From the NCBI GenBank assembly GCA_910822395.1, contig OU365335.1:868001-932000 (forward strand): a stretch of DNA of 64,000 nt, given 5' to 3'. Below the pieces are notes generated by a model, which had not been told where the DNA came from, did not search any database, and worked only from the letters and a program-made list of their open reading frames with translations. Shown here in pieces: positions 1 through 64,000 of the stretch. How positions within the stretch are numbered: position 1 is the first letter of the stretch; each line of letters starts with the position of its first letter. This DNA is from Pseudoclavibacter triregionum. Lineage in GTDB: Bacteria; Actinomycetota; Actinomycetes; Actinomycetales; Microbacteriaceae. The position numbers and the translations under genes were made by a program.

Positions 1-1
1 G

Positions 2-1093
2 CACCCCTCCCTCATGGCGGTCGGCGCCTTCTGCATCGGCACGAACCAGATCGACCTCGAGGCCGCGAGCGACACGGCGACCGCCGTCTTCAACGCGCCC
101 TACTCCAACACGCGCTCCGTCGTCGAGCTCGCGATCGGCTGCATCATCTCCATGGCCCGCCGCCTCTCCGACCGCAATGCGAAGATGCACCAGGGCGTCT
201 GGGACAAGTCGGCCGAGGGCTCGCACGAGGTGCGCGGCCGCACGCTCGGCATCGTCGGCTACGGCAACATCGGCTCGCAGCTCTCGGTGCTCGCCGAGCA
301 GCTCGGCATGCAGGTCTACTTCTACGACATCGTCGACCGCCTCGCGCTCGGCAACGCGCAGCGCTGCCGCTCGCTCGACGAGCTCCTCGACACGGTCGAG
401 ACGGTGTCGGTCCACGTCGACGGCCGCGCGAGCAATCGCCACCTCTTCGGCGAAGAGCAGTTCGCGAAGATGCGCCCCCGCTCGATGTTCCTCAACCTCG
501 CGCGCGGCCACCTCGTCGACCTCGACGCGCTCCACCGCCACCTCGAGTCGGGCCACCTCTCGGGCGCCGCGGTCGACGTCTTCCCGGAGGAGCCGAAGCG
601 GGCCGGGGATCCCTTCTCCTCGCCGCTCCAGGGCATGCCGAACGTCATCCTCACCCCGCACATCGGCGGCTCGACGATGGAGGCGCAGGTCGACATCGGC
701 CGCTTCGTCGCCGGCAAGCTCAACGACTACACCTCGACCGGCTCGACGACGCTCTCGGTGAACCTCCCGACGATGCAGCTCGACCAGGAGGTGCACGGCA
801 CGCGCCTGCTCCACCTCCACCGCAACGTGCCGGGCGTGCTCGCGCGCGTGAACGGCGTCTTCGGCGAGCACGGCGTGAACATCGACCGCCAGCAGCTCGC
901 CACCCGCGGCGAGATCGGCTACGTCGTCACCGACGTGAGCGCCGGCTGCACGCAGCAGGTCTTCGACACGATCCTCGGGATGCCCGAGACGATGCGCCTC
1001 GCCACGATCGACTCGCCCGCAGGCTCGGCCGGCTCGCAGGCCGTCGAGGGCCACGGCGAGGAGGAGCTCGGGAACCCGGACCCGGAGGCGTAG
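2..1093 (+). CDS. serA: D-3-phosphoglycerate dehydrogenase, 3' part (cut by window start)
   Basis: Oxidises 3-phosphoglycerate to 3-phosphohydroxypyruvate, the first committed step of serine synthesis, in the cytosol. The reading frame is open from base 2, so the N-terminus lies outside the window. Visible in order are the NAD-binding Rossmann motif GIVGYGNIGSQ, the conserved Arg-containing NLARG segment, the TPHIGGST segment with the catalytic His, and a C-terminal ACT-type regulatory domain beginning near LLHLHRNVPG. The length left (about 364 aa) fits the short, E. coli-like SerA class of about 410 aa. An acidic tail of about 20 residues follows the ACT domain. Assignment is firm. Confidence 0.93.
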   Translation, partial: HPSLMAVGAFCIGTNQIDLEAASDTATAVFNAPYSNTRSVVELAIGCIISMARRLSDRNAKMHQGVWDKSAEGSHEVRGRTLGIVGYGNIGSQLSVLAEQLGMQVYFYDIVDRLALGNAQRCRSLDELLDTVETVSVHVDGRASNRHLFGEEQFAKMRPRSMFLNLARGHLVDLDALHRHLESGHLSGAAVDVFPEEPKRAGDPFSSPLQGMPNVILTPHIGGSTMEAQVDIGRFVAGKLNDYTSTGSTTLSVNLPTMQLDQEVHGTRLLHLHRNVPGVLARVNGVFGEHGVNIDRQQLATRGEIGYVVTDVSAGCTQQVFDTILGMPETMRLATIDSPAGSAGSQAVEGHGEEELGNPDPEA

Positions 1094-1162
1094 GCCGCCT
1101 GGGGCGGTGCGCGAGCCGTACGATCGTCCCCTGGGCTGATCCGCGCCGATCGGACGCCCCGA

Positions 1163-1168
1163 TAGCCT
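1163..1168 (+). promoter_or_regulatory. -10 box TAGCCT, leaderless start
   Basis: TAGCCT lies 6 nt before the ATG at 1175, which predicts transcription starting at or next to the start codon. Confidence 0.55.
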
Positions 1169-1174
1169 GCCCGC

Positions 1175-1723
1175 ATGTCGACGCAGCGCTTCGAGCAGCC
1201 GGGATCCCGGCCGTACTCGCCGTCGCCGAGCGCCCCGGGCCCCGGCCCGCACGGGCAGGACGGCGGCGGCTACGGCCGGAGCACGACCGCCGACGGCGGC
1301 ACCGCCGCCGAGGCCCGGCCCGCCCAGGCGCAGCAGGGCCAGCAGGGCTCCACCTGGCCCGCGGCGGGCGCCGCCGCCCCGCAGGCCGCGCCCGCCGCGC
1401 CCGCGCGCACCCGGGGAGGCGCCAAGGGGATCGCGATCGCCGCACTCGTCATCGTCCTCCTCGCCGTCGCCATGTCGTTCGTCTGGCAGCTCTCCGGCCG
1501 CCTCGCGGCCTCGCCCCAGCAGATTTTCGCCCTCGCGCCCGCCGTCGGCGTCATCCGCGTCGTCATGGCGATCATCGCGACGGCCCTCGCCGCCCTCGCC
1601 GTGGCCCTCTCGCCGCAGGAGCGCCGCCGCCTGCCCGGCATCGCGCTCGGCGCCTCCGCGGCGCTCGTCATCGCCTCGCTCGTCTCGACCCTGTCGACCT
1701 TCCTCATGGGAGCGTTCTCGTGA
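1175..1723 (+). CDS. small membrane protein with low-complexity N-terminus
   Basis: Function unknown. The 182-residue protein has a Pro/Gln/Ala-rich, probably disordered cytoplasmic N-terminus of about 80 residues. Three hydrophobic segments follow at about residues 86-107, 120-147 and 155-178. The start is set by the -10 box immediately upstream. Its stop overlaps the GTG of the next gene (GTGA), and that gene has the same architecture (disordered N-terminus, three membrane segments). The pair is probably co-translated and may have arisen by duplication. No enzymatic motif is visible. Confidence 0.7.
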   Translation: MSTQRFEQPGSRPYSPSPSAPGPGPHGQDGGGYGRSTTADGGTAAEARPAQAQQGQQGSTWPAAGAAAPQAAPAAPARTRGGAKGIAIAALVIVLLAVAMSFVWQLSGRLAASPQQIFALAPAVGVIRVVMAIIATALAALAVALSPQERRRLPGIALGASAALVIASLVSTLSTFLMGAFS

Positions 1724-2409
1724 CCGGGCGGCAGGGCTGGAGCCTCCCGGACGGCTTCGAGGCCGGCGCGGAGGAGTCGATCTCGTACGACGGGGCGCCC
1801 CCGAGCGGCCAGGCCGACCGGCCGACGTCGGACGCCCAGCACTCCTCGGACGCCACGTATTCGCCGACGTCCCAGCACTCGCCCGCGTCCCAGCACACGC
1901 TGGCGGCCCAGCACGCGCCGGCGGCCCAGCACGCGCCGGCCGGCTGGCCCCAGGCGCCCGGCTCCGGCCAGGCAACGTGGCAGGGCGGCGACGAGCCCTC
2001 GACGCAGAGCGGCCGGCCCGCCTCGCCGTCCGCCGCGCAGCCCGGCGGCCAGGCCTCCTGGCAGCCCGCCGCGGCCGCGTCCTCGCAGCCGTCCGGCGCC
2101 AAGCGCGGCCTCCTCCCGCTCATCCTCGCCGCGGCGGTCGTCGTCCTCGGGCCGATCACCTCCGCGATCACGACCTTCGTCGTCGTCCGCTTCGACCTCT
2201 ACGCGAACGTCGGGCAGACGCCGTACCTCCTCCTCCAGCTGCTGTGGCTGATCGTCTCGATCGTCGCGCTCATCCTCGGCATCAGGGCGATGCTCGCGAT
2301 GCCGGACCGCCCGCTCGTGCCCGCCCTCGCGATCGGCGCGGCGGGCCTCGAGCTGCTCAGCGGGATCAGCGGCTCGATCGCCGTCCTCATCGGCTTGATC
2401 TTCGACTGA
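1720..2409 (+). CDS. small membrane protein with QHxPA-repeat N-terminus
   Basis: Unknown function, 229 residues, GTG start overlapping the stop of the preceding gene. Residues 1-128 are rich in Gln, Ser, Pro and Ala and carry imperfect repeats of the type QHSPAS/QHAPAA around residues 50-75. Three membrane segments follow at about 130-155, 166-192 and 199-228. The shared layout with the upstream gene suggests a heteromeric or paralogous membrane pair. Nothing in the sequence indicates transport or catalysis. Confidence 0.68.
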   Translation: MTGRQGWSLPDGFEAGAEESISYDGAPPSGQADRPTSDAQHSSDATYSPTSQHSPASQHTLAAQHAPAAQHAPAGWPQAPGSGQATWQGGDEPSTQSGRPASPSAAQPGGQASWQPAAAASSQPSGAKRGLLPLILAAAVVVLGPITSAITTFVVVRFDLYANVGQTPYLLLQLLWLIVSIVALILGIRAMLAMPDRPLVPALAIGAAGLELLSGISGSIAVLIGLIFD

Positions 2410-2481
2410 TCGCGGAGCGGCCCGCCGGCTCCGGCCGCGGCCGCTCCGCGGCGACCCCGCCGACCTCCTCGGGGCCTGGTC

Positions 2482-2487
2482 TACCCT
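2482..2487 (+). promoter_or_regulatory. -10 box TACCCT upstream of the lyase gene
   Basis: TACCCT lies in a TCTACCCTGGAC context that recurs before the lipoate ligase gene (43461). No start codon follows at 6-7 nt, so this transcript should have a leader of about 105 nt. Confidence 0.4.
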
Positions 2488-2600
2488 GGACACCGCGCGA
2501 GGCGGCACCGCCCGCCACGGGGGGAGCGACCCGCGCGGCCGAGGGCTCCGCAGAGCCCGCTCCCCAGGGCCCGCCGGGCCCGCGAACGAAGAGGCGCATC

Positions 2601-3566
2601 CTGAACGCTCCCGCCAGCCCCCACCCCAAGCCCGCCAGGGGCCACGTCGTCCCCGCCGAGCACGCCCGCTCGTGGCTGCTCGTGCCCGGCTCGAAGCCCG
2701 AGCGCTTCGACCGCGCCCGCGGCTCGCGCGCCGACGTCGTCATCCTCGACATCGAGGACGCCGTCGATCCCGCCCACAAGGACGAGGCCCGACAGGGCGT
2801 GCTCGACTGGTTCGACGGGAAGATCGAGGCCGCCGCGGCCTCGGCGAAGACTGACGCCAAGGGCGAGGCGAAGGCCCGCCCGACGAAGCTCGCCCGCCCG
2901 CGCACCGCGTGGGTGCGCATCAACGACGTGACGACCGAGCACTGGCTCCGCGACGTCGAGCAGCTCCGCGGGGCCGCCGGCCTCGAGGGCGTCATCCTCG
3001 CGAAGACCGAGGCGCCGGAGCAGGTCACGGAGACCTACCACCGCCTCGGCGGCACCGTCCGCGTCGTCCCGCTCATCGAGTCGGCGCTCGGCCTCGAGGA
3101 GGCCACCCGCATCGGCCGCGCGGCCGGAGCCTTCCGCCTCGCCTTCGGCTCGGGCGACTTCCGCCGCGACACCGGCATGTGGGCGAGCCGCGAGGCCATG
3201 GCCTACGCGCGCTCGCGCCTCACCGTCTCCTCGCGCGCCGCGGGCCTGCCCGGCCCCATCGACGGCCCGACGACCGACGAGTCGCTGCGCACGCTCCGCG
3301 AGCAGAGCGAGTGGACGCTCGAGCACGGCATGACCGGCAAGCTCTGCCTCCGCATCGAGCAGGCCGCCGTCGTGAACGAGGTCATCTGCCCGCAGACCTC
3401 GGACATCCTCTGGGCGCGCGAGTTCCTCGCCGACTTCGAGGCCTCGGGCGGTGTCGTCCGCGACGGCTCGGACCTGCCCCGACTCGGCCGCGCGAAGAAG
3501 ATCCTCTCGCTCGCGGAGGCCTTCGGCATCGACGTCGAGGACCCGGAGCACCACGAGGAGGACTAG
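2601..3566 (+). CDS. HpcH/HpaI aldolase / citrate lyase beta-subunit family (CoA ester lyase)
   Basis: Predicted Mg-dependent C-C lyase acting on CoA thioesters of the citramalyl/malyl type. The family hallmarks are LLVPGSKPERFDRA near the N-terminus, the acidic LDIEDAVDP metal/substrate segment, and FGSGDFRRD and GKLCLRIEQ further on. The start is a problem. No ATG, GTG or TTG lies in frame close enough upstream of the conserved N-terminus. The best candidate is CTG at 2601, preceded by AAGAGG (2589-2594) at 6 nt spacing; ATC at 2598 is the alternative. From CTG the protein is 321 residues, within family range. An Ala/Lys-rich insertion (about residues 78-95) follows the metal segment. The exact substrate is not visible. 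Confidence 0.8.
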   Translation: MNAPASPHPKPARGHVVPAEHARSWLLVPGSKPERFDRARGSRADVVILDIEDAVDPAHKDEARQGVLDWFDGKIEAAAASAKTDAKGEAKARPTKLARPRTAWVRINDVTTEHWLRDVEQLRGAAGLEGVILAKTEAPEQVTETYHRLGGTVRVVPLIESALGLEEATRIGRAAGAFRLAFGSGDFRRDTGMWASREAMAYARSRLTVSSRAAGLPGPIDGPTTDESLRTLREQSEWTLEHGMTGKLCLRIEQAAVVNEVICPQTSDILWAREFLADFEASGGVVRDGSDLPRLGRAKKILSLAEAFGIDVEDPEHHEED

Positions 3567-3595
3567 CACCCGGGCTCCTGCCTGCGGCGCCGCTC

Positions 3596-3662
3596 CCAGA
3601 ATGACGGATATGTGATCGCCGAGCTCCCATGCGCGTCGGCGATCACCTATCCGAAGATCTGG
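3596..3662. repeat. 67-nt palindromic repeat, copy 1
   Basis: The outer ends CCAGA/TCTGG pair with each other. Inside, GGATA (3606-3610) pairs with TATCC (3648-3652), and GTGATCGCCGA (3612-3622) pairs perfectly with TCGGCGATCAC (3636-3646) around a 13-nt loop. It is nearly identical to 3723-3789, 127 bp downstream. It lies just after the lyase gene, in a convergent gap. Confidence 0.8.
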
Positions 3663-3722
3663 ATCGACCCGGGCGGCTCAGATGCTGAGGCCCAGCCTCC
3701 GCCTCCGCCCATGAGGCGCTTC

Positions 3723-3789
3723 CCAGAATGACTGATATGTGATCGCCGAGCTCCCATGCGCGTCGGCGATCACCTGTCCGAAGATCTGG
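3723..3789. repeat. 67-nt palindromic repeat, copy 2
   Basis: Same hairpin as 3596-3662 with a few substitutions. The 11-nt arms (3739-3749 and 3763-3773) and the loop are unchanged. Here the outer arms extend to TCCCAGA/TCTGGGA. Confidence 0.8.
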
Positions 3790-3841
3790 GAGCTCAGGCC
3801 TGGATCAGCCGGGGCACCGCCGGCCTCGGCGCTCGGCCGGG

Positions 3842-4321
3842 CTAGGCGCTGGGCCCGGCCTCCACCTCGCCCTTGGCCTCGGCGACGATGTCGCCGTCGA
3901 AGGGCGGGGCGTCGTCGTCGAAGCTCACCTCGAGCACGAGCTCGTGGTCGCCGCCCTGCGCGATGATCTCGCCGGTGCCCGCGATGCCCTCGAGCTCGCC
4001 TGTGCCGGAGTCGGGCACGATGACGAGGTGGCTCGAGCCGTCGACCTGGCGTCCGCGGCGCATCGTGTTCGCGTGCCAGAAGGCGCAGGTGCCGCGGCGG
4101 CCGAGGATCTCGCCGTCGAAGGCGTCGATCGCGACGTAGGTGCCGGAGCCGTGCTCCTCGCTGAAGGCGCCCGCGAAGAGCACCTCGCTGCGCCCCTCGA
4201 TGTCGCCGCCGGAGAGCGTGCGGACGATGAACGCGCCCGCGACGGGCGTGCCGGTCTCGACCCCGACCTTGCGGCCGTTCGGGTCCCAGGCGTCGATCGT
4301 GAACGGGCTGGCTGCGCGCAT
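3842..4321 (-). CDS. DUF3224 family protein
   Basis: A 159-residue cytosolic protein of the DUF3224 beta-barrel family. Recognisable segments are SGGDIEGRSEVLFAGAF, a GSGTYVAIDAFDGEI strand and the AFWHANTM segment. The biochemical role of the family is not established. It is probably a monocistronic leaderless gene, with TAGCGT 6 nt before the ATG. The acidic C-terminal tail beyond the barrel is unremarkable. Confidence 0.8.
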   Translation of the reverse strand: MRAASPFTIDAWDPNGRKVGVETGTPVAGAFIVRTLSGGDIEGRSEVLFAGAFSEEHGSGTYVAIDAFDGEILGRRGTCAFWHANTMRRGRQVDGSSHLVIVPDSGTGELEGIAGTGEIIAQGGDHELVLEVSFDDDAPPFDGDIVAEAKGEVEAGPSA

Positions 4322-4327
4322 GGCGCG

Positions 4328-4333
4328 ACGCTA
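4328..4333 (-). promoter_or_regulatory. -10 box TAGCGT, leaderless start
   Basis: On the minus strand TAGCGT lies 6 nt before the ATG at 4321. Confidence 0.55.
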
Positions 4334-4401
4334 GCTGGGATGCCTCGAAGATCGCCGCGAAGGAAGGTCGCGCGAGCGGGAGCCGGAGCCCGCGTCTCCG
4401 G

Positions 4402-5175
4402 CTAGGCCTCCGGCAGCCCCAGGATCCGGCGCAGCTCCGCCGGCGTCGTCGCGACCCAGCTCGCGCCCTGCTGCTCGCCGATGATGCCGTAGCCCCAGGT
4501 CACGTAGCAGGAGGGGACGCCGTTCACGGCCGATCCGGTGACGTCGTAGTGACGGTCGCCGATCATGAGCACGTTCGAGAGGTCGACGCCCGCCCCGTCG
4601 AGCCGGCGCAGCGCCTCGCGGACGACGTCGGCCTTGTCGCTGCGGGTCTCGTCCTCGGTCGCGCCCGTGATGAAGTCGAAGTCGTCGGCGATGCCGAAGT
4701 GCTCGAGGATGCGCGTCGCGGACGGCTCGGGCTTGCTCGTCGCCGTCGACTGCGGCATGCCGCGCGTGTGCAGCTCCGTCACGATCTCGGGGATGCCGGC
4801 GAAGGGCACCGTCTCGCCCTCGCCCTGCTCGCGGTAGATCTCGCGGTACATCGCCATCGCGTGCTCGAGCTCGACGGCGTCGTCGAGGCCGTTGCGCTTG
4901 AAGGAGTCGAGGATCGGCGGGCCGACGTAGCTGAGGAGCTCGTCGTAGCTCGGGATCGGCAGGCCGAAGGCGTCGAGCATCTTCGCGATCGCGCTCGTGA
5001 TGCCGGGGGCGGAGTCGGCGATCGTGCCGTCGAGATCCCAGAGGACGGCCGTGAAGGGGCCGCGGCCGGTGCCGTGCGGCAGCTCGACGAGCGTGGGCTC
5101 GGGCGTCGCCTCGGGCTGGCGGCGGACGCGGGCGTCCTCGGGAGCGTCGGCCGGCATGGGCGCGTACTCGTTCAT
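4402..5175 (-). CDS. HAD-superfamily hydrolase, phosphoglycolate-phosphatase-like
   Basis: Predicted soluble phosphatase of 257 residues. The nucleophile motif is WDLDGTI (Asp47/Asp49). A helical C1 cap follows, then the TSKPEP region supplying the motif-III Lys, and GDRHYD as motif IV. The family acts on small phosphorylated metabolites such as phosphoglycolate, pyrophosphate or nucleotides; the substrate cannot be read from sequence. The first 40 residues are a polar extension. ATG at 5175 is preferred over the ATG at 5184 because it sits 7 nt after a TAGCAT box. Confidence 0.82.
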   Translation of the reverse strand: MNEYAPMPADAPEDARVRRQPEATPEPTLVELPHGTGRGPFTAVLWDLDGTIADSAPGITSAIAKMLDAFGLPIPSYDELLSYVGPPILDSFKRNGLDDAVELEHAMAMYREIYREQGEGETVPFAGIPEIVTELHTRGMPQSTATSKPEPSATRILEHFGIADDFDFITGATEDETRSDKADVVREALRRLDGAGVDLSNVLMIGDRHYDVTGSAVNGVPSCYVTWGYGIIGEQQGASWVATTPAELRRILGLPEA

Positions 5176-5182
5176 GGCGCGC

Positions 5183-5188
5183 ATGCTA
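5183..5188 (-). promoter_or_regulatory. -10 box TAGCAT, leaderless start
   Basis: Minus-strand TAGCAT, 7 nt before the ATG at 5175. It overlaps the alternative upstream ATG, which argues against that alternative. Confidence 0.55.
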
Positions 5189-5242
5189 GCCGCGCCGTGC
5201 GACGGGGCGACTCGGGGCGGCGTTCCCAGTCCGCAGCAGGGC

Positions 5243-5361
5243 GGCACAGTCTGCAGTGCGGATGCGCGCGCGGTTCGAGGCCGGTCACGGAGATCGGCGC
5301 CGGCATGCGGATGCCGGTCATCGGCGCTGTCCAGCCGGGCGAATCCACTGCGAAGGGTGCC
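5243..5361. repeat. ~120-bp intergenic repeat (family B), copy 1
   Basis: Begins GGCACAGTCTGCAGTG and ends CACTGCGAAGGGTGCC, so the ends form an imperfect inverted repeat. The core contains GCGCCGGCATGCGGAT. A second copy at 58892-59011 has the same core and length with the terminal arms exchanged. It has no coding potential and fills most of the gap between the HAD gene and nucS. Confidence 0.65.
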
Positions 5362-5373
5362 AGCCGGCGTCGA

Positions 5374-6069
5374 CTAGAACAGCCGCGCGTGGCCGGTCTC
5401 GACGCCGCGCATCTCGTCGTAGTCGAGCACGACGCAGCGGATGCCGCGGTCCTCCGCGAGGGTGCGGGCCTGCGGCTTGATCTCCTGCGCCGCGAAGACG
5501 CCCTTCACCGGCGCGAGGAGCGGGTCGCGGTTCATGAGCTCGAGGTACCGGGTGAGCTGCTCGACGCCGTCGATCTCGCCGCGGCGCTTCACCTCGACGG
5601 CGATCGAGCCGCCGTCCGCGTCCTTCACGAGGAGGTCGACGGGCCCGATCGGGGTCATGTACTCGCGGCGCACGAGCCGGTGCCCCTCGCCGAGGAGGTC
5701 GACCTGCTCCGCGAGGAGCTCCTGGAGGTGCGACTCGACGCCGTCCTTCGTGAGGCCCGGGTCGACGCCGAGCTCGTGGCTCGTGTCGTGGAGGATCTCG
5801 AAGATCCGCACGATGAGCTGGTCCTGGGTCTTCCGCTGCGTGACGCGCCAGAGCTCGATGACGCCGGCCTCCATGAGCTCGTCGGTCGGGTCCTCGACGA
5901 CGAGGGAGCAGGGCGGGCTCATCCAGTTGAGGGGCTTGTACGAGCCGCCGTCGGAGTGGACGAGGAGCGATCCGTCGGCTTTCACCATGAGGAGGCGGAT
6001 CGCCTCCGGCAGGTGCGCCGCGAGGCGGCCGGCGTAGTCGACGCTGCAGCGGGCGATGACGAGGCGCAT
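5374..6069 (-). CDS. nucS: mismatch-specific endonuclease NucS/EndoMS
   Basis: Cleaves both strands at mismatched bases and supplies non-canonical mismatch repair in actinobacteria and archaea that lack MutS/MutL. The 231-residue protein matches the family end to end. It has an N-terminal DNA-binding barrel with the YKPLNWM segment, and a RecB-like PD-(D/E)XK nuclease with Asp145, Glu159-Val-Lys161 and Gln171...Tyr175. The extreme C-terminus ARLF resembles the beta-clamp-binding tail known for this family. ATG at 6069 is supported by a TACCCT box 7 nt upstream. The gene follows closely on the MATE gene start side but has its own promoter. Confidence 0.94.
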
Positions 6070-6076
6070 GCGTTCG

Positions 6077-6082
6077 AGGGTA
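6077..6082 (-). promoter_or_regulatory. -10 box TACCCT for nucS
   Basis: Minus-strand TACCCT, 7 nt before the nucS ATG at 6069. Confidence 0.55.
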
Positions 6083-6111
6083 GCGGGGCGGGCGACGGCG
6101 GCGAGTCCGGC

Positions 6112-7440
6112 CTAGCCCGCCTCGCCCGCCCGCATCCAGACGTCCTGCCGCGCCCGAAGGCCGAGCACGAGCGCGCGGCCGCCGAGGAAGACGAGCCCGA
6201 AGACGAGCCAGATCGCGGCGACCGAGGTGAGCCCGTGGAGGCCGAGGGCGGCGACGATCCCGTACGCGACGAGCGAGGCCGCCATCGGGATGAGCCCTGC
6301 GAGCGCGAGGTAGCGCACGTCGCCCGCGCCGATGAGGATGCCGTCGAGCACGAAGACGTACCCCGCGAGCGGCCCCGAGACGGCGAGCGCCGCGAAGCCG
6401 ATCGGCAGCAGCTCGAGCACGGCCGGATCGCTCGTGAAGACGCGCCCCGCGACCCAGGCGAGCGCGAGACCGAGCGCCCCGCAGGCGGCGCCCGAGACGA
6501 GCCCCCACATGACGAGCCGCCGCGTCGCGGCGCGCACGGCGTCGAGGCGTCCCGCCCCGAGGTCGTGGCCGATCATCGACTGCCCCGCGATCGCGAGCGC
6601 GTCGAGCGCGAAGGCGAGGAGCGAGAACGCCGTGAGGAGCACCTGCAGCGCCGCGAGCTCGGCGACGCCCGCGAGCGAGCCGACCCCGACGACGGCGATG
6701 AGGACGGCGCGGATCGTCACGTTCCGCAGGAGCATGAGCGAGGAGTCGGGGAGCGCGCGCCGCACCCCGCCGACGCCCGGGGCGAGCGAGGCGCCCGTGC
6801 GGCGGGCCGCGCGCACGGCGATGGCGACGTAGACCGCGGCCATCCCCCACTGCGCGATGACCGTGCCGAGCGCCGAGCCGAGCACGCCGAGCCCGAGCCC
6901 GTAGATGAGGATCGCGTTGAGGACGGCGTTCGCGAGGAAGCCGGCGCCCGCGACGACGAGCGGGGTGCGGGTGTCCTGGAGGCCCCGGAGGAGGCCCGCG
7001 GCGGCGATGACGAGGAGCATCGCCGGGAGGCCCCAGCAGCTCGCGGCGAGGTAGACGGTCGCGAGGCGCAGCACCTCCGGGTCGCTCGCGAGCAGGCGCG
7101 GGAGGGCGTCGGCGGAGAGGAGCCCGGCGATCGCGAGGGCGAGGCCGACGGCGATCCCGAGCCACATGCCCTCGATGCCGGCCCGCACGGCGCCCGGCTC
7201 GTCGCCGGCGCCGAGGCGGCGGGCCACGCGCGGGGTCGTCGTGTAGGCGAGGAAGACGCAGAGGCCGACGGCCGCCTGGAGGATCGTGCTCGCGACGCCG
7301 AGGCCCGCGAGGGGCGCGGCGCCGAGGTGGCCGACCATGGCGGTGTCGGCGAGGAGGAAGAGCGGCTCGGCGACGAGCGCGCCGAGCGCGGGGACCGCGA
7401 GCGCGAGGATGCGCCGGTCGAGGGCGCGCGCGTCGGTCAT
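6112..7440 (-). CDS. MATE-family efflux transporter (DinF-like)
   Basis: Polytopic inner-membrane exporter of 442 residues, predicted to extrude cationic compounds in exchange for Na+ or H+. About twelve hydrophobic segments are organised as two six-helix halves. The first opens with a LALPALG-type helix and the family-typical DTAMVGHLG segment near residues 30-40. A matching GQSMIGHDLGAG segment opens the second half. ATG at 7440 is favoured because the preceding in-frame region is polar and non-homologous. A CAGACT box lies 7 nt upstream. Substrate unknown. Confidence 0.88.
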   Translation of the reverse strand: MTDARALDRRILALAVPALGALVAEPLFLLADTAMVGHLGAAPLAGLGVASTILQAAVGLCVFLAYTTTPRVARRLGAGDEPGAVRAGIEGMWLGIAVGLALAIAGLLSADALPRLLASDPEVLRLATVYLAASCWGLPAMLLVIAAAGLLRGLQDTRTPLVVAGAGFLANAVLNAILIYGLGLGVLGSALGTVIAQWGMAAVYVAIAVRAARRTGASLAPGVGGVRRALPDSSLMLLRNVTIRAVLIAVVGVGSLAGVAELAALQVLLTAFSLLAFALDALAIAGQSMIGHDLGAGRLDAVRAATRRLVMWGLVSGAACGALGLALAWVAGRVFTSDPAVLELLPIGFAALAVSGPLAGYVFVLDGILIGAGDVRYLALAGLIPMAASLVAYGIVAALGLHGLTSVAAIWLVFGLVFLGGRALVLGLRARQDVWMRAGEAG

Positions 7441-7447
7441 GGCGGAC

Positions 7448-7453
7448 AGTCTG
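7448..7453 (-). promoter_or_regulatory. -10 box CAGACT for MATE gene
   Basis: Minus-strand CAGACT, 7 nt before the ATG at 7440. Confidence 0.4.
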
Positions 7454-7482
7454 GCAGTGCGGAGGCGGGGACGGATGCTGAT

Positions 7483-7520
7483 TGCTGAGGAGCGACCGGA
7501 GGGAGCGTCTCGAAGCCACC
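7483..7520. repeat. family A hairpin repeat (degenerate copy)
   Basis: Resembles the TGAGGAG ... GTCTCGAAGCCACC consensus of family A but has lost part of the palindromic ends. It lies in the divergent gap between the MATE and M13 genes. Confidence 0.55.
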
Positions 7521-7612
7521 GGGGATGCAGAATCCGCAACGAGCGGGCGATGTGGCGATATGCGGGACATGAGCGCCCAATTTGCGGAATCTGAAGCGGC
7601 GGGCCTGGGGGC

Positions 7613-7653
7613 GGTGGTTTCGAGACGGCGCCTGCGGCGCCTCCTCAACCACC
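7613..7653. repeat. family A hairpin repeat
   Basis: GGTGGTT and AACCACC pair as outer arms and GGCGCC/GGCGCC as inner arms around a 3-nt loop. The TCGAGAC and TCCTC segments on either side are common to all family A copies in the window. Confidence 0.8.
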
Positions 7654-7687
7654 TGCATGCGTCGGGGAGCGGCCAGCCGCCCGCGTC

Positions 7688-7693
7688 TAGGCT
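7688..7693 (+). promoter_or_regulatory. -10 box TAGGCT, leaderless start
   Basis: TAGGCT lies 7 nt before the ATG at 7701. Confidence 0.55.
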
Positions 7694-7700
7694 CCTGGGC

Positions 7701-9683
7701 ATGGTCGAACCGCTCGCTCCGAACACGCCCGCCGCCCGCACCTCCGGCATCGACACGGCCGATCTCGACGCCGCCGTCCGCCCGCAGGACGATCTCTTCC
7801 GGCACGTGAACGGCGCCTGGCTCGCCCGCACGGAGATCCCCGCCGACCTGCCCGCGTACGGCTCGTTCATGCGGCTGCGCGAGGAGTCGGAGGCCGCCGT
7901 CCGCGCCATCCTCGAGGAGGCGCAGCAGGCGCCCGAGGGCTCCGAGGCGCGCAAGCTCGGCGACGCCTACGCCGCCTTCATGGACACCGAGCGCCTGGAG
8001 CGTCTCGGCGTCGACCCCATCTCGCAGGACATCATGCATGCGCTCGTCGTCTCTTCCATCGACGACTTCCTCCTCGTGCTCGGCCGCCTCGAGCGCCTCG
8101 GCCTCGGCGGCTTCCTCGGCGCCTACGTCTACCCCGACCTCGGCGAGCCCGACCGCTACGCGCTCTACCTCGAGCAGTCGGGCCTGGGCCTCCCCGACGA
8201 GTCGTACTACCGCGAGGAGCAGCACGCCGAGCTCCGCGAGCAGTACCGCGCCCACATCGCCCGCATGCTCGAGCTCGCCGAGGTGCCGAATCCGGCGCCG
8301 CGCGCCGAGCGCATCCTCGCCCTCGAGACCGCCATCGCGAAGGGCCACTGGACGAACGTCGAGGCCCGCGAGGCCGACAGGACGTACAACCCGCACACCT
8401 GGGACGAGCTCGCCGCCCGCTTCCCCGGCATCGACCTCGAGGGCTGGATGCTCGAGCTCGGCGCGCCCCAGGGCGCCTTCGACCGCGTCATCCTCCGCGA
8501 GCCGAGCTTCGCCGACCACCTCGCGACCCTCCTCGTCGCCGAGCGCCTCGACGAGTGGCGCGACTGGCTCATCTGGCGGATCGTCGCGCAGCACGCGGCC
8601 CTGCTCACCCCCGAGATCTCCGCCGCGAACTTCGACTTCTTCGGGAAGACCCTCCAGGGCACCCCGCAGCAGCGCGAGCGCTGGAAGCGCGGCGTCGCGC
8701 ACGTCGAGGGGATGCTCGGCGAGGCGATCGGCCGCGAGTACGTCGCCCGCCACTACCCGCCGACGGCGAAGGCCCGCATGGAGGAGCTCGTCGCGAACCT
8801 CATCGCCGCCTACCGCGACTCGATCTCCATGCTCGAGTGGATGACCCCGGCCACCCGCGAGCAGGCGCTCGCGAAGCTCGAGCGCTTCGTCACGAAGATC
8901 GGGCACCCCGAGCGCTGGCGCGACTACTCGGCGCTCGAGATCGACCCGCGCGACCTCTTCGCGAACGCCCGCCGCTCGGCGATGGCCGACGCCGCCTACG
9001 AGTACGCGAAGCTCGGCGGCCCCGTCCGCCGCGACGAGTGGCTCATGACGCCGCAGACCGTGAACGCCTACTACTCGCCGGGCGAGAACGAGATCGTGTT
9101 CCCCGCGGCCATCCTGCAGCCGCCGTTCTTCGACGCGGACGCCGACGACGCCGCGAACTACGGCGCGATCGGCGCGGTCATCGGCCACGAGATCGGCCAC
9201 GGCTTCGACGACCAGGGCTCGAAGTACGACGGCGACGGGCGCCTGCGCGACTGGTGGACGGACGCCGACCGCGAGGCCTTCGCCGACCGCACGAAGGCGC
9301 TCATCGGCCAGTACGACGCCCTCGTGCCCGCGGGCCTCGAGCAGCACGTGAACGGCGCCCTCACGATCGGCGAGAACATCGGCGACCTCGGCGGGCTCGG
9401 GATCGCCTGGAAGGCGTACCAGGCGAGCCTCGGCGGCGAGGAGCCCCCGGTCATCGACGGGCTCACGGGCGCCCAGCGCTTCTTCCTCAGCTGGGCCTCC
9501 GCGTGGCGCTCGAAGCCGCGCAAGGAGTACGCCGAGATGCTCCTCGCCGTCGACCCGCACTCGCCGGCCGAGTTCCGCTGCAACCAGATCGTGCGCAACC
9601 TCGACGCCTTCCACGAGACCTTCGGCACGACGCCGGAGGACGGACTGTGGATGGCGCCGGAGGAGCGGGTCGTCATCTGGTAG
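7701..9683 (+). CDS. M13-family (neprilysin-like) zinc metallopeptidase
   Basis: Predicted zinc endopeptidase of 660 residues for oligopeptides. The active site is complete: HEIGH (His496, Glu497, His500), the third zinc ligand in ENIGD (Glu558, Asp562) and the GFDDQG segment after the zinc motif. The VNAYYSPGENEIVFPA segment that normally binds substrate backbone is present. An N-terminal M13-N helical domain covers roughly residues 20-390. No signal peptide or N-terminal anchor is evident, so the enzyme is probably cytosolic, unlike eukaryotic neprilysin. The start is fixed by the TAGGCT box 7 nt upstream of ATG. Confidence 0.93.
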   Translation: MVEPLAPNTPAARTSGIDTADLDAAVRPQDDLFRHVNGAWLARTEIPADLPAYGSFMRLREESEAAVRAILEEAQQAPEGSEARKLGDAYAAFMDTERLERLGVDPISQDIMHALVVSSIDDFLLVLGRLERLGLGGFLGAYVYPDLGEPDRYALYLEQSGLGLPDESYYREEQHAELREQYRAHIARMLELAEVPNPAPRAERILALETAIAKGHWTNVEAREADRTYNPHTWDELAARFPGIDLEGWMLELGAPQGAFDRVILREPSFADHLATLLVAERLDEWRDWLIWRIVAQHAALLTPEISAANFDFFGKTLQGTPQQRERWKRGVAHVEGMLGEAIGREYVARHYPPTAKARMEELVANLIAAYRDSISMLEWMTPATREQALAKLERFVTKIGHPERWRDYSALEIDPRDLFANARRSAMADAAYEYAKLGGPVRRDEWLMTPQTVNAYYSPGENEIVFPAAILQPPFFDADADDAANYGAIGAVIGHEIGHGFDDQGSKYDGDGRLRDWWTDADREAFADRTKALIGQYDALVPAGLEQHVNGALTIGENIGDLGGLGIAWKAYQASLGGEEPPVIDGLTGAQRFFLSWASAWRSKPRKEYAEMLLAVDPHSPAEFRCNQIVRNLDAFHETFGTTPEDGLWMAPEERVVIW

Positions 9684-9752
9684 CCGACGTCGCGCCGGGA
9701 CCGCGCGGCCAGACGCCGCCGGGCCGCGTGGCGCGCCCTCGGCGTCATCCCG

Positions 9753-9758
9753 CAGAAT
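9753..9758 (+). promoter_or_regulatory. -10 box CAGAAT, leaderless start
   Basis: CAGAAT lies 7 nt before the ATG at 9766. An earlier in-frame ATG at 9757 overlaps the box and is rejected as the start. Confidence 0.5.
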
Positions 9759-9765
9759 GATCTCC

Positions 9766-11451
9766 ATGTCCCCGCGCGCCGAGCCCCGCGAGGCGAGCGG
9801 AGGCCGCTCGCCCGAGCGCTCCGTCGCGCTCGCGGGAGCCGGGCTCGCGGCGCTCCTCGTGCTCGCCCTCATGGTCGGCGTGGGCCCGGTCGCCTTCAAG
9901 TTCCCGGCGCACGCCCCCATCGCGGCGTCCGTCGACGCGACCCGCGTCGTCGACGTGCCCGATCCGGCGGGGGAGGGCCCCGCCTCGCCGAGCGTCGTCG
10001 ACGAGAGCGGCACCTCCATGCGCCCCTTCGAGGCGCAGCTCATCGAGGGCCTCGTCGGCATGCGCGTCTACTCGACCCACTCGGGCGGCCCCATCGCGGC
10101 CCGCTGGGCGTACCTGCCGGGCGACCACCCCGTGAACGCCGAGATCGACGCGTGGATCCGCGCCCAGCTCGACGCGCACGCCCGGAACTACGGCGACGGC
10201 GCCTACCACCCGCGCGCCGGCACGCTGCCGGGCGGCCTCGGCGCCGACCGCACCTGCAGCCGCGGCGGGTCGCTGCGCCCCCTCGGCCAGATCGCGGGCG
10301 ACCTCGACCAGCTCCCGCCCATCGCGAGCGGCGACACCGGCCTCGTCATCTCCTGCGACATCATCGTCGCGAACGGCGACGCGTACGGCATCCGCCTCCG
10401 CGCGAGCGAGCTCGCCGACGACGGCCTCTCGCTCCGCGTCCTCTCCGACGTCACGCAGACCTTCTTCGCCGACCTCGGCGGCCGCGAGACCGGCGTCGGC
10501 GCCGACCTCGTCGCCGAGCCGCAGGGCACGCGCGTCACGGCGATCGTCGCCGACGCGCTCTCGGCCCTCCCGATCGTGAAGCCGACCGGGCATCCGCCGA
10601 CGCTCCGCTCCGAGATCGACGACGCGGCCCTGCTCCACGACGTCGCGTTCGGCCCCTCGGGCGAGCTCATCGTGCGCCTCGCCCCGGACCTCATCGAGGG
10701 CGGGCGCCTCGGCGACGCGCCGATCGAGGTGCGCATCCCGCCGGTCGAGCTCGCGGGCGCGTTCTCCCCGCTCGGCGTCGCGGCGCGGACGGCCGTCGCG
10801 AACGGCGAGGCCTGGAACGGCGAGGCCCGGCCGGCCGGCCTCAACCGCCTCTCCTGCGACCTCGTGCCCTGCATCGGCCTCACCTTCGACGACGGCCCCG
10901 GGCCGTACACGGGCGCGATCCTCGACGCCTTCGACGCGGCGCACGCGACGGGCAGCTTCTTCGTGCTCGGCGAGCGCGTCGCGGCGATGCCGCAGCTCGT
11001 GGCGCGGATGGCCGACGAGGGGCATGTCATCGGCAACCACACCTACTCGCACATGAACTTCTCGATCAACGCCGTCTGGCGCATCCAGGACGAGCTCCGG
11101 ATGACGAACGAGGCGGTCGAGGCGGCCGCGGGCGTGCGGCCCGAGTACATGCGCCCGCCGTGGGCCATCTTCTTCGTGCAGGACACGAAGTGGTACGGGC
11201 TGCCGGTCGTGCTCTGGACCGCCGACTCGAAGGACTGGAAGGACCCGGGCGTCGGCGCGATCGTCCAGGGCGTCATGCGCAACGCCGTGCCCGGCGCGAT
11301 CATCCTCTTCCACGACACGCACGCGGGCACGGCCCAGGCCATGCCGGACATCCTCGAGCAGCTCGAGTCGGAGGGCTACTACGTCGCGGGCCTCGACGAC
11401 CTCATCGGGCACCCCACGATGACGACCGTCACCATGCACGGCCAGCGCTAG
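9766..11451 (+). CDS. membrane-anchored polysaccharide deacetylase (NodB domain, CE4)
   Basis: Predicted extracellular deacetylase for peptidoglycan or another N-acetylated glycan, 561 residues. An N-terminal anchor lies at about residues 23-45. Residues 70-340 form a DUF3298-like accessory region without a recognised active site. The NodB domain covers about 365-555, with TFDDGP (Asp375, Asp376), HTYSH (His425, His429), RPPWA and a late LFHDTHAG motif supplying the catalytic His. All CE4 metal ligands are present. The gene is monocistronic, ends in a repeat-rich convergent gap and faces hemA. Confidence 0.9.
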   Translation: MSPRAEPREASGGRSPERSVALAGAGLAALLVLALMVGVGPVAFKFPAHAPIAASVDATRVVDVPDPAGEGPASPSVVDESGTSMRPFEAQLIEGLVGMRVYSTHSGGPIAARWAYLPGDHPVNAEIDAWIRAQLDAHARNYGDGAYHPRAGTLPGGLGADRTCSRGGSLRPLGQIAGDLDQLPPIASGDTGLVISCDIIVANGDAYGIRLRASELADDGLSLRVLSDVTQTFFADLGGRETGVGADLVAEPQGTRVTAIVADALSALPIVKPTGHPPTLRSEIDDAALLHDVAFGPSGELIVRLAPDLIEGGRLGDAPIEVRIPPVELAGAFSPLGVAARTAVANGEAWNGEARPAGLNRLSCDLVPCIGLTFDDGPGPYTGAILDAFDAAHATGSFFVLGERVAAMPQLVARMADEGHVIGNHTYSHMNFSINAVWRIQDELRMTNEAVEAAAGVRPEYMRPPWAIFFVQDTKWYGLPVVLWTADSKDWKDPGVGAIVQGVMRNAVPGAIILFHDTHAGTAQAMPDILEQLESEGYYVAGLDDLIGHPTMTTVTMHGQR

Positions 11452-11461
11452 GCGAAACCCA

Positions 11462-11502
11462 GGTGGCTGAGGAGCGGCCGCAGGCCGCGTCTCGAAGCTG
11501 CC
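11462..11502. repeat. family A hairpin repeat
   Basis: GGTGGCTGAGGAG, then the palindrome CGGCCGCAGGCCG, then CGTCTCGAAGCTGCC. It is the first of five family A copies in the 540-bp gap between the deacetylase and hemA. Confidence 0.7.
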
Positions 11503-11526
11503 GCCGTGCAGGACGCCTCGGCGGGT

Positions 11527-11570
11527 CGGTGGCTTCGAGGCGCTCGCTGCGCTCGCTCCTCAGCGATCGG
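11527..11570. repeat. family A repeat
   Basis: GGTGGCTTCGAGGCG, inner CTCGCTGCGCTCG, then CTCCTCAGCGATCGG. The right arm is degraded where it runs into the family C element. Confidence 0.65.
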
Positions 11571-11584
11571 CAGTGTCGGCGATC

Positions 11585-11644
11585 GCTACCGATTCGGGCG
11601 TCCGCCACCGCGATGTCGGCAGCGGATGCCCGAATCGGCAGCCG
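11585..11644. repeat. family C hairpin repeat, left of haem locus
   Basis: GCTACCGATTCGGGCGTCCG pairs imperfectly with the GCGGATGCCCGAATCGGCAGC segment across a short CACCGCGATGTC centre. The same element appears twice on the other side of the haem locus (24302-24363, 24841-24906). Confidence 0.7.
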
Positions 11645-11658
11645 ACGTCGCGCGAAGG

Positions 11659-11768
11659 GCTGGCGGATCGCTCGAGGGCTGGCGGATCGCTCGCGGTCCA
11701 CGCCATCCGCTGGCCGATCGCTCGCCGGCTGGCCGAACTGCGCCAGCGGATGGGCGATCGGCCAGCAA
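11659..11768. repeat. family D repeat block, left of haem locus
   Basis: Several copies of CTGGC(C/G)GATCGCTC in both orientations, including CTGGCCGAACTGCGCCAG, form nested hairpins. It is related to the 163-bp tandem units at 24409-24840. Confidence 0.65.
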
Positions 11769-11822
11769 CCCGGGTGAGACGCGTCGCGCGGGCGAGTGCC
11801 AGGGCCGATCCGCGCGGTCACC

Positions 11823-11864
11823 GGTGGCTTCGAGACGCTCGCTGGGCTCGCTCCTCAGCCATCG
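11823..11864. repeat. family A repeat
   Basis: GGTGGCTTCGAGACG, inner CTCGCTGGGCTCG, then CTCCTCAGCCATCGG. Confidence 0.65.
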
Positions 11865-11871
11865 GCATGCA

Positions 11872-11910
11872 GGTGGTTGAGGAGGCGCGAAGCGCCGTCT
11901 CGAGACCACC
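11872..11910. repeat. family A hairpin repeat
   Basis: GGTGGTTGAGGAG, inner palindrome GCGCGAAGCGC, then CGTCTCGAGACCACC. It is inverted relative to its neighbours at 11823 and 11933. Confidence 0.8.
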
Positions 11911-11932
11911 GGCGTCAGGCGCGCCTTGGGTC

Positions 11933-11973
11933 GGTGGCTTCGAGGCGCTCGCTGCGCTCGCTCCTCAGCCACC
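11933..11973. repeat. family A hairpin repeat
   Basis: GGTGGCTTCGAGGCG, inner CTCGCTGCGCTCG, then CTCCTCAGCCACC, ending 17 bp from the hemA stop. Its position suits an RNA hairpin terminating both converging transcripts. Confidence 0.75.
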
Positions 11974-11990
11974 TGCGGCGCGGAAGGCGC

Positions 11991-13379
11991 CTACGCCCGG
12001 TGCATCGGGCACTCGGCCGGCGGCTCGGGGTGCGAGCCGGCCGAGCCGGCGGGCGCGTCCGCCCCGCCCGCGCGCAGCGTCCGGGCCGCCGCGACGACCC
12101 GCGTCGGCGGGATGACCGGGATCGCCGTCGTCATCGGCCGCTCGACCTCGAGGCCGTAGAGCGTGCCGAGCGCCTCCTCGAAGTCCTCGCGCCGGCCCTC
12201 GCGCGCGAGCTGCTTGCCGCGCGTCATGGGCTCGTGGAGGAGCGTGTTCGCGAGGCGGCGCAGCGAGACGGCGATGGCCTCCGCGTCCTCGCGCCCGGAG
12301 ACGCGCTCGATCTCGGCATCGACGAGCTCGTGGATGCGGCCGCGCAGGGCCGAGAGCGCGGGCGCGAGATCCGACTCGGCCTGCTGGCCGGCGAACTCCG
12401 CCGCCGCTCGGGCGACGATGCAGCGCGCCTCGTTCGCCGCGTCGAGCTCCTCGATCGGGGCGTGGATGCGGAGGCGCTCGAGGTCGAGGAGATCCACTCC
12501 GTCGAGCAGCGCGACGTCCGGGTCGACGTTGCGGGGCATGCCGAGGTCGATGACGAGCAGCTGCTCGGGGCCGCCGGGCGCGAGGCGGGCGGCGCGGACG
12601 TCGTCGTAGCGGAGGACGACGTCGTCCGCGGTCGTGCAGGTGACGACGAGGTCGGCGTTCGAGACGGCGTGGGCGAGGCGTCCCTCGTCGACGGGCACGA
12701 CGCCCTCGCGCTCGGCGAAGCGGTGGGCGCGGCCGGAGGGGGAGTAGACGCCGACGCGCTCGACGCCGCGGTCGCGGAGCGCCTTGAGCGTCGCCCCCGC
12801 GTAGGCGCCGGTGCCGATGAGGAGCACCTGCGCGCGCGACCAGTCGCCGAGGCGGCTCGCGGCGAGATCGAAGGCGAGGCGCACGAGCGAGCGGCCGAGA
12901 CGGCCGACCTCGGTGCGCGCCTTCACGCCCTTCGAGGTCGTCGCGGCGGTCTGGAAGAGGCGCTCGAGGCGCGGCGTCGTCGTGCCGGCGTCGTGGGCGG
13001 TCTCGAGGGCGCGGCCGACCTGGCCGGAGATCTCGCCCTCGCCGACGGCGACCGACTCGAGGCCGCTCGAGACGGCGAAGAGGTACTCGGGCACGTCCTC
13101 GTCCGGCACGAGGCGGAGGTGCTCGGAGAGCATCGCGACGGGCGTCTCGAGCACCTCGGAGAGGTTCGCGACGATGCGGGCGCGCAGGGCCGCCTCGTCG
13201 CCGAGGGGGCGCAGGTCGAGGTAGAGCTCCCAGCGGTTGCAGGTCGAGACGCAGACGCCCCCGCGGAGCTCCGGGATCCGCGAGCACAGCTCGGCGACGA
13301 CGGGCGCATCGCTCGCGCTGAGCCGCTCGAGCATCGCGAAGGAGGCGCTGCGATGGCTCGCGCTGAGGCAGAGGAGCAT
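11991..13379 (-). CDS. hemA: glutamyl-tRNA reductase
   Basis: Reduces glutamyl-tRNA(Glu) to glutamate-1-semialdehyde with NADPH. This is the first and usually rate-limiting step of C5 haem synthesis. The 462-residue protein has the catalytic Cys47 in STCNR, the VAVGEGEISGQV segment typical of the family, the NADPH Rossmann motif GTGAYAG, and a C-terminal helical dimerisation domain. The last 30 residues form a Pro/Ala-rich tail ending ECPMHRA. It contains a Cys457-Pro458 dipeptide near a His, the form of a haem regulatory motif. It is divergent from the rest of the haem genes. Confidence 0.94.
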   Translation of the reverse strand: MLLCLSASHRSASFAMLERLSASDAPVVAELCSRIPELRGGVCVSTCNRWELYLDLRPLGDEAALRARIVANLSEVLETPVAMLSEHLRLVPDEDVPEYLFAVSSGLESVAVGEGEISGQVGRALETAHDAGTTTPRLERLFQTAATTSKGVKARTEVGRLGRSLVRLAFDLAASRLGDWSRAQVLLIGTGAYAGATLKALRDRGVERVGVYSPSGRAHRFAEREGVVPVDEGRLAHAVSNADLVVTCTTADDVVLRYDDVRAARLAPGGPEQLLVIDLGMPRNVDPDVALLDGVDLLDLERLRIHAPIEELDAANEARCIVARAAAEFAGQQAESDLAPALSALRGRIHELVDAEIERVSGREDAEAIAVSLRRLANTLLHEPMTRGKQLAREGRREDFEEALGTLYGLEVERPMTTAIPVIPPTRVVAAARTLRAGGADAPAGSAGSHPEPPAECPMHRA

Positions 13380-13387
13380 AGGAGGGG

Positions 13388-13393
13388 AGTCTA
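13388..13393 (-). promoter_or_regulatory. -10 box TAGACT for hemA
   Basis: Minus-strand TAGACT, 8 nt before the hemA ATG at 13379. The 147-bp hemA-hemE gap must hold control elements for both divergent units. I see no clear operator palindrome in it. Confidence 0.5.
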
Positions 13394-13514
13394 CCGCCGA
13401 CCGCCGCGGCGAGCGGGTCGGATGACCGGGATTCGGCCCCCGAGATGGCCCGCCCGTCTGCCCCGCGGCGCCCCGGGCCCCGGTCCCGAGATGCGCCCGC
13501 CCGCCCCGCGGGGG

Positions 13515-13520
13515 GACAAT
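13515..13520 (+). promoter_or_regulatory. -10 box GACAAT for the hemE operon
   Basis: GACAAT lies 6 nt before the hemE GTG at 13527, giving a leaderless hemE mRNA. Confidence 0.5.
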
Positions 13521-13526
13521 GGCGCG

Positions 13527-14795
13527 GTGACCGACCACGTCCCCGCCGCGCCGCTGCCGTCCGACCATCCGCTCGCCGACGGCCGCACCGCCTCCTCCCC
13601 GCTCATCCGCGCCGCCCGCGGCGACCGGCCCGAGACGCTGCCCGTGTGGTTCATGCGCCAGGCCGGCCGCTCGCTGCCCGAGTACCGGAAGGTCCGCGAG
13701 GGCATCGGCATGCTCGACTCGTGCCTGCGCCCGGAGCTCGCGGCCGAGATCACGCTCCAGCCCGTCCGCCGCCACGGCGTCGACGCGGCCGTCTTCTTCA
13801 GCGACATCGTCGTGCCGCTCAAGCTCGTCGGCGAGGACGTCGAGATCGTCCCCGGCACCGGCCCCGTCTTCGCGCAGCCGGCCCGCACGGCCGAGGAGGC
13901 GCGCGCCTTCGCCGCGCGCATCCGCGCCCGCCTCGGCGACCCCGAGCTCTTCGCGCCCGTCGAGGAGGCCGTGCGCCTCACGGTCGCCGAGCTCGGCTCG
14001 ACGCCGCTCATCGGCTTCGCGGGCGCCCCCTTCACCGTCGCCGCCTACGTCGTCGAGGGCGGCCCCTCGAAGGACCACCTCCGCACCCGCACCGCCATGC
14101 TCGCCGACCCGGCCGCCTGGCTCGAGCTCGCCGACGCCGTGGGCGAGCTCTCGGCGGCCTTCCTCGAGGCGCAGGTGCGCGCGGGCGCGAGCATCGTGCA
14201 GCTCTTCGACTCGTGGGCGGGATCGCTGAGCCGCGAGCGCTACGAGGCCTCGGTCTCGCCCTCCTCGCGCATTGCGATCGAGCGCGTCGAGACGCTCCGC
14301 ACCGAGTCGGGGCTCACGGTGCCGTCGATCCACTTCGGCGTCGGCACGGCCGAGCTGCTCGTCTCCATGAAGGCGGTCGGCGCGAGCGTGTCGGGCGTCG
14401 ACGACCGCATTCGCCTCGACGTCGCGGCGCGTCGGCTCGGCGGCGACATCCCGGTGCAGGGCAATCTCGACCCGGCCGTGCTCGGCGCGGGCCCGGAGGT
14501 TGTCGAGCGGCAGGTGCGCGAGGTCGCGCGCCGCGGGCTCGCGGCTCCGGCCCACATCCTCAACCTCGGTCACGGCGTGCCGCCGGCGGCCGACCCGGAG
14601 GTGCTCACGCGGATCGTCGAGCTCGCGCATTCGCTCGGGCCGGACGAGATCGGAGCCGAGGCGCGCGAGGCGGTGCTCTCGGGCGCGGCGGAGATGGTGC
14701 CGGGCGCGCCGCCCGAGGCCGCCGCCGACGCGCAGGCCGACGCCCCCGCGCAGGCCGACGCCCCCGAGGCCCCCGCCCCCGCCGACCGCGCATGA
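13527..14795 (+). CDS. hemE: uroporphyrinogen-III decarboxylase
   Basis: Decarboxylates the four acetate side chains of uroporphyrinogen III to coproporphyrinogen III. The 422-residue protein has the signature VWFMRQAGRSLPEYR, with substrate-binding Arg44 and Arg48. It also has FFSDIVVPL, GFAGAPFTVAAY, DSWAGSLS and a late HILNLGHGVPP. The enzyme core ends near residue 385. About 35 residues of Ala/Asp/Pro-rich tail follow, with a repeated ADAPAQADAPEAPA pattern. GTG start set by the GACAAT box. The stop overlaps the next gene by 4 nt (ATGA). Confidence 0.95.
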   Translation: MTDHVPAAPLPSDHPLADGRTASSPLIRAARGDRPETLPVWFMRQAGRSLPEYRKVREGIGMLDSCLRPELAAEITLQPVRRHGVDAAVFFSDIVVPLKLVGEDVEIVPGTGPVFAQPARTAEEARAFAARIRARLGDPELFAPVEEAVRLTVAELGSTPLIGFAGAPFTVAAYVVEGGPSKDHLRTRTAMLADPAAWLELADAVGELSAAFLEAQVRAGASIVQLFDSWAGSLSRERYEASVSPSSRIAIERVETLRTESGLTVPSIHFGVGTAELLVSMKAVGASVSGVDDRIRLDVAARRLGGDIPVQGNLDPAVLGAGPEVVERQVREVARRGLAAPAHILNLGHGVPPAADPEVLTRIVELAHSLGPDEIGAEAREAVLSGAAEMVPGAPPEAAADAQADAPAQADAPEAPAPADRA

Positions 14796-16246
14796 ACGCG
14801 CCCCAGATGCTCGCCGGCCAGGCCGACCTCCTCGTCGTCGGCTCCGGCATCGCGGGCCTCGTCGCGGCCCGCCGCGCCGCGATCGCCGGCGCCTCGGTCG
14901 CCGTGCTCGAGGCTTCGGACCGCGCGGGCGGCATGCTCCGCCGCGCGACGCTCCAGGCGCCCGGAGAGCCCGCGCTCGAGATCGACCTCGGCGCCGAGGC
15001 CTTCGCGAAGCGCGGCGGCGCCGTCGAGCCGCTCCTCGAGGAGCTCGGGCTCGGCGGCGAGCTCGTCGACCCGCGCGTGCTCGGCTCCTGGGGCTACGCC
15101 GACGGCGAGGCGTACCGGATGCCCTCCGGCGGCATCCTCGGCATCCCCGGCGATCCGACGTCCCCGGAGGTCGTCGCGGCGCTCGGCGAGGAGGGCGCGG
15201 CCCGCGCGGCGCGCGACCTCGAGGGCGGCGCGGCCGTCGCCGACGCCTCGCTCGACGCCCCCTCGCTCGACGAGCTCGTGCGCTCGCGCATGGGCGACGC
15301 CGTCGCGGACCGCCTCGTGACGCCGGTGGCCCGCGGCGTCTACTCGCTCGACGCGAGCGAGCTCGACCCGCGCCAGCTCGTGCCCGGCCTCGCCGCGCGG
15401 CTCGCGGATCGCGGCTCCCTCGCCGCCTCCATCCGCGAGCTCCGCGAGGCCGCGCCCCCGGGCGCCGCCGTGCGCGGCGTGCGCGGCGGCATGCACCGCA
15501 TCGTGACGGCGCTCCTCGCGGAGCTCCGCGAGCTCGGCGTGCCCGTCCGCACGGGCGCCCGCGTCGTCGCGCTCGAGCGCGGCGAGCAGGGCTGGATCGC
15601 CCTCCGCGAGGGCGGCCGCGAGGTGCGCGGCGCGGGCGTGCTCGCGACCGTGCCGGTGCCGGGCATGCGCGCGGGCGACGCGCTGCAGGCGGAGGAAGGC
15701 CCGGCGCTCGACACGGGATCCGGCGACGCCGCCGGCTCCGACGTCGTGCCCGTCGAGGCCGTCGCGCTCCTCGTCGACGCCCCCGAGCTCGACGAGGCGC
15801 CCCGCGGCACCGGCGTCCTCGTCGGCGAGCCGCAGGGCCCCGTGCTCGCGAAGGCGCTCACCCACTCGAGCGCGAAGTGGGAGTGGCTCGACCTCGCGGC
15901 CGGCCCCGGACGCCACGTCATCCGCCTCTCGTACCCCGTGCGCTCGGGTTCCGTGCCCGTCACGGCAGCGCTCGACGAGGCCGCCCTCGCCGAGCAGGCG
16001 CTCAAGGACGCGGGGGAGCTGCTCGGGACAGCCATCCCCGCCGACCGCCTCCTCGCCCTCGCCCGCCAGATCTGGTGGATGCCCGCCCCCGCGGCCCGCA
16101 TCGGCCGCGCCGAGCGCCTCGCCGCCCTGCGCGCCGAGGCCGAGGCGATGCCCGGGCTCGCGCTCGCCGGCACCTGGATCGACGGCACCGGCCTCGCGAG
16201 CGTCGTCCCAGGCGCCGAGCGCGCCGTCGCCCGGCTGCTCGGGTGA
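14792..16246 (+). CDS. hemY: coproporphyrinogen-III / protoporphyrinogen oxidase, FAD-dependent (HemY-type)
   Basis: FAD-dependent oxidase of 484 residues. In actinobacteria this family, also called CgoX, converts coproporphyrinogen III to coproporphyrin III, and the HemQ and HemH partners downstream support that role here. The dinucleotide motif is VVGSGIAGLVAA (Gly17, Gly19, Gly22), followed by LEASDRAGGM. The C-terminal AGTWIDGTGLASVVPGAERA segment completes the FAD site. It is translationally coupled to hemE (ATGA). An Ala/Gly/Asp-rich linker near residues 295-325 is longer than in characterised members. Confidence 0.92.
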   Translation: MNAPQMLAGQADLLVVGSGIAGLVAARRAAIAGASVAVLEASDRAGGMLRRATLQAPGEPALEIDLGAEAFAKRGGAVEPLLEELGLGGELVDPRVLGSWGYADGEAYRMPSGGILGIPGDPTSPEVVAALGEEGAARAARDLEGGAAVADASLDAPSLDELVRSRMGDAVADRLVTPVARGVYSLDASELDPRQLVPGLAARLADRGSLAASIRELREAAPPGAAVRGVRGGMHRIVTALLAELRELGVPVRTGARVVALERGEQGWIALREGGREVRGAGVLATVPVPGMRAGDALQAEEGPALDTGSGDAAGSDVVPVEAVALLVDAPELDEAPRGTGVLVGEPQGPVLAKALTHSSAKWEWLDLAAGPGRHVIRLSYPVRSGSVPVTAALDEAALAEQALKDAGELLGTAIPADRLLALARQIWWMPAPAARIGRAERLAALRAEAEAMPGLALAGTWIDGTGLASVVPGAERAVARLLG

Positions 16247-16413
16247 CCAGGTACCGACCCACCCTGACCCGCACCATAACGATCCGGCCACGCCCGGCGA
16301 GGTGACCGCCGGGAACCCCGCCATCCGCCCCGCTTTCCACGGAGTCATCAGGTTTCCGCTGGAAGAGTGGACGACGGCCGCCTTCCCCGGCCTCACCCAT
16401 CGAGGAGGACCTC

Positions 16414-16731
16414 ATGATGAAGAAGCTCACCTTCGTGCTCGGCGCCGCCGTCGGCTACGTCCTCGGCACGCGCGCCGGCCGCGAGCGCTACGAGCAGATC
16501 GCCGCCTCCGCCCGGAAGCTCTGGCAGAGCGAGCCCGTCCAGGCCCGCGTCGAGCAGGCCGGCGAGGCCGTCTCGCAGGGCGTCAAGCAGGCCGCCCCGC
16601 ACCTCGGCACGCTCACGGTCGACGGCGTGAAGCAGGTCACGAAGCTCGTCCAGAACGCCACGCAGAAGGGCGGCTCGCGCCGCGGCGGCGCGGACGCCCC
16701 GGTCGGCACCGTCCAGAACCCGGCCGAGTAG
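16414..16731 (+). CDS. YtxH-like small protein
   Basis: 105 residues, preceded by a good Shine-Dalgarno sequence (GGAGGA, 16402-16407). The N-terminus KLTFVLGAAVGYVLGTRAGRERY is a glycine-rich membrane-inserting segment followed by an amphipathic helix. This is the pattern of YtxH/DUF-type stress or envelope proteins. The tail is basic and Gly-rich. Role unknown. It is the first of three envelope-type genes lying between hemY and hemQ, and the only one with a classical leader in this cluster. Confidence 0.72.
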   Translation: MMKKLTFVLGAAVGYVLGTRAGRERYEQIAASARKLWQSEPVQARVEQAGEAVSQGVKQAAPHLGTLTVDGVKQVTKLVQNATQKGGSRRGGADAPVGTVQNPAE

Positions 16732-16818
16732 CACCAGCCCACCGCACCGGCCCCGCACCGGGCCCGCCGCGCCTTCCCCGCGGCGTCCCGATCACCGGAC
16801 CACGCAAAGGACCGAACC

Positions 16819-17289
16819 ATGGCACACACCCCCGAGGAGCCCTACCGCGGCTCCTTCCCGAACCCCGGCCTCGGCGCCGAGCCGGTCTTCGACAACACGA
16901 AGAAGCAGCTGTCGCTCGGCCAGCTCATCGCCGACACGCCCCGCCTGTTCATCGGCCTCGCGAAGGACGAGCTCGAGCACGCGAAGCGCGAGGTCGTCGG
17001 CAAGGGCAAGAAGATGGGCGTCGGCGCGGGCCTCCTCGGCGCCGCCGCGTTCTTCGCGCTCACGATGTGGGCCTGCCTCGTCGCGGCCGCCATCATGGCG
17101 CTCAACCTCGTCCTGCAGCCCTGGGCCTCCGCGCTCATCGTGGCGGGCGTCTTCCTCCTCATCACGATCGTCCTCGCGCTCATCGGCGTCTCGGCCCTCA
17201 AGAAGGCGGGCTCGCCCGCCCCGGCCCAGACGATGGAGAGCGTGAAGCAGGACCTCAACGCCCTGAAGGGAACCGGCCAGTATGAGTGA
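16819..17289 (+). CDS. actinobacterial Holin-X / phage-holin-superfamily-III protein
   Basis: 156 residues with a soluble amphipathic N-terminus (SLGQLIADTPRLFIGLAKDE) and two long hydrophobic segments at about 73-100 and 108-133, as in the DUF1469/Holin-X family. In chromosomes these proteins are not lysis proteins; they are thought to associate with the envelope. The stop lies 8 nt inside the next gene, so the pair is coupled. Function inferred from family only. Confidence 0.75.
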   Translation: MAHTPEEPYRGSFPNPGLGAEPVFDNTKKQLSLGQLIADTPRLFIGLAKDELEHAKREVVGKGKKMGVGAGLLGAAAFFALTMWACLVAAAIMALNLVLQPWASALIVAGVFLLITIVLALIGVSALKKAGSPAPAQTMESVKQDLNALKGTGQYE

Positions 17290-17644
17290 CCTCGAGAAGC
17301 CCAAGCACGTGGAGCCCATCACGGCCCACGGCCACCCCTCGCCCCCGCCGGCCGTCCCCGCCCCCGCGAAGAAGGACGAGCCGAAGGCGAAGGACACCCG
17401 CTCGGACGAGCAGCTCGAGCGCGACATCCGCGCCCAGCGCGACGAGCTCGCCCGCACGCTCGACGCCCTCGAGTACAAGCTCGACGTCCCCGCCCGCGGC
17501 CAGGAGCTCCTCGCCGTCGGCAAGACGAAGGCGCTCAACGTCTGGGACGAGAACCCCGTCCTCGTCGCGGGCATCGCCGCGGCGGGCGTCATCGCGACCG
17601 TCGGCGGCATCGTCGCCTCGATCCTCATGAAGCGGGATCGCTAG
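17282..17644 (+). CDS. DUF3618 domain membrane protein
   Basis: 120 residues: a Pro/Lys-rich N-terminus, the DUF3618 core RAQRDELARTLDALEYKL (about residues 52-69), and one C-terminal membrane segment (about 93-115) ending in KRDR. It overlaps the Holin-X gene by 8 nt. DUF3618 and Holin-X genes commonly sit together in actinobacteria, which supports a joint envelope function. Biochemistry unknown. Confidence 0.75.
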   Translation: MSDLEKPKHVEPITAHGHPSPPPAVPAPAKKDEPKAKDTRSDEQLERDIRAQRDELARTLDALEYKLDVPARGQELLAVGKTKALNVWDENPVLVAGIAAAGVIATVGGIVASILMKRDR

Positions 17645-17762
17645 GGTCCACGCCCCGCGACCGCCCGCCCCGCGCGCCCGCTGGCCCCGACTCGGGGCGG
17701 CGGGCGCTCGGCGTTCCGGGTCATCCGACCGGCTCTGGCCGCGGGCTCCCCGCCGCCGCTCG

Positions 17763-17768
17763 TAGGAT
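17763..17768 (+). promoter_or_regulatory. -10 box TAGGAT for hemQ operon
   Basis: TAGGAT lies 7 nt before the ATG at 17776. It gives the hemQ-hemL genes their own leaderless promoter, separate from hemE. An in-frame ATG at 17767 overlaps the box. Confidence 0.55.
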
Positions 17769-17775
17769 GGGGGCC

Positions 17776-18567
17776 ATGAGTGCCTCCGATCCGATCGGCG
17801 CCGCGCCGGCGCAGTCCCGTCCCGACGAGGTCGAGAGCGAGGTGACCCGCGCTCCCGGAGCCGAGGCCGCGCAGCCCGACGCCCAGGCCGTCCCGCTCAC
17901 GCAGTACACGATGTTCTCGGTGTTCCGCCGCGACCCGCAGAACGAGCTCGAGCTCAACCGCCACGACATCATCCGCGCCGTCGAGGAGCTCGACGGGGTC
18001 GTCGCCGACTTCGACCCGGAGCGCATCACCGTGCGCGGCTTCTACGACGTCTCCGGGTTCCGCCACGACGGCGAGGTCATGGTCTGGCTCCACGGCCCGG
18101 ACGCATCGGACCTGCAGTACGCCCTCCGCCAGATCCGCCGCACCGAGCTCTTCCGCCCGCTCATCCCGAGCTGGCAGTGCGCCGGCGTGCACCGCGCGGC
18201 CGAGTTCAACGCCCGCCACATGCCGTCCTTCATGCTCGGCAAGGAGCCGAAGGAGTGGGTGACCGTCTACCCGTTCGTGCGCTCGTACGACTGGTACCTC
18301 CTGCCCGAGGAGGAGCGCAGCCGGATGCTCGCCGAGCACGGCCGCAAGGGCGCCGCCTTCACCTCGGTGCTCGCGAACACCGTCGCCGCCTTCGGCATCT
18401 CCGACTACGAATGGCTGCTCGCGCTCGAGGACGACGAGCTCATGAACCTCGTCGACATGATGCGCGACCTCCGCTACACCGACGCCCGCCTCCACGTGCG
18501 CCACGAGGTGCCGTTCTACCCGGGCCGCCGCATCACGACGACCGAGCTCATCGAGGTCCTCCAGTGA
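17776..18567 (+). CDS. hemQ: coproheme decarboxylase (chlorite-dismutase family)
   Basis: Converts coproheme to haem b by two peroxide-dependent decarboxylations, the last step of the coproporphyrin-dependent pathway. The 263-residue protein matches the actinobacterial HemQ type. Residues placed by comparison with characterised actinobacterial HemQ are the distal His148 (EFNARHMP), catalytic Tyr165 (VYPFVRSYDWY) and proximal haem ligand His188 (RMLAEHG). The first 40 residues are an unconserved extension. The stop overlaps hemH (GTGA). The name chlorite dismutase would be misleading for this clade. Confidence 0.95.
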   Translation: MSASDPIGAAPAQSRPDEVESEVTRAPGAEAAQPDAQAVPLTQYTMFSVFRRDPQNELELNRHDIIRAVEELDGVVADFDPERITVRGFYDVSGFRHDGEVMVWLHGPDASDLQYALRQIRRTELFRPLIPSWQCAGVHRAAEFNARHMPSFMLGKEPKEWVTVYPFVRSYDWYLLPEEERSRMLAEHGRKGAAFTSVLANTVAAFGISDYEWLLALEDDELMNLVDMMRDLRYTDARLHVRHEVPFYPGRRITTTELIEVLQ

Positions 18568-19841
18568 CCGCCGAGCAGCTCCCCTCGACCGGCTGGACCC
18601 CCGGCACGAAGCCCCCGGCCGCGACGAGCGCGCCCCTCGCCCCCGGCGCCGTCGTCTCGGCCGCCTCGGCGCCCGCGCAGTCTGGCCCCGAGCACGTCGA
18701 GGCGCCGGTCGCCTACGATGGCATCCTCCTCGCCTCCTTCGGCGGGCCGGAGGGGCAGGACGACGTCATCCCCTTCCTCCGCAACGTCACGCGCGGCCGC
18801 GGCATCCCGGACGAGCGCCTCGAGGAGGTCGCCGTCCACTACCGCCACCACGGCGGCGTGAGCCCCATCAACGAGCAGAACCGCGAGCTCAAGGCGGCCC
18901 TCGAGGCCGAGCTCGAGCGCCGCGGCGTCGACCTGCCCGTCTTCTGGGGCAACCGCAACTGGGCGCCGTACGTGCCCGACGCCCTCATGGAGGCGAAGGC
19001 CGCCGGCTGCACGAGCCTCATCGCGATCGCGACGAGCGCGTACTCGAGCTACTCGAGCTGCCGCCAGTACCGCGAGGACTTCGCGGACGCCCTCGAGGCC
19101 GCGGGCCTGCAGGGCGAGATGACGATCGACAAGGTGCGCCAGTTCTTCGACCACCCGGGCTTCGTCACGCCCTTCGTCGACGGGCTCCGCGAGGACCTCG
19201 CCGCGCTCCAGGACGAGGTCGAGGGCCTCGACCTCGAGCGCGAGGTCGAGGTGCTCTTCACGACGCACTCCGTGCCGACCGCGGACGCCGAGAAGTCCGG
19301 CCCCGCCGAGCGCGGCTTCGGCGAGGGCGGCGCCTACGAGGCGCAGCACCGCGCCGTCGCCGAGGTCGTCGTCGAGTCGGTCCTCCGCGAGCTCGCGGAG
19401 GAGCACGGCGACGAGGCCCCGAAGGCCCTGAGCTGGAAGCTCGTCTACCAGTCGCGCTCGGGCCCCCCGAGCCAGCCGTGGCTCGAGCCGGACATCAACG
19501 ACGTCATCGAGGAGCTGCCCTCGCAGGGCCGCCGCGCCGTCGTCGTCGTGCCCCTCGGCTTCGTCTCCGACCACATGGAGGTGCTCTGGGACCTCGACAA
19601 CGAGGCCAAGGAGACCGCCGAGGAGGCGGGCATCGCGTTCCGCCGCTCCGCCACGCCGGGCGTCCACGCCGAGTACGTGAAGGGCCTCGTCGACCTCGTG
19701 CTCGAGCGCCGCGACGGCACGCCCGTCGCCGAGCGCCCCGCGCTCACCGAGCTCGGGCCCTGGTACGACGTCTGCCGACCCGGCTGCTGCGAGAACCAGC
19801 GCCTCGGCTTCAAGCCGGCGACGGCGGGGCTCGCCCCGTGA
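18564..19841 (+). CDS. hemH: coproporphyrin-III ferrochelatase
   Basis: Inserts Fe2+ into coproporphyrin III to give coproheme, the substrate of HemQ encoded just upstream. 425 residues with an unconserved 50-residue N-terminal extension. Core motifs are ILLASFGGPEG, the catalytic-site LFTTHSVP (His235) and a conserved FVSDHMEVLWDLD. Cys166 (SSCRQYR) together with Cys404, Cys408 and Cys409 (CRPGCC) sits where mycobacterial ferrochelatases bind a [2Fe-2S] cluster, so a cluster is likely. GTG start overlapping hemQ; stop overlapping hemC. Confidence 0.95.
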   Translation: MTAEQLPSTGWTPGTKPPAATSAPLAPGAVVSAASAPAQSGPEHVEAPVAYDGILLASFGGPEGQDDVIPFLRNVTRGRGIPDERLEEVAVHYRHHGGVSPINEQNRELKAALEAELERRGVDLPVFWGNRNWAPYVPDALMEAKAAGCTSLIAIATSAYSSYSSCRQYREDFADALEAAGLQGEMTIDKVRQFFDHPGFVTPFVDGLREDLAALQDEVEGLDLEREVEVLFTTHSVPTADAEKSGPAERGFGEGGAYEAQHRAVAEVVVESVLRELAEEHGDEAPKALSWKLVYQSRSGPPSQPWLEPDINDVIEELPSQGRRAVVVVPLGFVSDHMEVLWDLDNEAKETAEEAGIAFRRSATPGVHAEYVKGLVDLVLERRDGTPVAERPALTELGPWYDVCRPGCCENQRLGFKPATAGLAP

Positions 19842-20857
19842 TCGCGGGCGAGGGGACGACGGGCGTCGCGGGCGCCGCGGGTGTCGAGTCCGGCGCGGGC
19901 GATGCGGCGCAGGCCGCGCCGCTGCGCATCGGCACGCGCGGCTCGCAGCTCGCCGTGACGCAGACCGAGTGGGCCGCGCGCCGCCTCCAGGAGGCGTCCG
20001 GCCGCGGCTTCGAAATCGTCCGCGTCACGACGCACGGCGACGTGAACCGCGCCTCGCTCTCGACCCTCGGCGGCCAGGGTGTCTTCGCGACCGAGCTCCG
20101 CGAGGCGCTCCGCGAGGGCGCGTGCGAGCTCGTCGTCCACTCGCTCAAGGACCTCCCGACCGCGCCCGCCCCGGGGCTCGAGATCGGCGCGTACCCCGTC
20201 CGCGAGGACGCCCGCGACGCGCTCTGCTCGGCGGGCGGCGCGGCCGGCCTCACGCTCGATCAGCTCCCCGCGGGCGCGAAGGTCGGCACGGGCTCGCCGC
20301 GCCGCATCGCGCAGCTGCGCGCGGTGAGGCCGGAACTCGACATCCGCGACATCCGCGGCAACGTCGACACGCGCCTCGGCTTCGTCGAGTCGGGCGAGCT
20401 GGACGCCGTCCTCCTCGCCTGCGCCGGCCTCGAGCGCCTCGGCCGCACCTCGGTCATCACCGAGCGCCTCCCGCTCGACCGCTTCCCGACCGCGCCCGGC
20501 CAGGGCTGCCTCGCGCTCGAGCGGCGCGAGGGCGAGGAGATCCCCGGCCTCTCGGAGCTCGACGACCGGGCCGCGCGCCTCGCCGTGACGGCCGAGCGCG
20601 CCGTGCTCGCCGCCCTCGAGGCCGGCTGCGCGGCGCCCCTCGGCGCGAGCGCGGTGCTCGAGGACGGGCGTCCGGAGGACGTCGACGCCGCGGGCGACAC
20701 CCTCACCTGCACGGCGGCCGTCTACTCGCTCGACGGATCGCGCAGCCTCGAGGCGACCGCCTGGGTCGCCGACCCCGACGAGACGGCCGCGCGCGAGCTC
20801 GGCGAGGCCCTCGCGGCCGAGCTGCTCGAGCGCGGCGCTGGGGGGCTGCTGCGCTGA
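19838..20857 (+). CDS. hemC: hydroxymethylbilane synthase (porphobilinogen deaminase)
   Basis: Polymerises four porphobilinogens into hydroxymethylbilane. 339 residues. The N-terminal [14 protein letters not shown], catalytic Asp105 in HSLKDLP, the Arg-rich GTGSPRR and GNVDTRL segments, and Cys264 in AGCAAPLGA (attachment of the dipyrromethane cofactor) are all present. The first 27 residues are a Gly/Ala-rich extension. Start GTG overlaps hemH; stop overlaps hemD by one base (TGATG). Confidence 0.95.
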
Positions 20858-21852
20858 TGCCCCTCGGGACCCCGCTCAAGGGCTGGAAGATCCTCGTGCC
20901 GCGCGGCGGCTCGTGGGGGAGCGACGTCGCCGAGGCGGTGCGGGCGCGCGGCGCCTTCCCGATCGTCGCGCCGCTCATCAACTTCGCGAGCCCGCGGCCC
21001 GAGGACGCCCCGAAGCTCCGCCGCGCCCTCCGCCGCCTCGAGGCGGGCGACTACCGCTGGCTCGCCATCACGAGCGCGACCGCGGTCGACGTCATGCACT
21101 CGATGGGCGCGGTCGTCCCCGAGGACACCCTCATCGCCGCCGTCGGCGAGACGACCGCGGCGGCGCTCGCGGCCGCCGGCTACCGCGTCGACTTCGTGCC
21201 GACCCACGACAACTCGGCGAAGGGCCTCCTCGTCGAGTGGCCGGAGGCCGGCCGCGGGATGCCCCCTATCGACGTCCTGTGGCTGCGCAGCGAGGTCGCG
21301 AAGCCGGTGCTGAGCCAGGGCCTCGAGCGGCGCGGCCACCACGTCGACTCGGTCATCGCGTATCGCACGGTGGGCGTGCCCGCGGCGGAGAGCATCCGCT
21401 ACGACGTCCGGAACGGCCGCATGCGCGCGATGCTCGTCACGAGCGGCTCGGTCGCGGAGGAGATCCAGCGCCAGTTCGGGCCGGTGCCCGAGGGCATCAA
21501 GCTCGCCGCGATCGGCCCGCGCACGGCGAAGGACGCCCGCCAGCTCGGCCTCCGCGTCGACGTCGTCGCCCAGGAGCGCTCGGTCGCCTCCCTCCTCGAC
21601 GGCCTCGAATGGCTCGCGATGGGCGGCTCGATGCCGGTGACGACGGTCATCGACCTCTCCGCCATCCGCGAGCTCCAGACCGAGGCGGCCCTCGACGCGG
21701 AGCACCGCGACGGGGAAGGCGCCGCTTCGGGCCCCGCCTCCGGCGCCGCCTCCGCCCCCTCGGACGCCGCCGACACCCCGCACGACCCCGCCCTCGACAT
21801 CCCCGTCGTCGACGAGGCGCGCCCCTCCCCACGAAAGGACGAGTCCGAGTGA
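20857..21852 (+). CDS. hemD: uroporphyrinogen-III synthase
   Basis: Cyclises hydroxymethylbilane with inversion of ring D. 331 residues. The HEM4 fold is recognisable from [19 protein letters not shown], the [11 protein letters not shown] segment, and [11 protein letters not shown] followed by [15 protein letters not shown]. Members of this family share little sequence, so context (hemC before, hemB after) is strong support. The last 55 residues are a Gly/Ala/Ser/Asp-rich tail with no counterpart in compact HemD proteins. No methyltransferase domain is fused. Confidence 0.92.
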
Positions 21853-22871
21853 CCTCGACTCCCCGCGCGCTCGACCCCGAGCTGCGCCCCTTCGCCCGCC
21901 CGCGGCGCCTGCGCCAGTCGGCCGCCATGCGCCGCCAGATGCGCGAGCTGCGCGTCGACCCCGCCGAGCTCGTGCTGCCGATGTTCGTCCGCGAGGGCCT
22001 CGACGAGCCGCGCGAGATCGGCTCGATGCCGGGCGTCATGCAGCACACCATGGACTCGCTCCGCGCGGCCGCCGCCGAGGCGGCCGGGGCCGGCGTCGGC
22101 GGCATCATGCTCTTCGGCGTGCCGGCCGAGCGCGACGAGCGCGGCTCGGGCGCGACCGACCCGGACGGCATCCTCAACGTCGCGACGCGGGCGCTCGCCG
22201 AGGAGCTCGGCGACGCGCTCGTCGTGCAGACCGACCTCTGCCTCGACGAGTTCACCTCGCACGGCCACTGCGGCGTGCTCGCCGCGAACGGCTCAGTCGA
22301 CAACGACGCGACGCTCGTGCGCTACCAGGAGATGGCGGTCGCGCAGGCCGAGGCGGGCTCGAGCCTGCTCGGCATGAGCGGGATGATGGACGGCCAGATC
22401 GCCGCCGCCCGCGAGGCGCTCGACGCCGCCGGCCACGAGGACGTCCTCCTCCTCGCGTACTCCGCGAAGTACGCGACCTCGCTCTACGGCCCCTTCCGCG
22501 AGGCCGTCGACTCGCAGCTCAAGGGCGACCGCCGGACCTACCAGATGGACCCGGCGAACCGTCGTGAGGGCCTCCGCGAGGCCATCCTCGACCTCGAGGA
22601 GGGCGCGGACGTCGTCATGGTGAAGCCCGCCTCGTTCTACCTCGACGTCCTCTCCGACGTCGCCGAGGAGTCGACCGTGCCGGTGTGGGCGTACCAGGTC
22701 TCCGGCGAGTACGCGATGATCGCGGCCGCCGCCGAGCGGGGCTGGATCGACCGCGAGGCCGCGGTGCTGGAGTCGATCCTCTCGATCCGCAGGGCGGGCG
22801 CGGATGCCGTGCTCACGTACTTCGCGGTGGAGGCGGCCCGCGCCTACCGCGCCCAGGGAGGGATCCGATGA
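21849..22871 (+). CDS. hemB: porphobilinogen synthase (delta-aminolevulinate dehydratase)
   Basis: Condenses two 5-aminolevulinates to porphobilinogen. 340 residues. Schiff-base lysines are Lys207 ([12 protein letters not shown]) and Lys259 (MVKPASF). The metal segment reads [14 protein letters not shown]: Cys131 and Cys141 are kept, but the middle zinc Cys of the human/E. coli type is Asp133. This suggests a mixed or Mg-dependent site. GTG start overlaps hemD by 4 nt; stop overlaps hemL (ATGA). Confidence 0.96.
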
Positions 22872-24283
22872 CCGACGCTTCGCAGACCGACGCCGCGCAG
22901 CTCGCGCACCTCGACGAGACGACGTCCGCCGAGTGGTTCGAGCGCGGCCGCGCCGCCATCCCCGGCGGAGTGAACTCGCCCGTGCGCGCCTACGGCTCGG
23001 TCGGCGGCGTGCCGCCGTTCATCCGCTCCGGCCGCGGCGCCTTCGTCACAGACGTCGACGGCAACGAGCTGCTCGACATGGTCTGCGGCTGGGGCCCGAT
23101 GCTCCTCGGCCACGGCCGTCCCGAGGTGCTCGAGGCCGTGACCGAGGCCGTCTCGCGCGGACTCTCCTTCGGCGCCCCCTCGACCGTCGAGGTCGAACTC
23201 GCGGAGGAGATCGCGCGCCGCGTCGAGCCCATCGAGCAGGTGCGCCTCGTCTCGACGGGCACGGAGGCGACGATGACCGCCATCCGCCTCGCCCGCGGCG
23301 CGACCGGCCGTGACCTCGTCGTGAAGTTCGCCGGCTGCTACCACGGCCACTCGGACGGCCTGCTCGCCGCGGCGGGCTCCGGCCTCGCGACGCTCGCGCT
23401 GCCGGGATCCGCCGGCGTGCCCGAGGCGATCGCCTCGCAGACGATCGTCGTCCCCTACAACGACCTCGAGGCCGTGCGCGCCGCCTTCGCCGAGCACCCG
23501 GGCGAGATCGCCGCGATCATCACCGAGGCCGCCCCCGCCAACATGGGCATCGTGCCGCCGGACGCCGGCTTCAACCGCGAGCTCGCCGAGCTCTGCCGCG
23601 CCGAGGGTGCCCTGCTCATCTGCGACGAGGTGCTCACGGGCTTCCGCACGGGCCCGGCCGGATGGTGGGGCGAGGAGCAGTCGGGCCGCACGCTCGGCGG
23701 ACCGTCCGTCTCGGGCGGCTGGACGGCCGACCTGTACACCTTCGGCAAGGTCATCGGCGGCGGCATGCCGGTCGCCGCGCTCGGCGGCTCGGCGGCGCTC
23801 ATGTCGCAGCTCGCACCGCAGGGCCCCGTCTACCAGGCGGGCACGCTCTCCGGGAACCCGGTCGCGGTGACGGCGGGCCTCGCGACGATGCGCCTCGCGG
23901 ACGCCTCGGTCTACGCGGCCGTCGACGCCGCGGCCGAGCGGGTCATCGGCCTCGTCACGGAGGCCTTCTCGGCGGAGGGCGTCGCGCACTCGGTGAACCG
24001 GGTGGGGAACCTCTTCTCCTTCGCGTTCGGCGACGGCGCGGCGCTCGGCTGGACCGGCGCCCACGGCGGCCCGCGGAACGAGGCCGAGGTGAAGCGGCAG
24101 GAGACCTGGCGCTACCCGGCGTTCTTCCACGCGATGCTCGACGGCGGCGTCTCGCTGCCGCCCTCGGCCTTCGAGGCGTGGTTCTGCTCGGCGGCCCACG
24201 ACGACGCGGCCCTCGACCGCCTCGCCGCCGCGCTCCCCGCCGCCGCCACGGCCGCGGCGGCCGCGACGCAGAAGCCGGAGTAG
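22868..24283 (+). CDS. hemL: glutamate-1-semialdehyde 2,1-aminomutase
   Basis: PLP enzyme isomerising glutamate-1-semialdehyde to 5-aminolevulinate, the step after HemA. 471 residues. PLP-contacting Asp253 (CDEVLTGFR) and Schiff-base Lys294 ([11 protein letters not shown]) are present, as are [11 protein letters not shown] at the N-terminus and [11 protein letters not shown] short insertion, [15 protein letters not shown] (about 269-284), and an Ala-rich C-terminal tail make it longer than the usual 430. Last gene of the haem operon; repeats follow directly. Confidence 0.96.
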
Positions 24284-24301
24284 CCGCCGGCCCCGCGCCA
24301 T

Positions 24302-24363
24302 CCGCTCCCGATTCGGGCGTCCGGTACCGCGATTCCGGTAGCGGACGCCCGTTTCGGTAGCGA
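24302..24363. repeat. family C hairpin repeat, right of haem locus (1)
   Basis: TCCGCTCCCGATTCGGGCGT pairs with the GACGCCCGTTTCGGTAGCG side across a TACCGCGATTCCGGT centre. It begins 19 bp after the hemL stop. Confidence 0.7.
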
Positions 24364-24408
24364 ACGCGCGCGAAGCGCCCGCGTCGGCCGCTGCCCTCTC
24401 CCGAACCG

Positions 24409-24840
24409 CTGGCGGATCGCTCTTCCGCTGGCGCAGTTCGGCCAGCGAGCGAGCGATCGGCCAGCCCTTGCGAGCGAATGGCCAGCACCTGAGCGATCGG
24501 CTAGCGCCTGTCGGTCGTCGGGTGCACGGAGGTGGTCGAGGAGCGGCCGCGGGCCGCCCCCTCCCGAAGGGCTGGCGGATCGCTCATCCGCTGGGGCAGT
24601 TCGGCCAGCGAGCGAGCGATCGGCCAGCCCTTGCGAGCGAATGGCCAGCACCTGAGCGATCGGCTAGCGCCTGTCGGTCGTCGGGTGCACGGAGGTGGTC
24701 GAGGAGCGGCCGCGGGCCGCCCCCTCCCGAAGGGCTGGCGGATCGCTCTTCCGCTGGCGCAGTTCGGCCAGCGAGCGAGCGATCGGCCAGCCCCTGCGAG
24801 CGGTCGGCCAGCGCGTGAGCGATCGGCCAGCGCTATGGGC
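24409..24840. repeat. 163-bp tandem direct repeat, about 2.6 copies (family D)
   Basis: Units start at 24409, 24572 and 24735, exactly 163 bp apart. Each opens CTGGCGGATCGCTC and contains inverted copies (GAGCGATCGGCCAG) able to fold into hairpins. Units 1 and 2 also carry a half family A element (GGTGGTCGAGGAG). Units 1 and 2 differ at only a few bases; unit 3 diverges after about 70 bp. Confidence 0.85.
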
Positions 24841-24906
24841 ATCCGCTCCCGATTCGGGCGTCCGCTACCGCGATTCCGGTGGCGGACGCCCGTTTCGGTA
24901 GCGGAT
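24841..24906. repeat. family C hairpin repeat, right of haem locus (2)
   Basis: Near-identical to 24302-24363, so the tandem array is framed by two family C copies in the same orientation. It ends 24 bp before the stop of the converging oxidoreductase gene. Confidence 0.7.
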
Positions 24907-24930
24907 CCGTCCAGGCTGGGTGGACGCGGC

Positions 24931-25941
24931 CTAGGCGTCGGCGGCGACGCGGATGACGGTGCGGCCGGCGACCTCGCCGGCGAGGATGCGCCGCGCCTCG
25001 GCGCCGGCGTCCTCGAGCGCGATCTCGCTCGTCGACGCGCGCAGCGCCTGGAGGTCGAGCCGCTCGGCGAGCTCGCGCCACACGGCGATCCGGGTCTCCT
25101 GCGGCTGCTCGACCGAGTTGATCCCGCGCAGCGTGACGCCGCGGAGGATGAACGGCAGCACGGTGGCCGGCAGGTCCGGGCCCTGGGCGAGGCCGAAGGC
25201 GGCGACGATCCCCTCGCGCCGGGTCTGCGCGATCGCGTTCGCGAGCGTCGTCGAGCCGACCGAGTCGACGACCGCCGACCAGCGCTCGCGCTGCATGGGC
25301 TTTCCGAGCTCCGCGCCGAGCTCCGCGCGATCGACGACCTCGGCCGCGCCCAGCGACCGCAGCCGCGGCCCCTCCTCCTCGACGCGCCCCGTCGAGGCGA
25401 CGACGTGCGCGCCGAGCCGCGCGAGCAGGTGGACGGCGATCGAGCCGGCGCCGCCCGCCGCGCCCGTCACGAGCACGGGCCCGTCGAGCGCGCCCGGGTG
25501 CGCCTCGAGCGCGCGCACGGCGAGCTGGGCGGTGAAGCCGGCCGTGCCGATCGCGGCGGCGTCGCGCGGGGCGAGGGCATCCGGGATGCGCGTGAGGAGC
25601 GCGCCCGGCACGCGGCAGCGCTCGGCGAGCCCGCCGTCGCGCTCCTCGCCGAGGCCCGCGCCGACGATGACGCCCACCTCGCCCTCCCGCCATCCGTCAT
25701 CGCTCGAGCGGATGACCCGCCCCACGACGTCGATGCCCGGCACGAGCCGCTCCGCCCGCGCGACGCCGGGCTTCCCGGCGAGCAGCAGCCCGTCCTTGTA
25801 GTTGAGGCACGACCAGAGCACCTCGAGGTCGACGTCGCCCCCCTCGGGGGCCCCGGCCATGCCGAGCTCCTCGTCGGAGAGATCCCGGAACTCGACCTCG
25901 ATGTCCCGCCCCTGCACCGTCGCCAGATATCCGCGCGTCAT
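24931..25941 (-). CDS. MDR/zinc-less quinone-oxidoreductase-type dehydrogenase (YhdH/AcuI-like)
   Basis: NADPH-dependent medium-chain reductase of 336 residues, probably an acrylyl-CoA reductase or quinone-oxidoreductase-like enzyme. Diagnostic segments are LNYKDGL, GIDVVGRV, the nucleotide motif GAAGGAGSIAV and VDSVGSTTLANA. The zinc ligands of alcohol dehydrogenases are absent, as expected for the YhdH/YhfP group. The C-terminal LRGINSVEQP segment matches that group. Leaderless ATG with TACGCT 6 nt upstream. The physiological substrate is not evident from neighbours. Confidence 0.88.
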   Translation of the reverse strand: MTRGYLATVQGRDIEVEFRDLSDEELGMAGAPEGGDVDLEVLWSCLNYKDGLLLAGKPGVARAERLVPGIDVVGRVIRSSDDGWREGEVGVIVGAGLGEERDGGLAERCRVPGALLTRIPDALAPRDAAAIGTAGFTAQLAVRALEAHPGALDGPVLVTGAAGGAGSIAVHLLARLGAHVVASTGRVEEEGPRLRSLGAAEVVDRAELGAELGKPMQRERWSAVVDSVGSTTLANAIAQTRREGIVAAFGLAQGPDLPATVLPFILRGVTLRGINSVEQPQETRIAVWRELAERLDLQALRASTSEIALEDAGAEARRILAGEVAGRTVIRVAADA

Positions 25942-25947
25942 GGCGCG

Positions 25948-25953
25948 AGCGTA
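25948..25953 (-). promoter_or_regulatory. -10 box TACGCT
   Basis: Minus-strand TACGCT, 6 nt before the ATG at 25941. Confidence 0.5.
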
Positions 25954-26020
25954 TCGTCGTCATCCGCGCGCCGGCTTGTCGCGCACCTCCAATCGACCTG
26001 CGCGGTTCGCCCGCCTCGCC

Positions 26021-26026
26021 TAGCCT
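26021..26026 (+). promoter_or_regulatory. -10 box TAGCCT
   Basis: TAGCCT lies 7 nt before the GTG at 26034 and sets that start. Confidence 0.55.
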
Positions 26027-26033
26027 TCCGCGG

Positions 26034-26597
26034 GTGAAGTACCCGATCCGCATGCTCCTCGTCTGGCTCCGCGCCCTCCGCGCGCCGAGGCTCGGCATCG
26101 ACGACGTCTGCCGCACGCCGCTGCGCGTCGTCGTCGGCGACCTCGACTGGTACCGGCACGTGAACAACGGCACGTACCTCACGCTCGCCGACCTCGGCCG
26201 CCTCGACTGGATGCTCCGGACGGGCCTGTGGAAGGCGTTCGGACGCCGCGGCTGGTACCCGATCATCGCGAACTCGACGACGACCTACCGCCGCACGCTC
26301 CACCTCGGCCAGCAGCTCGTCATCGAGACGCGCCTGCTCGGCGCCGACGCGAAGGCGATCTACGTCGAGCACCGCTTCGTCGTCGACGGCGAGGTGCACG
26401 CGAAGACGATCCTGCGCTGCCGCTTCCTCTCGAAGGAGGGCACGCTCACGCCGGCGCAGATGCAGGCGCAGATCCCGGCCCTCGCGACGCTGCCGGACCG
26501 CGTGCCGGAGTGGGTGCTGCGCTGGGGCGAGGACACGAAGCTGCCGCCCTCGCGCGCGGAGTACCCGAGCGTCTGGGACGACGAGCCCGAGCGCTAG
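26034..26597 (+). CDS. acyl-CoA thioesterase-like hotdog protein
   Basis: 187 residues, 4HBT/hotdog fold. The family active-site loop appears as GDLDWYRHVNNGTYLTLAD (Asp, His, Asn-Asn). YRRTLHLGQQLVIETRL and YVEHRFVVDGEVHAKTILRCRF form the central strands. It resembles the Them6/YbgC-like branch. Predicted to hydrolyse fatty acyl-CoA or a related thioester in the cytosol. It is divergent from the MDR gene with an 92-bp shared promoter region and may be linked to acyl-CoA metabolism with it. Confidence 0.85.
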   Translation: MKYPIRMLLVWLRALRAPRLGIDDVCRTPLRVVVGDLDWYRHVNNGTYLTLADLGRLDWMLRTGLWKAFGRRGWYPIIANSTTTYRRTLHLGQQLVIETRLLGADAKAIYVEHRFVVDGEVHAKTILRCRFLSKEGTLTPAQMQAQIPALATLPDRVPEWVLRWGEDTKLPPSRAEYPSVWDDEPER

Positions 26598-26707
26598 GCG
26601 CCGCCGCGGGGCGGATGGCGGGAGCCGGATGCCCTGTCGAACAGCGCCCTCCGCGCCCGCGCTCGTCGCCGCGCCCGCGGCCTCCTCGTAATGTCCGCGG
26701 CCCCGCC

Positions 26708-26713
26708 TAGCGT
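26708..26713 (+). promoter_or_regulatory. -10 box TAGCGT
   Basis: TAGCGT lies 7 nt before the ATG at 26721 and rules out the upstream in-frame ATG at 26691. Confidence 0.55.
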
Positions 26714-26720
26714 CGACGCC

Positions 26721-27863
26721 ATGACCTCGCCCGCGATCGGCGCGCGCCCCCGGCGCCCGCACCTCCCGCAGCATCCGCCTGCGGGCCGCGCCCTCGCGCG
26801 CCCGCCGGCGCTCGGCCGGCAGCGCCTGCGGCCCGAGGCTCCAGCCGCGCCGGTCCCGCGCGCGGAGACCGTCTACCGCCCCGCCGATCCGCTCGACGTG
26901 CGGCTCACCCTCGGCCCGCTCCTGCGCGGCCGCTCCAACCCCGTCGCGAAGCTCGACCTCCGGACGGGCGACGTCTGGCTCACGACCCTGCGCGGCGGCG
27001 GGGCGACGCTCGTCGTCCGGCCGGTCCGCGACGGGGCGCGCGTCGTCGCCTGGGGTCCCGGCGCCGAGCAGGCGGTCGCCGACGCGCCGGAGCTCCTCGG
27101 CCGCGGCGACGCGCGCGAGGAGCTCGACCTCGCCGGGCATCCCTGGCTCGCGGAGACGGCGCGCCGACACCCGGGTCTTCGGCTGTGCCGCACGAACGCC
27201 GTCTTCGAGTCGCTCGCGCCCGCGATCCTCGAGCAGAAGATCACCGTCGTCGAGGCCCACCGGGCCTGGGCGGCGCTCCACCGCGCGTACGCGGACCCGC
27301 CGTTCGGGCCGGCCGAGCTCGTGCCGCCCGGGATGACCATGCCGCTGCGCCCCGAGCAGTGGCGGAGCATCCCCTCGTGGGCCTGGCACCGGGCCGGCGT
27401 CGACTCCTCCCGGACGACGACCCTCCTCCGCGCCGCCGAGGTCGCGAGCGCGCTCGAGCGGACGCTCGGCCTCGACGGGCTCGAGGCGCGCGCGAGGCCG
27501 GAGCCGGCTACGGGCGCGCGGACGGGCACCGCGGAGCGGGCCGCCGCCATCCCCGGCGCCCGCGGCGGCGAGGAGATCACGCGCCGCCTCCGCTCCCTCC
27601 GGGGCGTCGGAGTGTGGACCGCGGCCGAGACGACCCAGCGCTCCCACGGCGATCCGGATGCCCCGAGCTTCGGCGACTACCACCTCGCCGCCCACGTCGG
27701 ATGGGCCTTCACCGGCGGCCCCGTCGACGACGAGGGCATGCGCGAGCTCCTCGAGCCCTGGCGGGGGCAGCGGCAGCGGGTCGTCCGGCTGCTCATGCTC
27801 TCCGGCCGCGGCAAGCCCCGCCGCGGGCCGCGCATGACCATCCAGGACCACCGGGCGATCTAG
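26721..27863 (+). CDS. DNA-3-methyladenine glycosylase family protein (AlkA-like HhH-GPD)
   Basis: Predicted DNA base-excision glycosylase, 380 residues. A basic N-terminal stretch (about 1-50) precedes an AlkA-N-like region. The HhH-GPD core begins at ILEQKITVVEAHRAW. The helix-hairpin-helix is LRSLRGVGVWTAAETTQRS and the catalytic Asp is likely in FGDYHLAAHVGWAF. No 4Fe-4S cysteines follow, in line with AlkA rather than MutY/Nth. Expected to remove alkylated bases. Not operonic with the thioesterase gene, because it has its own box. Confidence 0.85.
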   Translation: MTSPAIGARPRRPHLPQHPPAGRALARPPALGRQRLRPEAPAAPVPRAETVYRPADPLDVRLTLGPLLRGRSNPVAKLDLRTGDVWLTTLRGGGATLVVRPVRDGARVVAWGPGAEQAVADAPELLGRGDAREELDLAGHPWLAETARRHPGLRLCRTNAVFESLAPAILEQKITVVEAHRAWAALHRAYADPPFGPAELVPPGMTMPLRPEQWRSIPSWAWHRAGVDSSRTTTLLRAAEVASALERTLGLDGLEARARPEPATGARTGTAERAAAIPGARGGEEITRRLRSLRGVGVWTAAETTQRSHGDPDAPSFGDYHLAAHVGWAFTGGPVDDEGMRELLEPWRGQRQRVVRLLMLSGRGKPRRGPRMTIQDHRAI

Positions 27864-27877
27864 CAGCAGCCGAACTC

Positions 27878-27918
27878 GGTGGTCGAGGAGGCCGCGCAGC
27901 GGCCGTCTCGAAACCACC
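27878..27918. repeat. family A hairpin repeat
   Basis: GGTGGTCGAGGAGG, inner CCGCGCAGCGG, then CCGTCTCGAAACCACC. It starts 15 bp after the glycosylase stop. Confidence 0.75.
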
Positions 27919-27943
27919 ACCCCGGACGGCGGGCCGTGCCGCC

Positions 27944-27984
27944 GGTGGTTTCGAGACGCCGCCTGCGGCGGCTCCTCAACCACC
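27944..27984. repeat. family A hairpin repeat, inverted relative to 27878
   Basis: GGTGGTTTCGAGACG, inner CCGCCTGCGGCGG, then CTCCTCAACCACC. The two copies face each other with 25 bp between them, the BIME-like arrangement of REP elements. Confidence 0.75.
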
Positions 27985-28018
27985 TGCAGTGCGCAACCGC
28001 CCCGTCGCGCGCGCATGC

Positions 28019-28024
28019 CACAAT
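28019..28024 (+). promoter_or_regulatory. -10 box CACAAT
   Basis: CACAAT lies 7 nt before the ATG at 28032. Confidence 0.45.
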
Positions 28025-28031
28025 CCGAGCC

Positions 28032-28967
28032 ATGCCGCACGAGGACGTCGCCGCCCCCGAGCCGCTCGACCCGATCGCCGTCCTCGGCGACGCCCTCGTC
28101 GAGGAGCTGCGCCCCCGCAAGGCGCCCGCCCGCGAGCGCCCCGGCGGCGGCGCGCTCCGCGTCGCGATCGACCTCGCCCGCCTGGGGGATCCCTGCGTCC
28201 TCATCGCCCCGCTCGGCAAGGACGACGACGGCAAGGCCCTCCGCCGCGCCCTCCGCGACGCCGGCGTCCCGCTCCTGCCGAGCGTCGACGCCGAGCGCGG
28301 CACCGGACGGGTCGTCCTCGCCGAGAAGAAGAAGCGGATCGACGTCGAGTTCAGCGAGGCGGCCCGCGGCCGGCGCGTCCGCTTCGACGAGGTGCAGCAG
28401 GCCGCGATCGCCCGCGCGCCCTTGGTCGTCGTCGCCGGCTTCCCCTTCGACGACCGCCGCCAGCACCGGCGCCTCCTCGAGCACCTCGCGAGCCCGCAGC
28501 TGCGTCTCGTGCTCGACGCGAACCCGCGATCGGGCCTCGTCGAGGACGCCGCCGCCTACCGCGCGAACTTCGAGCGGCACGCCTCGAGCGCCCTCCTCGT
28601 GCACCTCTCGTCTCGCGACGCCGAGCTCCTCTTCGCGGCGCCCCTCGACGAGGTGACGAGCCACCTGCTCGACCTCGGCGCCGCGCACGTCCTCGCGACC
28701 GAGGGCGAGGCGGGATCCCGCTGGGTGACGCGCGAGGGGATCGACGTCCACGTCCCGATCGCGACGGGCGAGGGCCCCATCGCGAGCCCCTCGGGCGCCG
28801 GCGACCTCGTCACGGCCGTCGCGGCGAGCGAGCTGGCGCGCTTCGGGCCGCCCATCGACGACGCCGAGGCGAGGGCGATCCTCGAGCGGGCGATGGCGCT
28901 CGCGGCGAAGGCCATCCGGGGCGAATCGGGCGTGCTCGAGCCGGGGATGCTCGAAGGGCTAAGGTAG
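28032..28967 (+). CDS. PfkB-family carbohydrate/nucleoside kinase
   Basis: 311 residues of the ribokinase/PfkB fold. Visible are a GGGALRVAIDLARLG substrate-binding segment, LDANPR in the core, TEGEAGSRW preceding the active site, and PSGAGDLVTAVAAS with the catalytic Asp of the GAGD motif. The usual DTTGAGD form is altered to SPSGAGD: the anion hole is kept, but the residue before it is not the usual Asp. The substrate could be a sugar or nucleoside; no neighbouring catabolic gene helps decide. Confidence 0.85.
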   Translation: MPHEDVAAPEPLDPIAVLGDALVEELRPRKAPARERPGGGALRVAIDLARLGDPCVLIAPLGKDDDGKALRRALRDAGVPLLPSVDAERGTGRVVLAEKKKRIDVEFSEAARGRRVRFDEVQQAAIARAPLVVVAGFPFDDRRQHRRLLEHLASPQLRLVLDANPRSGLVEDAAAYRANFERHASSALLVHLSSRDAELLFAAPLDEVTSHLLDLGAAHVLATEGEAGSRWVTREGIDVHVPIATGEGPIASPSGAGDLVTAVAASELARFGPPIDDAEARAILERAMALAAKAIRGESGVLEPGMLEGLR

Positions 28968-29010
28968 CGAGCCCTCGCGCCGGCCCCGCCCGCGCCGATC
29001 CCCGCGCGCC

Positions 29011-29973
29011 CTACCGCTCGATCCCCAGCTCCCGCAGCGCGCCCGCGATCGTCTCCGCCGAGGCCTCGAGCCGCCGCCGCTCGAGCTTCGACATCGGCAC
29101 CTCGAGGATCTGCCGCACCCCGTGCCGGTCGAGCAGCGTCGGCACCGAGAGCGCGACGCCGCGGATGCCCCACTCGCCGTCGAGCACGCTCGACACCGGC
29201 ACGATCGCCCGCTCGTCGCGGAGCATCGCCTCGACGAGGCGCGCGCCCGAGAGGCCGATCGCGTAGTTCGTCGCGCCCTTGCCCGCGATGACGTGGTACG
29301 CCGCCTCGCGGACGTCCTTCGCGATGCGCTCGAGCTCCGCCTCGTTGAACGGCAGCTCGCCGTCGCGCTCCCACTCGAGGATCGGCACGGGCCCGATCGT
29401 GGCCTGCGACCAGAGCGCGAACTCCGAGTCGCCGTGCTCGCCGACGATCATCGCGTGCACCGAGGAGGGCGAGACGCCGCCCGCGAGCTTCGCGAGGATC
29501 CACCGCAGGCGCGAGGTGTCGAGCAGCGTGCCGCTCGAGAGGACGCGGCTGCTCGGCAGGCCGGAGATCCGCTGCGCGACGACGGTGAGCACGTCGCACG
29601 GGTTCGTGACGAGCACGTACACGGCGTCCGGCGCCGCCTCGACGAGCTTCGGCATGAGGTCCTCGAGGATGCGCACGTTCGTCGCCGCGAGGTCGAGGCG
29701 CGTCTGGCCGGGCTTCTGCTTCGCGCCGGCCGTGATGATGACGATGTCGGCGTCCGCGACGACCTCGAGGTCGTCGCCGCCGTGGATCTCGCTCGATCCG
29801 GTGAACTGGGTGCCGTGCGCGAGGTCGAGGATCTCGGCCTCGACCTTCGGGCGGTCGATGTCGTAGAGCGCGATCTCGCGGGCCGAGCCGCGGATGAGCG
29901 CGGCGTAGGCGAGCGAGGAGCCGACGCTCCCGGCGCCGATGATCGCGAGCTTGGTGTTCGAGGCGGTCGTCAC
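29011..29973 (-). CDS. ldh: L-lactate dehydrogenase
   Basis: NAD-dependent interconversion of pyruvate and L-lactate. 320 residues with GAGSVGSSLAYA (NAD motif), ITAGAKQKPGQTR (mobile loop; the Gln before the Lys marks lactate over malate), VTNPCDVLT, the SGTLLDTSRLR segment and the catalytic His in GEHGDSEFALW. GTG start at 29973 preceded by a TGGAGA Shine-Dalgarno, so this gene is leadered. The 3' end converges on the PfkB gene with 43 bp between stops. Confidence 0.93.
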   Translation of the reverse strand: MTTASNTKLAIIGAGSVGSSLAYAALIRGSAREIALYDIDRPKVEAEILDLAHGTQFTGSSEIHGGDDLEVVADADIVIITAGAKQKPGQTRLDLAATNVRILEDLMPKLVEAAPDAVYVLVTNPCDVLTVVAQRISGLPSSRVLSSGTLLDTSRLRWILAKLAGGVSPSSVHAMIVGEHGDSEFALWSQATIGPVPILEWERDGELPFNEAELERIAKDVREAAYHVIAGKGATNYAIGLSGARLVEAMLRDERAIVPVSSVLDGEWGIRGVALSVPTLLDRHGVRQILEVPMSKLERRRLEASAETIAGALRELGIER

Positions 29974-30114
29974 GTCGTCTCCAGACGCTGGGCGGTCGTC
30001 GGGCGGATGCGCGGGGCCGGGCATCCGTCGCGAGGCAGGGTAGGGGATCGGATGGTCGGGAAGCTGGCCTCGGCGTGTCCCCGGCGCGCGCGGCCCGCGC
30101 CGAGATCCCGTCGT

Positions 30115-30120
30115 TACCCT
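30115..30120 (+). promoter_or_regulatory. -10 box TACCCT
   Basis: TACCCT lies 6 nt before the ATG at 30127. Confidence 0.55.
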
Positions 30121-30126
30121 CGAAGC

Positions 30127-33100
30127 ATGGTCGACACCCCCCTGCCCGGAGACGCCAGCGCCGACCGCACCTCGGGGGCCGACCGCCCGCCGCACCGGGC
30201 GCGCATCGAGGGGCGCGACCTCGAGGAGGTCACCGCGCGCCGCGTCGAGCGCGCCGAGCTCGTGCGCTCCATCCGCGAGCGCCGCGGCGAGGCGGCGGCC
30301 GAGGACGCGGACGCCGCGGCCGACGCCGGCGAGCACGTCGAGCGCCTCGACCGCGAGGCCCTCGCGGCCGCCGCCGCGGGCGAGCGCCCCGTCGACCTCG
30401 CGCCGGACGACGAGCCGGAGGACCTCCCCACCCCGCAGACGCGCGGCGAGGACGGCGAGTACCTCGACGTCGACACCGACCCGACGGAGGTCGTGGAGCA
30501 CGCGGGCGAGCAGGCCGAGATCGAGCCGGCGGAGGCGGACCAGCCGGAGGCGCCGTCCGAGGCGCCGGAGCCCGACGCCGAAGCCCGGCACGACGGCGCC
30601 CGGCACGACGACCAGCACGCCGCGGACGCCCCCGCCCCCGCCATCCGCCCCCTCGCCGACGACCCCGAGCCGCCCACCGCCGCGCTCCCCGTCCTCGACG
30701 TCGCCCCGCAGGCCTCCGAGATGACGGACGCCGTGCCCGCCGCCCTCGCCCGCCTCGCCGCCTGGCGCGAGGCCGCCGACGAGGCCCAGCGCACCGCCGA
30801 GCAGGCGGTGTTCGAGGCCTCCTCCGCCCGCGCCCGCGACGCCGCCGATCCGAGCGGCGACCTCGATCGCGCCCTCCGCGAGCCCGACGGCGAGCGGTTC
30901 CTCCTCGACCTCCTCGACGACGTCGTCCGCCCCGACAACGCGATCGCCCGCGGCAACGGCCTCGGCGACCTCTCGCAGCGCCTCCCGCTGGGCCTGCGCC
31001 GCCGCACCCGCCGCGCCCTCCGCATCGGCGCCCTCGTCGGCCCGGGCCTTCCCTGGGTCGCCGTCCGCGCGATCGGCAGCACCACGCGCGGCGTCTTCGG
31101 CGACGAGGTCGTCCTCGACGTCGACCCCGAGGCGCGCTCGGCCGCCCTCGCGAGCGCGCGCGAGCACGGCGCCCTCATCCGCGCCCTCCCGCTCGGCCGC
31201 CGCATCCTCGGCGAGCAGGGCCTCCGCGAGCGCCTCGCCCGCTGCACCGTCCTCGCCGAGGAGCCGCACGTCGACGAGCTCGACCTCGACCTCGCCTCCC
31301 TCGAGCCCGCCCTCGACCTCTGGGACATGGACGGCGTCGTCGAGCGCCTCGCCGCCCGCGTCGCGCCGATCGTGCACCTCGGCGCCTCGCTCGCCCAGCC
31401 GCGCCGCGTCATGCTCCGCGTCTCGCGCTCCGAGCACCTCGAGCTCGGCGTCGCCGTGCTCCAGCGCCTCATCGCGCTGCCCGAGCTGCGCGACGCCCAG
31501 CTCGGCCTCACGATCCCCGCCGCCTTCCCGGAGAGCATCGGCCTCGCCCGCCGCCTCGCCGGCCTCGCCCACCTTCGGCGGGAGGACCTCGGCGCCCCCA
31601 TCATCCTCGCCGTCACCCGCGAGGCCTCCATCGGCCGCGAGCGGATCGCCGCCGCCGAGCACGGCTGGGCGCTCGCGAGCTTCGCGAGCGAGGAGGAGGT
31701 CGACGCGAGCGTCGCGCGCCTCCTCGACCTCCTCCTCGACCCCGAGCACGCGAACGCCGTGCGGGTCGAGCTCGACTCCCCGCACTGGCGCGACCAGGCG
31801 CTCGCCCTCTCGCTCGCCGAGGCCCGGCGCCTCCTCGCCTCGCTGCGGATCGTCCTGCCCTGGGGCGAGCGCGCCGAGGCGCTCGGCCGCCTCGCCGACT
31901 CGGGCTGCCAGCTCGTGCTCCGCGCCCCGCTCGCGCCCGACGCGACCCTGCGCGCCGCCGTGCCGTACCTCGTGGGGCGCGTGCGGGCGAAGGCCGCGGC
32001 GCTCGCGGGGCTCGAGCGGACGGCCATCCTGCCCCGCGGAGCGCGCGCCGCGAGCCGCGACGCCGACGGCGGCCACCCGGACGACATCCGCCTCCTCGAC
32101 GCGGTCGGCTCCCGCGGCGCCCTCGCGACCGGCCCGCTCCGCTCGCAGGAGCGCGTCGATGCCGACGACGCCGCGACGGTCACCGCCGGCATCGAGCTCG
32201 AGCTCTTCCCCGCCGGGATCTTCGCCGACGACGACCCGGGCTACGAGCGCGTCCGCGAGAGCGGGGGCCGGATGGCCGCCGACCGCGCCGCCGCGCCCGG
32301 CTCCGCGCTCCCCGAGCTCGAGGGCAACCCGGCCGAGTCGGGCCCGCTGCCCGGCCTCACGCAGGTCGTGCTGGGCCTGCGCCGCGGACGCATCCTCCGC
32401 AACACCTTCCGGCACGCGCCGGCCACCGACCCGTCGATCGCGGCGAACCGCGAGTGGGGCCTGCGCATCCAGCGCCGCGTCGCCCGCAGCGAGCTCGGCA
32501 TCGCCGAGGCCGAGCACCACCGCGTCCGCAGCGCCGAGCAGATCGAGGACCTCCTCGCCTCCGCGAAGGCCGCGAGCGGGCCGTGGGGCGAGCGCCCCGG
32601 CTGGGAGCGCGCCGCCGTGCTCGAGAAGGTCGCGAAGGCGCTCGAGGCGAACCGCGCCCGCCTCATCGAGACGGTCATGAGCGAGTCCGGGACGCCCTTC
32701 AACGAGGTCGACCACGAGCTCAGCCGCGTCATCGACTTCGCGAGCCACTCCGCCCACCTCGCCCGCCAGCTCGACCGGATGCAGGGGGCCGCGTTCTCGC
32801 CCGTCGGCATCTCGCTCGTCGTCCCCTCCGGCATCGCGAACCTCTCGGCCTCGGCCTCGTCGACCTTCGGGGCGCTCGCGGCGGGCTCGGCGGTCATCCT
32901 GCAGTCCGAGCCCGGCGTCATGCGCGCCCACGCCGTCTTCGCGCGCGTGCTCTGGGACGCCGAGCTGCCGCAGGATCTCGTGCAGCTCGCCGTCTGCGAC
33001 GACGACCGCTTCAGCGACGAGGCGCTCTCGCGCGAGCTCGTCACCGACCGCCGCGTCGAGCGCGTGCTCCTCACGGGCGAGTGGGAGGCGGCGCGCGACA

Positions 33101-34515
33101 TGCTCCGATGGCGCAAGGACCTCCCGCTCATCGGCGGCGCGAGCGGGAAGAACGCGATGATCGTCGCGCCCTCGGCCGACCTCGAGGACGCCGCGTGGGA
33201 CATCGTCCGCAGCGCCTTCGTCGGCACCGGGCAGACGCCCGCGCACCTCTCGACGGTCATCCTCGTCGGCTCGCTCGGGCGCTCGGAGCGCTTCCTCGAG
33301 CTGCTCGCCGACGCCGCAGCCTCGATCCGCGTCGGCTACCCGAGCGACCCCTCGGCGATCGTCGGGCCGCTCGCGCGTCCGGCGACCGGGCAGCTCCGCT
33401 ACGCGCTCGGGGAGCTTGGCGAGGGCGAGTCGTGGCTCGTCGAGCCGCGCCAGCTCGACGACACGGGGCGGCTGTGGACGCCGGGCATCCGCCTCGGCGT
33501 GCAACCCGGCTCCTTCGTCCACACGACGAGCTTCGCGGCGCCGGTCATCGGCGTCATGACAGCGCTCACCCTCGACGAGGCGATCCGGATGCAGAACGCG
33601 ACCGCGTACGGCCTCTCCGCGGGCCTCCACTCGCGCGACCGCACCGAGATCGCCGAGTGGATCCGACGCGTCGAGGCGGGCAACCTCTACGTGAACCGGG
33701 ACCTGCTCGGCAACCAGGTGCAGCGCATGCCCTTCGGCGGCTGGAAGCGCTCGAACGTCGGCACCCGCTACAAGTCGGGCGGACCGAACCAGCTCATCTC
33801 GCTCGGCTCGTGGCGCCCCGACCACGGCGAGCAGTCGCAGACCCTTCACCTGCGCGGGCTCGAGCCGCGCGCCCGCGAGCTCATCGAGGCGGCGCAGACG
33901 CACCTCGCCTACGAGGAGTTCGAGGTCGTGCGCCGCAGCGCGCTCTCGGACCAGATCGCCTGGAACGAGGAGTTCGGCGAGGCGGCCGACGTGACGAGCC
34001 TGCCGTTCGAGCGGAACCTGCTCCGCTACGTGCCGGTGCCGGCGACGATCCGTGTGCAGGAGGGGGCCGAGCTCGCGGAGCTCGTGCGCCTGCTCGTCGC
34101 CTCGCAGATCGCCCGCTCGCGCCGCGTCGACCTCACGACCGGCATCGAGGTGCCCGCCCCGCTGCGGACGCTCGTCGAGGCCTGGGGCATCACGGTCCGC
34201 GACGAGACGGACGCCGCGTTCCTCGCGCGCCTCGAGGCGGGCGGCGGCGACTCCCTCCGTATCCGCCTCGTCGGCGGCGGCCGCGGCTCGGTCTGTCAGG
34301 CGCTCGGCGCCGACGCGGACGCCTCGGTCTGGTCCGACCCGGTCACGCCCGCCGGCCGCGTCGAGCTCCTCCCGTTCCTCCGCGAGCAGTCGATCTCGCT
34401 CCGCGCCCACCGCTTCGGCGAGCCCGATGACCTCGTCGCCGAGCTCTTCCCCCACGAGAAGCTCGTCGACCCCTCCGCCCCCATCTCCGACCCCGGCAAC
34501 CCCGTTCACGGATAG
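30127..34515 (+). CDS. PutA-like protein, probably catalytically inactive in both domains
   Basis: 1462 residues with the layout of bifunctional proline dehydrogenase / P5C dehydrogenase. There is an acidic, disordered N-terminal region (about 1-200), a PRODH-like barrel (about 240-640), an ALDH-like domain (about 745-1230) and a 230-residue C-terminal extension. Key residues differ from active PutA. The oxyanion Asn of PPWNFP is replaced (VPSGIAN, Ile903). The general-base Glu of LAETSGKN is Gly (LIGGASGKN, Gly1004). The catalytic Cys of GQKCSA is Pro (GQTPAH, Pro1038). The KGA and ASHN motifs of the PRODH barrel are also not recognisable (residues 492-503 read IILAVTREASIG). The frame is intact, with normal codon use, so it is not a decayed pseudogene. 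It may be a pseudoenzyme with a binding or scaffolding role; proline catabolism should not be assumed. Confidence 0.8.
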   Translation: MVDTPLPGDASADRTSGADRPPHRARIEGRDLEEVTARRVERAELVRSIRERRGEAAAEDADAAADAGEHVERLDREALAAAAAGERPVDLAPDDEPEDLPTPQTRGEDGEYLDVDTDPTEVVEHAGEQAEIEPAEADQPEAPSEAPEPDAEARHDGARHDDQHAADAPAPAIRPLADDPEPPTAALPVLDVAPQASEMTDAVPAALARLAAWREAADEAQRTAEQAVFEASSARARDAADPSGDLDRALREPDGERFLLDLLDDVVRPDNAIARGNGLGDLSQRLPLGLRRRTRRALRIGALVGPGLPWVAVRAIGSTTRGVFGDEVVLDVDPEARSAALASAREHGALIRALPLGRRILGEQGLRERLARCTVLAEEPHVDELDLDLASLEPALDLWDMDGVVERLAARVAPIVHLGASLAQPRRVMLRVSRSEHLELGVAVLQRLIALPELRDAQLGLTIPAAFPESIGLARRLAGLAHLRREDLGAPIILAVTREASIGRERIAAAEHGWALASFASEEEVDASVARLLDLLLDPEHANAVRVELDSPHWRDQALALSLAEARRLLASLRIVLPWGERAEALGRLADSGCQLVLRAPLAPDATLRAAVPYLVGRVRAKAAALAGLERTAILPRGARAASRDADGGHPDDIRLLDAVGSRGALATGPLRSQERVDADDAATVTAGIELELFPAGIFADDDPGYERVRESGGRMAADRAAAPGSALPELEGNPAESGPLPGLTQVVLGLRRGRILRNTFRHAPATDPSIAANREWGLRIQRRVARSELGIAEAEHHRVRSAEQIEDLLASAKAASGPWGERPGWERAAVLEKVAKALEANRARLIETVMSESGTPFNEVDHELSRVIDFASHSAHLARQLDRMQGAAFSPVGISLVVPSGIANLSASASSTFGALAAGSAVILQSEPGVMRAHAVFARVLWDAELPQDLVQLAVCDDDRFSDEALSRELVTDRRVERVLLTGEWEAARDMLRWRKDLPLIGGASGKNAMIVAPSADLEDAAWDIVRSAFVGTGQTPAHLSTVILVGSLGRSERFLELLADAAASIRVGYPSDPSAIVGPLARPATGQLRYALGELGEGESWLVEPRQLDDTGRLWTPGIRLGVQPGSFVHTTSFAAPVIGVMTALTLDEAIRMQNATAYGLSAGLHSRDRTEIAEWIRRVEAGNLYVNRDLLGNQVQRMPFGGWKRSNVGTRYKSGGPNQLISLGSWRPDHGEQSQTLHLRGLEPRARELIEAAQTHLAYEEFEVVRRSALSDQIAWNEEFGEAADVTSLPFERNLLRYVPVPATIRVQEGAELAELVRLLVASQIARSRRVDLTTGIEVPAPLRTLVEAWGITVRDETDAAFLARLEAGGGDSLRIRLVGGGRGSVCQALGADADASVWSDPVTPAGRVELLPFLREQSISLRAHRFGEPDDLVAELFPHEKLVDPSAPISDPGNPVHG

Positions 34516-34542
34516 CCGCGCGTCCCCGCGCGCCCGCCGGCT

Positions 34543-34610
34543 GCCAGATTCCCACCCGCTCGCGGCACACGGAAATACTCGGCGTCTGCCTCGTCTGGGT
34601 GGAGATCTGG
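34543..34610. repeat. hairpin repeat flanking the DUF559 gene, 3' side
   Basis: The ends CCAGATTCCCACCC and GGGTGGAGATCTGG pair at 12 of 14 positions, so the unit is itself a hairpin. Its reverse complement matches 35631-35693 on the other side of the gene. It ends 4 bp before the gene's stop codon. Confidence 0.7.
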
Positions 34611-34614
34611 AGTA

Positions 34615-35559
34615 TCAGGCGGTTCGTCGGGCGGCCCAGCGGAGCGCGGCGGGCGACTCGGCCGGCCCGAGGTTGGGGTCCGGCAGCCCCAAGCGGGCCC
34701 AGGTCCGGTTGGTGTCGGTCCAGCGGTGGTCTCGGCGCCGCACCGCCGTCATGATCGTCTGCGCGACCTTGTCGGGTTCGTGGATGATGTCGGCGTAGGT
34801 GAAGCGGAGGATGTCGAAGCCGAGGCGACGGAGGGCGTTCGCGCGGTCCGCATCGAGCTGGATGGCGGCGGGCTGCGAGTGCCAGGCGCGGCCGTCCGCC
34901 TCGATCACCAGCCGATCGCCGACGAGGAAATCGACCCGGCCGACGCCGACGATCCTCACCTGCACGGCGAAGTCGAGGCGAAGGCGACGGAGGAGCAGGC
35001 GAAGGTAGCTCTCGATGCCGGACTCCGCGGAGGGGTCGAGCGCCTCCGCGATGAGCCCGCCGGCCTGCGACGCCCGGAGCACGCGGTCGAGTGAGCCGGC
35101 GTCGATCGCCCCGAGCCGAAGAGCGCTGTCGAAGACGGCGACCGCGTCGTCGCGCGGGATGCAGCGGACGAGGCAGATCGCCGCCAGGTCCGCGGGGTCG
35201 ATGGCCGCCAGGACCGGTTTCACCCCGGTCGACCTCGGCATCACGTGCGTCGCCAGGGACGGGTGCGCGGCGGTCGGCGCTCGGTCGGCGAATCTGACGT
35301 GGAGCCCGGATGCCGAGGGAGGCACCCAGCACCCGAGCCGCTTGAGGGCGTCGACGCACGTGAGCGCGCCGCCCGCCGCGACGGCCCGGCAGGCTTCCGG
35401 GTCGGCGCCTGCCGCCGCGAACCAGCCGGGGCGGAGCCGCGTCAGGCCACGGCGGCGGACGGCGGCCTTCGCCTCCTCCCGGGGCAGACCGCCGGCGACG
35501 AGCGCGCGGAGCGAGACGATGCCCGCCCCGTGCGCGAGCTCGCGATCGATTCGATCCAT
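34615..35559 (-). CDS. DUF559 endonuclease-like protein with AbiEi-type N-terminus
   Basis: 314 residues. The N-terminal winged-helix-like part (GIVSLRALVAGGLPREEAK, then a RLRPGWFAA segment) resembles AbiEi/type IV antitoxin modules. The C-terminal DUF559 region has a Vsr/PD-(D/E)XK-like core: Glu183, Asp210 in VDFLVG, Glu220-x-Asp222 in VIEADGRAWHS, and LGFDILRFTYADI. It is probably a DNA-binding nuclease-like protein. The gene sits alone between inverted copies of a 63-68-nt hairpin. ATG at 35559 has a TATCTG box 6 nt upstream. No toxin partner (AbiEii) is next to it, so toxin-antitoxin function is doubtful. Confidence 0.8.
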   Translation of the reverse strand: MDRIDRELAHGAGIVSLRALVAGGLPREEAKAAVRRRGLTRLRPGWFAAAGADPEACRAVAAGGALTCVDALKRLGCWVPPSASGLHVRFADRAPTAAHPSLATHVMPRSTGVKPVLAAIDPADLAAICLVRCIPRDDAVAVFDSALRLGAIDAGSLDRVLRASQAGGLIAEALDPSAESGIESYLRLLLRRLRLDFAVQVRIVGVGRVDFLVGDRLVIEADGRAWHSQPAAIQLDADRANALRRLGFDILRFTYADIIHEPDKVAQTIMTAVRRRDHRWTDTNRTWARLGLPDPNLGPAESPAALRWAARRTA

Positions 35560-35565
35560 GTGCAC

Positions 35566-35571
35566 CAGATA
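35566..35571 (-). promoter_or_regulatory. -10 box TATCTG for the DUF559 gene
   Basis: Minus-strand TATCTG, 6 nt before the ATG at 35559. Confidence 0.45.
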
Positions 35572-35630
35572 GCCCGATCCGGGTGAAGACGGCGGGCGGT
35601 TGTCCACAGGCCGAGCCGGGCGGCCCCGAG

Positions 35631-35693
35631 AAATCCACCCAGACGGGGTGGAGGTCGGATATTTCCCTGCGCGCCGCGTGGGTGGGAATCTGG
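35631..35693. repeat. hairpin repeat flanking the DUF559 gene, 5' side
   Basis: GGTGGGAATCTGG at one end, AAATCCACCCAGAC at the other, and GGATATTTCC in the centre. It is an inverted copy of 34543-34610, sharing CCAGATTCCCACC, GGAAATA and GTCTGGGTGGA in that order. Confidence 0.7.
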
Positions 35694-35700
35694 AACGGCG

Positions 35701-35750
35701 CGAGGGCGGGGCCTGCGGCCCGGCGCGAGGGCGGGGCCTGCGGCCCGGCG
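35701..35750. repeat. two tandem 25-bp units upstream of the FAD oxidase gene
   Basis: CGAGGGCGGGGCCTGCGGCC is the start of each 25-bp unit, at 35701 and 35726. The array abuts the TAGCGT box at 35758. Confidence 0.7.
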
Positions 35751-35757
35751 CGGGGGC

Positions 35758-35763
35758 TAGCGT
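35758..35763 (+). promoter_or_regulatory. -10 box TAGCGT
   Basis: TAGCGT lies 7 nt before the ATG at 35771. Confidence 0.55.
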
Positions 35764-35770
35764 TGACGGC

Positions 35771-37183
35771 ATGAACGACGACGACGTCCTCGGCAGGCTG
35801 CAGGCGGAGCTCGGCGCGCGGGTCGATGTCGATCCCGAGGCGCTCGAGGCGTGCCGCACGGACCGCGCCGGCACGCTCGCCAAGGGCCGCCCGATCGCGA
35901 TCGTCCGCGCCGAGACGGTCGAGGACGTGCAGGCGACGATGCGCATCGCCACCGCGACCCGCACGCCCGTCGTCACGCGCGGCGCCGGCTCCGGCCTCGC
36001 CGGCGGCGCCATCGCGGGCGAGGGCGAGATCGTCCTCTCGACGGCGTGCATGCGGAAGGTCCTCGAGATCTCGGCCGACAACCAGCTCTGCGTCGTCGAG
36101 CCCGGCATCCTCAACGGCGAGCTCAACGCGATCCTCGCCGAGCACGGCCTCTGGTGGCCGCCGGACCCTGCCTCCAAGGACATCTCCTCCGTCGGCGGCA
36201 ACATCGCCATGAACGCGGGCGGCCTGCTCTGCGCGAAGTACGGCGTCACTCGCGAGGCCGTCCTCGCCCTCAAGATCGTGCTCGCGGACGGCGAGCTCCT
36301 CGAGGTCGGCCACCGCACGGTGAAGGGCGTGACTGGGCTCGACCTCTGCGCGCTCATGATCGGCTCGGAGGGCACCCTCGGCGTCATCGTCGAGGCGACG
36401 CTCAAGGTGCGCCCCGCGATCACGGGCACGGTCCCGACGATCGGCTGCTACTTCCCGACGATCGCCGCGGCCGCCGGCGCCGCCGCGGAGGTCACCCGCG
36501 CGGGCCTGCGCCCCGCGATCATGGAGCTCCTCGACGACAAGATGCTCCGCGCGACCTCCGAGTTCACGGGCGTCGACCTCGCGAGCCGCGGCGACGCGTA
36601 CCTCCTCGTGCAGACCGACGGCGCGGACGCGCTGGGCGAGGCCGAGCGGATCGCCGAGCTCGCGCGCGCCGCGGGCGCCGAGGTCGAGGTGACGACCGAC
36701 CCCGAGGCCGCCGCGAGCCTCGTCGACGTGCGCCGCAGGGGATTCCCCGCCCTCGAGGCGATGGGCGGCGCGATGCTCGTCGAGGACATCGCCGTCCCGC
36801 GCGACCGCATGGTCGAGATGTTCGAGATCATCGACGACATCTCGCGCCGCTACGAGGTGTTCATCCCGACCCCGGCCCACGCGGGCGACGGCAACCTCCA
36901 CCCGACCTTCGTCTTCGAGGGCTCGGCGGACGACGTCCCCGAGCGCATCTGGGACGCCGCGGCCGAGATGTTCACCGCCGCCCTCCGCCTCGGGGGCACC
37001 CTCTCCGGCGAGCACGGCATCGGCGTGCTCAAGCGCCGCTGGCTCGGCGACGAGCTGGGGGAGCGGCAGTACGTCATCCAGCGCGAGATCAAGCGCGTCT
37101 TCGACCCGCTCGGCATCCTCAACCCGGGCAAGGTGTTCGCGGACGGCCCGGACCCGGAGCCCGAGTCGGCCCCGCTGCCCTAA
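35771..37183 (+). CDS. FAD-binding oxidase, GlcD / D-lactate dehydrogenase type
   Basis: Flavoprotein of 470 residues oxidising a 2-hydroxyacid such as glycolate or D-lactate. The PCMH-type FAD-binding part carries VTRGAGSGLAGGAIA (about 67-81), PDPASKDISSVGG and NAGGLLCAKYG. A FAD-oxidase C-terminal domain has HAGDGNLHP and the terminal GEHGIGVLKR. No Fe-S partner (GlcF) or GlcE gene is adjacent, so it is probably a stand-alone subunit or a cytochrome-linked D-lactate dehydrogenase. The exact substrate cannot be set from sequence. Confidence 0.88.
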   Translation: MNDDDVLGRLQAELGARVDVDPEALEACRTDRAGTLAKGRPIAIVRAETVEDVQATMRIATATRTPVVTRGAGSGLAGGAIAGEGEIVLSTACMRKVLEISADNQLCVVEPGILNGELNAILAEHGLWWPPDPASKDISSVGGNIAMNAGGLLCAKYGVTREAVLALKIVLADGELLEVGHRTVKGVTGLDLCALMIGSEGTLGVIVEATLKVRPAITGTVPTIGCYFPTIAAAAGAAAEVTRAGLRPAIMELLDDKMLRATSEFTGVDLASRGDAYLLVQTDGADALGEAERIAELARAAGAEVEVTTDPEAAASLVDVRRRGFPALEAMGGAMLVEDIAVPRDRMVEMFEIIDDISRRYEVFIPTPAHAGDGNLHPTFVFEGSADDVPERIWDAAAEMFTAALRLGGTLSGEHGIGVLKRRWLGDELGERQYVIQREIKRVFDPLGILNPGKVFADGPDPEPESAPLP

Positions 37184-37214
37184 CGCCCGGCCGTCCGCCC
37201 TCCCTCCGCCCGAG

Positions 37215-37220
37215 TACCCT
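37215..37220 (+). promoter_or_regulatory. -10 box TACCCT before the ABC ATPase gene
   Basis: Start of a leadered transcript (about 55 nt). The leader has a CCGGCA/TGCCGG hairpin (37246-37263) ending next to the GGAGGGAG ribosome-binding site of the ATG at 37280, so folding could affect translation. Confidence 0.35.
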
Positions 37221-37279
37221 CGAAGGACCACCCTCGACGGATCGTCCGGCACGTGCCTGCCGGAGGGAGCAGGAGCAGC

Positions 37280-38437
37280 ATGGCCAGCGTCACCTTCGAC
37301 CGCGCGACGCTCGTCTACGACAAGGCGGCGAAGCCCTCGGTCGACGCGCTGAGCCTCGACATCGCCGACGGCGAGTTCCTCGTCCTCGTGGGACCCTCGG
37401 GCTCCGGCAAGTCGACGGCGCTGCGCATGCTCGCCGGCCTCGAGGCGATCACCGACGGCCGGATCCTCCTCGACGGCAAGGACCTCGCGGGCGTCGAGCC
37501 CGAGCACCGCGACATCGCCATGGTGTTCCAGAACTACGGCCTCTACCCGCACATGACCGTCGCGCAGAACATGGCGTTCTCGCTCAAGCTCAAGGGCACC
37601 CCGAAGGCCGAGATCGCGAAGCGCGTCGAGGAGACGGCCGCGATGCTCGACATCGGGCAGCTCCTCGACCGCCGCCCCTCGCAGCTCTCGGGCGGCCAGA
37701 AGCAGCGCGTCGCGATGGGCCGCGCGATCGTCCGCGAACCCGCGGTGTTCTGCATGGACGAGCCGCTCTCGAACCTCGACGCCCAGCTTCGCCGCCAGAC
37801 GCGCGCGCAGATCAAGGAGCTCCAGGCTCGCCTCGGGACGACGACGATCTACGTCACCCACGACCAGGACGAGGCGCAGACCCTCGGCGACCGCGTCGCG
37901 GTGCTCAAGGACGGCGTGCTCCAGCAGGTCGCCGCCCCCGCGGAGCTCTACGACCGCCCCGCGAACGCCTTCGTCGCCGGCTTCATCGGCCAGAACCCCA
38001 TGAACCTCATCGCCGCGACGGCCGAGGAGGGCGGGATCGTGCGGATCGGCGCCGAGGAGCTGCGCGTCCCGGCCGGCGCGCCCCGCGAGCTCACGGTCGG
38101 CGTCCGGCCCGAGGATCTCCTCGTCGACCCGGAGGGCGGCATCGAGCTCGACGTGACCCTCGTCGAGTGGCTCGGCGCCGAGGCCTTCGCCTACGGCCGC
38201 CTCGCGGGCGCGAGCGCGGAGGGCGCCGCGGGAGCAGAGGGCGCCGCGGGAGCAGAGGGCACCGCGGACGCCGCCGCCCCCGCGCACCAGATCGTCGCCG
38301 CCGTCGACCCGCGCCGCGCGCCCGTCGCCGGCGAGAGGATCCGGCTCCGCCCGCGCCCCGAGCGGCTCCACTTCTTCGACGCCGGCACCGGCCTGCGCAT
38401 CGAGGCCGGCGCCCGCCCCGAGGGGGCGCAGCGCTGA
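37280..38437 (+). CDS. sugar-ABC-transporter ATPase (MsmK/UgpC-like)
   Basis: 385-residue ATPase of the carbohydrate-importer class. Walker A GPSGSGKST, Q-loop VFQNYGLYPHMT, signature LSGGQKQRVAMGRAI, Walker B VFCMDEPLSNLDAQ and switch His in VTHDQDEA. The C-terminal TOBE/OB regulatory domain is interrupted by an Ala/Gly/Glu-rich insertion (about residues 310-335) encoded by 18-bp tandem repeats. No permease or binding-protein genes are nearby, so it is probably a shared ATPase energising several sugar importers, as MsmK does. Start chosen at the ATG behind GGAGGGAG. Confidence 0.9.
   Translation: MASVTFDRATLVYDKAAKPSVDALSLDIADGEFLVLVGPSGSGKSTALRMLAGLEAITDGRILLDGKDLAGVEPEHRDIAMVFQNYGLYPHMTVAQNMAFSLKLKGTPKAEIAKRVEETAAMLDIGQLLDRRPSQLSGGQKQRVAMGRAIVREPAVFCMDEPLSNLDAQLRRQTRAQIKELQARLGTTTIYVTHDQDEAQTLGDRVAVLKDGVLQQVAAPAELYDRPANAFVAGFIGQNPMNLIAATAEEGGIVRIGAEELRVPAGAPRELTVGVRPEDLLVDPEGGIELDVTLVEWLGAEAFAYGRLAGASAEGAAGAEGAAGAEGTADAAAPAHQIVAAVDPRRAPVAGERIRLRPRPERLHFFDAGTGLRIEAGARPEGAQR
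38219..38267 (+). repeat. 18-bp tandem repeats inside the ABC ATPase gene
   Basis: Units GAGGGCGCCGCGGGAGCA at 38219 and 38237, with a partial third unit at 38255. In-frame, they encode EGAAGA repeats. Copy number could vary between strains without shifting the frame. Confidence 0.75.
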
Positions 38438-38871
38438 TGCCCCTCATCTGGATCGCGAGCGCCGGGATGGTCCTCGCCGCCGTCCTCGTCGTCGTCGCGC
38501 TCGAGCGCGGCATCCGCAAGGGCGTCGACGCAGCCTCCCGTCCGCCCCGCGGGAGCGGGGAACGGCTCGTCCAGCCGACGCTCGCGCCCGAGGCGAAGGC
38601 CGCCGGCTGGCGCGCCTTTCGCGGCTGGGGCTGGGCCGGCGCGATCCTCCTCGTCGCCGGCGCCGCCTTGCTCGGCTTCACGGGCTTCGACCAGGGCTTC
38701 ACCCCGAACTTCGGCCTCACCCTCGCCGTCATCGCCTCAGGCGTGCTCGCCTGGACCCTCGGCGGCGGGATCGGCGTGACCCGCGCCTTCGACCCGCCCG
38801 AGGGCCCCGGCCGCCGCGCCGAGCCGCGCCGCGAGCCCGGCCGCCCCCGCGGCGACCGCGGCGGCCTGTAG
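38437..38871 (+). CDS. small membrane protein downstream of ABC ATPase
   Basis: 144 residues, starting at the ATG that overlaps the ABC ATPase stop (TGATG), so the two are coupled. Three hydrophobic segments lie at about 4-23, 66-84 and 92-112, joined by basic loops and ending in an Arg/Pro/Gly-rich cytoplasmic tail. No known family recognised. Coupling suggests expression with the ATPase, but there are too few membrane spans for a sugar permease. Confidence 0.7.
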   Translation: MPLIWIASAGMVLAAVLVVVALERGIRKGVDAASRPPRGSGERLVQPTLAPEAKAAGWRAFRGWGWAGAILLVAGAALLGFTGFDQGFTPNFGLTLAVIASGVLAWTLGGGIGVTRAFDPPEGPGRRAEPRREPGRPRGDRGGL

Positions 38872-38936
38872 ACCCGTCCCCGCCCCTCTCGGGAACCCCG
38901 TCAGGAAGCCCGTCAGGAAGGCCCCGCATCGCGCAC

Positions 38937-38942
38937 TACGCT
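38937..38942 (+). promoter_or_regulatory. -10 box TACGCT
   Basis: TACGCT lies 6 nt before the ATG at 38949 and heads the ATP-grasp operon. Confidence 0.5.
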
Positions 38943-38948
38943 GATCGC

Positions 38949-40721
38949 ATGGGCGACCTCTTCGACGGCTACGGCAGCGCGATCGCCAGGCAGCGCGAGA
39001 CGACGGCGATGGAGCCGTACGACGAGATGTTCGCCGCGAGCGACGCCTCCGACGACACCGCGCTCGAGCCTCGGCGCACCTACAAGGACCTCTACGACGT
39101 GCTCTCCGGGCTCACCCAGGAGCAGCTGCGCCAGCGATCCGACTCGCTCGCCGACTCGTACCTCGCGCAGGGCGTCACCTTCGACTTCGCGGGCGAGGAG
39201 CGGGCCTTCCCCCTCGACGTCGTCCCGCGCGTCATCGAGCGCGCCGAATGGCAGACGATCGAGGCCGGCATCAAGCAGCGCGTGCGCGTGCTCGAGGCCT
39301 TCCTCGACGACGTGTACGGCGAGCAGACGGCGATCGCGGACGGCCTCGTCCCCGCGAAGCTCGTCTCCTCGAGCACCCACTACCACCGCGTCGCGCGGAA
39401 CATCCGCTCCTCGAACGGCGTGCGCATCCAGGTCTCGGGCATCGACCTCATCCGCGACGAGCACGGCGCGATGCGCGTCCTCGAGGACAACGTCCGCGTC
39501 CCCTCGGGCGTGAGCTACGTCATCTCGAACCGCCGGGCCATGGCGCAGACGCTCCCGGAGCTGTTCGCCCGCATGCGCGTGCGCCCCGTCGGCGACTACC
39601 CGCACCGCCTCCTCGGCGCGCTGCGGGCCTCGGCTCCCGACGGCATCGACGACCCCACCGTCGTCGTCCTCACCCCGGGCGTCTACAACTCGGCGTACTT
39701 CGAGCACACGCTCCTCGCCCGCACGATGGGCGTCGAGCTCGTCGAGGGCCGCGACCTGTTCTGCTCGAACGGCCGCGTGTGGATGCGCACGACCTCGGGC
39801 CCGCGCCGCGTCGACGTCATCTACCGCCGCGTCGACGACGACTTCCTCGACCCGCTGCAGTTCCGCCGCGACTCGATGCTCGGCTCGCCCGGCCTCATGA
39901 TGGCCGCCCGCCTCGGCAACGTGACGATCGCGAACGCCGTCGGCAACGGCGTCGCCGACGACAAGCTCGTCTACACCTACGTGCCGGACCTCACGCGCTA
40001 CTACCTCGGCGAGGACCCGATCATCCAGAACGTCGACACCTGGCGCCTCGAGGAGCCCGAGGCCCTCGAGGAGGTGCTCGACCGCCTCGACGAGCTCGTC
40101 GTGAAGCCGGTCGACGGCTCGGGCGGCAAGGGCCTGCTCATCGGCCCGCGCGCCTCGAAGGAGGAGCTCGACGAGATGCGCCGGAAGCTCCTCGCCGACC
40201 CGCGCGGCTGGATCGCGCAGCCGGTCGTGCAGCTCTCGACGATCCCGACCCTCGTCGAGGAGGGCATGCGCCCCCGCCACGCCGACCTCCGCCCCTTCGC
40301 GGTGAACGACGGCAACGACGTGTGGGTGCTGCCCGGCGGCCTCACGCGCGTCGCCCTCCCCGAGGGCCAGCTCGTCGTGAACTCCTCGCAGGGCGGCGGC
40401 TCGAAGGACACCTGGGTCGTCGGCCACGAGCGCTCGTTCCAGACCCAGACCCCGCACGGCGTCGAGGAGCTGCTCGACGACCAGGCCGACCACACCGAGA
40501 CCGCGCACCCGACGACGGGCGTGCTGCGGATCATCCCGCACGCGCAGGACCACATGCCGGCCGACGCCCCCACGAAGCGCGAGCAGCAGCAGACGCAGCA
40601 GCAGGGCCGCGACGGGATGACGCAGTCGCAGACGCTCGGCACCATGACGCAGACCCAGTCGCTGCCCTCGACCGCCACCGCCCCCGCCCGCGCCCGACAG
40701 GAAGGCCGCGACGCATGCTGA
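38949..40721 (+). CDS. circularly permuted type-2 ATP-grasp protein
   Basis: 590 residues, DUF404/DUF407 family. Recognisable blocks are DVVPRVIERAEW, HYHRVARNIRSSNGVRIQVSG split around the nucleotide site, LEDNVRVPSGVSYV, a VKPVDGSGGKGLLIG glycine-rich loop, and QPVVQLSTIPTL. Such proteins are predicted amide ligases. It heads a three-gene set (ATP-grasp, alpha-E, transglutaminase) conserved in many bacteria whose product is unknown. After residue 520 comes a Gln/Thr-rich, probably disordered tail. It overlaps the next gene by 7 nt. Confidence 0.9.
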   Translation: MGDLFDGYGSAIARQRETTAMEPYDEMFAASDASDDTALEPRRTYKDLYDVLSGLTQEQLRQRSDSLADSYLAQGVTFDFAGEERAFPLDVVPRVIERAEWQTIEAGIKQRVRVLEAFLDDVYGEQTAIADGLVPAKLVSSSTHYHRVARNIRSSNGVRIQVSGIDLIRDEHGAMRVLEDNVRVPSGVSYVISNRRAMAQTLPELFARMRVRPVGDYPHRLLGALRASAPDGIDDPTVVVLTPGVYNSAYFEHTLLARTMGVELVEGRDLFCSNGRVWMRTTSGPRRVDVIYRRVDDDFLDPLQFRRDSMLGSPGLMMAARLGNVTIANAVGNGVADDKLVYTYVPDLTRYYLGEDPIIQNVDTWRLEEPEALEEVLDRLDELVVKPVDGSGGKGLLIGPRASKEELDEMRRKLLADPRGWIAQPVVQLSTIPTLVEEGMRPRHADLRPFAVNDGNDVWVLPGGLTRVALPEGQLVVNSSQGGGSKDTWVVGHERSFQTQTPHGVEELLDDQADHTETAHPTTGVLRIIPHAQDHMPADAPTKREQQQTQQQGRDGMTQSQTLGTMTQTQSLPSTATAPARARQEGRDAC

Positions 40722-41656
40722 GCCGCATCGCCGAATCCCTCTTCTGGATCGGCCGCTACATCGAGCGGGCCGACGGCACCGCCCGCATCCTCGACGTCCA
40801 CCTCCAGCTCCTCCTCGAGGACCCCTGGGTCGACGAGTCGACGGCCTGCCGCTCGCTCCTTTCGGTCATGGGCGCCGCGAACGTCGAGCCCGAGCGCGAG
40901 CTCACCCGCGCGGACGTCTTCTCCCTGCTCGCGACGAACCGCCAGCAGCCGGCGTCCATCGCGTACTCGGTGAACGCCGCGCGCGAGAACGCCCGCCGCG
41001 CCCGCGAGATCGTCTCGACCGACCTCTGGGAGGTGCTCAACACCACCCACGCGCGGATGCCCTTCGGCGTGCGCCCCGAGAAGGTCCACGATCTCTTCGA
41101 CTGGATCCGCGAGCGCACGGCCCTCGCGGTCGGCATCGTCGAGTCGGCCTCGAGCCGCGACGACGCCTACCAGTTCATGATTCTCGGCCGCTCGCTCGAG
41201 CGCGCGGACATGACCGCGCGCCTGCTCGCCACGCGCTCGCTCACCGAGGCCTCGGGCGCGAGCTGGACGACGATCCTCCGCTCCTGCGGCGCGTACGAGG
41301 CGTACCTGCGCACCTACCGCGGCATGCCCTCGGCGGCGAACGCGGCGGAGTTCCTCCTCCTCGACCGCCTCTTCCCGCGTTCGATCCTCTTCTCCGTGTC
41401 GACGGCGCTCACCTGCCTCTACGACATCCAGCCCCGCCACGAGCGCCAGGGACGCGTGGGGGTCACCGACCAGGCGCAGCGCCTCCTCGGGCAGATCCGA
41501 TCGGACCTCGAGTACCGACCCATCCACGACACGCTGGCCGATCTGCCGCGCTACATGGAGGGCGTGCAGGAGGCCTCCTCGGCCGCCTCCGAGGCGATCC
41601 GCCAGCGCTACTTCCCCGCGATCACCGCGCCGAGCTGGGTGGGAGAGCACGCATGA
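40715..41656 (+). CDS. alpha-E domain protein (DUF403)
   Basis: 313-residue all-helical protein of the alpha-E family. The N-terminal LSRIAESLFWIGRYIERADGTAR, split here by one or two conservative changes, is diagnostic, as is the later ILGRSLERADMTARLL. It has no recognised catalytic site and is always found with the permuted ATP-grasp and transglutaminase genes, as here. It is inferred to be a structural or substrate-carrying partner. Start codon lies inside the previous gene; stop overlaps the next (ATGA). Confidence 0.9.
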   Translation: MLSRIAESLFWIGRYIERADGTARILDVHLQLLLEDPWVDESTACRSLLSVMGAANVEPERELTRADVFSLLATNRQQPASIAYSVNAARENARRAREIVSTDLWEVLNTTHARMPFGVRPEKVHDLFDWIRERTALAVGIVESASSRDDAYQFMILGRSLERADMTARLLATRSLTEASGASWTTILRSCGAYEAYLRTYRGMPSAANAAEFLLLDRLFPRSILFSVSTALTCLYDIQPRHERQGRVGVTDQAQRLLGQIRSDLEYRPIHDTLADLPRYMEGVQEASSAASEAIRQRYFPAITAPSWVGEHA

Positions 41657-42501
41657 GCCGCATCCGCATCAAGCACTCGACGGGCTTCCGCTACGCGGGC
41701 GAGGTCAACACCTCGTACAACGAGGCGCGCATGCTGCCCTCGGGCGTCGACGGCCAGTTCGTCCTCTTCTCGCACCTCGACATCTCGCCCCTCACCTCGA
41801 CGCACATGTACGTCGACTACTGGGGCACGAAGGTGACGGCCTTCGAGGTGCTCAACGCGCACGACGAGCTCTCGCTCACCGCCTCGAGCCTCATCGAGGT
41901 GGGGGAGCGCCCCGCCGCCGGCGTCGAGCACCTCGGCTGGGACGAGATCGACCGCGCCCGCGAGCGCTCGGTCGAGCTCGTCGAGCAGACCGCCCAGACG
42001 AACCTCACGCTCCCGCCGGACGAGGTCATCGCCCTCGCTGAGGCCGCGAAGGCGAAGGGCGCGAAGCCCGGCGTCGTCGCGATGGACCTCCTCAAGCAGG
42101 TGCACGAGGCGGTGGAGTACGAGGGCGGCGTGACGGGCGTGCGCACGACCGCGCGCGAGGCCTGGGTGCACCGCCGCGGCGTCTGCCAGGACATCTCGCA
42201 CATCGCGCTCGGCGCGCTGCGCTCCTCGGGCATCCCGGCCCGCTACGTCTCCGGCTACCTCCACCCGCGCCCGAAGGCCGCGATCGGCGAGACGGTGACG
42301 GGCGAGTCGCACGCCTGGGTCGAGTACTGGGACGGCGAGTGGCGCGGCTGGGACCCGACGAACGACATCCCGATCGGCGAGCGCCACGTGCTCGTCGGCC
42401 GCGGCCGCGACTACAACGACGTCCCGCCCCTGCGCGGCGTCTACGCGGGGCCGTTCTCCTCGCAGCTGTTCGTCAAGGTCGAGATCACCCGCGAGGCGTG
42501 A
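41653..42501 (+). CDS. transglutaminase-like cysteine protease family protein
   Basis: 282 residues: an N-terminal beta-sandwich (bacterial transglutaminase N-domain, about 1-95) and a transglut-core with a complete triad, Cys in RRGVCQDISH, His in GESHAWVEYW and Asp in DPTND. Expected to be a peptidase or amide-forming enzyme acting on the product of the ATP-grasp ligase. No signal peptide, so intracellular. Overlaps alpha-E by 4 nt and the downstream hydrolase by 1 nt. Confidence 0.92.
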   Translation: MSRIRIKHSTGFRYAGEVNTSYNEARMLPSGVDGQFVLFSHLDISPLTSTHMYVDYWGTKVTAFEVLNAHDELSLTASSLIEVGERPAAGVEHLGWDEIDRARERSVELVEQTAQTNLTLPPDEVIALAEAAKAKGAKPGVVAMDLLKQVHEAVEYEGGVTGVRTTAREAWVHRRGVCQDISHIALGALRSSGIPARYVSGYLHPRPKAAIGETVTGESHAWVEYWDGEWRGWDPTNDIPIGERHVLVGRGRDYNDVPPLRGVYAGPFSSQLFVKVEITREA

Positions 42502-43445
42502 TGCGGGCGGATGACCTGGGCGCCGCGCGCCCGCAGCCCGCTCGCGTGCCCGCCGCCGCCCGCGAGCCCGCCGCCTCCCGCGGCTTCGACGACCGCGAGT
42601 TCCTCCGCACGCGCGGCGGCGAGGAGCTCGTCGTGCACCTGCGCCGGTCCTCCGACGGCGCCCCACCGCGCGCCGTCGTGCTCCTCGCGCACGGCGCGGG
42701 CGAGCACGCGCGCCGCTACGGCGCCTTCGCCGACGCGCTCGCGGAGGCCGGCTTCGCCGTCGTCGCCCCGGACCAGCTCGGCCACGGCGAGACCGGCCGC
42801 CGCGCGGGGCGCCTCGGCCGCCTCGGCCGCGGCGGCAACCGCCGCGCGCTCGCCGCCCTCGTCGACGTCGCGGCGCTCGCGGCCGACCGCTTCCGCGGGG
42901 CGCCGCTCGTGCTCTTCGGGCACTCCTGGGGGTCGCTCCTCGGCCAGCGCCTCCTCGCGAAGGAGGGCCGCCGCGTCGCCGCCGCGATCTTCAGCGGCTC
43001 GACGCTCGCCCTCCCCGGATGGCTCAACCCCGGCCGCCTCAACGCCCGCTTCGAGCCCGACCCCACGGGCCTCCAGTGGCTCACCCGCGACGCGGCCGCC
43101 CGCGACGCCTTCGCGGCCGACCCGGACTGCTTCGACATCGCCGAGACGCCCGTGTGGTCGGCGACCGACTCCCTCGCGCTCCTCAGCCGCCCCCGCCGCG
43201 CGGGGATGCCGGGCGGGCCGGGCGACGTGCCGATCCTCGTCATGTCGGGCTCGGAGGATCCCCTCGGCTACGGCGTCCGCGGTCCGCGCGCCCTCGCCCG
43301 CGCCTTCCGGCGTCGCGGGGGGCACTCCGACGTGACGCTGCGCATCTACGAGGGCGCCCGGCATGAGACCCTCAACGAGACGAACGCCGCCGAGGTGCGC
43401 GCGGACGTCGTCGCCTGGCTCGACCGCCGCTTCCCGCGGGCCTAG
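42501..43445 (+). CDS. alpha/beta hydrolase (monoacylglycerol-lipase / lysophospholipase-like)
   Basis: 314 residues, serine hydrolase fold. The oxyanion region is LLAHGAGEHARRY, nucleophile elbow GHSWGS, acid SGSEDPLG and base His in EGARHETLNE. This matches the lysophospholipase/monoglyceride lipase branch. Its ATG overlaps the transglutaminase stop (TGATG), so it is the fourth gene of the operon here. Hydrolases are not a fixed member of the conserved ATP-grasp set, so it may be only co-transcribed. Confidence 0.88.
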   Translation: MRADDLGAARPQPARVPAAAREPAASRGFDDREFLRTRGGEELVVHLRRSSDGAPPRAVVLLAHGAGEHARRYGAFADALAEAGFAVVAPDQLGHGETGRRAGRLGRLGRGGNRRALAALVDVAALAADRFRGAPLVLFGHSWGSLLGQRLLAKEGRRVAAAIFSGSTLALPGWLNPGRLNARFEPDPTGLQWLTRDAAARDAFAADPDCFDIAETPVWSATDSLALLSRPRRAGMPGGPGDVPILVMSGSEDPLGYGVRGPRALARAFRRRGGHSDVTLRIYEGARHETLNETNAAEVRADVVAWLDRRFPRA

Positions 43446-43460
43446 AGCCCCGCGCCGCTC

Positions 43461-43466
43461 TACCCT
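43461..43466 (+). promoter_or_regulatory. -10 box TACCCT before lipoate ligase
   Basis: Leadered promoter in the same TCTACCCTGGAC context as 2482. About 40 nt of leader with GAGGAGG before the ATG at 43513. Confidence 0.4.
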
Positions 43467-43512
43467 GGACTCGCCCGCCAGCCCGCCAGCTCACCCGACC
43501 GAGGAGGCCCCC

Positions 43513-44574
43513 ATGCCCGCCACCATGCACGGCGAATACAAGGTCCCCGGCGGCAAGCTCGTGGTCGTCGACCTCGAGGAGCGCGACGGCCGCATCGCCG
43601 AGCCGCGCCTGGCGGGCGACTTCTTCCTCGACCCCGACGAGGCGCTCGAGGCGATGAACGCGGCGCTCGCGGGGCTGCCGATCCAGTCGTCCGCCGAGGA
43701 GATCTCGCGCACCGTCGCCGCCGCGATCCCCGAGGGCGCGACGCTCATGGGCATCACTCCCGAGGCCGTCGGCATCGTCGTGCGCCGGGCCGTGACGCGC
43801 GCCGCCGACTGGCGCGAGCTCGACTTCCGCATCCTCCACCCGGGTCCGCTCGAGCCGCGCGTGCACGTCGCCCTCGACCAGGTGCTCACCGAGGAGGTCG
43901 GCGCGGGCCGCTCGCGCCCGATCCTCCGCTTCTGGGAGTGGGAGGCCTCGGCCGTCGTGCTCGGCTCGTTCCAGTCGGTGAAGAACGAGGTCGACCTCGA
44001 GGCCGCCGAGCGGCGCGGGGTCGAGGTCATCCGGCGCATCACGGGCGGCGGCGCCATGTTCATGGAGGCCGGCAACGTCGTCACCTACTCGCTCTGCGTG
44101 CCGGTCGAGCTCGTGCAGGGCATGAGCTTCCAGGAGTCGTACGCCTTCCTCGACGCGTGGGTGCTCGACGGGCTCCACGCCCTCGGCATCGAGGCGACGT
44201 ACCAGCCGCTCAACGACATCGCCTCGCCGCAGGGCAAGATCGGCGGCGCCGCGCAGAAGCGCCTCGGCTCGGGCGCCGTGCTCCACCACGCGACCCTGAG
44301 CTACGACATCGACGCCGACGCGATGGTCGACGTGCTCCGCATCGGCCGCGAGAAGCTCTCCGACAAGGGCACGACCTCGGCCAAGAAGCGCGTGAGCCCG
44401 CTGCGCAGCCAGACCGGCATGCCGCGCGCGGAGATCATCGACTCGCTCATCGGCACCTTCCGCGCCCAGCACGGCGGCGAGATGGACGAGCTGCGGCCCG
44501 AGGAGCTCGAGGCCGCCGAGGCGCTCGCCGCGTCGAAGTTCGCCTCGCGGGAGTGGACGCACCGCATCCCCTAG
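43513..44574 (+). CDS. lipoate-protein ligase family protein
   Basis: 353 residues. The first 100 are a lipoate-ligase accessory domain (HGEYKVPGGKLVVVDLE), placed N-terminal rather than C-terminal as in E. coli LplA. The BPL/LplA/LipB domain follows, with RRITGGGAMFMEAGNV and the likely catalytic Lys in GKIGGAAQKR. Predicted to attach lipoate or octanoate to E2 or H proteins, or to move it between them. GAGGAGG ribosome-binding site (43501-43507). Domain order suggests an amidotransferase-type relative is possible. Confidence 0.88.
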   Translation: MPATMHGEYKVPGGKLVVVDLEERDGRIAEPRLAGDFFLDPDEALEAMNAALAGLPIQSSAEEISRTVAAAIPEGATLMGITPEAVGIVVRRAVTRAADWRELDFRILHPGPLEPRVHVALDQVLTEEVGAGRSRPILRFWEWEASAVVLGSFQSVKNEVDLEAAERRGVEVIRRITGGGAMFMEAGNVVTYSLCVPVELVQGMSFQESYAFLDAWVLDGLHALGIEATYQPLNDIASPQGKIGGAAQKRLGSGAVLHHATLSYDIDADAMVDVLRIGREKLSDKGTTSAKKRVSPLRSQTGMPRAEIIDSLIGTFRAQHGGEMDELRPEELEAAEALAASKFASREWTHRIP

Positions 44575-44596
44575 CCGGGCCGTCCCGCCGCGCGCG

Positions 44597-44602
44597 TACC
44601 AT
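44597..44602 (+). promoter_or_regulatory. -10 box TACCAT, decides the VanY start
   Basis: TACCAT lies 7 nt before an in-frame GTG at 44610, 33 nt upstream of the ATG at 44643. Confidence 0.45.
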
Positions 44603-44609
44603 CAGGGCG

Positions 44610-45944
44610 GTGCGCCCGAGCGGGCGCGGGAGGCAGGCGAGGATGACCGACGGACGCGAGCGCGAGACCGAGCCCGAGGGCGTCGAGCCCCTCACGGCCG
44701 AGTACGTCGAGCCGGACATCTACGCGGACGTCGACCTCGAGGTGCCCCGCCCCGCGAGCCGCCGCACGAACGCGGCCCCGAGCGGGCGGACCGCCGGGAC
44801 GGCCGCCGCCGGCGCCGCCGCGAGCACTGGGGCCGCCGCGGGCGCCGCGGCCTCGCGCCCCGCCGCCGACGCGGCTCGCGCGTCCTCCGCCGCGAAGCCG
44901 ACCACATCGGGCACGGCCTCCTCGAAGCCCGCCTCCTCGAAGTCCGCCTCCTCCGCCGACCGCACCGTCCCGCCCGTCCCGCGCCCCGATGCCGATGCCG
45001 ACGCGCGCACCCCCGGCCGCGCCGTGCCCCTCGCCGCCTCGGCGACCGCCGCCCGCACCGCCGCCCCCGGCGCCGCGCGCCGACGCCTCCTCGTCGCGGG
45101 CGTCCTCCTCGTGCTCGCGGGCCTGCTCGCCTGGCTCCTCCTCCCGCGCCTCTTCGGCCAGGGGCAGGGCCAGGAGACGGGATGGCAGCAGTCCACGGCC
45201 ACGCCGAGCGTCCAGGCACCCGGATCGACGCAGGCCCCGGCCTCGACCGAGGGCGCGGCCGCCTCGCAGGCCCCCGCGGAGTCGGGCGCCGCGGCGAGCA
45301 CGAGCGCGCCCGGCACGGGATCCGCCTCGAACCCCGCCGGCCTCGACATCGCGAGCGCCTCGAGCCTCCAGGTGCTCGTGAACAAGCACCACCCGCTCTC
45401 GCCGCAGGACTACGCGCCGGACGACCTCGTCGCGATGAGCGACATCGGCGTCTCCTCCGCGAACGGGCACTCGCTCCGGCACGACGCCGCGATGGCCGTG
45501 AAGGACATGTTCGCCGCCGCCGCGCAGGACGGCCTCGAGCTCGACATGACGAGCGGCTACCGCGACTTCGAGCTGCAGACGAGCCTCTACGACCGGTACG
45601 TCGACCAGCTCGGGCAGGCCGGCGCCGACGCGACCTCCGCGCGCCCCGGATTCAGCGAGCACCAGACGGGCCTCGCGGCCGACATCTCGACGGTCGGCGG
45701 CGCCTGCCCGCTCGAGGGCTGCTACGCCGAGCAGCCGGGCGGCCAGTGGCTCGCCGCGAACGCCTGGAAGTACGGCTTCATCCTCCGCTACCCGGACGGC
45801 CAGACCGGCACGACCGGCTACGAGTTCGAGCCGTGGCACTACCGCTACATCGGGCCCGAGGCCGCCGCGGCGTACCACGCCTCCGGCGCGGCGACGTACG
45901 AGGAGTTCCTCGGCTCGGACGCGGCGCCGGACTACAAGGGCTAG
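44610..45944 (+). CDS. membrane-anchored D-alanyl-D-alanine carboxypeptidase (VanY type), intact
   Basis: Extracellular zinc peptidase trimming peptidoglycan stems. An Ala/Ser/Thr-rich cytoplasmic N-terminus of about 160 residues precedes one membrane anchor (RRLLVAGVLLVLAGLLAWLL). An Ala/Ser/Pro-rich linker and a VanY domain follow. Active-site motifs are complete: SGYRDFELQ, FSEHQTGLAADIS (His and Asp zinc ligands) and EPWHYRYIG (Glu base, His ligand). The start is GTG 44610 if leaderless or ATG 44643 if a GGGAGG leader is used; I prefer the former. A degenerate paralogue lies one gene downstream. Confidence 0.9.
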   Translation: MRPSGRGRQARMTDGRERETEPEGVEPLTAEYVEPDIYADVDLEVPRPASRRTNAAPSGRTAGTAAAGAAASTGAAAGAAASRPAADAARASSAAKPTTSGTASSKPASSKSASSADRTVPPVPRPDADADARTPGRAVPLAASATAARTAAPGAARRRLLVAGVLLVLAGLLAWLLLPRLFGQGQGQETGWQQSTATPSVQAPGSTQAPASTEGAAASQAPAESGAAASTSAPGTGSASNPAGLDIASASSLQVLVNKHHPLSPQDYAPDDLVAMSDIGVSSANGHSLRHDAAMAVKDMFAAAAQDGLELDMTSGYRDFELQTSLYDRYVDQLGQAGADATSARPGFSEHQTGLAADISTVGGACPLEGCYAEQPGGQWLAANAWKYGFILRYPDGQTGTTGYEFEPWHYRYIGPEAAAAYHASGAATYEEFLGSDAAPDYKG

Positions 45945-45994
45945 GCGCGGCTGCGGGCCCGGGCGCCTCGGCGGTCGGGCGGCGTGCGGCCGGA

Positions 45995-46315
45995 CTAGCG
46001 CTGCGTGAGCGGCAGCAGCTCCGGGTGCTTCCGCACGTACTGCGCGGCGTAGGTGCACTCCGGCACGATCCGCTTGCGCGAGCCCTCGCCGAGCTCGGCG
46101 AAGGCGGCCTCCGAGAGGCGGGCCGCGAGGCCCTCGCCCTGGCGATCCGGGTCGACGATGGTGTGCTCGATCGTGATGGCGTCTTCGTCCTCGACGTAGG
46201 TGAGCTCGCCGAGCCGGCGGCCGTCCTCGACGATGACGAAGCGGGACTCGCCGGGGCGGTGCTCGACGCGGGGCTCGGCGGCGTCGGATGCGGTCTGGGC
46301 GTCGTCGATGCTCAT
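45995..46315 (-). CDS. GNAT-family N-acetyltransferase (YjdJ-like, COG2388)
   Basis: 106 residues, the compact GNAT type. The acetyl-CoA loop is VDPDRQGEGLAARL. The preceding TIEHTIVDP strand and the C-terminal PECTYAAQYVRKHPEL are characteristic of the YjdJ branch, whose substrates are unknown. Leaderless: TAGCGT 7 nt before the ATG. It lies antisense between the two VanY-type genes. Confidence 0.85.
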   Translation of the reverse strand: MSIDDAQTASDAAEPRVEHRPGESRFVIVEDGRRLGELTYVEDEDAITIEHTIVDPDRQGEGLAARLSEAAFAELGEGSRKRIVPECTYAAQYVRKHPELLPLTQR

Positions 46316-46322
46316 GGCGGCG

Positions 46323-46328
46323 ACGCTA
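46323..46328 (-). promoter_or_regulatory. -10 box TAGCGT
   Basis: Minus-strand TAGCGT, 7 nt before the ATG at 46315. Confidence 0.55.
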
Positions 46329-46439
46329 GCGAAGCCGCGTGGACGTCCCCCGAGCGTCGGGCCCCGCCGTCCGCCGTCCGCGATCCGCGATCGCCTCGAC
46401 GACCCGAGCCCTCCTCGCCACCTCCCCGCCGGCATGTGA

Positions 46440-46445
46440 TTGGCT
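46440..46445 (+). promoter_or_regulatory. -10-like box TTGGCT
   Basis: Weak box 6 nt before the GTG at 46452. It supports that start over the in-frame start codon at 46440. Confidence 0.35.
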
Positions 46446-46451
46446 GGACGG

Positions 46452-47261
46452 GTGACGACCGCATCCCCCCGCCGAGACCGTGCCCGCGTCCGCTCCGAGC
46501 GCCGAGCGCGCCCGGTGGCCTGGGTCGTCACCTCGCTCCTCGCGATCGGCGCCCTCGGCGTGAGCTGGCTCGGCGTGAACCAGATCCTCCACGGCGCGCC
46601 CATCCCCGGCGCCGTGTCGGCGACCGGCGTCGCGACCCCGACGCAGCGGCCGACGCCGACCCTCGCGATGGACGTCTCGACCCCGTCCTCGCCGAGCGTG
46701 CTCGTCGGCCCGCAGTTCCCGATCGCGCCACTCGACTACGCGCCCGCCGACCTCGTCGAGCTCTCCTCGATCTCCGTCCCGGCCGAGGACGGCGTGCTGC
46801 TCGAGCACGACGCCGCCTACGCGCTCCTCCACCTCTTCGCCGACGCCCGCTACGTCGAGGGCTTCGAGCTCTCCGTCGCGAAGGGCTACGTCTCGGTGGC
46901 CGAGCAGGCGAAGGAGTACGAGGAGGCCGTCGCCTCGATGGGCGAGGACGCCGCCCGGACCCAGGTCGGCGAGCCCGGCCACGACGAGCACCAGACCGGC
47001 TACGCCGCCGACCTCGCCCTCGAGGGCTCCGACTGCTCGCTCAAGGCCTGCTTCGCGACGACCGACGCGGGGGAATGGCTCGCCGAGCACGCCGCCGACT
47101 ACGGCTTCATCGTGCGCTACCCGGCCGGATCGTCGTCGGCGACGGGCGTCGCGGACCGCCCCTTCCAGCTCCGCTACGTCGGCGACGAGCTCGCGGCCCA
47201 GATCGCGGCCTCGGGCAAGCCGACCTACGAGGAGTACCTCGGCCTGCCGCCGCTCGGCTAG
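46452..47261 (+). CDS. VanY-like protein lacking active-site residues (probable pseudoenzyme)
   Basis: 269 residues with one membrane anchor (about 23-45), a Thr/Pro linker and a VanY-like domain. It keeps the HQTG zinc motif (EHQTGYAADL: His180, Asp187). It lacks the substrate Arg of SGYR (here KGYV, Val147), and the EPWHY motif reads RPFQL, replacing the base Glu by Arg236 and the third zinc-ligand His by Gln239. The fold and Cys pair (Cys195/Cys200) are preserved. It is probably an inactive regulator or binder of peptidoglycan, paired with the intact VanY gene at 44610. Confidence 0.85.
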   Translation: MTTASPRRDRARVRSERRARPVAWVVTSLLAIGALGVSWLGVNQILHGAPIPGAVSATGVATPTQRPTPTLAMDVSTPSSPSVLVGPQFPIAPLDYAPADLVELSSISVPAEDGVLLEHDAAYALLHLFADARYVEGFELSVAKGYVSVAEQAKEYEEAVASMGEDAARTQVGEPGHDEHQTGYAADLALEGSDCSLKACFATTDAGEWLAEHAADYGFIVRYPAGSSSATGVADRPFQLRYVGDELAAQIAASGKPTYEEYLGLPPLG

Positions 47262-47379
47262 GCGAACCGGCGCGGACGATCCCGCCGCCGGATCCGGTCC
47301 CTCCGGCGGGAATCCGTCCGACCAGAGCACGATTCGGCCGCATGCGGAGTGGTCCCGGCGGGCGCGCGGCCGCATCCTG

Positions 47380-47385
47380 TAGGCA
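47380..47385 (+). promoter_or_regulatory. -10-like box TAGGCA
   Basis: Leadered promoter candidate. AGGAGG follows at 47412-47417 before the ATG at 47426. Confidence 0.3.
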
Positions 47386-47425
47386 TGGAGGGCGCGGAAT
47401 GCCCGCGAGCCAGGAGGTCCAGCCC

Positions 47426-50400
47426 ATGACGACGTGTCCCACGTGCGGCGCGCAGGTCCGCGAGACGCAGAAGTTCTGCGGCGAGTGCGGATACCGGCTC
47501 CAGCGGCCGAGCTCGCCGCTGCCCGCCGCCGACGTCGACGCGTCGCGCTTCGGGGACGGCATCCGCCTCGGCGATCGCGCCGCCGCCGCGCCCATCCCGG
47601 ACGAGGGCGAGGACAACGCCGTCTCGGAGTCGCCCGCCCCGCCCGTCTCCGCGCGCCAGGTGACCGAGGGCTACCGCTTCAACCTCTCGGGCGCCCGTCC
47701 GCAGCCGGAGGAGCAGCCGGCGCCGCAGGTCGAGGAGGACGACTTCTTCTCGCGCTACCGCCGCAAGGGCACGGTGCAGTCCTTCGGCCTCGCCGAGGAC
47801 CCGCACGCCGACCTCCCGACCGACCTCCCCTTCACGCGCCGCTCGCGCCGCCGCTTCAATCCCGACCTCACGAGCATCACCGGGCCCATCGAGGGCGAGG
47901 AGCGCCGCCCCTCGTGGGTCGCCGACGTCGCGGCCGGAGCCGCCGGGGCCGCCGCCGCAGGCGCCGGCTCGGACGAGGAGCGCGCCGAGCACGGCCGCCA
48001 CGCCTCGAGCGAGGCCCCTCGCGTCGAGCCCGAGCAGCCGCAGGATGCCGAGCAGCCGCAGGACGCCGAACAGCCGCAGGACGCCGAGCAGCCGCAGGAC
48101 GCCGCCGAGCCCGAGCAGGAGCCGACCCCGCTCGAGCAGCCCGACGCCGTCCACCCGGCGACGAAGATCCTCGAGGTCCCCGCCGACTCGGCCGTCGACG
48201 AGCCCGCCCCGACCCAGCTCATCGACCACGCCGCCGCCGAGGAGCCGGCCCCCACGCAGCTCATCGACCAGGCCCCCGGCCACGACGACGCCCCCCTCCA
48301 CGACGATGCCCCTCTCCACGACGACATCGGCGCCGTCGAGCCGGATGCCGACGCCGCGGCCCCGCTCGCCCCGAGCCCGCGCGTCCCCGGCTGGTTCAAC
48401 GAGCTCTTCGACGAGCCCGGCCCCGACGCCACGGGCGAGGCGCCGCGCCTCCGCGAGTCGCGCGAGCAGGACGCCGCCGAGCAGGCGCCCGCGGAGCACC
48501 AGGAGCCCGAGGCCGCCCATCCCGCCGCCCCGCCGGACGCCGAGATCCCCACGCACGTCGAGCCCATGGGCGCCGCCCCGCAGGAGCCCGCCCCCATCCC
48601 GAGCCCCGAGTCCGTCGACGACGCCCTCGTCGGCGCCGGCTTCGCGGGCGCCCTCGAGGAGCCCGCCGCGCACGAGCAGGCCGCGCACGAGCAGGCCGAG
48701 CCCGAGGCGGCCGAGACCGCGACCCAGGAGCCCGCCGAGCCGGCCGCCCCCGCCGGCCCCCGAACGGTCTTCTCCTGGCCGCAGCCGCACCCCGCCGAGC
48801 CCGAGCTCCTCCAGCCTCGCCCCGAGGCCGAGACGCCCGCGCCGGAGGCCGAGCCCACCCCGTACGCCGCCGAGGCGCCCCACGCCGAGCCGCAGCCGGT
48901 CGAGCAGGCCCAGCCGTTCGGCCAGCCGCAGCAGCCCTTCCCGCCGCAGCAGCCGCAGCCCTTCGAGCAGCCCGTCGCGTTCGGGCAGCCGGCCCAGCTG
49001 CAGCAGCCCGCCGCCTTCCAGCCGGGCCAGCCCCAGCCCTCCCAGCCCTCCCAGCCCGCCCCGCCCGCGCCCCACGACCAGCGCCCGCCGGTCCCCGGCG
49101 AGCAGGCCCCATTCTGGGCAGAGGTCCAGCCCGCGGCCCCCGCCCAGGGCGTCCCGCTCGCGCCCCGCCGCGCGCCCGCGACGCAGGGCCAGGAGGACGA
49201 GGACGACGACGGCTGGCTCCCGAGCTGGCTCTCCGACAAGGACACGCAGGCCTTCCAGCCCGCGCGCCCCGTCTCGGCCCGCGGCTCGATCTCCGACCCC
49301 GAGCCGGAGCAGGACGCGTGGCCCGAGGCCGCCGAGCGCCACCCGGACGCCGACCTCAGCCACCCGACGGGCGCCCCGCTCGCGAGCGCGCCCGCCCCCA
49401 TGGGCATCGACGGCCACCGTACCGCGGACGAGCCCGTGCTCCCCGCCTTCGCGCCCGACCCGCTCGGCGACGCCGCCCCCGCGGGCCCGCGCCGCCACGG
49501 CCCGGAGGCCGCCGTCGGGATCGCCGGAGCCGGAGCCGCCGCGGCCGCCGCTGCAGGGCTCGGCGCCGCCGCGCTCCACGGCGCCCGCGGTGACGGCGTC
49601 CCGAGCACCCCGCCCGTCCCGCCCGTCGAGCCCGAGCCCATGCCCGCGACGATGGCACTCCCCGCGCAGTCGCGGGAGCCCGTCGTGCAGTCCGGCGCCG
49701 GCGCCCCCGAGACCCTCGGCGACTACGGCGACGACCGCGACGCCGCCGAGCTCGAAGCGCGCCTCCTCGCCGCCGACGACGCGAGCACGGAGGATCCCGA
49801 GGCCCGCCAGCAGCTCCTCGCCACCTGGTTCGGCGACGAGGACGACGACACGGCCGACCGCGCCGCCGCGCCGCGCGCCCCCTGGTACGAGACGGGCGTC
49901 GACCCGGCGCTCGCGAGCCAGGGCGGCCCCGCCGAGGGCCCCTCGGCGACCGTCCGCCCCGGCCTCTCCGGCCGCGGCGAGCGCGCCGGCGCCGCCCCGC
50001 ACGCCGGCATGACCGTCGCGGGCGCGACCGCGGGCGGCGCAACGGGCGTCGCCGCCGCCTCCTCATCGGGCGCCGGGCGCGCCCACGGCATCCGCATCCC
50101 CGGCCGCACGCCCCAGCCCGCCGCCCTCGACGGCGACGGCACGGGCGGCGGCTCCGGCGGCGGCTTCATCGAGCGCCTCCGGGAGCTCGACCGCCCCGAC
50201 CGCCGCCGCCTCCTCGCGATCGTCATCGCGGCCCTCGGCTCGCTCCTGCTCGTCATCAGCGCCGTCATCATCGGCGGCGCGATCGGCGCGCGCGACCAGC
50301 ACGGCCCCGGCCCCGTCGACCCGAGCGCGCCCGCGACCCAGTCCGAGGAGGCGCCCGCCGAGCCGAGCGAGGAGGCCACCGAGGCCGCGCCCTCCGGCCC

Positions 50401-50881
50401 CGTCGCCGACCCGGACTTCGCCCCGGTCGCCTTCCGCAGCGAGTCCGGCAACATCGCCTGCACGATCGACGGGACGATGGGCGTCGTCTGCCAGCAGTTC
50501 GCGACGAACTTCCGCACGCCCACGCAGAACTGCAAGGCGCAGGGCGTCACGGGCGTCGTCATCGGCCTCACCTCGAACGGCAACACCTGGCCGTGCCTGC
50601 GCGAGGACATCGAGACGAAGCACGTCGTCAGCTACGGCCAGACCGTGAAGGCGGGCGAGTTCACCTGCGTCATCGACTACAAGACGGGCGTGCGCTGCGT
50701 GAACGCCGCGCAGGACAGCTTCGTCATGGAGTACACCGCAGGCGTGAACCAGGGCGGACGCCAGGACCCGACGACCCCGACCCAGGCGCCGACCCCGACG
50801 AGCACCTCGGGCGCCACGTCCTCGCCGAGCCCGACGTACGGCAGCCCGACGCCGGAGCCGACGCCCACGCCGACGCGCTAG
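47426..50881 (+). CDS. large zinc-ribbon, single-pass membrane protein with six-Cys extracellular domain
   Basis: 1151 residues. The N-terminus is a four-Cys zinc ribbon (CPTCG...FCGECGY; Cys4, Cys7, Cys18, Cys21). About 900 residues of Pro/Glu/Ala/Gln-rich, probably disordered sequence follow, with short repeats: EQPQDA four times (203-226), PAPTQLID twice, and HDDAPL. One membrane segment lies at about 928-953. The outside domain (about 998-1115) has six Cys and the pattern GNIACTI...TWPC...GEFTCVI...GVRCVN, as in DUF6636-like secreted domains. A Thr/Pro-rich tail ends the protein. Function unknown; the design suggests a link between cytoplasmic regulation and the envelope. Base composition and length make the frame certain. 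Confidence 0.85.
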   Translation: MTTCPTCGAQVRETQKFCGECGYRLQRPSSPLPAADVDASRFGDGIRLGDRAAAAPIPDEGEDNAVSESPAPPVSARQVTEGYRFNLSGARPQPEEQPAPQVEEDDFFSRYRRKGTVQSFGLAEDPHADLPTDLPFTRRSRRRFNPDLTSITGPIEGEERRPSWVADVAAGAAGAAAAGAGSDEERAEHGRHASSEAPRVEPEQPQDAEQPQDAEQPQDAEQPQDAAEPEQEPTPLEQPDAVHPATKILEVPADSAVDEPAPTQLIDHAAAEEPAPTQLIDQAPGHDDAPLHDDAPLHDDIGAVEPDADAAAPLAPSPRVPGWFNELFDEPGPDATGEAPRLRESREQDAAEQAPAEHQEPEAAHPAAPPDAEIPTHVEPMGAAPQEPAPIPSPESVDDALVGAGFAGALEEPAAHEQAAHEQAEPEAAETATQEPAEPAAPAGPRTVFSWPQPHPAEPELLQPRPEAETPAPEAEPTPYAAEAPHAEPQPVEQAQPFGQPQQPFPPQQPQPFEQPVAFGQPAQLQQPAAFQPGQPQPSQPSQPAPPAPHDQRPPVPGEQAPFWAEVQPAAPAQGVPLAPRRAPATQGQEDEDDDGWLPSWLSDKDTQAFQPARPVSARGSISDPEPEQDAWPEAAERHPDADLSHPTGAPLASAPAPMGIDGHRTADEPVLPAFAPDPLGDAAPAGPRRHGPEAAVGIAGAGAAAAAAAGLGAAALHGARGDGVPSTPPVPPVEPEPMPATMALPAQSREPVVQSGAGAPETLGDYGDDRDAAELEARLLAADDASTEDPEARQQLLATWFGDEDDDTADRAAAPRAPWYETGVDPALASQGGPAEGPSATVRPGLSGRGERAGAAPHAGMTVAGATAGGATGVAAASSSGAGRAHGIRIPGRTPQPAALDGDGTGGGSGGGFIERLRELDRPDRRRLLAIVIAALGSLLLVISAVIIGGAIGARDQHGPGPVDPSAPATQSEEAPAEPSEEATEAAPSGPVADPDFAPVAFRSESGNIACTIDGTMGVVCQQFATNFRTPTQNCKAQGVTGVVIGLTSNGNTWPCLREDIETKHVVSYGQTVKAGEFTCVIDYKTGVRCVNAAQDSFVMEYTAGVNQGGRQDPTTPTQAPTPTSTSGATSSPSPTYGSPTPEPTPTPTR
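48032..48103 (+). repeat. 18-bp tandem repeat, four copies, coding
   Basis: GAGCAGCCGCAGGATGCC and three near-identical units encode EQPQDA four times in the disordered region of the zinc-ribbon protein. Confidence 0.85.
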
Positions 50882-50896
50882 GCGCTCGGCAGGCGA

Positions 50897-50927
50897 AAGG
50901 GCCCGGGAGCAGCGCTCCCGGGCCCTT
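50897..50927. terminator. bidirectional intrinsic terminator
   Basis: AAGGGCCCGGGAGC pairs perfectly with GCTCCCGGGCCCTT around an AGC loop (14-bp stem). It lies between the converging zinc-ribbon and pgm genes. The A/T ends serve as U-tracts on either strand. Confidence 0.85.
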
Positions 50928-50956
50928 CCACGTGCTGTGCGGCCGGCGCAGGCGGG

Positions 50957-52588
50957 CTACTCCGCCGCTCCGAGCGCCGCGTCGACGATCGCCTTCGCCT
51001 CGCGCTGCACCTCGGCGAGGTGGTCCGCGCCCTTGAACGACTCGGCGTAGATCTTGTAGACGTCCTCCGTGCCCGAGGGGCGGGCGGCGAACCACGCCGA
51101 CTCGGAGGCGACCTTCACCCCGCCGATCGCGGCGCCGTTGCCGGGCGCGTGCGACAGCTTCGCCGTGATCGGCTCACCCGCGAGCTCCGTGGCGTCGATG
51201 GCATCCCCGTCGAGCTTCTTGAGCGCCGACTTCTGCGCGGGCGTCGCCGCCGCGTCGACGCGCTGGTACGCCGGGTCGCCGTACTCGGCCGTGAGCTCGC
51301 GGTAGCGCTGCGAGGGGGTCTTGCCGGTGACGGCGATGATCTCCGCCGCGAGGAGGGCGAGGAGGATGCCGTCCTTGTCGGTCGTCCACGTCGAGCCGTC
51401 CTTGCGGAGGAACGACGCGCCCGCCGACTCCTCGCCGCCGAAGACGACCGTGCCGTCCGAGAGGCCCGGCACGAACCACTTGAAGCCGACCGGCACCTCG
51501 ACGAGCTCGCGCCCGAGCGCCGCGACGACGCGGTCGATCATCGAGCTCGAGACGAGCGTCTTGCCGACGCCCGCCGTCGCCGGCCACTCGGGGCGGTTCG
51601 CGATGAGGTAGTCGATCGCGACGGCGAGGTAGTGGTTCGGGTTCATGAGGCCGGCGTCGGGCGTCACGATGCCGTGGCGGTCGGCGTCCGCGTCGTTGCC
51701 GGTGAGCACGTCGAAGTCGTCCTTGCGGGCGAGCACGGACGCCATGGCCTGCGGGCTCGAGGGATCCATGCGGATCTTGCCGTCCCAGTCGAGCGTCATG
51801 AACGGCCAGCGCGCGTCGATCTCCGGGTTCACGACCGTGAGGTCGAGGCCGTGCTCGTCGCGGATGCGCTCCCAGTAGCGCAGGCTCGCGCCGCCGAGCG
51901 GGTCGGCGCCCATGCGGACGCCCGCCGTGCGGATCGCCTCGAGGTCGATGATCGTCGCGAGGTCGGCGACGTACTCGGCGACGTAGTCGTGCGTCGCGAC
52001 GTCCTCGACCTTGGCTCGCTTGACACCCTCGAGACCGGCCTCGAGGAGGGCGTTCGCGCGGTCGGCGATCCAGCCGGTCGCGTCGGTGTCGGCGGGGCCG
52101 CCGTGGGGCGGGTTGTACTTGAAGCCGCCGTCGGTGGGCGGGTTGTGGCTCGGGGTGACGACGATGCCGTCCGCCTGCTGCTCGGCGTGCGCGGGGTCGC
52201 GGTTCCAGTTGATGATCGCGAGCGAGAGCGCGGGGGTCGGCACCCACTCGCCGCGCGCCTCGACGCGGACGTCGACGCCGTTCGCGACGAGCACCTCGAG
52301 CGCCGTCGCCTCGGCGGGCGCGGAGAGTCCGTGGGTGTCGCGGCCGAGGAAGAGCGGGCCCGTGATGCCCTGCTCCGCCCGGTACTCGCAGATCGCCTGC
52401 GTGATGGCGAGGATGTGGTCCTCGTTGAAGGAGCCCTTGAGGCTCGAGCCGCGGTGCCCGCTCGTGCCGAAGGCGACGCGCTGGGTCGCCTCCTTCGGGT
52501 CGGGCTTCGTCTCGAAGTACGCCGCGATGAGGGCGTCGAGGTCGATGAGGTCTTCAGGCTTGGCAACGGTGCCGGCACGCTTGTCCAT
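50957..52588 (-). CDS. pgm: phosphoglucomutase (alpha-D-glucose phosphate-specific)
   Basis: Interconverts glucose-1-phosphate and glucose-6-phosphate, linking glycolysis to glycogen and cell-wall sugar nucleotides. 543 residues. Phosphoserine Ser147 in VVTPSHNPP, magnesium loop NDADADRHG, sugar-binding GEESAGAS, phosphate-binding [10 protein letters not shown]. The N-terminal GTSGHRG is intact. Length matches the E. coli Pgm type. Leaderless ATG with GAGAAT 6 nt upstream. Confidence 0.95.
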
Positions 52589-52594
52589 GGCCGG

Positions 52595-52600
52595 ATTCTC
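52595..52600 (-). promoter_or_regulatory. -10 box GAGAAT for pgm
   Basis: Minus-strand GAGAAT, 6 nt before the pgm ATG at 52588. Confidence 0.45.
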
Positions 52601-52669
52601 GCAGGCGCAGGTGGCCGCCGGGTGAGCGCGGCGCCGCCGGGTCGCGGGGCTCCGGACGTCCGCCCTCAC

Positions 52670-52675
52670 TAGGCT
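52670..52675 (+). promoter_or_regulatory. -10 box TAGGCT for pheA
   Basis: TAGGCT lies 6 nt before the ATG at 52682. Confidence 0.55.
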
Positions 52676-52681
52676 TGGGGC

Positions 52682-53671
52682 ATGAGCGACCCGTCGAGCG
52701 AGACCCCGTCGAGCGAGACCTATTCCTACCTGGGCCCCGCCGGCACGTTCACGGAGATGGCGCTGCGGATGGCGCCGGAGGCCCAGGGCCGCCGCCGTCG
52801 CGCCGTGAACAACGTCCCGGACGCCATCCAGGACGTCGTCGAGGGCCGCTCGGTCGGCGCGATGATCGCGATCGAGAACAGCATCGAGGGCGGCGTCACG
52901 GCGAGCCAGGACGCGCTCGCGACGGTGCCCGGCCTGCGCATCCGCGGCGAGTACGTCGTGCCGATCCGCTTCTCGCTCGCCGTCCGCCCGGGCACGCGCC
53001 TCGAGGACGTCCGCACGATCGCCGCCCACCCCGTCGCGTACGGCCAGTGCCGCAGCTGGCTCGCCGAGCACGTGCCGCACCACGCGCACCTGCCGGCCGC
53101 GTCGAACATCGCGAGCGCCGCCATGCTCTTCGACGCGAACGGCATCGCCGACGCCGCGATCACGCCGCCGACCATCCGCGAGCAGCTCCGCGTCGACATC
53201 GCGGCGGAGGACATCCAGGACAATCGGCTCGCCCGCACCCGCTTCGTGCTCGTCGGCCTCGACCGCCGCCTGCCGCCGCGCACGGGCGCCGACAAGACGA
53301 GCATCATCGTCGAGCTGCCGGAGGACCGCCCGGGCGCGCTCCTCGAGATGCTCGAGCAGCTCTCCACGCGCGGCATCAACATGTCGATGATCACCTCGCG
53401 GCCGATCCCCGAGCGGCCGGGCAGCTACCGCTTCGTCATCGACCTCGACGGCCACCTCCGCGACCGCCGCGTCGCGGACGCCCTGCTCGGCGTGCGCCGC
53501 TTCTCGCCGAACGTCGTCTTCCTCGGCTCGTACCCGCGCGCCGACCACGCACCGCGGACGGCCGAGCCGGCGCACTCGGACGAGCGCTTCGAGCTCGCCT
53601 CGTCCTGGCTCGCCTCGCTCGAGGACGCCCCGCAGGGCGAGATCCGGCCCGAGGCCGCGCCGAAGGCCTAG
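52682..53671 (+). CDS. pheA: prephenate dehydratase
   Basis: Converts prephenate to phenylpyruvate in phenylalanine synthesis. 329 residues, monofunctional. The PDT domain shows [23 protein letters not shown], the substrate/ catalytic ARTRFVLVG segment (Thr-Arg-Phe) and [12 protein letters not shown]-terminal ACT domain (about 205-285) has [11 protein letters not shown] and [13 protein letters not shown], the usual phenylalanine-sensing site, so feedback inhibition is expected. Its stop overlaps that of the converging kinase gene by 4 bp. Confidence 0.94.
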
Positions 53672-55056
53672 CGCCCCGCCCCGCCCGACTCGGGGCCGCT
53701 CGACCCGGCCTCAGGCTCCTCGTGGGCCTTCGGGTCCGGCTCCGTCGCCGCGCCGGCGGCCTCGGCCGCCTTCGCGGCGCCCGAAAGGCCCTCGCCGTCG
53801 AGCTCCTCGCGCGCCGCGGCCTCCTCGCCGGCATCCGCGGGCACCGACTCGAGCCCGGCCTCCGCGGGCGGGACGTCCTCCGCGACCGGGCGTCCCGGCG
53901 GCGCGCCGGCGCCCGCGGCCCGCGCCCCGCCGAGCCCCATCCCGAGCCCGGGCCGCGCGAGCGAGCCGAGCGCCGTCGTCCCCGGCAGCTGCCCCACGAC
54001 CGACTGCAGCCGGGCGATCGCGGCGTCGGCGGCCTCGACGGCGGATCGCGGCGTCTCGGCGGGCGCCATGACGACGAGGCCCCGCGGCCGCACGCGCACG
54101 CGCGCCGCGACGATCTCGCCCGCCGCGTCGCCGTCGACCTCGAACTCCTGCGGGCCCGAGTCGAGGCGGATGACGATCTCCTCGCAGCGCGAGTAGTTGA
54201 GGGCCCGGATCGGCCGCCCGTCGATGAGCATCCGCTTGCCCCACTCCGTGCGCTGGAGGAGGCCGGACTGCACGAGCATGCGGATCCAGATCTGCAGCCA
54301 TCCGAGCAGCCCCTTCGGGCGCAGCAGGGCGATGTCGAGCTCGCCGTCGTCGATCGTGGCGTCGGGCAGGAGCACGACGTTCCCCGGGAGGATGCCGCAG
54401 TTGCCGATCATGATCGTGTTCGCGTGGGTCGTCTGCGTCACCCCGCCGTCGATCCGGAAGCGCAGGCGCAGCGAGCGGCCGCCGCGCACGGAGCGGAGAA
54501 TGCCGCCGACGTAGGCGAGCCAGCCGACCTTCGCCTTGAGCTCGGAGTCGGTGTTCGCGATCATCGCCGCGTCGATGCCGACGCCGCAGAGCACCGTGAA
54601 GGCGGTGAGCTCGCGCTCGCCGTCGGGGCGCTCGATCTCGGCGATCCCGTAGTCGATCTCTCGCTCGCGGCCGCCGAAGGCGACCTCCACGGCCGCGGTG
54701 ATGGAGCCGATCTCGACGCCGAGGTTGCGGGCGAGGAGGTTGCCGGTGCCGGCCGGGATGGCGCCGAGCGCGGCGCGGCCGCCGCCGTCCGCCAGGTGCT
54801 CGCCGAGCACCTCCGCGACCGCCCGCACCGTGCCGTCGCCGCCCGCGGGCACGAGCAGCGTCGCCCCGCGCTCGAGCGCCTCGCGCGCCTGCCCGAAGCC
54901 CGGGTCGTCCTCGCTCGTCTCGAGCCACAGCGACTCGGGCCACCCGTGGGCCCGCTCGGCCTCCGCGACCGCGCGCCGGAGCGCCGCGACGTCGACCTTG
55001 ACGGGATTCGCGATGATCGCGGCGAGACGGGGGGAGGCGCCCGTGGAGTCGTCCAT
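53668..55056 (-). CDS. diacylglycerol-kinase-family lipid kinase
   Basis: 462 residues. The catalytic domain at about 10-140 has [13 protein letters not shown] and [14 protein letters not shown]. The YegS/DagK-like C-terminal beta domain has [12 protein letters not shown] and [14 protein letters not shown]. It phosphorylates a lipid such as diacylglycerol in this family; substrate not determined. From about residue 340 a long Ala/Glu/Pro-rich tail of 120 residues follows, absent from compact homologues. Leaderless ATG with TAGGCT 6 nt upstream. Confidence 0.88.
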
Positions 55057-55062
55057 GCCGCG

Positions 55063-55068
55063 AGCCTA
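55063..55068 (-). promoter_or_regulatory. -10 box TAGGCT
   Basis: Minus-strand TAGGCT, 6 nt before the ATG at 55056. Confidence 0.55.
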
Positions 55069-55090
55069 GGCGAGCCGCCCGAAGCGGAGC

Positions 55091-55162
55091 CGCGAACCTC
55101 CCCGGGGCCGCGAACCTCCCCGGGGCCGCGAACCACCCCGGGGCCGCGAACCACCCCGGACG
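55091..55162. repeat. 18-bp tandem repeat, four copies, between divergent promoters
   Basis: Units begin CGCGAACCTCCCCGGGGC at 55091, 55109, 55127 and 55145; the last two read CCA for CCT. The array fills most of the gap between the kinase and serS promoters. Confidence 0.8.
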
Positions 55163-55173
55163 CCGCCGGTCGT

Positions 55174-55179
55174 TACCAT
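55174..55179 (+). promoter_or_regulatory. -10 box TACCAT for serS
   Basis: TACCAT lies 7 nt before the GTG at 55187. An ATG overlapping the box (55178) is in frame but would add residues not found in SerS. Confidence 0.55.
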
Positions 55180-55186
55180 GTGCGAT

Positions 55187-56452
55187 GTGATCGACGCCCA
55201 GCTCCTCCGCGACCAGCCGGACCTCGTCCGGGCCTCCCAGCGAGCGCGGGGCGCCGACCCCTCGCTCGTCGACGCGGCCCTCGAGGCGGATGCCGCCCGC
55301 CGCGCGGCCATCGGCGAGTTCGAGTCGCTGCGCGCCGAGCAGAACGCCTTCTCGAAGCGGGTCGCGAAGGCTTCGAAGGAGGAGAAGCCCGCCCTCCTCG
55401 AGCACGTGAAGGAGCTCGCGGGCCGCGTGAAGGCCGCGAGCGCCGCCGCGAGCGAGGCCGACGAAGCCTACGCGCAGGCCGTGCGCCGCATCCCGAACCT
55501 CGTCATCGAGGGCGTCCCGGCCGGCGGCGAGGACGACTTCGTCACGCTCCGCACCGTCGGCGAGCGGGCGTCCTTCGACTTCGCGCCCCGCGACCACCTC
55601 GAGCTCGGCGAGAAGCTCGGCGCCATCGACATGCAGCGCGGCGCGAAGGTCTCCGGCGCCCGCTTCTACTACCTCCGCGGCATCGGCGCCCGCCTCGAGC
55701 TCGCGCTCATGACGATGGCCCTCGACAAGGCGATCGCGAACGGCTTCACGATGCTCACGACGCCGACGCTCGTGAAGCCCGAGATCATGCAGGGCACCGG
55801 CTTCCTCGGCGAGCACGCCGACGAGGTGTATCGCCTCGAGGCCGACGACCTCTACCTCACCGGCACGAGCGAGGTCGCGCTCGCCGGCTACCACGCTGAC
55901 GAGATCCTCGACCTCTCCGCGGGTCCTATCCGGTACGCCGGATGGTCGACCTGCTACCGCCGCGAGGCGGGCTCGCACGGCAAGGACACCCGCGGCATCC
56001 TCCGCGTCCACCAGTTCAACAAGCTCGAGATGTTCGTCTACTGCGATCCGGCCGAGGCGGAGGCCGAGCACGAGCGCCTCCTCGCCTGGCAGGAGGAGAT
56101 GATGGCGGCGCTCGGGCTCTCCTACCGCGTCATCGACACCGCCGCGGGCGACCTCGGCACGAGCGCGGCCCGCAAGTTCGACATCGAGGCGTGGATCCCG
56201 ACGCAGGACGCCTACCGCGAGCTCACCTCGACCTCGAACTGCACGACCTTCCAGGCCCGCCGCCTCGAGACCCGCTTCCGCGGCGAGGGCGGCCGCACCT
56301 CGCCGGTCGCGACGCTCAACGGCACGCTCGCGACGACCCGCTGGCTCGTCGCGATCCTCGAGACGCACCAGCGCGAGGACGGCTCGGTCGCCGTGCCCGA
56401 GGCGCTGCGCCCCTATCTCGGCGGCCTCGAGACGATGGAGCCGATCGCATGA
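55187..56452 (+). CDS. serS: seryl-tRNA synthetase
   Basis: Charges tRNA(Ser). 421 residues. An N-terminal coiled-coil arm (about 30-100) reaches the tRNA variable arm. The class II core has [12 protein letters not shown], motif 2 [15 protein letters not shown], the serine-site [11 protein letters not shown], and motif 3 [19 protein letters not shown] start gives the usual N-terminus ([12 protein letters not shown]). Two serine tRNA genes lie within 3 kb downstream. The stop overlaps a HAD gene (ATGA). Confidence 0.96.
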
Positions 56453-57261
56453 CCTCCGGCGGCCGCCGCCTCATCTGCCTCGACATCGACGGGACGATCC
56501 TCGGCCAGGACGGCTTCATCCCGCCGTCCACGCACCGCGAGGTCGACCGCCTCCGCGCCGAGGGCCACGAGGTCATGCTGGCGACCGGCCGCAGCTGGTT
56601 CGACACGAAGCCGATCCACGACCGGCTCGGGCTCGACTCGCGCTTCGTCGTGAGCGCGAACGGCGCGACCACGCTCGAGCGCGACGAGGCGGCCGAGGCC
56701 GGCTACTCGCCGCGCTGGATCGAGACCTTCGACCCGACGGCCGTGCTCGTGCGGCTGCGCGAGGGTCTCGGCGAGGCGCACTATGCGATCGAGACGCCGG
56801 AGGGCGAGTTCCTCTTCGCGGGCGGCGCCTTCCCGGAGGCGTCCTTCGAGGCGGTCGGCCGCGACGTGTCCTTCGAGGAGCTCCTCAACCAGGAGGCGAC
56901 CCGAGTCGTCGTCGTGGCGCCGGATCGCTCGACGGAGGAGTTCATGGAGGTCGTCGAGGACTCCGGCCTCCACCAGGTCTCGTACTCCGTCGGCTGGACG
57001 AGCTGGCTCGACATCGCCCCGGAGGGCGTGAACAAGGCGACCGCGCTCGAGCGGGTGCGCCTCGAGCTCGGCATCCCTCGCGAGCTCGTCTTCGCCGCCG
57101 GCGACGGCCGCAACGACATCGAGATGCTCAGCTGGGCGGCCGAGCACGGCCACTCGGTCGCGATGGGCCAGGCCCCGCAGGAGGTCTTCGACGTCGCGAG
57201 CTCGATCACGGCGAAGTGGGAGGACGAGGGCCTCGGTCAGGCCCTCGCGAAGCTCCGCTAG
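56449..57261 (+). CDS. Cof-type HAD phosphatase
   Basis: 270 residues, HAD subfamily IIB. Motif I DIDGTI (near residue 14), motif II in LATGRSWF, cap domain in the middle, and motif [13 protein letters not shown]...[10 protein letters not shown]. The family dephosphorylates sugar phosphates, FMN or similar. Translationally coupled to serS (ATGA); this serS-HAD pairing is frequent in actinobacteria. Substrate unknown. Confidence 0.88.
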
Positions 57262-57401
57262 CGGGCGCGCCGCGCTGCTCGGCGCCACCGCCGCCTGAGC
57301 GATGCTCGGCGTGCTCGGAGGAGCCGTTCCGGCGCGCCCCGGTGCGCGTCGACTAGCATGGACACAAGCGCTGAATGATATGCAATCGTTGCGCGCTGTC
57401 T

Positions 57402-57486
57402 GGAGGGCTGTCCGAGCGGCCGAAGGATCCGGTCTTGAAAACCGGTGGGCAGCGATGTCCCGTGGGTTCGAATCCCACGCCCTCCG
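57402..57486 (+). tRNA. tRNA-Ser(UGA)
   Basis: Acceptor GGAGGGC (57402-57408) pairs with GCCCTCC (57479-57485), discriminator G. Anticodon loop CTTGAAA between CCGGT and ACCGG gives anticodon TGA (57436-57438), decoding UCA. Long class II variable arm, T-arm GGGTTCGAATCCC. CCA is not encoded. It lies 140 bp after the serS operon. Confidence 0.96.
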
Positions 57487-57492
57487 CGCCCC

Positions 57493-57509
57493 GGCTCCCC
57501 GGAGGAGCC
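57493..57509 (+). terminator. short hairpin after tRNA-Ser(UGA)
   Basis: GGCTCC/GGAGCC with a 5-nt loop, 6 nt after the tRNA. No U-tract, so it may be a processing or weak termination signal. Confidence 0.35.
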
Positions 57510-57584
57510 CCAGCACCGCCCCTTCCCGCACCTCCGATCCGCCGCTTCCATGAGGCAGCCCGTCGACGACCGAACCGAGGACCC

Positions 57585-58877
57585 GTGACCATCCGCAGCA
57601 CCAGCCGAGCCGCCCGCCGCGGGCGCCGCGCGAGCGCGCCCGCGGAACCGCTCGTGGGCATCGCCCGCCACGGCCGCCTCCACGAGACGACCGTCTCGGC
57701 CTCGATCGGCAAATTCGTCGCGCACGCCCTCGTCGTCATGCTCGTCGCGGGCGTCGCGGTCGGCGGCCTCGCCTACGCCCGCCTCATGGGCGGCATGGGG
57801 ATCATCCCCGACCAGCCCGGCCAGACGGTGAACCCGATCGCCGAGCAGCCCGGCGGCATCAACATCCTCCTCGTCGGCTCGGACGACCGCACCGGCCAGG
57901 GAAGCGAGTTCGGCGAGGGCGAGTCGGACGCGACCGGCCGCCTCAACGATGTGAACATGGTCATCCACATCGCGCAGGACCTCACGCACGCCGAGGTCAT
58001 CTCCATCCCGCGCGACACGATCATCGACGCGCCGGCGTGCACGAACGACCAGGGCCGGAAGATGGACGCCCAGGAGGGCGTGCCCGTGAACTCGATCCTC
58101 GAGGAGGGCGGCATGCGCTGCGTCACCTCGACGATCGAGGCGGTCTCGGGCCTCGACATCCACTACTCGGCGATGGTGAAGTTCAAGGGCGTCATCGCGA
58201 TGTCGAACGCCGTCGGCGGTGTGCCGGTCTGCGTCTCGCAGACGATCGACGACACCTACGTCGGCCTCTACCTCGAGCCGGGCGAGCACATGCTCCAGGG
58301 CGAGGACGCGCTGAAGTTCCTCCGCTCGCGCCACGGCGTGGGGGACGGCTCGGACCTCGCGCGCATCTCGAATCAGCAGGTGTTCCTCTCCTCGCTCATC
58401 CGCACGATCAAGAGCTCGGACACGCTCACGAACCCCGCGAAGCTCTACGGCCTCGCCTCGGCCGTGACGCAGAACATGGCGCTCTCGAAGTCGCTCAGCG
58501 ACCTCAACACGCTCATGTCGCTCGCCTCGGCGGTCGCGAGCATCCCGACGGAGAACATCGCATTCATCTCGCTGCCGGTCGCCGACTCGTCCGACTGGGC
58601 CGGCAAGGTCGAGCCGATGGAGCCGGACGCCGACAACCTCTGGGCGTTCCTCCGCCAGGACCTCTCCTTCGCCCAGGTCGCCCCGACGACCGAGCCCACG
58701 ACCGCCTCGGCTCCGACCGCGCCCGCCGAGCAGCCGGAGGAGAGCGAGACCGCGACGCCCACGCCGACGACGGACCCCGCCGCCACGGACCCTGCCGCGA
58801 CCCCCGCCGTGCCCGCGGACGTGAGCCACCTCAACGCCGACCAGGTCACCTGCGCCAACACCGGCGGCACCCAGTAG
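57585..58877 (+). CDS. LytR-CpsA-Psr (LCP) family cell-wall ligase
   Basis: 430 residues, type II membrane protein. Cytoplasmic basic N-terminus, one membrane segment (about 44-66), then the LCP domain: INILLVGSDDR, DVNMVIHI, ISIPRDTIID, and the substrate Arg cluster in LRSRHGVGDGSDLARISNQQ. LCP enzymes transfer glycopolymers from lipid carriers to peptidoglycan. An Ala/Thr/Pro-rich tail (about 370-420) ends the protein. GTG start with a nearby GAGGA. It lies between the two serine tRNAs. Confidence 0.92.
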   Translation: MTIRSTSRAARRGRRASAPAEPLVGIARHGRLHETTVSASIGKFVAHALVVMLVAGVAVGGLAYARLMGGMGIIPDQPGQTVNPIAEQPGGINILLVGSDDRTGQGSEFGEGESDATGRLNDVNMVIHIAQDLTHAEVISIPRDTIIDAPACTNDQGRKMDAQEGVPVNSILEEGGMRCVTSTIEAVSGLDIHYSAMVKFKGVIAMSNAVGGVPVCVSQTIDDTYVGLYLEPGEHMLQGEDALKFLRSRHGVGDGSDLARISNQQVFLSSLIRTIKSSDTLTNPAKLYGLASAVTQNMALSKSLSDLNTLMSLASAVASIPTENIAFISLPVADSSDWAGKVEPMEPDADNLWAFLRQDLSFAQVAPTTEPTTASAPTAPAEQPEESETATPTPTTDPAATDPAATPAVPADVSHLNADQVTCANTGGTQ

Positions 58878-58891
58878 CGCCTCGGCCTGGC

Positions 58892-59011
58892 GGCACACTT
58901 CGCAGGACCTTCCGCCGTCGTCGCCCCGTCCGCGCGGGGTCATCCGCGCCGGCATGCGGATCGCCGCGGCCCGCCCGCCCCCTCGACGGCAGATCCACTG
59001 CAGACTGTGCC
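58892..59011. repeat. ~120-bp intergenic repeat (family B), copy 2
   Basis: Begins GGCACACTTCGCAG and ends CCACTGCAGACTGTGCC. The arms correspond to those of 5243-5361 exchanged and reversed, with the same GCGCCGGCATGCGGAT core. Starts 15 bp after the LCP stop. Confidence 0.65.
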
Positions 59012-59024
59012 ACCCCCGCACCCA

Positions 59025-59065
59025 GGTGGTTGAGGAGGGCGCGCAGCGCCCGTCTCGACACCACC
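59025..59065. repeat. family A hairpin repeat
   Basis: GGTGGTTGAGGAG, inner GGCGCGCAGCGCC, then CGTCTCGACACCACC, directly after the family B copy. Confidence 0.75.
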
Positions 59066-59124
59066 GGCGGCACACGCGCACGCCCCCGCCGCGCCCCGGT
59101 GTTGGGCGCGCCCGCGCGAGCGGC

Positions 59125-59130
59125 TACACT
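59125..59130 (+). promoter_or_regulatory. -10 box TACACT for tRNA-Ser(GCU)
   Basis: TACACT lies 10 nt before the mature tRNA 5' end. Confidence 0.5.
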
Positions 59131-59140
59131 GGCACGGCCT

Positions 59141-59234
59141 GGAGACGTCGCATAGTCAGGCCGAGTGCACCACCCTGCTAAGGTGGAGTCCCCCTTTCGG
59201 GGGACCGAGGGTTCAAATCCCTCCGTCTCCGCCA
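59141..59234 (+). tRNA. tRNA-Ser(GCU)
   Basis: Acceptor GGAGACG pairs with CGTCTCC (59224-59230); discriminator G; CCA encoded (59232-59234). Anticodon loop CTGCTAA gives GCT, decoding AGC/AGU. Long variable arm with stem GTCCCCC/GGGGGAC, T-arm AGGGTTCAAATCCCT. Confidence 0.96.
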
Positions 59235-59240
59235 GCTTCC

Positions 59241-59282
59241 GAGGCCCCGACCCCCGCGTGATCCCGCGGGAGGCGGGGCTTC
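59241..59282 (+). terminator. hairpin after tRNA-Ser(GCU)
   Basis: Outer AGGCCCC/GGGGCTT and inner CCCGCG/CGCGGG arms form an interrupted stem 7 nt after the tRNA. No strong U-tract. Confidence 0.45.
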
Positions 59283-59341
59283 GTCCGTTCCGCGGCAGGC
59301 TCGCGCGGCACGGGTCGCGGCCGATGGCCGATCATGGAGCC

Positions 59342-59551
59342 ATGGAGAACCCTGCCGAACGGGAGTCGGTGAACGAGCTGCGCGACCGCGTGTTCGAGGC
59401 CGCGTCCGAGCACGACCGCGAGTGCATCGAAGAGTACGTCGATGGAGTCATCGCCATCGGCAAGCTGGACGCGGCGCGCGAGATGCTCGAGGACATCGAG
59501 CGCCGCCCCATCCCCGACCGAGGACCGGATGGCGTGGCCCTCCGCGGGTAG
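59342..59551 (+). CDS. small hypothetical protein
   Basis: 69 residues, acidic, mainly helical by composition (NELRDRVFEAASEHDRECIE, then EYVDGVIAIGKLDAAREMLE). No family recognised. ATG follows GATCAT at 6 nt, a possible leaderless box. It lies between tRNA-Ser(GCU) and the broken toxin locus. The downstream stretch 59590-59687 contains an out-of-frame EECVDGARAAGVREHVRESL segment that looks like a fragment of a related or neighbouring gene, so the area may be decaying. Confidence 0.5.
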   Translation: MENPAERESVNELRDRVFEAASEHDRECIEEYVDGVIAIGKLDAAREMLEDIERRPIPDRGPDGVALRG

Positions 59552-59750
59552 AACCACTGGCCGATTTCCGGCTCGCGTGCTCGCCGACGCCGGCCACTAC
59601 GAGCTCGGCATCATCGAGGAGTGCGTCGACGGGGCGCGGGCCGCAGGTGTCCGTGAACATGTGCGCGAGTCGCTCGGGTGCCCGTAGCGGAATCGCTGAG
59701 CCCGCGACTAGCCGCGTGTCGCTTTCGGCAAGCCGAGATCTCCGGGCGCA

Positions 59751-59756
59751 TAGACT
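59751..59756 (+). promoter_or_regulatory. -10 box TAGACT
   Basis: TAGACT lies 7 nt before the ATG at 59764. Confidence 0.5.
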
Positions 59757-59763
59757 TCCGGTC

Positions 59764-59940
59764 ATGGCTGAGATGAAGCGACCCGTGCAGCGCACAACTT
59801 CGCGCCCCGTGAAATCGGGCACGAAGGTTCTCGTCGCCTCTGCAGCTCCTACCCGTCGCGTCATTAGTCGCGAGCAGGCTCTGCAGTCCGCGGGCCGCAT
59901 CGCTGAGCGGAACGCCGAGCTCATGCGCCGCCTGGCTTGA
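59764..59940 (+). CDS. small putative antitoxin preceding a Doc fragment
   Basis: 58 residues, strongly basic. The C-terminal helix (SREQALQSAGRIAERNAELMRRL) has the short amphipathic shape of antitoxins that neutralise Doc/Fic toxins. Its last codons overlap the start of a Doc-like reading frame (TTGA overlap), the usual toxin-antitoxin coupling. Function is inferred from that context only. Confidence 0.55.
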   Translation: MAEMKRPVQRTTSRPVKSGTKVLVASAAPTRRVISREQALQSAGRIAERNAELMRRLA

Positions 59941-60036
59941 CCGCGGAGGACTTCTACTACCTGGACTACGACGCCGTTGAGGCGATCAACCAGGCGTTTT
60001 GCGGCGAAGGTGCCGGGATCCGTGAGCCGCAAGGGG
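59937..60036 (+). pseudogene. truncated Doc (death-on-curing) toxin gene
   Basis: TTG start overlapping the antitoxin stop. The translation EDFYYLDYDAVEAINQAF...AGIREP matches the N-terminus of Doc-family proteins (about 32 residues). The similarity then ends, and no HxFxxxNKR active-site motif follows in any frame before the unrelated tRNA-like fragment. The toxin is therefore dead by truncation. Confidence 0.55.
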
Positions 60037-60131
60037 TCCCGTCGGAGCCGGTTCCAGATAACCGAGCCTCCACGAAACCCGGGGCGCTTCATCCACCGCT
60101 TCTCGGGACTCCCGCGGCCTGGGCCGGGGGC

Positions 60132-60176
60132 CGGAACGCGGTGCGTTCCGGGGGTTCGATTCCCCTCGTCTCCACC
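60132..60176 (+). other. tRNA/tmRNA 3'-end fragment (candidate attachment-site scar)
   Basis: Hairpin CGGAACGC/GCGTTCCG (60132-60150), then a T-arm (GGGGTTCGATTCCCC), acceptor strand CGTCTCC, A at the discriminator position and CC. No 5' half lies upstream. The same acceptor strand occurs in tRNA-Ser(GCU), but A73 and U70 also fit tmRNA. A 16-bp direct repeat (TCCACCGCTTCTCGGG) occurs at 60092 and 60171, the latter overlapping the fragment's 3' end. Confidence 0.55.
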
Positions 60177-60255
60177 GCTTCTCGGGTCTGACGCGCCTCG
60201 GACCGGCGTCTGAGCGGGTCGAGGCCGAGCTGCGTCAGGGTGCCAGTCGCCGAGC

Positions 60256-60909
60256 TCAGGCCCTGAGCAGCCCCGAGGTGTAGGCCAGCACCACGAGCTG
60301 GGCGCGGTCTCGCGCCCCCGTCTTGGCGAGCGCCCGAGCCACGTGCGTCTTCGCGGTGAGCGGGGAGATCACGAGCCGCTCGGCGATCTCGCTGTTGCTC
60401 AGCCCCTCGCCCACCATGGCCACGACCTCACGCTCGCGCTCCGTGAGCGCCTGCAGGGCCGCGGGACCCGGCGTCACCACGGGACGCTGCAGGAAGTGCT
60501 CCACGAGGCTGGAGGTGGCCGCAGGAGAGAGCAGGCGTTCCCCGGCATGGATGGTCCGGACGGCCGCCGCGATACCCGTCGCATCGCCGCCCTTGCCGAG
60601 GAATCCGCTGGCGCCAGCCAGCAGCGCCTCGAAGACGTACTCGTCCAGCTCGAAGGTGGTGAGCACCAGCACCCTGGTCGCGGTCAGCTCCGCGTCCTCG
60701 CAGATGGCGCGTGTGGCCCACAGCCCGTCGCCGTCCGGCATCCGGATGTCCATCACCACGACGTCGGGCCGCAGCGCGCGGCACAACGCCACGGCCTCAC
60801 GGCCGGTCCCGGCCTCACCCACCACGGCGAGGTCGTCCTCCCCGCCCAGGAGGGCGCGCAGCCCGGAACGGATGAGCGGCTGGTCGTCGGCCAGGAGGAC
60901 CGAGATCAT
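60256..60909 (-). CDS. NarL/LuxR-type response regulator
   Basis: 217 residues. Receiver domain with ADDQ at the acidic pocket, phosphoacceptor Asp54 in VVMDIRMPDG, Thr/Lys switch region (LTTFE, FLGKGGD). The C-terminal LuxR HTH (about 150-212) shows LTEREREVVAMVGEGLSNSEIA. The start overlaps the stop of the histidine kinase gene (ATGA), so the pair is co-translated. Likely controls the upstream operon genes or itself; the target is not visible. Confidence 0.92.
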   Translation of the reverse strand: MISVLLADDQPLIRSGLRALLGGEDDLAVVGEAGTGREAVALCRALRPDVVVMDIRMPDGDGLWATRAICEDAELTATRVLVLTTFELDEYVFEALLAGASGFLGKGGDATGIAAAVRTIHAGERLLSPAATSSLVEHFLQRPVVTPGPAALQALTEREREVVAMVGEGLSNSEIAERLVISPLTAKTHVARALAKTGARDRAQLVVLAYTSGLLRA

Positions 60910-61898
60910 GCTGGCTCGACCGGCAGGACGGCGCGGACGCGGAAGCCCCCGTCCGGGGTGGCGCCGGCTGTGAACGCGCCGCCGACGGACAGGACCCGCT
61001 CCCGCATTCCCAACAGCCCGTGCCCGCCGGACGACGCCGGCGGGGCGCTCCGGCTCGTGGGGCCATTGACCACGTCCAAGATCACCCGCGGGCCCTGGCG
61101 GCTGAGGGTCACCCGCACCGTCGCGCCGGCGGCATGGCGGGCTGCGTTGGTCAGGGCCTCCATCAGGAGCCGGTAGCAGGTCACCTGGGCCTTCTGAGGC
61201 AGGCCCGCGAGGTCCACTCCGTCGGTCTCCACCCGACCGCCGGCCGCCTCCACCGGGCGGGCCAGGTCCGCCAGCGGCGCGTCGGCCACGAGGGCGGGGG
61301 TGAGCGGCAGGGCATTCCTGCGCAGGTCGCCCACGAGGGCCGCGGTCTCGGCGATCGCCGCCCGCGCGGCGTCCTGGATCCGGGCCAGCATCGCGGCGGC
61401 GGTCTCAGGGTCCCGTTCCAGCACGCGCCCTGCCCCGGTCGCCTGCAGGTTCACCACCGCAAGGTGGTGCGCGACGGAGTCGTGCAGATCCCGTGCGATG
61501 CGGAGGCGGTCCATGGCCGCCAGGCGGTGCGCCTCGGCCTCCGCGCCGCGCTCCGCGGCCTCGGTGCGCGCCGCGGCCTCGGCGGCGAACGCGCGATGGT
61601 AGCGCATCGACAGCCCAGCCACCGCCGACAGGGCAAGCAGGAGCACGACGGCCACGAGATCGTGATCCTCGCCCCGACTCTCGGCGCTCACCACCTCCAC
61701 GGTGCCGAGGAGGGCCATGGCCGCGGCCAGGAGGATCCAGGTGACGACGGCGGGGGCCCGGAGGCCCACGACGAACAGGAGGGCCACCACCACGACGATG
61801 CCGGCGGGGGGGACCCCGCCCAGCACCAGGACGGCTTGGCCGGCGGCGGTCAGGATGAACGCCCCCGCCACCGGCCTCCAGCTGACCTTGCCCTGCAC
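60906..61898 (-). CDS. sensor histidine kinase (HisKA_3 family)
   Basis: 330 residues. Four or five membrane segments fill about residues 8-100 with almost no extracellular loop, pointing to an intramembrane-type sensor. A cytoplasmic helix leads to the dimerisation motif ARDLHDSVAHHLAVV with the phosphorylated His. The ATPase domain has LLMEALTNAARHA (N box) and GGHGLLGMRERV (G box). Partner is the response regulator immediately downstream. Starts 9 nt after the flavodoxin gene. Confidence 0.92.
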   Translation of the reverse strand: MQGKVSWRPVAGAFILTAAGQAVLVLGGVPPAGIVVVVALLFVVGLRAPAVVTWILLAAAMALLGTVEVVSAESRGEDHDLVAVVLLLALSAVAGLSMRYHRAFAAEAAARTEAAERGAEAEAHRLAAMDRLRIARDLHDSVAHHLAVVNLQATGAGRVLERDPETAAAMLARIQDAARAAIAETAALVGDLRRNALPLTPALVADAPLADLARPVEAAGGRVETDGVDLAGLPQKAQVTCYRLLMEALTNAARHAAGATVRVTLSRQGPRVILDVVNGPTSRSAPPASSGGHGLLGMRERVLSVGGAFTAGATPDGGFRVRAVLPVEPA

Positions 61899-61907
61899 GC
61901 TCCCAGC

Positions 61908-62576
61908 CTACGGGGCGTCCGGGAGGCGGAGCAGCGGTGCGAGCTCGAGCCCCCAGGCGGCGATGGCCCCCCAGTCCCGGTAGTCGCCGGTGGTCATCGT
62001 GCGCGAGACGCCCATGTAGACCATCCCGGCGGCGCCGCCCATCACGTCCAGGTCCACCGCCCCGGCGAACGGAGCCACCGCGACGGGTCGGAGCCCTTCA
62101 CGGCTGGCGGTCTGCTGCAGCAGGTCCGTCTTCTCGCGCTGCTGGCCGGGCCGGTCGGGGTCGAGGGCAAAGGACATGGACGTGAGGAACAGCGCATGGG
62201 GGATCGTGGCGAGGGTCTGCCGGTGCTCGTGCAGCCATGCGGCGGCGCCGCTCTTCCACGCGTTGGCGTGCACGGGCGCACCCGCCACGACCGCGTCGTA
62301 GCCACTCGGATCTGGGGCGGTGCGAACGTGCCGCACATCGACCTGGGGGCCGTGCGCGGCGAGCGCGGCGCCGAGGACGTCAGCGACCTCCCCGGTCGTG
62401 GAGTACTGGGAGTCGTAGGCCACCAGCACTCGGCCTCGGCCACCCCCAGGGTGGGAGGCCTCCGGCATCGGCGGCACGTGCGGCACGGCCTCCCACGCGA
62501 CGACACCCAAGCCGCACACACCGGCCGCGCCGAGGAGCACGGAGCGACGCGACACCCGTCGTGTCGTCTCAGCCAC
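61908..62576 (-). CDS. exported flavodoxin-domain protein
   Basis: 222 residues. The N-terminus (TRRVSRRSVLLGAAGVCGLG) is a Tat-like or uncleaved signal anchor. The flavodoxin fold follows, with FMN phosphate loop VAYDSQYSTTGEVAD (about 51-65) and VVAGAPVHANAWK. It resembles the menaquinone-dependent protoporphyrinogen oxidase/flavodoxin_5 group but carries an export signal, so a role in haem synthesis is unlikely. In the operon it stands between DUF1772 and the sensor kinase and could serve redox signalling outside the membrane. Confidence 0.82.
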   Translation of the reverse strand: MAETTRRVSRRSVLLGAAGVCGLGVVAWEAVPHVPPMPEASHPGGGRGRVLVAYDSQYSTTGEVADVLGAALAAHGPQVDVRHVRTAPDPSGYDAVVAGAPVHANAWKSGAAAWLHEHRQTLATIPHALFLTSMSFALDPDRPGQQREKTDLLQQTASREGLRPVAVAPFAGAVDLDVMGGAAGMVYMGVSRTMTTGDYRDWGAIAAWGLELAPLLRLPDAP

Positions 62577-63120
62577 GCTGCACCGCCAGGGCGGCGCGGC
62601 TCTGCTCGCGCTCAGGGGTGCTGGCCGCCGGCCGAGCCGACAGGGCAGCCCAGCTCACCAGGGCCATGCACACGCCCGCGGCCACCGTGCGGATGCCGTT
62701 GTAGAACTGCCAGCCGGACGAGTACTCCTGCCAGATCGCCCGGGCGGATGCCTCGTCGGCGGGCACGGGGGTCGCCGCCAGCGCCTCATTCATGGGCACG
62801 TTCACGGTGGACGTGAGGATGAGGCAGCCGCCCAGGTAGAGCACTGTGGCCGCGGCGAGCAGATGGGTGGACAGTCGGGCGCCGGTCAGCCAGGTGACCA
62901 CGGCGCTGAGGCCCGTGGCCAGCGGCGGCAGGAAGAAGATCGGGAAGAAGGCGAAGTTGCGGACGGTGGCGTTCATGGCCTGCATCGACTCCATCGCGAC
63001 GCGAGGGTCGATGTCGTCGAGACCCCAGAGGGTCGAGCAGAACCAGGCGTAGAAGAAGCCGAAGATGGCACCGGTCAGCATGAGGCTGATCAGCAGCGCG
63101 GGTTTCACCAGGCGGTCCAT
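62569..63120 (-). CDS. DUF1772 / anthrone-oxygenase-like membrane protein
   Basis: 183 residues with four membrane segments (about 8-28, 50-75, 80-100 and 145-165) and the DUF1772 residues NATVRNFAFF and NVPMNEAL...WQEYSSGW. Family members include anthrone oxygenases, but most are uncharacterised. ATG at 63120 is preceded by GAAAGGAC, a Shine-Dalgarno leader, unlike most first genes in the window. Stop overlaps the flavodoxin start by 8 nt. First gene of the four-gene operon. Confidence 0.82.
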   Translation of the reverse strand: MDRLVKPALLISLMLTGAIFGFFYAWFCSTLWGLDDIDPRVAMESMQAMNATVRNFAFFPIFFLPPLATGLSAVVTWLTGARLSTHLLAAATVLYLGGCLILTSTVNVPMNEALAATPVPADEASARAIWQEYSSGWQFYNGIRTVAAGVCMALVSWAALSARPAASTPEREQSRAALAVQRG

Positions 63121-63200
63121 GGAAGTCCTTTCGAGCGGGGTGGCTCCATGGTCCCCAGAGCGGGCCGCCGGGACATCCGCCCAGCACAGCAACGTGAATC

Positions 63201-63216
63201 TACTCCACCGGGAGTA
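63201..63216. promoter_or_regulatory. palindromic operator candidate upstream of the DUF1772 operon
   Basis: TACTCC-N4-GGAGTA, a perfect 6+6 inverted repeat 80 bp before the operon start, of the size bound by dimeric regulators such as the MerR family. No MerR gene lies in the window. Confidence 0.35.
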
Positions 63217-63355
63217 TGCGCTCCCCGGCGGGCGCCGGTGCGGTGTTGTTCGGGTCTCCCGCGAATTGGGCCGGGGCCGGACCGCTGGCGCGCCTGCCCC
63301 TTCCTGCGGTCATGCTGCTGGGTGCGCTCGCAGAGCCTATGCGCTAGCAGATTGC

Positions 63356-63361
63356 TATCAT
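63356..63361 (+). promoter_or_regulatory. -10 box TATCAT for the toxin-antitoxin pair
   Basis: TATCAT lies 6 nt before the ATG at 63368. Confidence 0.55.
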
Positions 63362-63367
63362 CTGGCC

Positions 63368-63595
63368 ATGGCGACGCTCTACGTCCGCGAGGTTCCCGAA
63401 GAGGTGGCCGCCGTGCTCAAGGAGCGCGCCGCGGCGCAGAACCAGTCGCTGTCCGCGTACGTGAACACGCAGCTGGCCATGATCACTGCGCGCCCGAGCA
63501 ATGCCGAGATCGTCGAGCGGCTCCGCACCCGCGTCCGCGAGCCCGAGGTCACCACGGAGCGCATCCTCGACGAGGTGCAGGCTGGTCGACGGTGA
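63368..63595 (+). CDS. FitA/VapB-type antitoxin
   Basis: 75 residues. The N-terminal ribbon-helix-helix MATLYVREVPEEVAAVLKER, in two parts, followed by NQSLSAYVNTQL, is typical of FitA-like antitoxins. The C-terminal REPEVTTERILDEVQAGR is the toxin-binding tail. It should bind its own promoter and neutralise the downstream PIN toxin. Stop overlaps the toxin start (GTGA). Confidence 0.88.
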   Translation: MATLYVREVPEEVAAVLKERAAAQNQSLSAYVNTQLAMITARPSNAEIVERLRTRVREPEVTTERILDEVQAGRR

Positions 63596-63987
63596 TCGTC
63601 GTCGATGCGTCGGCGATGGTCGAGGCCCTCTGCGGGGCGGCGCCGGCGAAGGCGCTGCTCGCCATGCTTGCCGGCGACATCCATGCCCCGCACCTGCTCG
63701 ACCTCGAGGTGACTTCGGTCCTGCGCGGCCTCGAGCTGGGTGGTGTCATCACGCCCGACGGGGCTGAGCTGGCCCTCGGCGACTACTGGGCCTTCGCCAT
63801 CGAGCGTTACGACATGGCCCCGCTCCGCGAACGCGTCTGGCAGCTGCGTCACCAGTTCACCACCTACGACGCGAGCTACCTCGCCCTCGCCGAAGCCCTC
63901 GATGCCCCGCTCCTCACCTGCGACCGGAAGCTCGCGACGAACGGCCATCGTGCAGCCGTGACCCTCTTCTCGTCGACGACGCGCTGA
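63592..63987 (+). CDS. VapC-family PIN-domain ribonuclease toxin
   Basis: 131 residues, complete PIN domain. Acidic metal-binding residues are Asp5 (VVDAS), Glu39 (DLEVTSVL), Asp93 (TYDASYLALAE) and Asp111 (TCDRKL). Expected to cleave tRNA or rRNA when free of antitoxin. GTG start overlapping the antitoxin stop. The gene ends 13 bp before the window end, with nothing visible beyond. Confidence 0.9.
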   Translation: MIVVDASAMVEALCGAAPAKALLAMLAGDIHAPHLLDLEVTSVLRGLELGGVITPDGAELALGDYWAFAIERYDMAPLRERVWQLRHQFTTYDASYLALAEALDAPLLTCDRKLATNGHRAAVTLFSSTTR

Positions 63988-64000
63988 CCGGCTTCCGCGC

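Follow-up and report, generated by a model that had tools for sequence, protein, structure and literature searches.

The gene at 30127..34515 on the forward strand of the window, the whole 64,000-nucleotide stretch of DNA analyzed here, encodes, as its alignments showed, a long-retained predicted pseudoenzyme derived from type B PutA (PutA2). The earlier note had proposed a selected, non-enzymatic function. That the gene is under selection for something other than PutA chemistry we consider highly probable, given that the losses recur in all 19 members carrying the dead form, that dN/dS is very low, and that the genome holds an active-looking PutA. As for the mechanism, we tentatively suggest a non-catalytic binding or scaffold protein. 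The explanation as a whole, pseudoenzyme and mechanism together, has a probability of roughly one half in our estimate.

Frame and Domain Layout

The open reading frame comprises 1462 codons to its stop, with GC contents of 0.80/0.52/0.98 at the three codon positions, and the intact 4.4-kb frame reported earlier was thereby confirmed. The ATG start at 30127 fits, since the frame of [Zimmermannella] alba has a Met at the corresponding place. The host genome is a single contig of 2.36 Mb. Pfam matched Aldedh at residues 801–1214 (E 2.5e-65) and Pro_dh at residues 426–616, the latter with 25.2 bits and thus just below the 27-bit cut-off; the six-frame genome search gave 28.9 bits for Pro_dh in the same protein. 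These two were the sole Pfam matches at E ≤ 1, and the ribbon-helix-helix domain of the type C, trifunctional PutAs was not matched. The NCBIfam PutA/P5CDH equivalogs stayed below their curated cut-offs (PRK11904.1, 156.5 vs 747 bits; TIGR01238.1, 128.8 vs 485.2 bits). The closest solved relative was PutA 5ux5, with a match spanning the PRODH and ALDH halves. By homology, the protein is a member of the PutA family, having PRODH-like, ALDH-like, and C-terminal domains within one chain. The C-terminal extension had been called unusual, but it aligned with that of the genome's own active PutA and agrees with the C-terminal domain of type B PutA in PMC5293562. A new domain at this place was ruled out on these grounds. 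The coordinates are collected in Table 1.

Table 1. Features of the pseudo-PutA gene and its neighbors (window coordinates).
Feature	Position	Strand	Basis or remark
Thioesterase gene (4HBT_2), marker of the PutA2 place	26034..26597	+	Neighbor comparison
Gene without Pfam match, marker of the PutA2 place	26691..27863	+	Neighbor comparison
Lactate/malate dehydrogenase family, divergent neighbor	29014..29973	-	Pfam
Pseudo-PutA gene, 1462 aa	30127..34515	+	Open frame; unbroken long frames in 18 further genomes
Conserved N-terminal motif, residues 26–53, RIEGRDLEEVTARRVERAELVRSIRERR	30202..30285	+	Present in 18/18 members with readable N-terminus
Acidic tail, poorly conserved, residues 54–245	30286..30861	+	60 D/E vs 24 K/R in the 230 residues preceding PRODH
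PRODH-like half without catalytic residues, residues 246–622	30862..31992	+	Alignments; 5ux5 sequence match, E 1e-31
Linker, residues 623–766, two conserved blocks, QERVDADDAATVTAGIELELFP and NPAESGPLPGLTQVVLGLRRGRILRNTFR	31993..32424	+	Alignment of 11 linkers
ALDH-like half without Asn/Lys/Glu/Cys (I903, Q, G1004, P1038)	32425..33810	+	Pfam, alignments, dN/dS
Type B C-terminal domain (e.g., RVELLPFLREQ)	33811..34464	+	Alignment with the genome's own active PutA
GlcD-like FAD-linked oxidase, downstream neighbor	35600..37183	+	Near the dead copy in 13/19 genomes

An antisense open frame of 1832 codons (window 29011-34509, minus strand) spans the entire pseudo-PutA gene and shares its reading frame with the lactate dehydrogenase gene. 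It is probably a by-product of the high GC content.

Loss of the Catalytic Residues

The protein was aligned with the canonical PutA of the same genome. Between the two, sequence identity is 25% for the PRODH halves, 46% for the ALDH halves, and 38% for the C-terminal domains. The labels K329, D370, Y540, R555, R556, E559, and E399 follow what we take to be the numbering of E. coli PutA and ALDH2. In the ALDH half, the alignment upheld every loss that had been read from the single sequence: the Asn is replaced by Ile903, the Lys by Gln (LQS), the Glu by Gly1004, and the Cys by Pro1038. The E399 equivalent is Ser, and the Phe equivalent is Ala. In the PRODH half, the Lys is replaced by R498, His-Asn by Pro-His at 552–553, the Tyr by R599, and a Glu by A621, while the double Arg reads GR. 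Thus, the PRODH motifs described as missing were indeed lost for the Lys, the His-Asn pair, and the Tyr, but the double Arg was only half lost.

The same positions were inspected in all 19 dead-form members. The ALDH Cys, Glu, and Asn were retained in none of them, and neither were the PRODH Lys (replaced by Arg in 18 and by His in 1), the Tyr, or the Asn of His-Asn. The ALDH Lys persisted in 15 of 19 members, the window protein not being among them. The claim of loss at every catalytic position held for most positions; the D370-equivalent Asp, however, was retained in 18/19 members and the R556-equivalent Arg in 12/19, the window protein included.

A shift of the catalytic residues to other places was ruled out by the alignment with 16 active PutAs together with a Cys scan. 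The window protein has Cys residues at 373, 594, 957, and 1390 only, and no Cys column is fixed across the dead set, the most Cys-rich one having Cys in 14 of 19 relatives. Neither properly placed Cys, Glu, and Asn elsewhere in the alignment nor substitutions unique to the strain, both of which the earlier note had named as counter-evidence, were found. According to PMC10211241, pseudoenzymes are a known kind of protein, defined by homology without the conserved catalytic residues. Here, the homology is clear and the conserved catalytic residues are missing.

Distribution and Selection

The dead form was present in all ten genomes sampled of the window's genus. When 398 family genomes were searched with the linker alignment, strong matches, at E values of 1e-42 or better, were confined to this genus (10 genomes) and a second one (9 genomes); another 21 genomes matched part of the linker weakly. 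The substitutions recurred in homologues, as had been anticipated, in 19 of 19 cases, and all 19 genes are long unbroken frames. This recurrence across two genera ruled out a strain-specific change, and the unbroken frames, together with the dN/dS values, ruled out a pseudogene or a sequencing artefact. Named relatives are Z. alba (62%, best segment) and Pseudoclavibacter terrae (54%), the latter belonging to Microbacteriaceae. The dead PRODH barrels differ among members down to 34% identity. In plasmids, no record had 80% of the window protein covered in one place. Among the open-access literature matches listed, no title or beginning of an abstract described a dead PutA paralogue.

Selection was estimated by Nei–Gojobori counts in five close species (ten pairs), for the dead copy and, alongside it, for each species' active PutA. 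In the ALDH half, dN/dS was 0.01–0.02 for the dead copy, as compared with 0.04–0.06 for the active one in the same pairs. For the PRODH half, the values were 0.03–0.11 in the dead and 0.03–0.06 in the active copy. In these five species, the dead ALDH half is therefore held tighter than the live one, and the dead PRODH half looser. The C-terminal part of the dead copy yielded 0.04–0.14 and the N-terminal part 0.24–0.35, a range that also takes in codons lying before the real start, as the frames were cut from stop to stop. The low dN/dS expected by the earlier note was found in the five close species. When the window protein was set against that of Z. alba, the PRODH half reached 0.85, a value that shows no constraint on it, and the ALDH half 0.27. 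Constraint is weaker in the window's branch. For a different pair (own genome and G041), the active PutA gave 0.32 for PRODH and 0.33 for ALDH. With third positions this rich in GC, the Nei–Gojobori method in our judgement underestimates dS. The protein is conserved between species and under purifying selection, which is weaker in the window's branch, and ranks as a pseudoenzyme with a selected function.

A slowly dying gene under relaxed constraint would account for the value of 0.85 and for the PutA2-type copies found at several stages of loss in other genera. We regard this reading as hardly credible in view of the unbroken long frames in 19/19 genomes, the low ALDH dN/dS in the five relatives, and the new residues that became fixed.

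Newly Fixed Residues

The columns of the 19 dead sequences were compared with those of 16 active PutAs. A column was called absent if at most 1/19 dead sequences had the active residue. Of 185 ALDH columns fixed in the active set, 83 persisted in 90% or more of the dead sequences, and 19 were absent, including the surroundings of the Asn, Glu, and Cys and the G1192–I1197 loop. This loop corresponds, as we read it, to the aldehyde anchor loop of PMC5786444. The PRODH half had 112 active-fixed columns, with 13 kept and 41 absent, and the C-terminal domain kept 22 of 32 in at least 90% of the 19 sequences.

At six positions, a single new residue occurred in 19/19 members (N352R, D431R, Q464P, G548E, Y599R, and D609R), and at three more in 18/19 (Y384E, K498R, and G1192D). 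One active row had a gap at 352, and one had Cys at 384. A looser rule gave 18 columns with a replacement residue. Judged from these columns, the change is replacement by a new residue set and not mere erosion. The six replacements are fixed throughout despite barrels as low as 34% in identity, and we therefore counted them in favor of the preferred explanation. The arginines among them suggest an anionic ligand or internal salt bridges.

The charged replacements, fixed in 18–19 of 19 members, are also what would be expected of a new active site, and the barrel or the ALDH half might have gained a different activity through R431, R498, E384, E548, and R599. Such a neo-enzyme seems unlikely to us, because the usual ALDH places hold no chemistry residue, none of the Cys columns is fixed, and the former PRODH pocket motifs are lost. 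Since the PRODH pocket columns and the G1192–I1197 loop are replaced throughout, a sensor of proline or P5C, as put forward earlier, was not supported. NAD sensing is unlikely for the window protein, with its Lys-to-Gln change and its Ser at the E399 equivalent, though 15/19 members keep the Lys.

Second PutA and Origin

The sole other PRODH in the genome is PutA1 (C1:381104-384145), a frame of 1212 residues with every motif intact. It is an active-looking second putA of the kind that the earlier note had suggested looking for. Forty family genomes were then sorted by their PutA content: 13 had two PutAs, 16 the PutA2 type only, 5 the PutA1 type only, 5 were without a PutA-level match, and G009 was kept apart. 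For G013 and G027, the sorting relied only on the score. Copies outside the PutA1 group of the tree were taken as PutA2 type, an assignment backed by neighbor genes in 8/16 PutA2-only and 9/13 two-copy genomes; among the latter, it was made by the tree only in G014, G019, G026, and G031. The tree was a quick one, with L085 on a long branch; duplicates (L017, L023, L024, L028, L043, and L045) and the broken frame L081 of G009 were left out of the trees.

In the two-PutA genomes, the PutA1 copy carried all motifs in 13/13 cases. In eight genomes (G000, G003, G007, G014, G017, G019, G020, and G035; in G003, the Glu only), one or more of N, K, E, C, K329, R555, and R556 were missing from the PutA2-type copy. 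It kept the key residues in the other five (G004, G011, G024, G026, and G031), with other changes in G024 and G031. The PutA2-only genomes showed loss in 0/16, all copies being whole. The association of a second copy with loss had a Fisher p value of 0.0003 with kinship ignored, and the fewest changes on the quick tree numbered 5. This link suggests that a spare copy permits the loss of the chemistry while a non-catalytic job retains the protein.

The thioesterase gene or its neighbor (26034-27863) lies kilobases upstream of PutA in 8/16 PutA2-only genomes and adjoins 9/13 PutA2-type copies in two-copy genomes, the window included, as compared with 0/8 PutA1-type loci (own, G041, G043, G044, G020, G016, G030, and G031). 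The shared neighbors make the window gene probably the positional counterpart of PutA2. Together with the tree, they indicate that the pseudo-PutA is likely the counterpart of the all-motif PutA2 in other Microbacteriaceae. The genes next to the dead copy vary among genomes; the lactate dehydrogenase gene occupies the same place in 6/10 genomes of the genus, the contig of G047 stopping short. The GlcD-like oxidase had no match at the other PutA loci inspected, most of which were covered to ~3.5 kb downstream.

Second PutA copies in six other genera have lost differing key residues: L085 (G014), L087 (G007), L086 (G035), L033 (G017), L076 (G019), and L079 (G003). The loss is confined to the ALDH half in L033 and to the ALDH Glu in L079. 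The PutA gene of G009 (L081, L114) is split between frames, which may be an assembly error, as this genome is 86% complete.

A strong PRODH match (PF01619) was found elsewhere in 17/19 genomes with the dead copy. Along with the retention of much of the ALDH half, this would suit a regulatory subunit that forms mixed oligomers with the active PutA1 and tunes or places it. Against it, G040 (~99% complete) has no PRODH besides the dead copy by PF01619, and G217 (~99% complete) has no PRODH match at all, though the dead gene is present. Since the dead copy persists in these two genomes beside no other PRODH match, its role cannot consist solely in partnering an active PutA. We consider the regulatory subunit quite unlikely, and the earlier proposal that the protein partners a true PutA or serves as its decoy did not hold as the only function. 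A short separate PRODH, a frame of 377 residues, lies at G328:C49:13787-14539 beside PutA1 and the dead copy.

Proposed Role and Known Systems

We return to the non-catalytic binding or scaffold protein. With PutA1 performing the chemistry, PutA2 would have been free to turn into such a protein. The ALDH half and the C-terminal domain may serve as a stable platform. The barrel, rich in fixed arginines, might bind an anionic ligand or be locked by salt bridges in place of FAD and proline, and the RRVERADLVR motif on its acidic tether could dock a partner. A broader statement of this idea is possible but somewhat doubtful. It would describe a new protein family in Microbacteriaceae, arising from a two-domain enzyme beside an active second copy, with key residues lost on at least five tree branches. 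One two-genus lineage would now be stable and non-catalytic, its barrel being a fixed arginine-rich pocket for an anionic ligand and its N-terminal motif docking a partner.

ALDH16A1 and omega-crystallin are ALDH-family pseudoenzymes, having the ALDH fold without the catalytic cysteine. The window family differs from them in being bacterial, a two-domain PutA, and dead in both halves, usually beside an active paralogue. With type B PutA, represented by the Rhodobacter capsulatus enzyme (PMC5293562) and 5ux5, it shares the order of PRODH, ALDH, and C-terminal domain and a match over both halves. It departs from this type in lacking key residues in both halves and in having an extra N-terminal motif, an acidic tail, one new linker block, and new fixed PRODH residues. 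The E. coli-type PutA (PMC5293562) and the Ralstonia PutA (PMC9132996) are described as regulatory proteins that retain proline oxidation and bind DNA. The non-catalytic role proposed for the window protein has its parallel in them, but the window protein lacks both a matched ribbon-helix-helix domain and the catalytic residues.

In this family, the residues for both activities disappeared from a metabolic enzyme of several domains and 1462 residues, whose ALDH half was then held tighter than that of the active sister in the five close species. The series from all-motif PutA2 through copies with one dead half to the fully dead form makes the order and the drivers of the conversion testable.

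N-Terminal Motif, Linker, and Threonine Motifs

The motif around RRVERADLVR was found in 18/18 readable members, including the window protein, and was shorter in G020 and L161; G047, cut by the contig end, was left out of the count. Its columns are gaps in all 16 aligned active PutAs. A search of four genomes gave no clear second match, the next best having an E value of 0.02. An amphipathic helix for the motif was not supported, with a moment of 0.10 vs 0.20 for shuffles. The unusual acidity noted earlier for the N-terminus was confirmed: 60 Asp/Glu face 24 Lys/Arg in the 230 residues directly before PRODH.

The linker of the dead copies has ~140–240 residues vs ~65 in PutA1. Its length was dropped as a special trait because several active PutA2-type linkers are equally long. 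The columns of the first linker block (DDAATVTASI, LELFP) are gaps in the 16 active PutAs, whereas for the second (LTEVVLGLRRGRxLRNTFR), active PutA2-type linkers offer a weaker counterpart.

Threonine motifs of the form T-x-x-V/I/L occur in the tail or linker of 7/10 members of the genus (1–3 copies each) and 9/9 of the second genus, as compared with 1/16 active PutAs; the pattern was chosen after the sequences had been seen. The GarA site is an ETTS motif (PMC12321487), and the genome has 6 FHA matches. By analogy with GarA/OdhI signalling in glutamate metabolism (PMC2784874 and PMC12321487), whose acid-Thr motif is similar to the one in the tails of many relatives, Ser/Thr kinases could phosphorylate these threonines and FHA proteins could bind them, giving a phospho-switch scaffold. 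We hold this to be very doubtful. The GarA-like motif has 0 matches in the window protein and is absent from Z. alba too, although 16/19 members have it, and the enrichment reached p < 0.05 in only 4/19 members vs shuffles of their own tail and linker. Unlike GarA/OdhI, the family has no FHA domain, and its phosphorylation is putative. The motif was not kept as a general mechanism, since the window protein is without it.

The N-termini of L059–L065 carry ETVxVDxS-like motifs, often in tandem, in the tails of many genus members, and the linkers of L154–L161 in the second genus carry a single TT(V/I)LG motif. Both resemble the GarA ETTS phosphorylation site. In the window's own genome, the FHA protein L133 (C1:1312982) contains DGHTVRTESIAELRRR, which is similar to the tail motif of the relatives. 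A second, larger FHA protein is encoded ~18 kb from L133.
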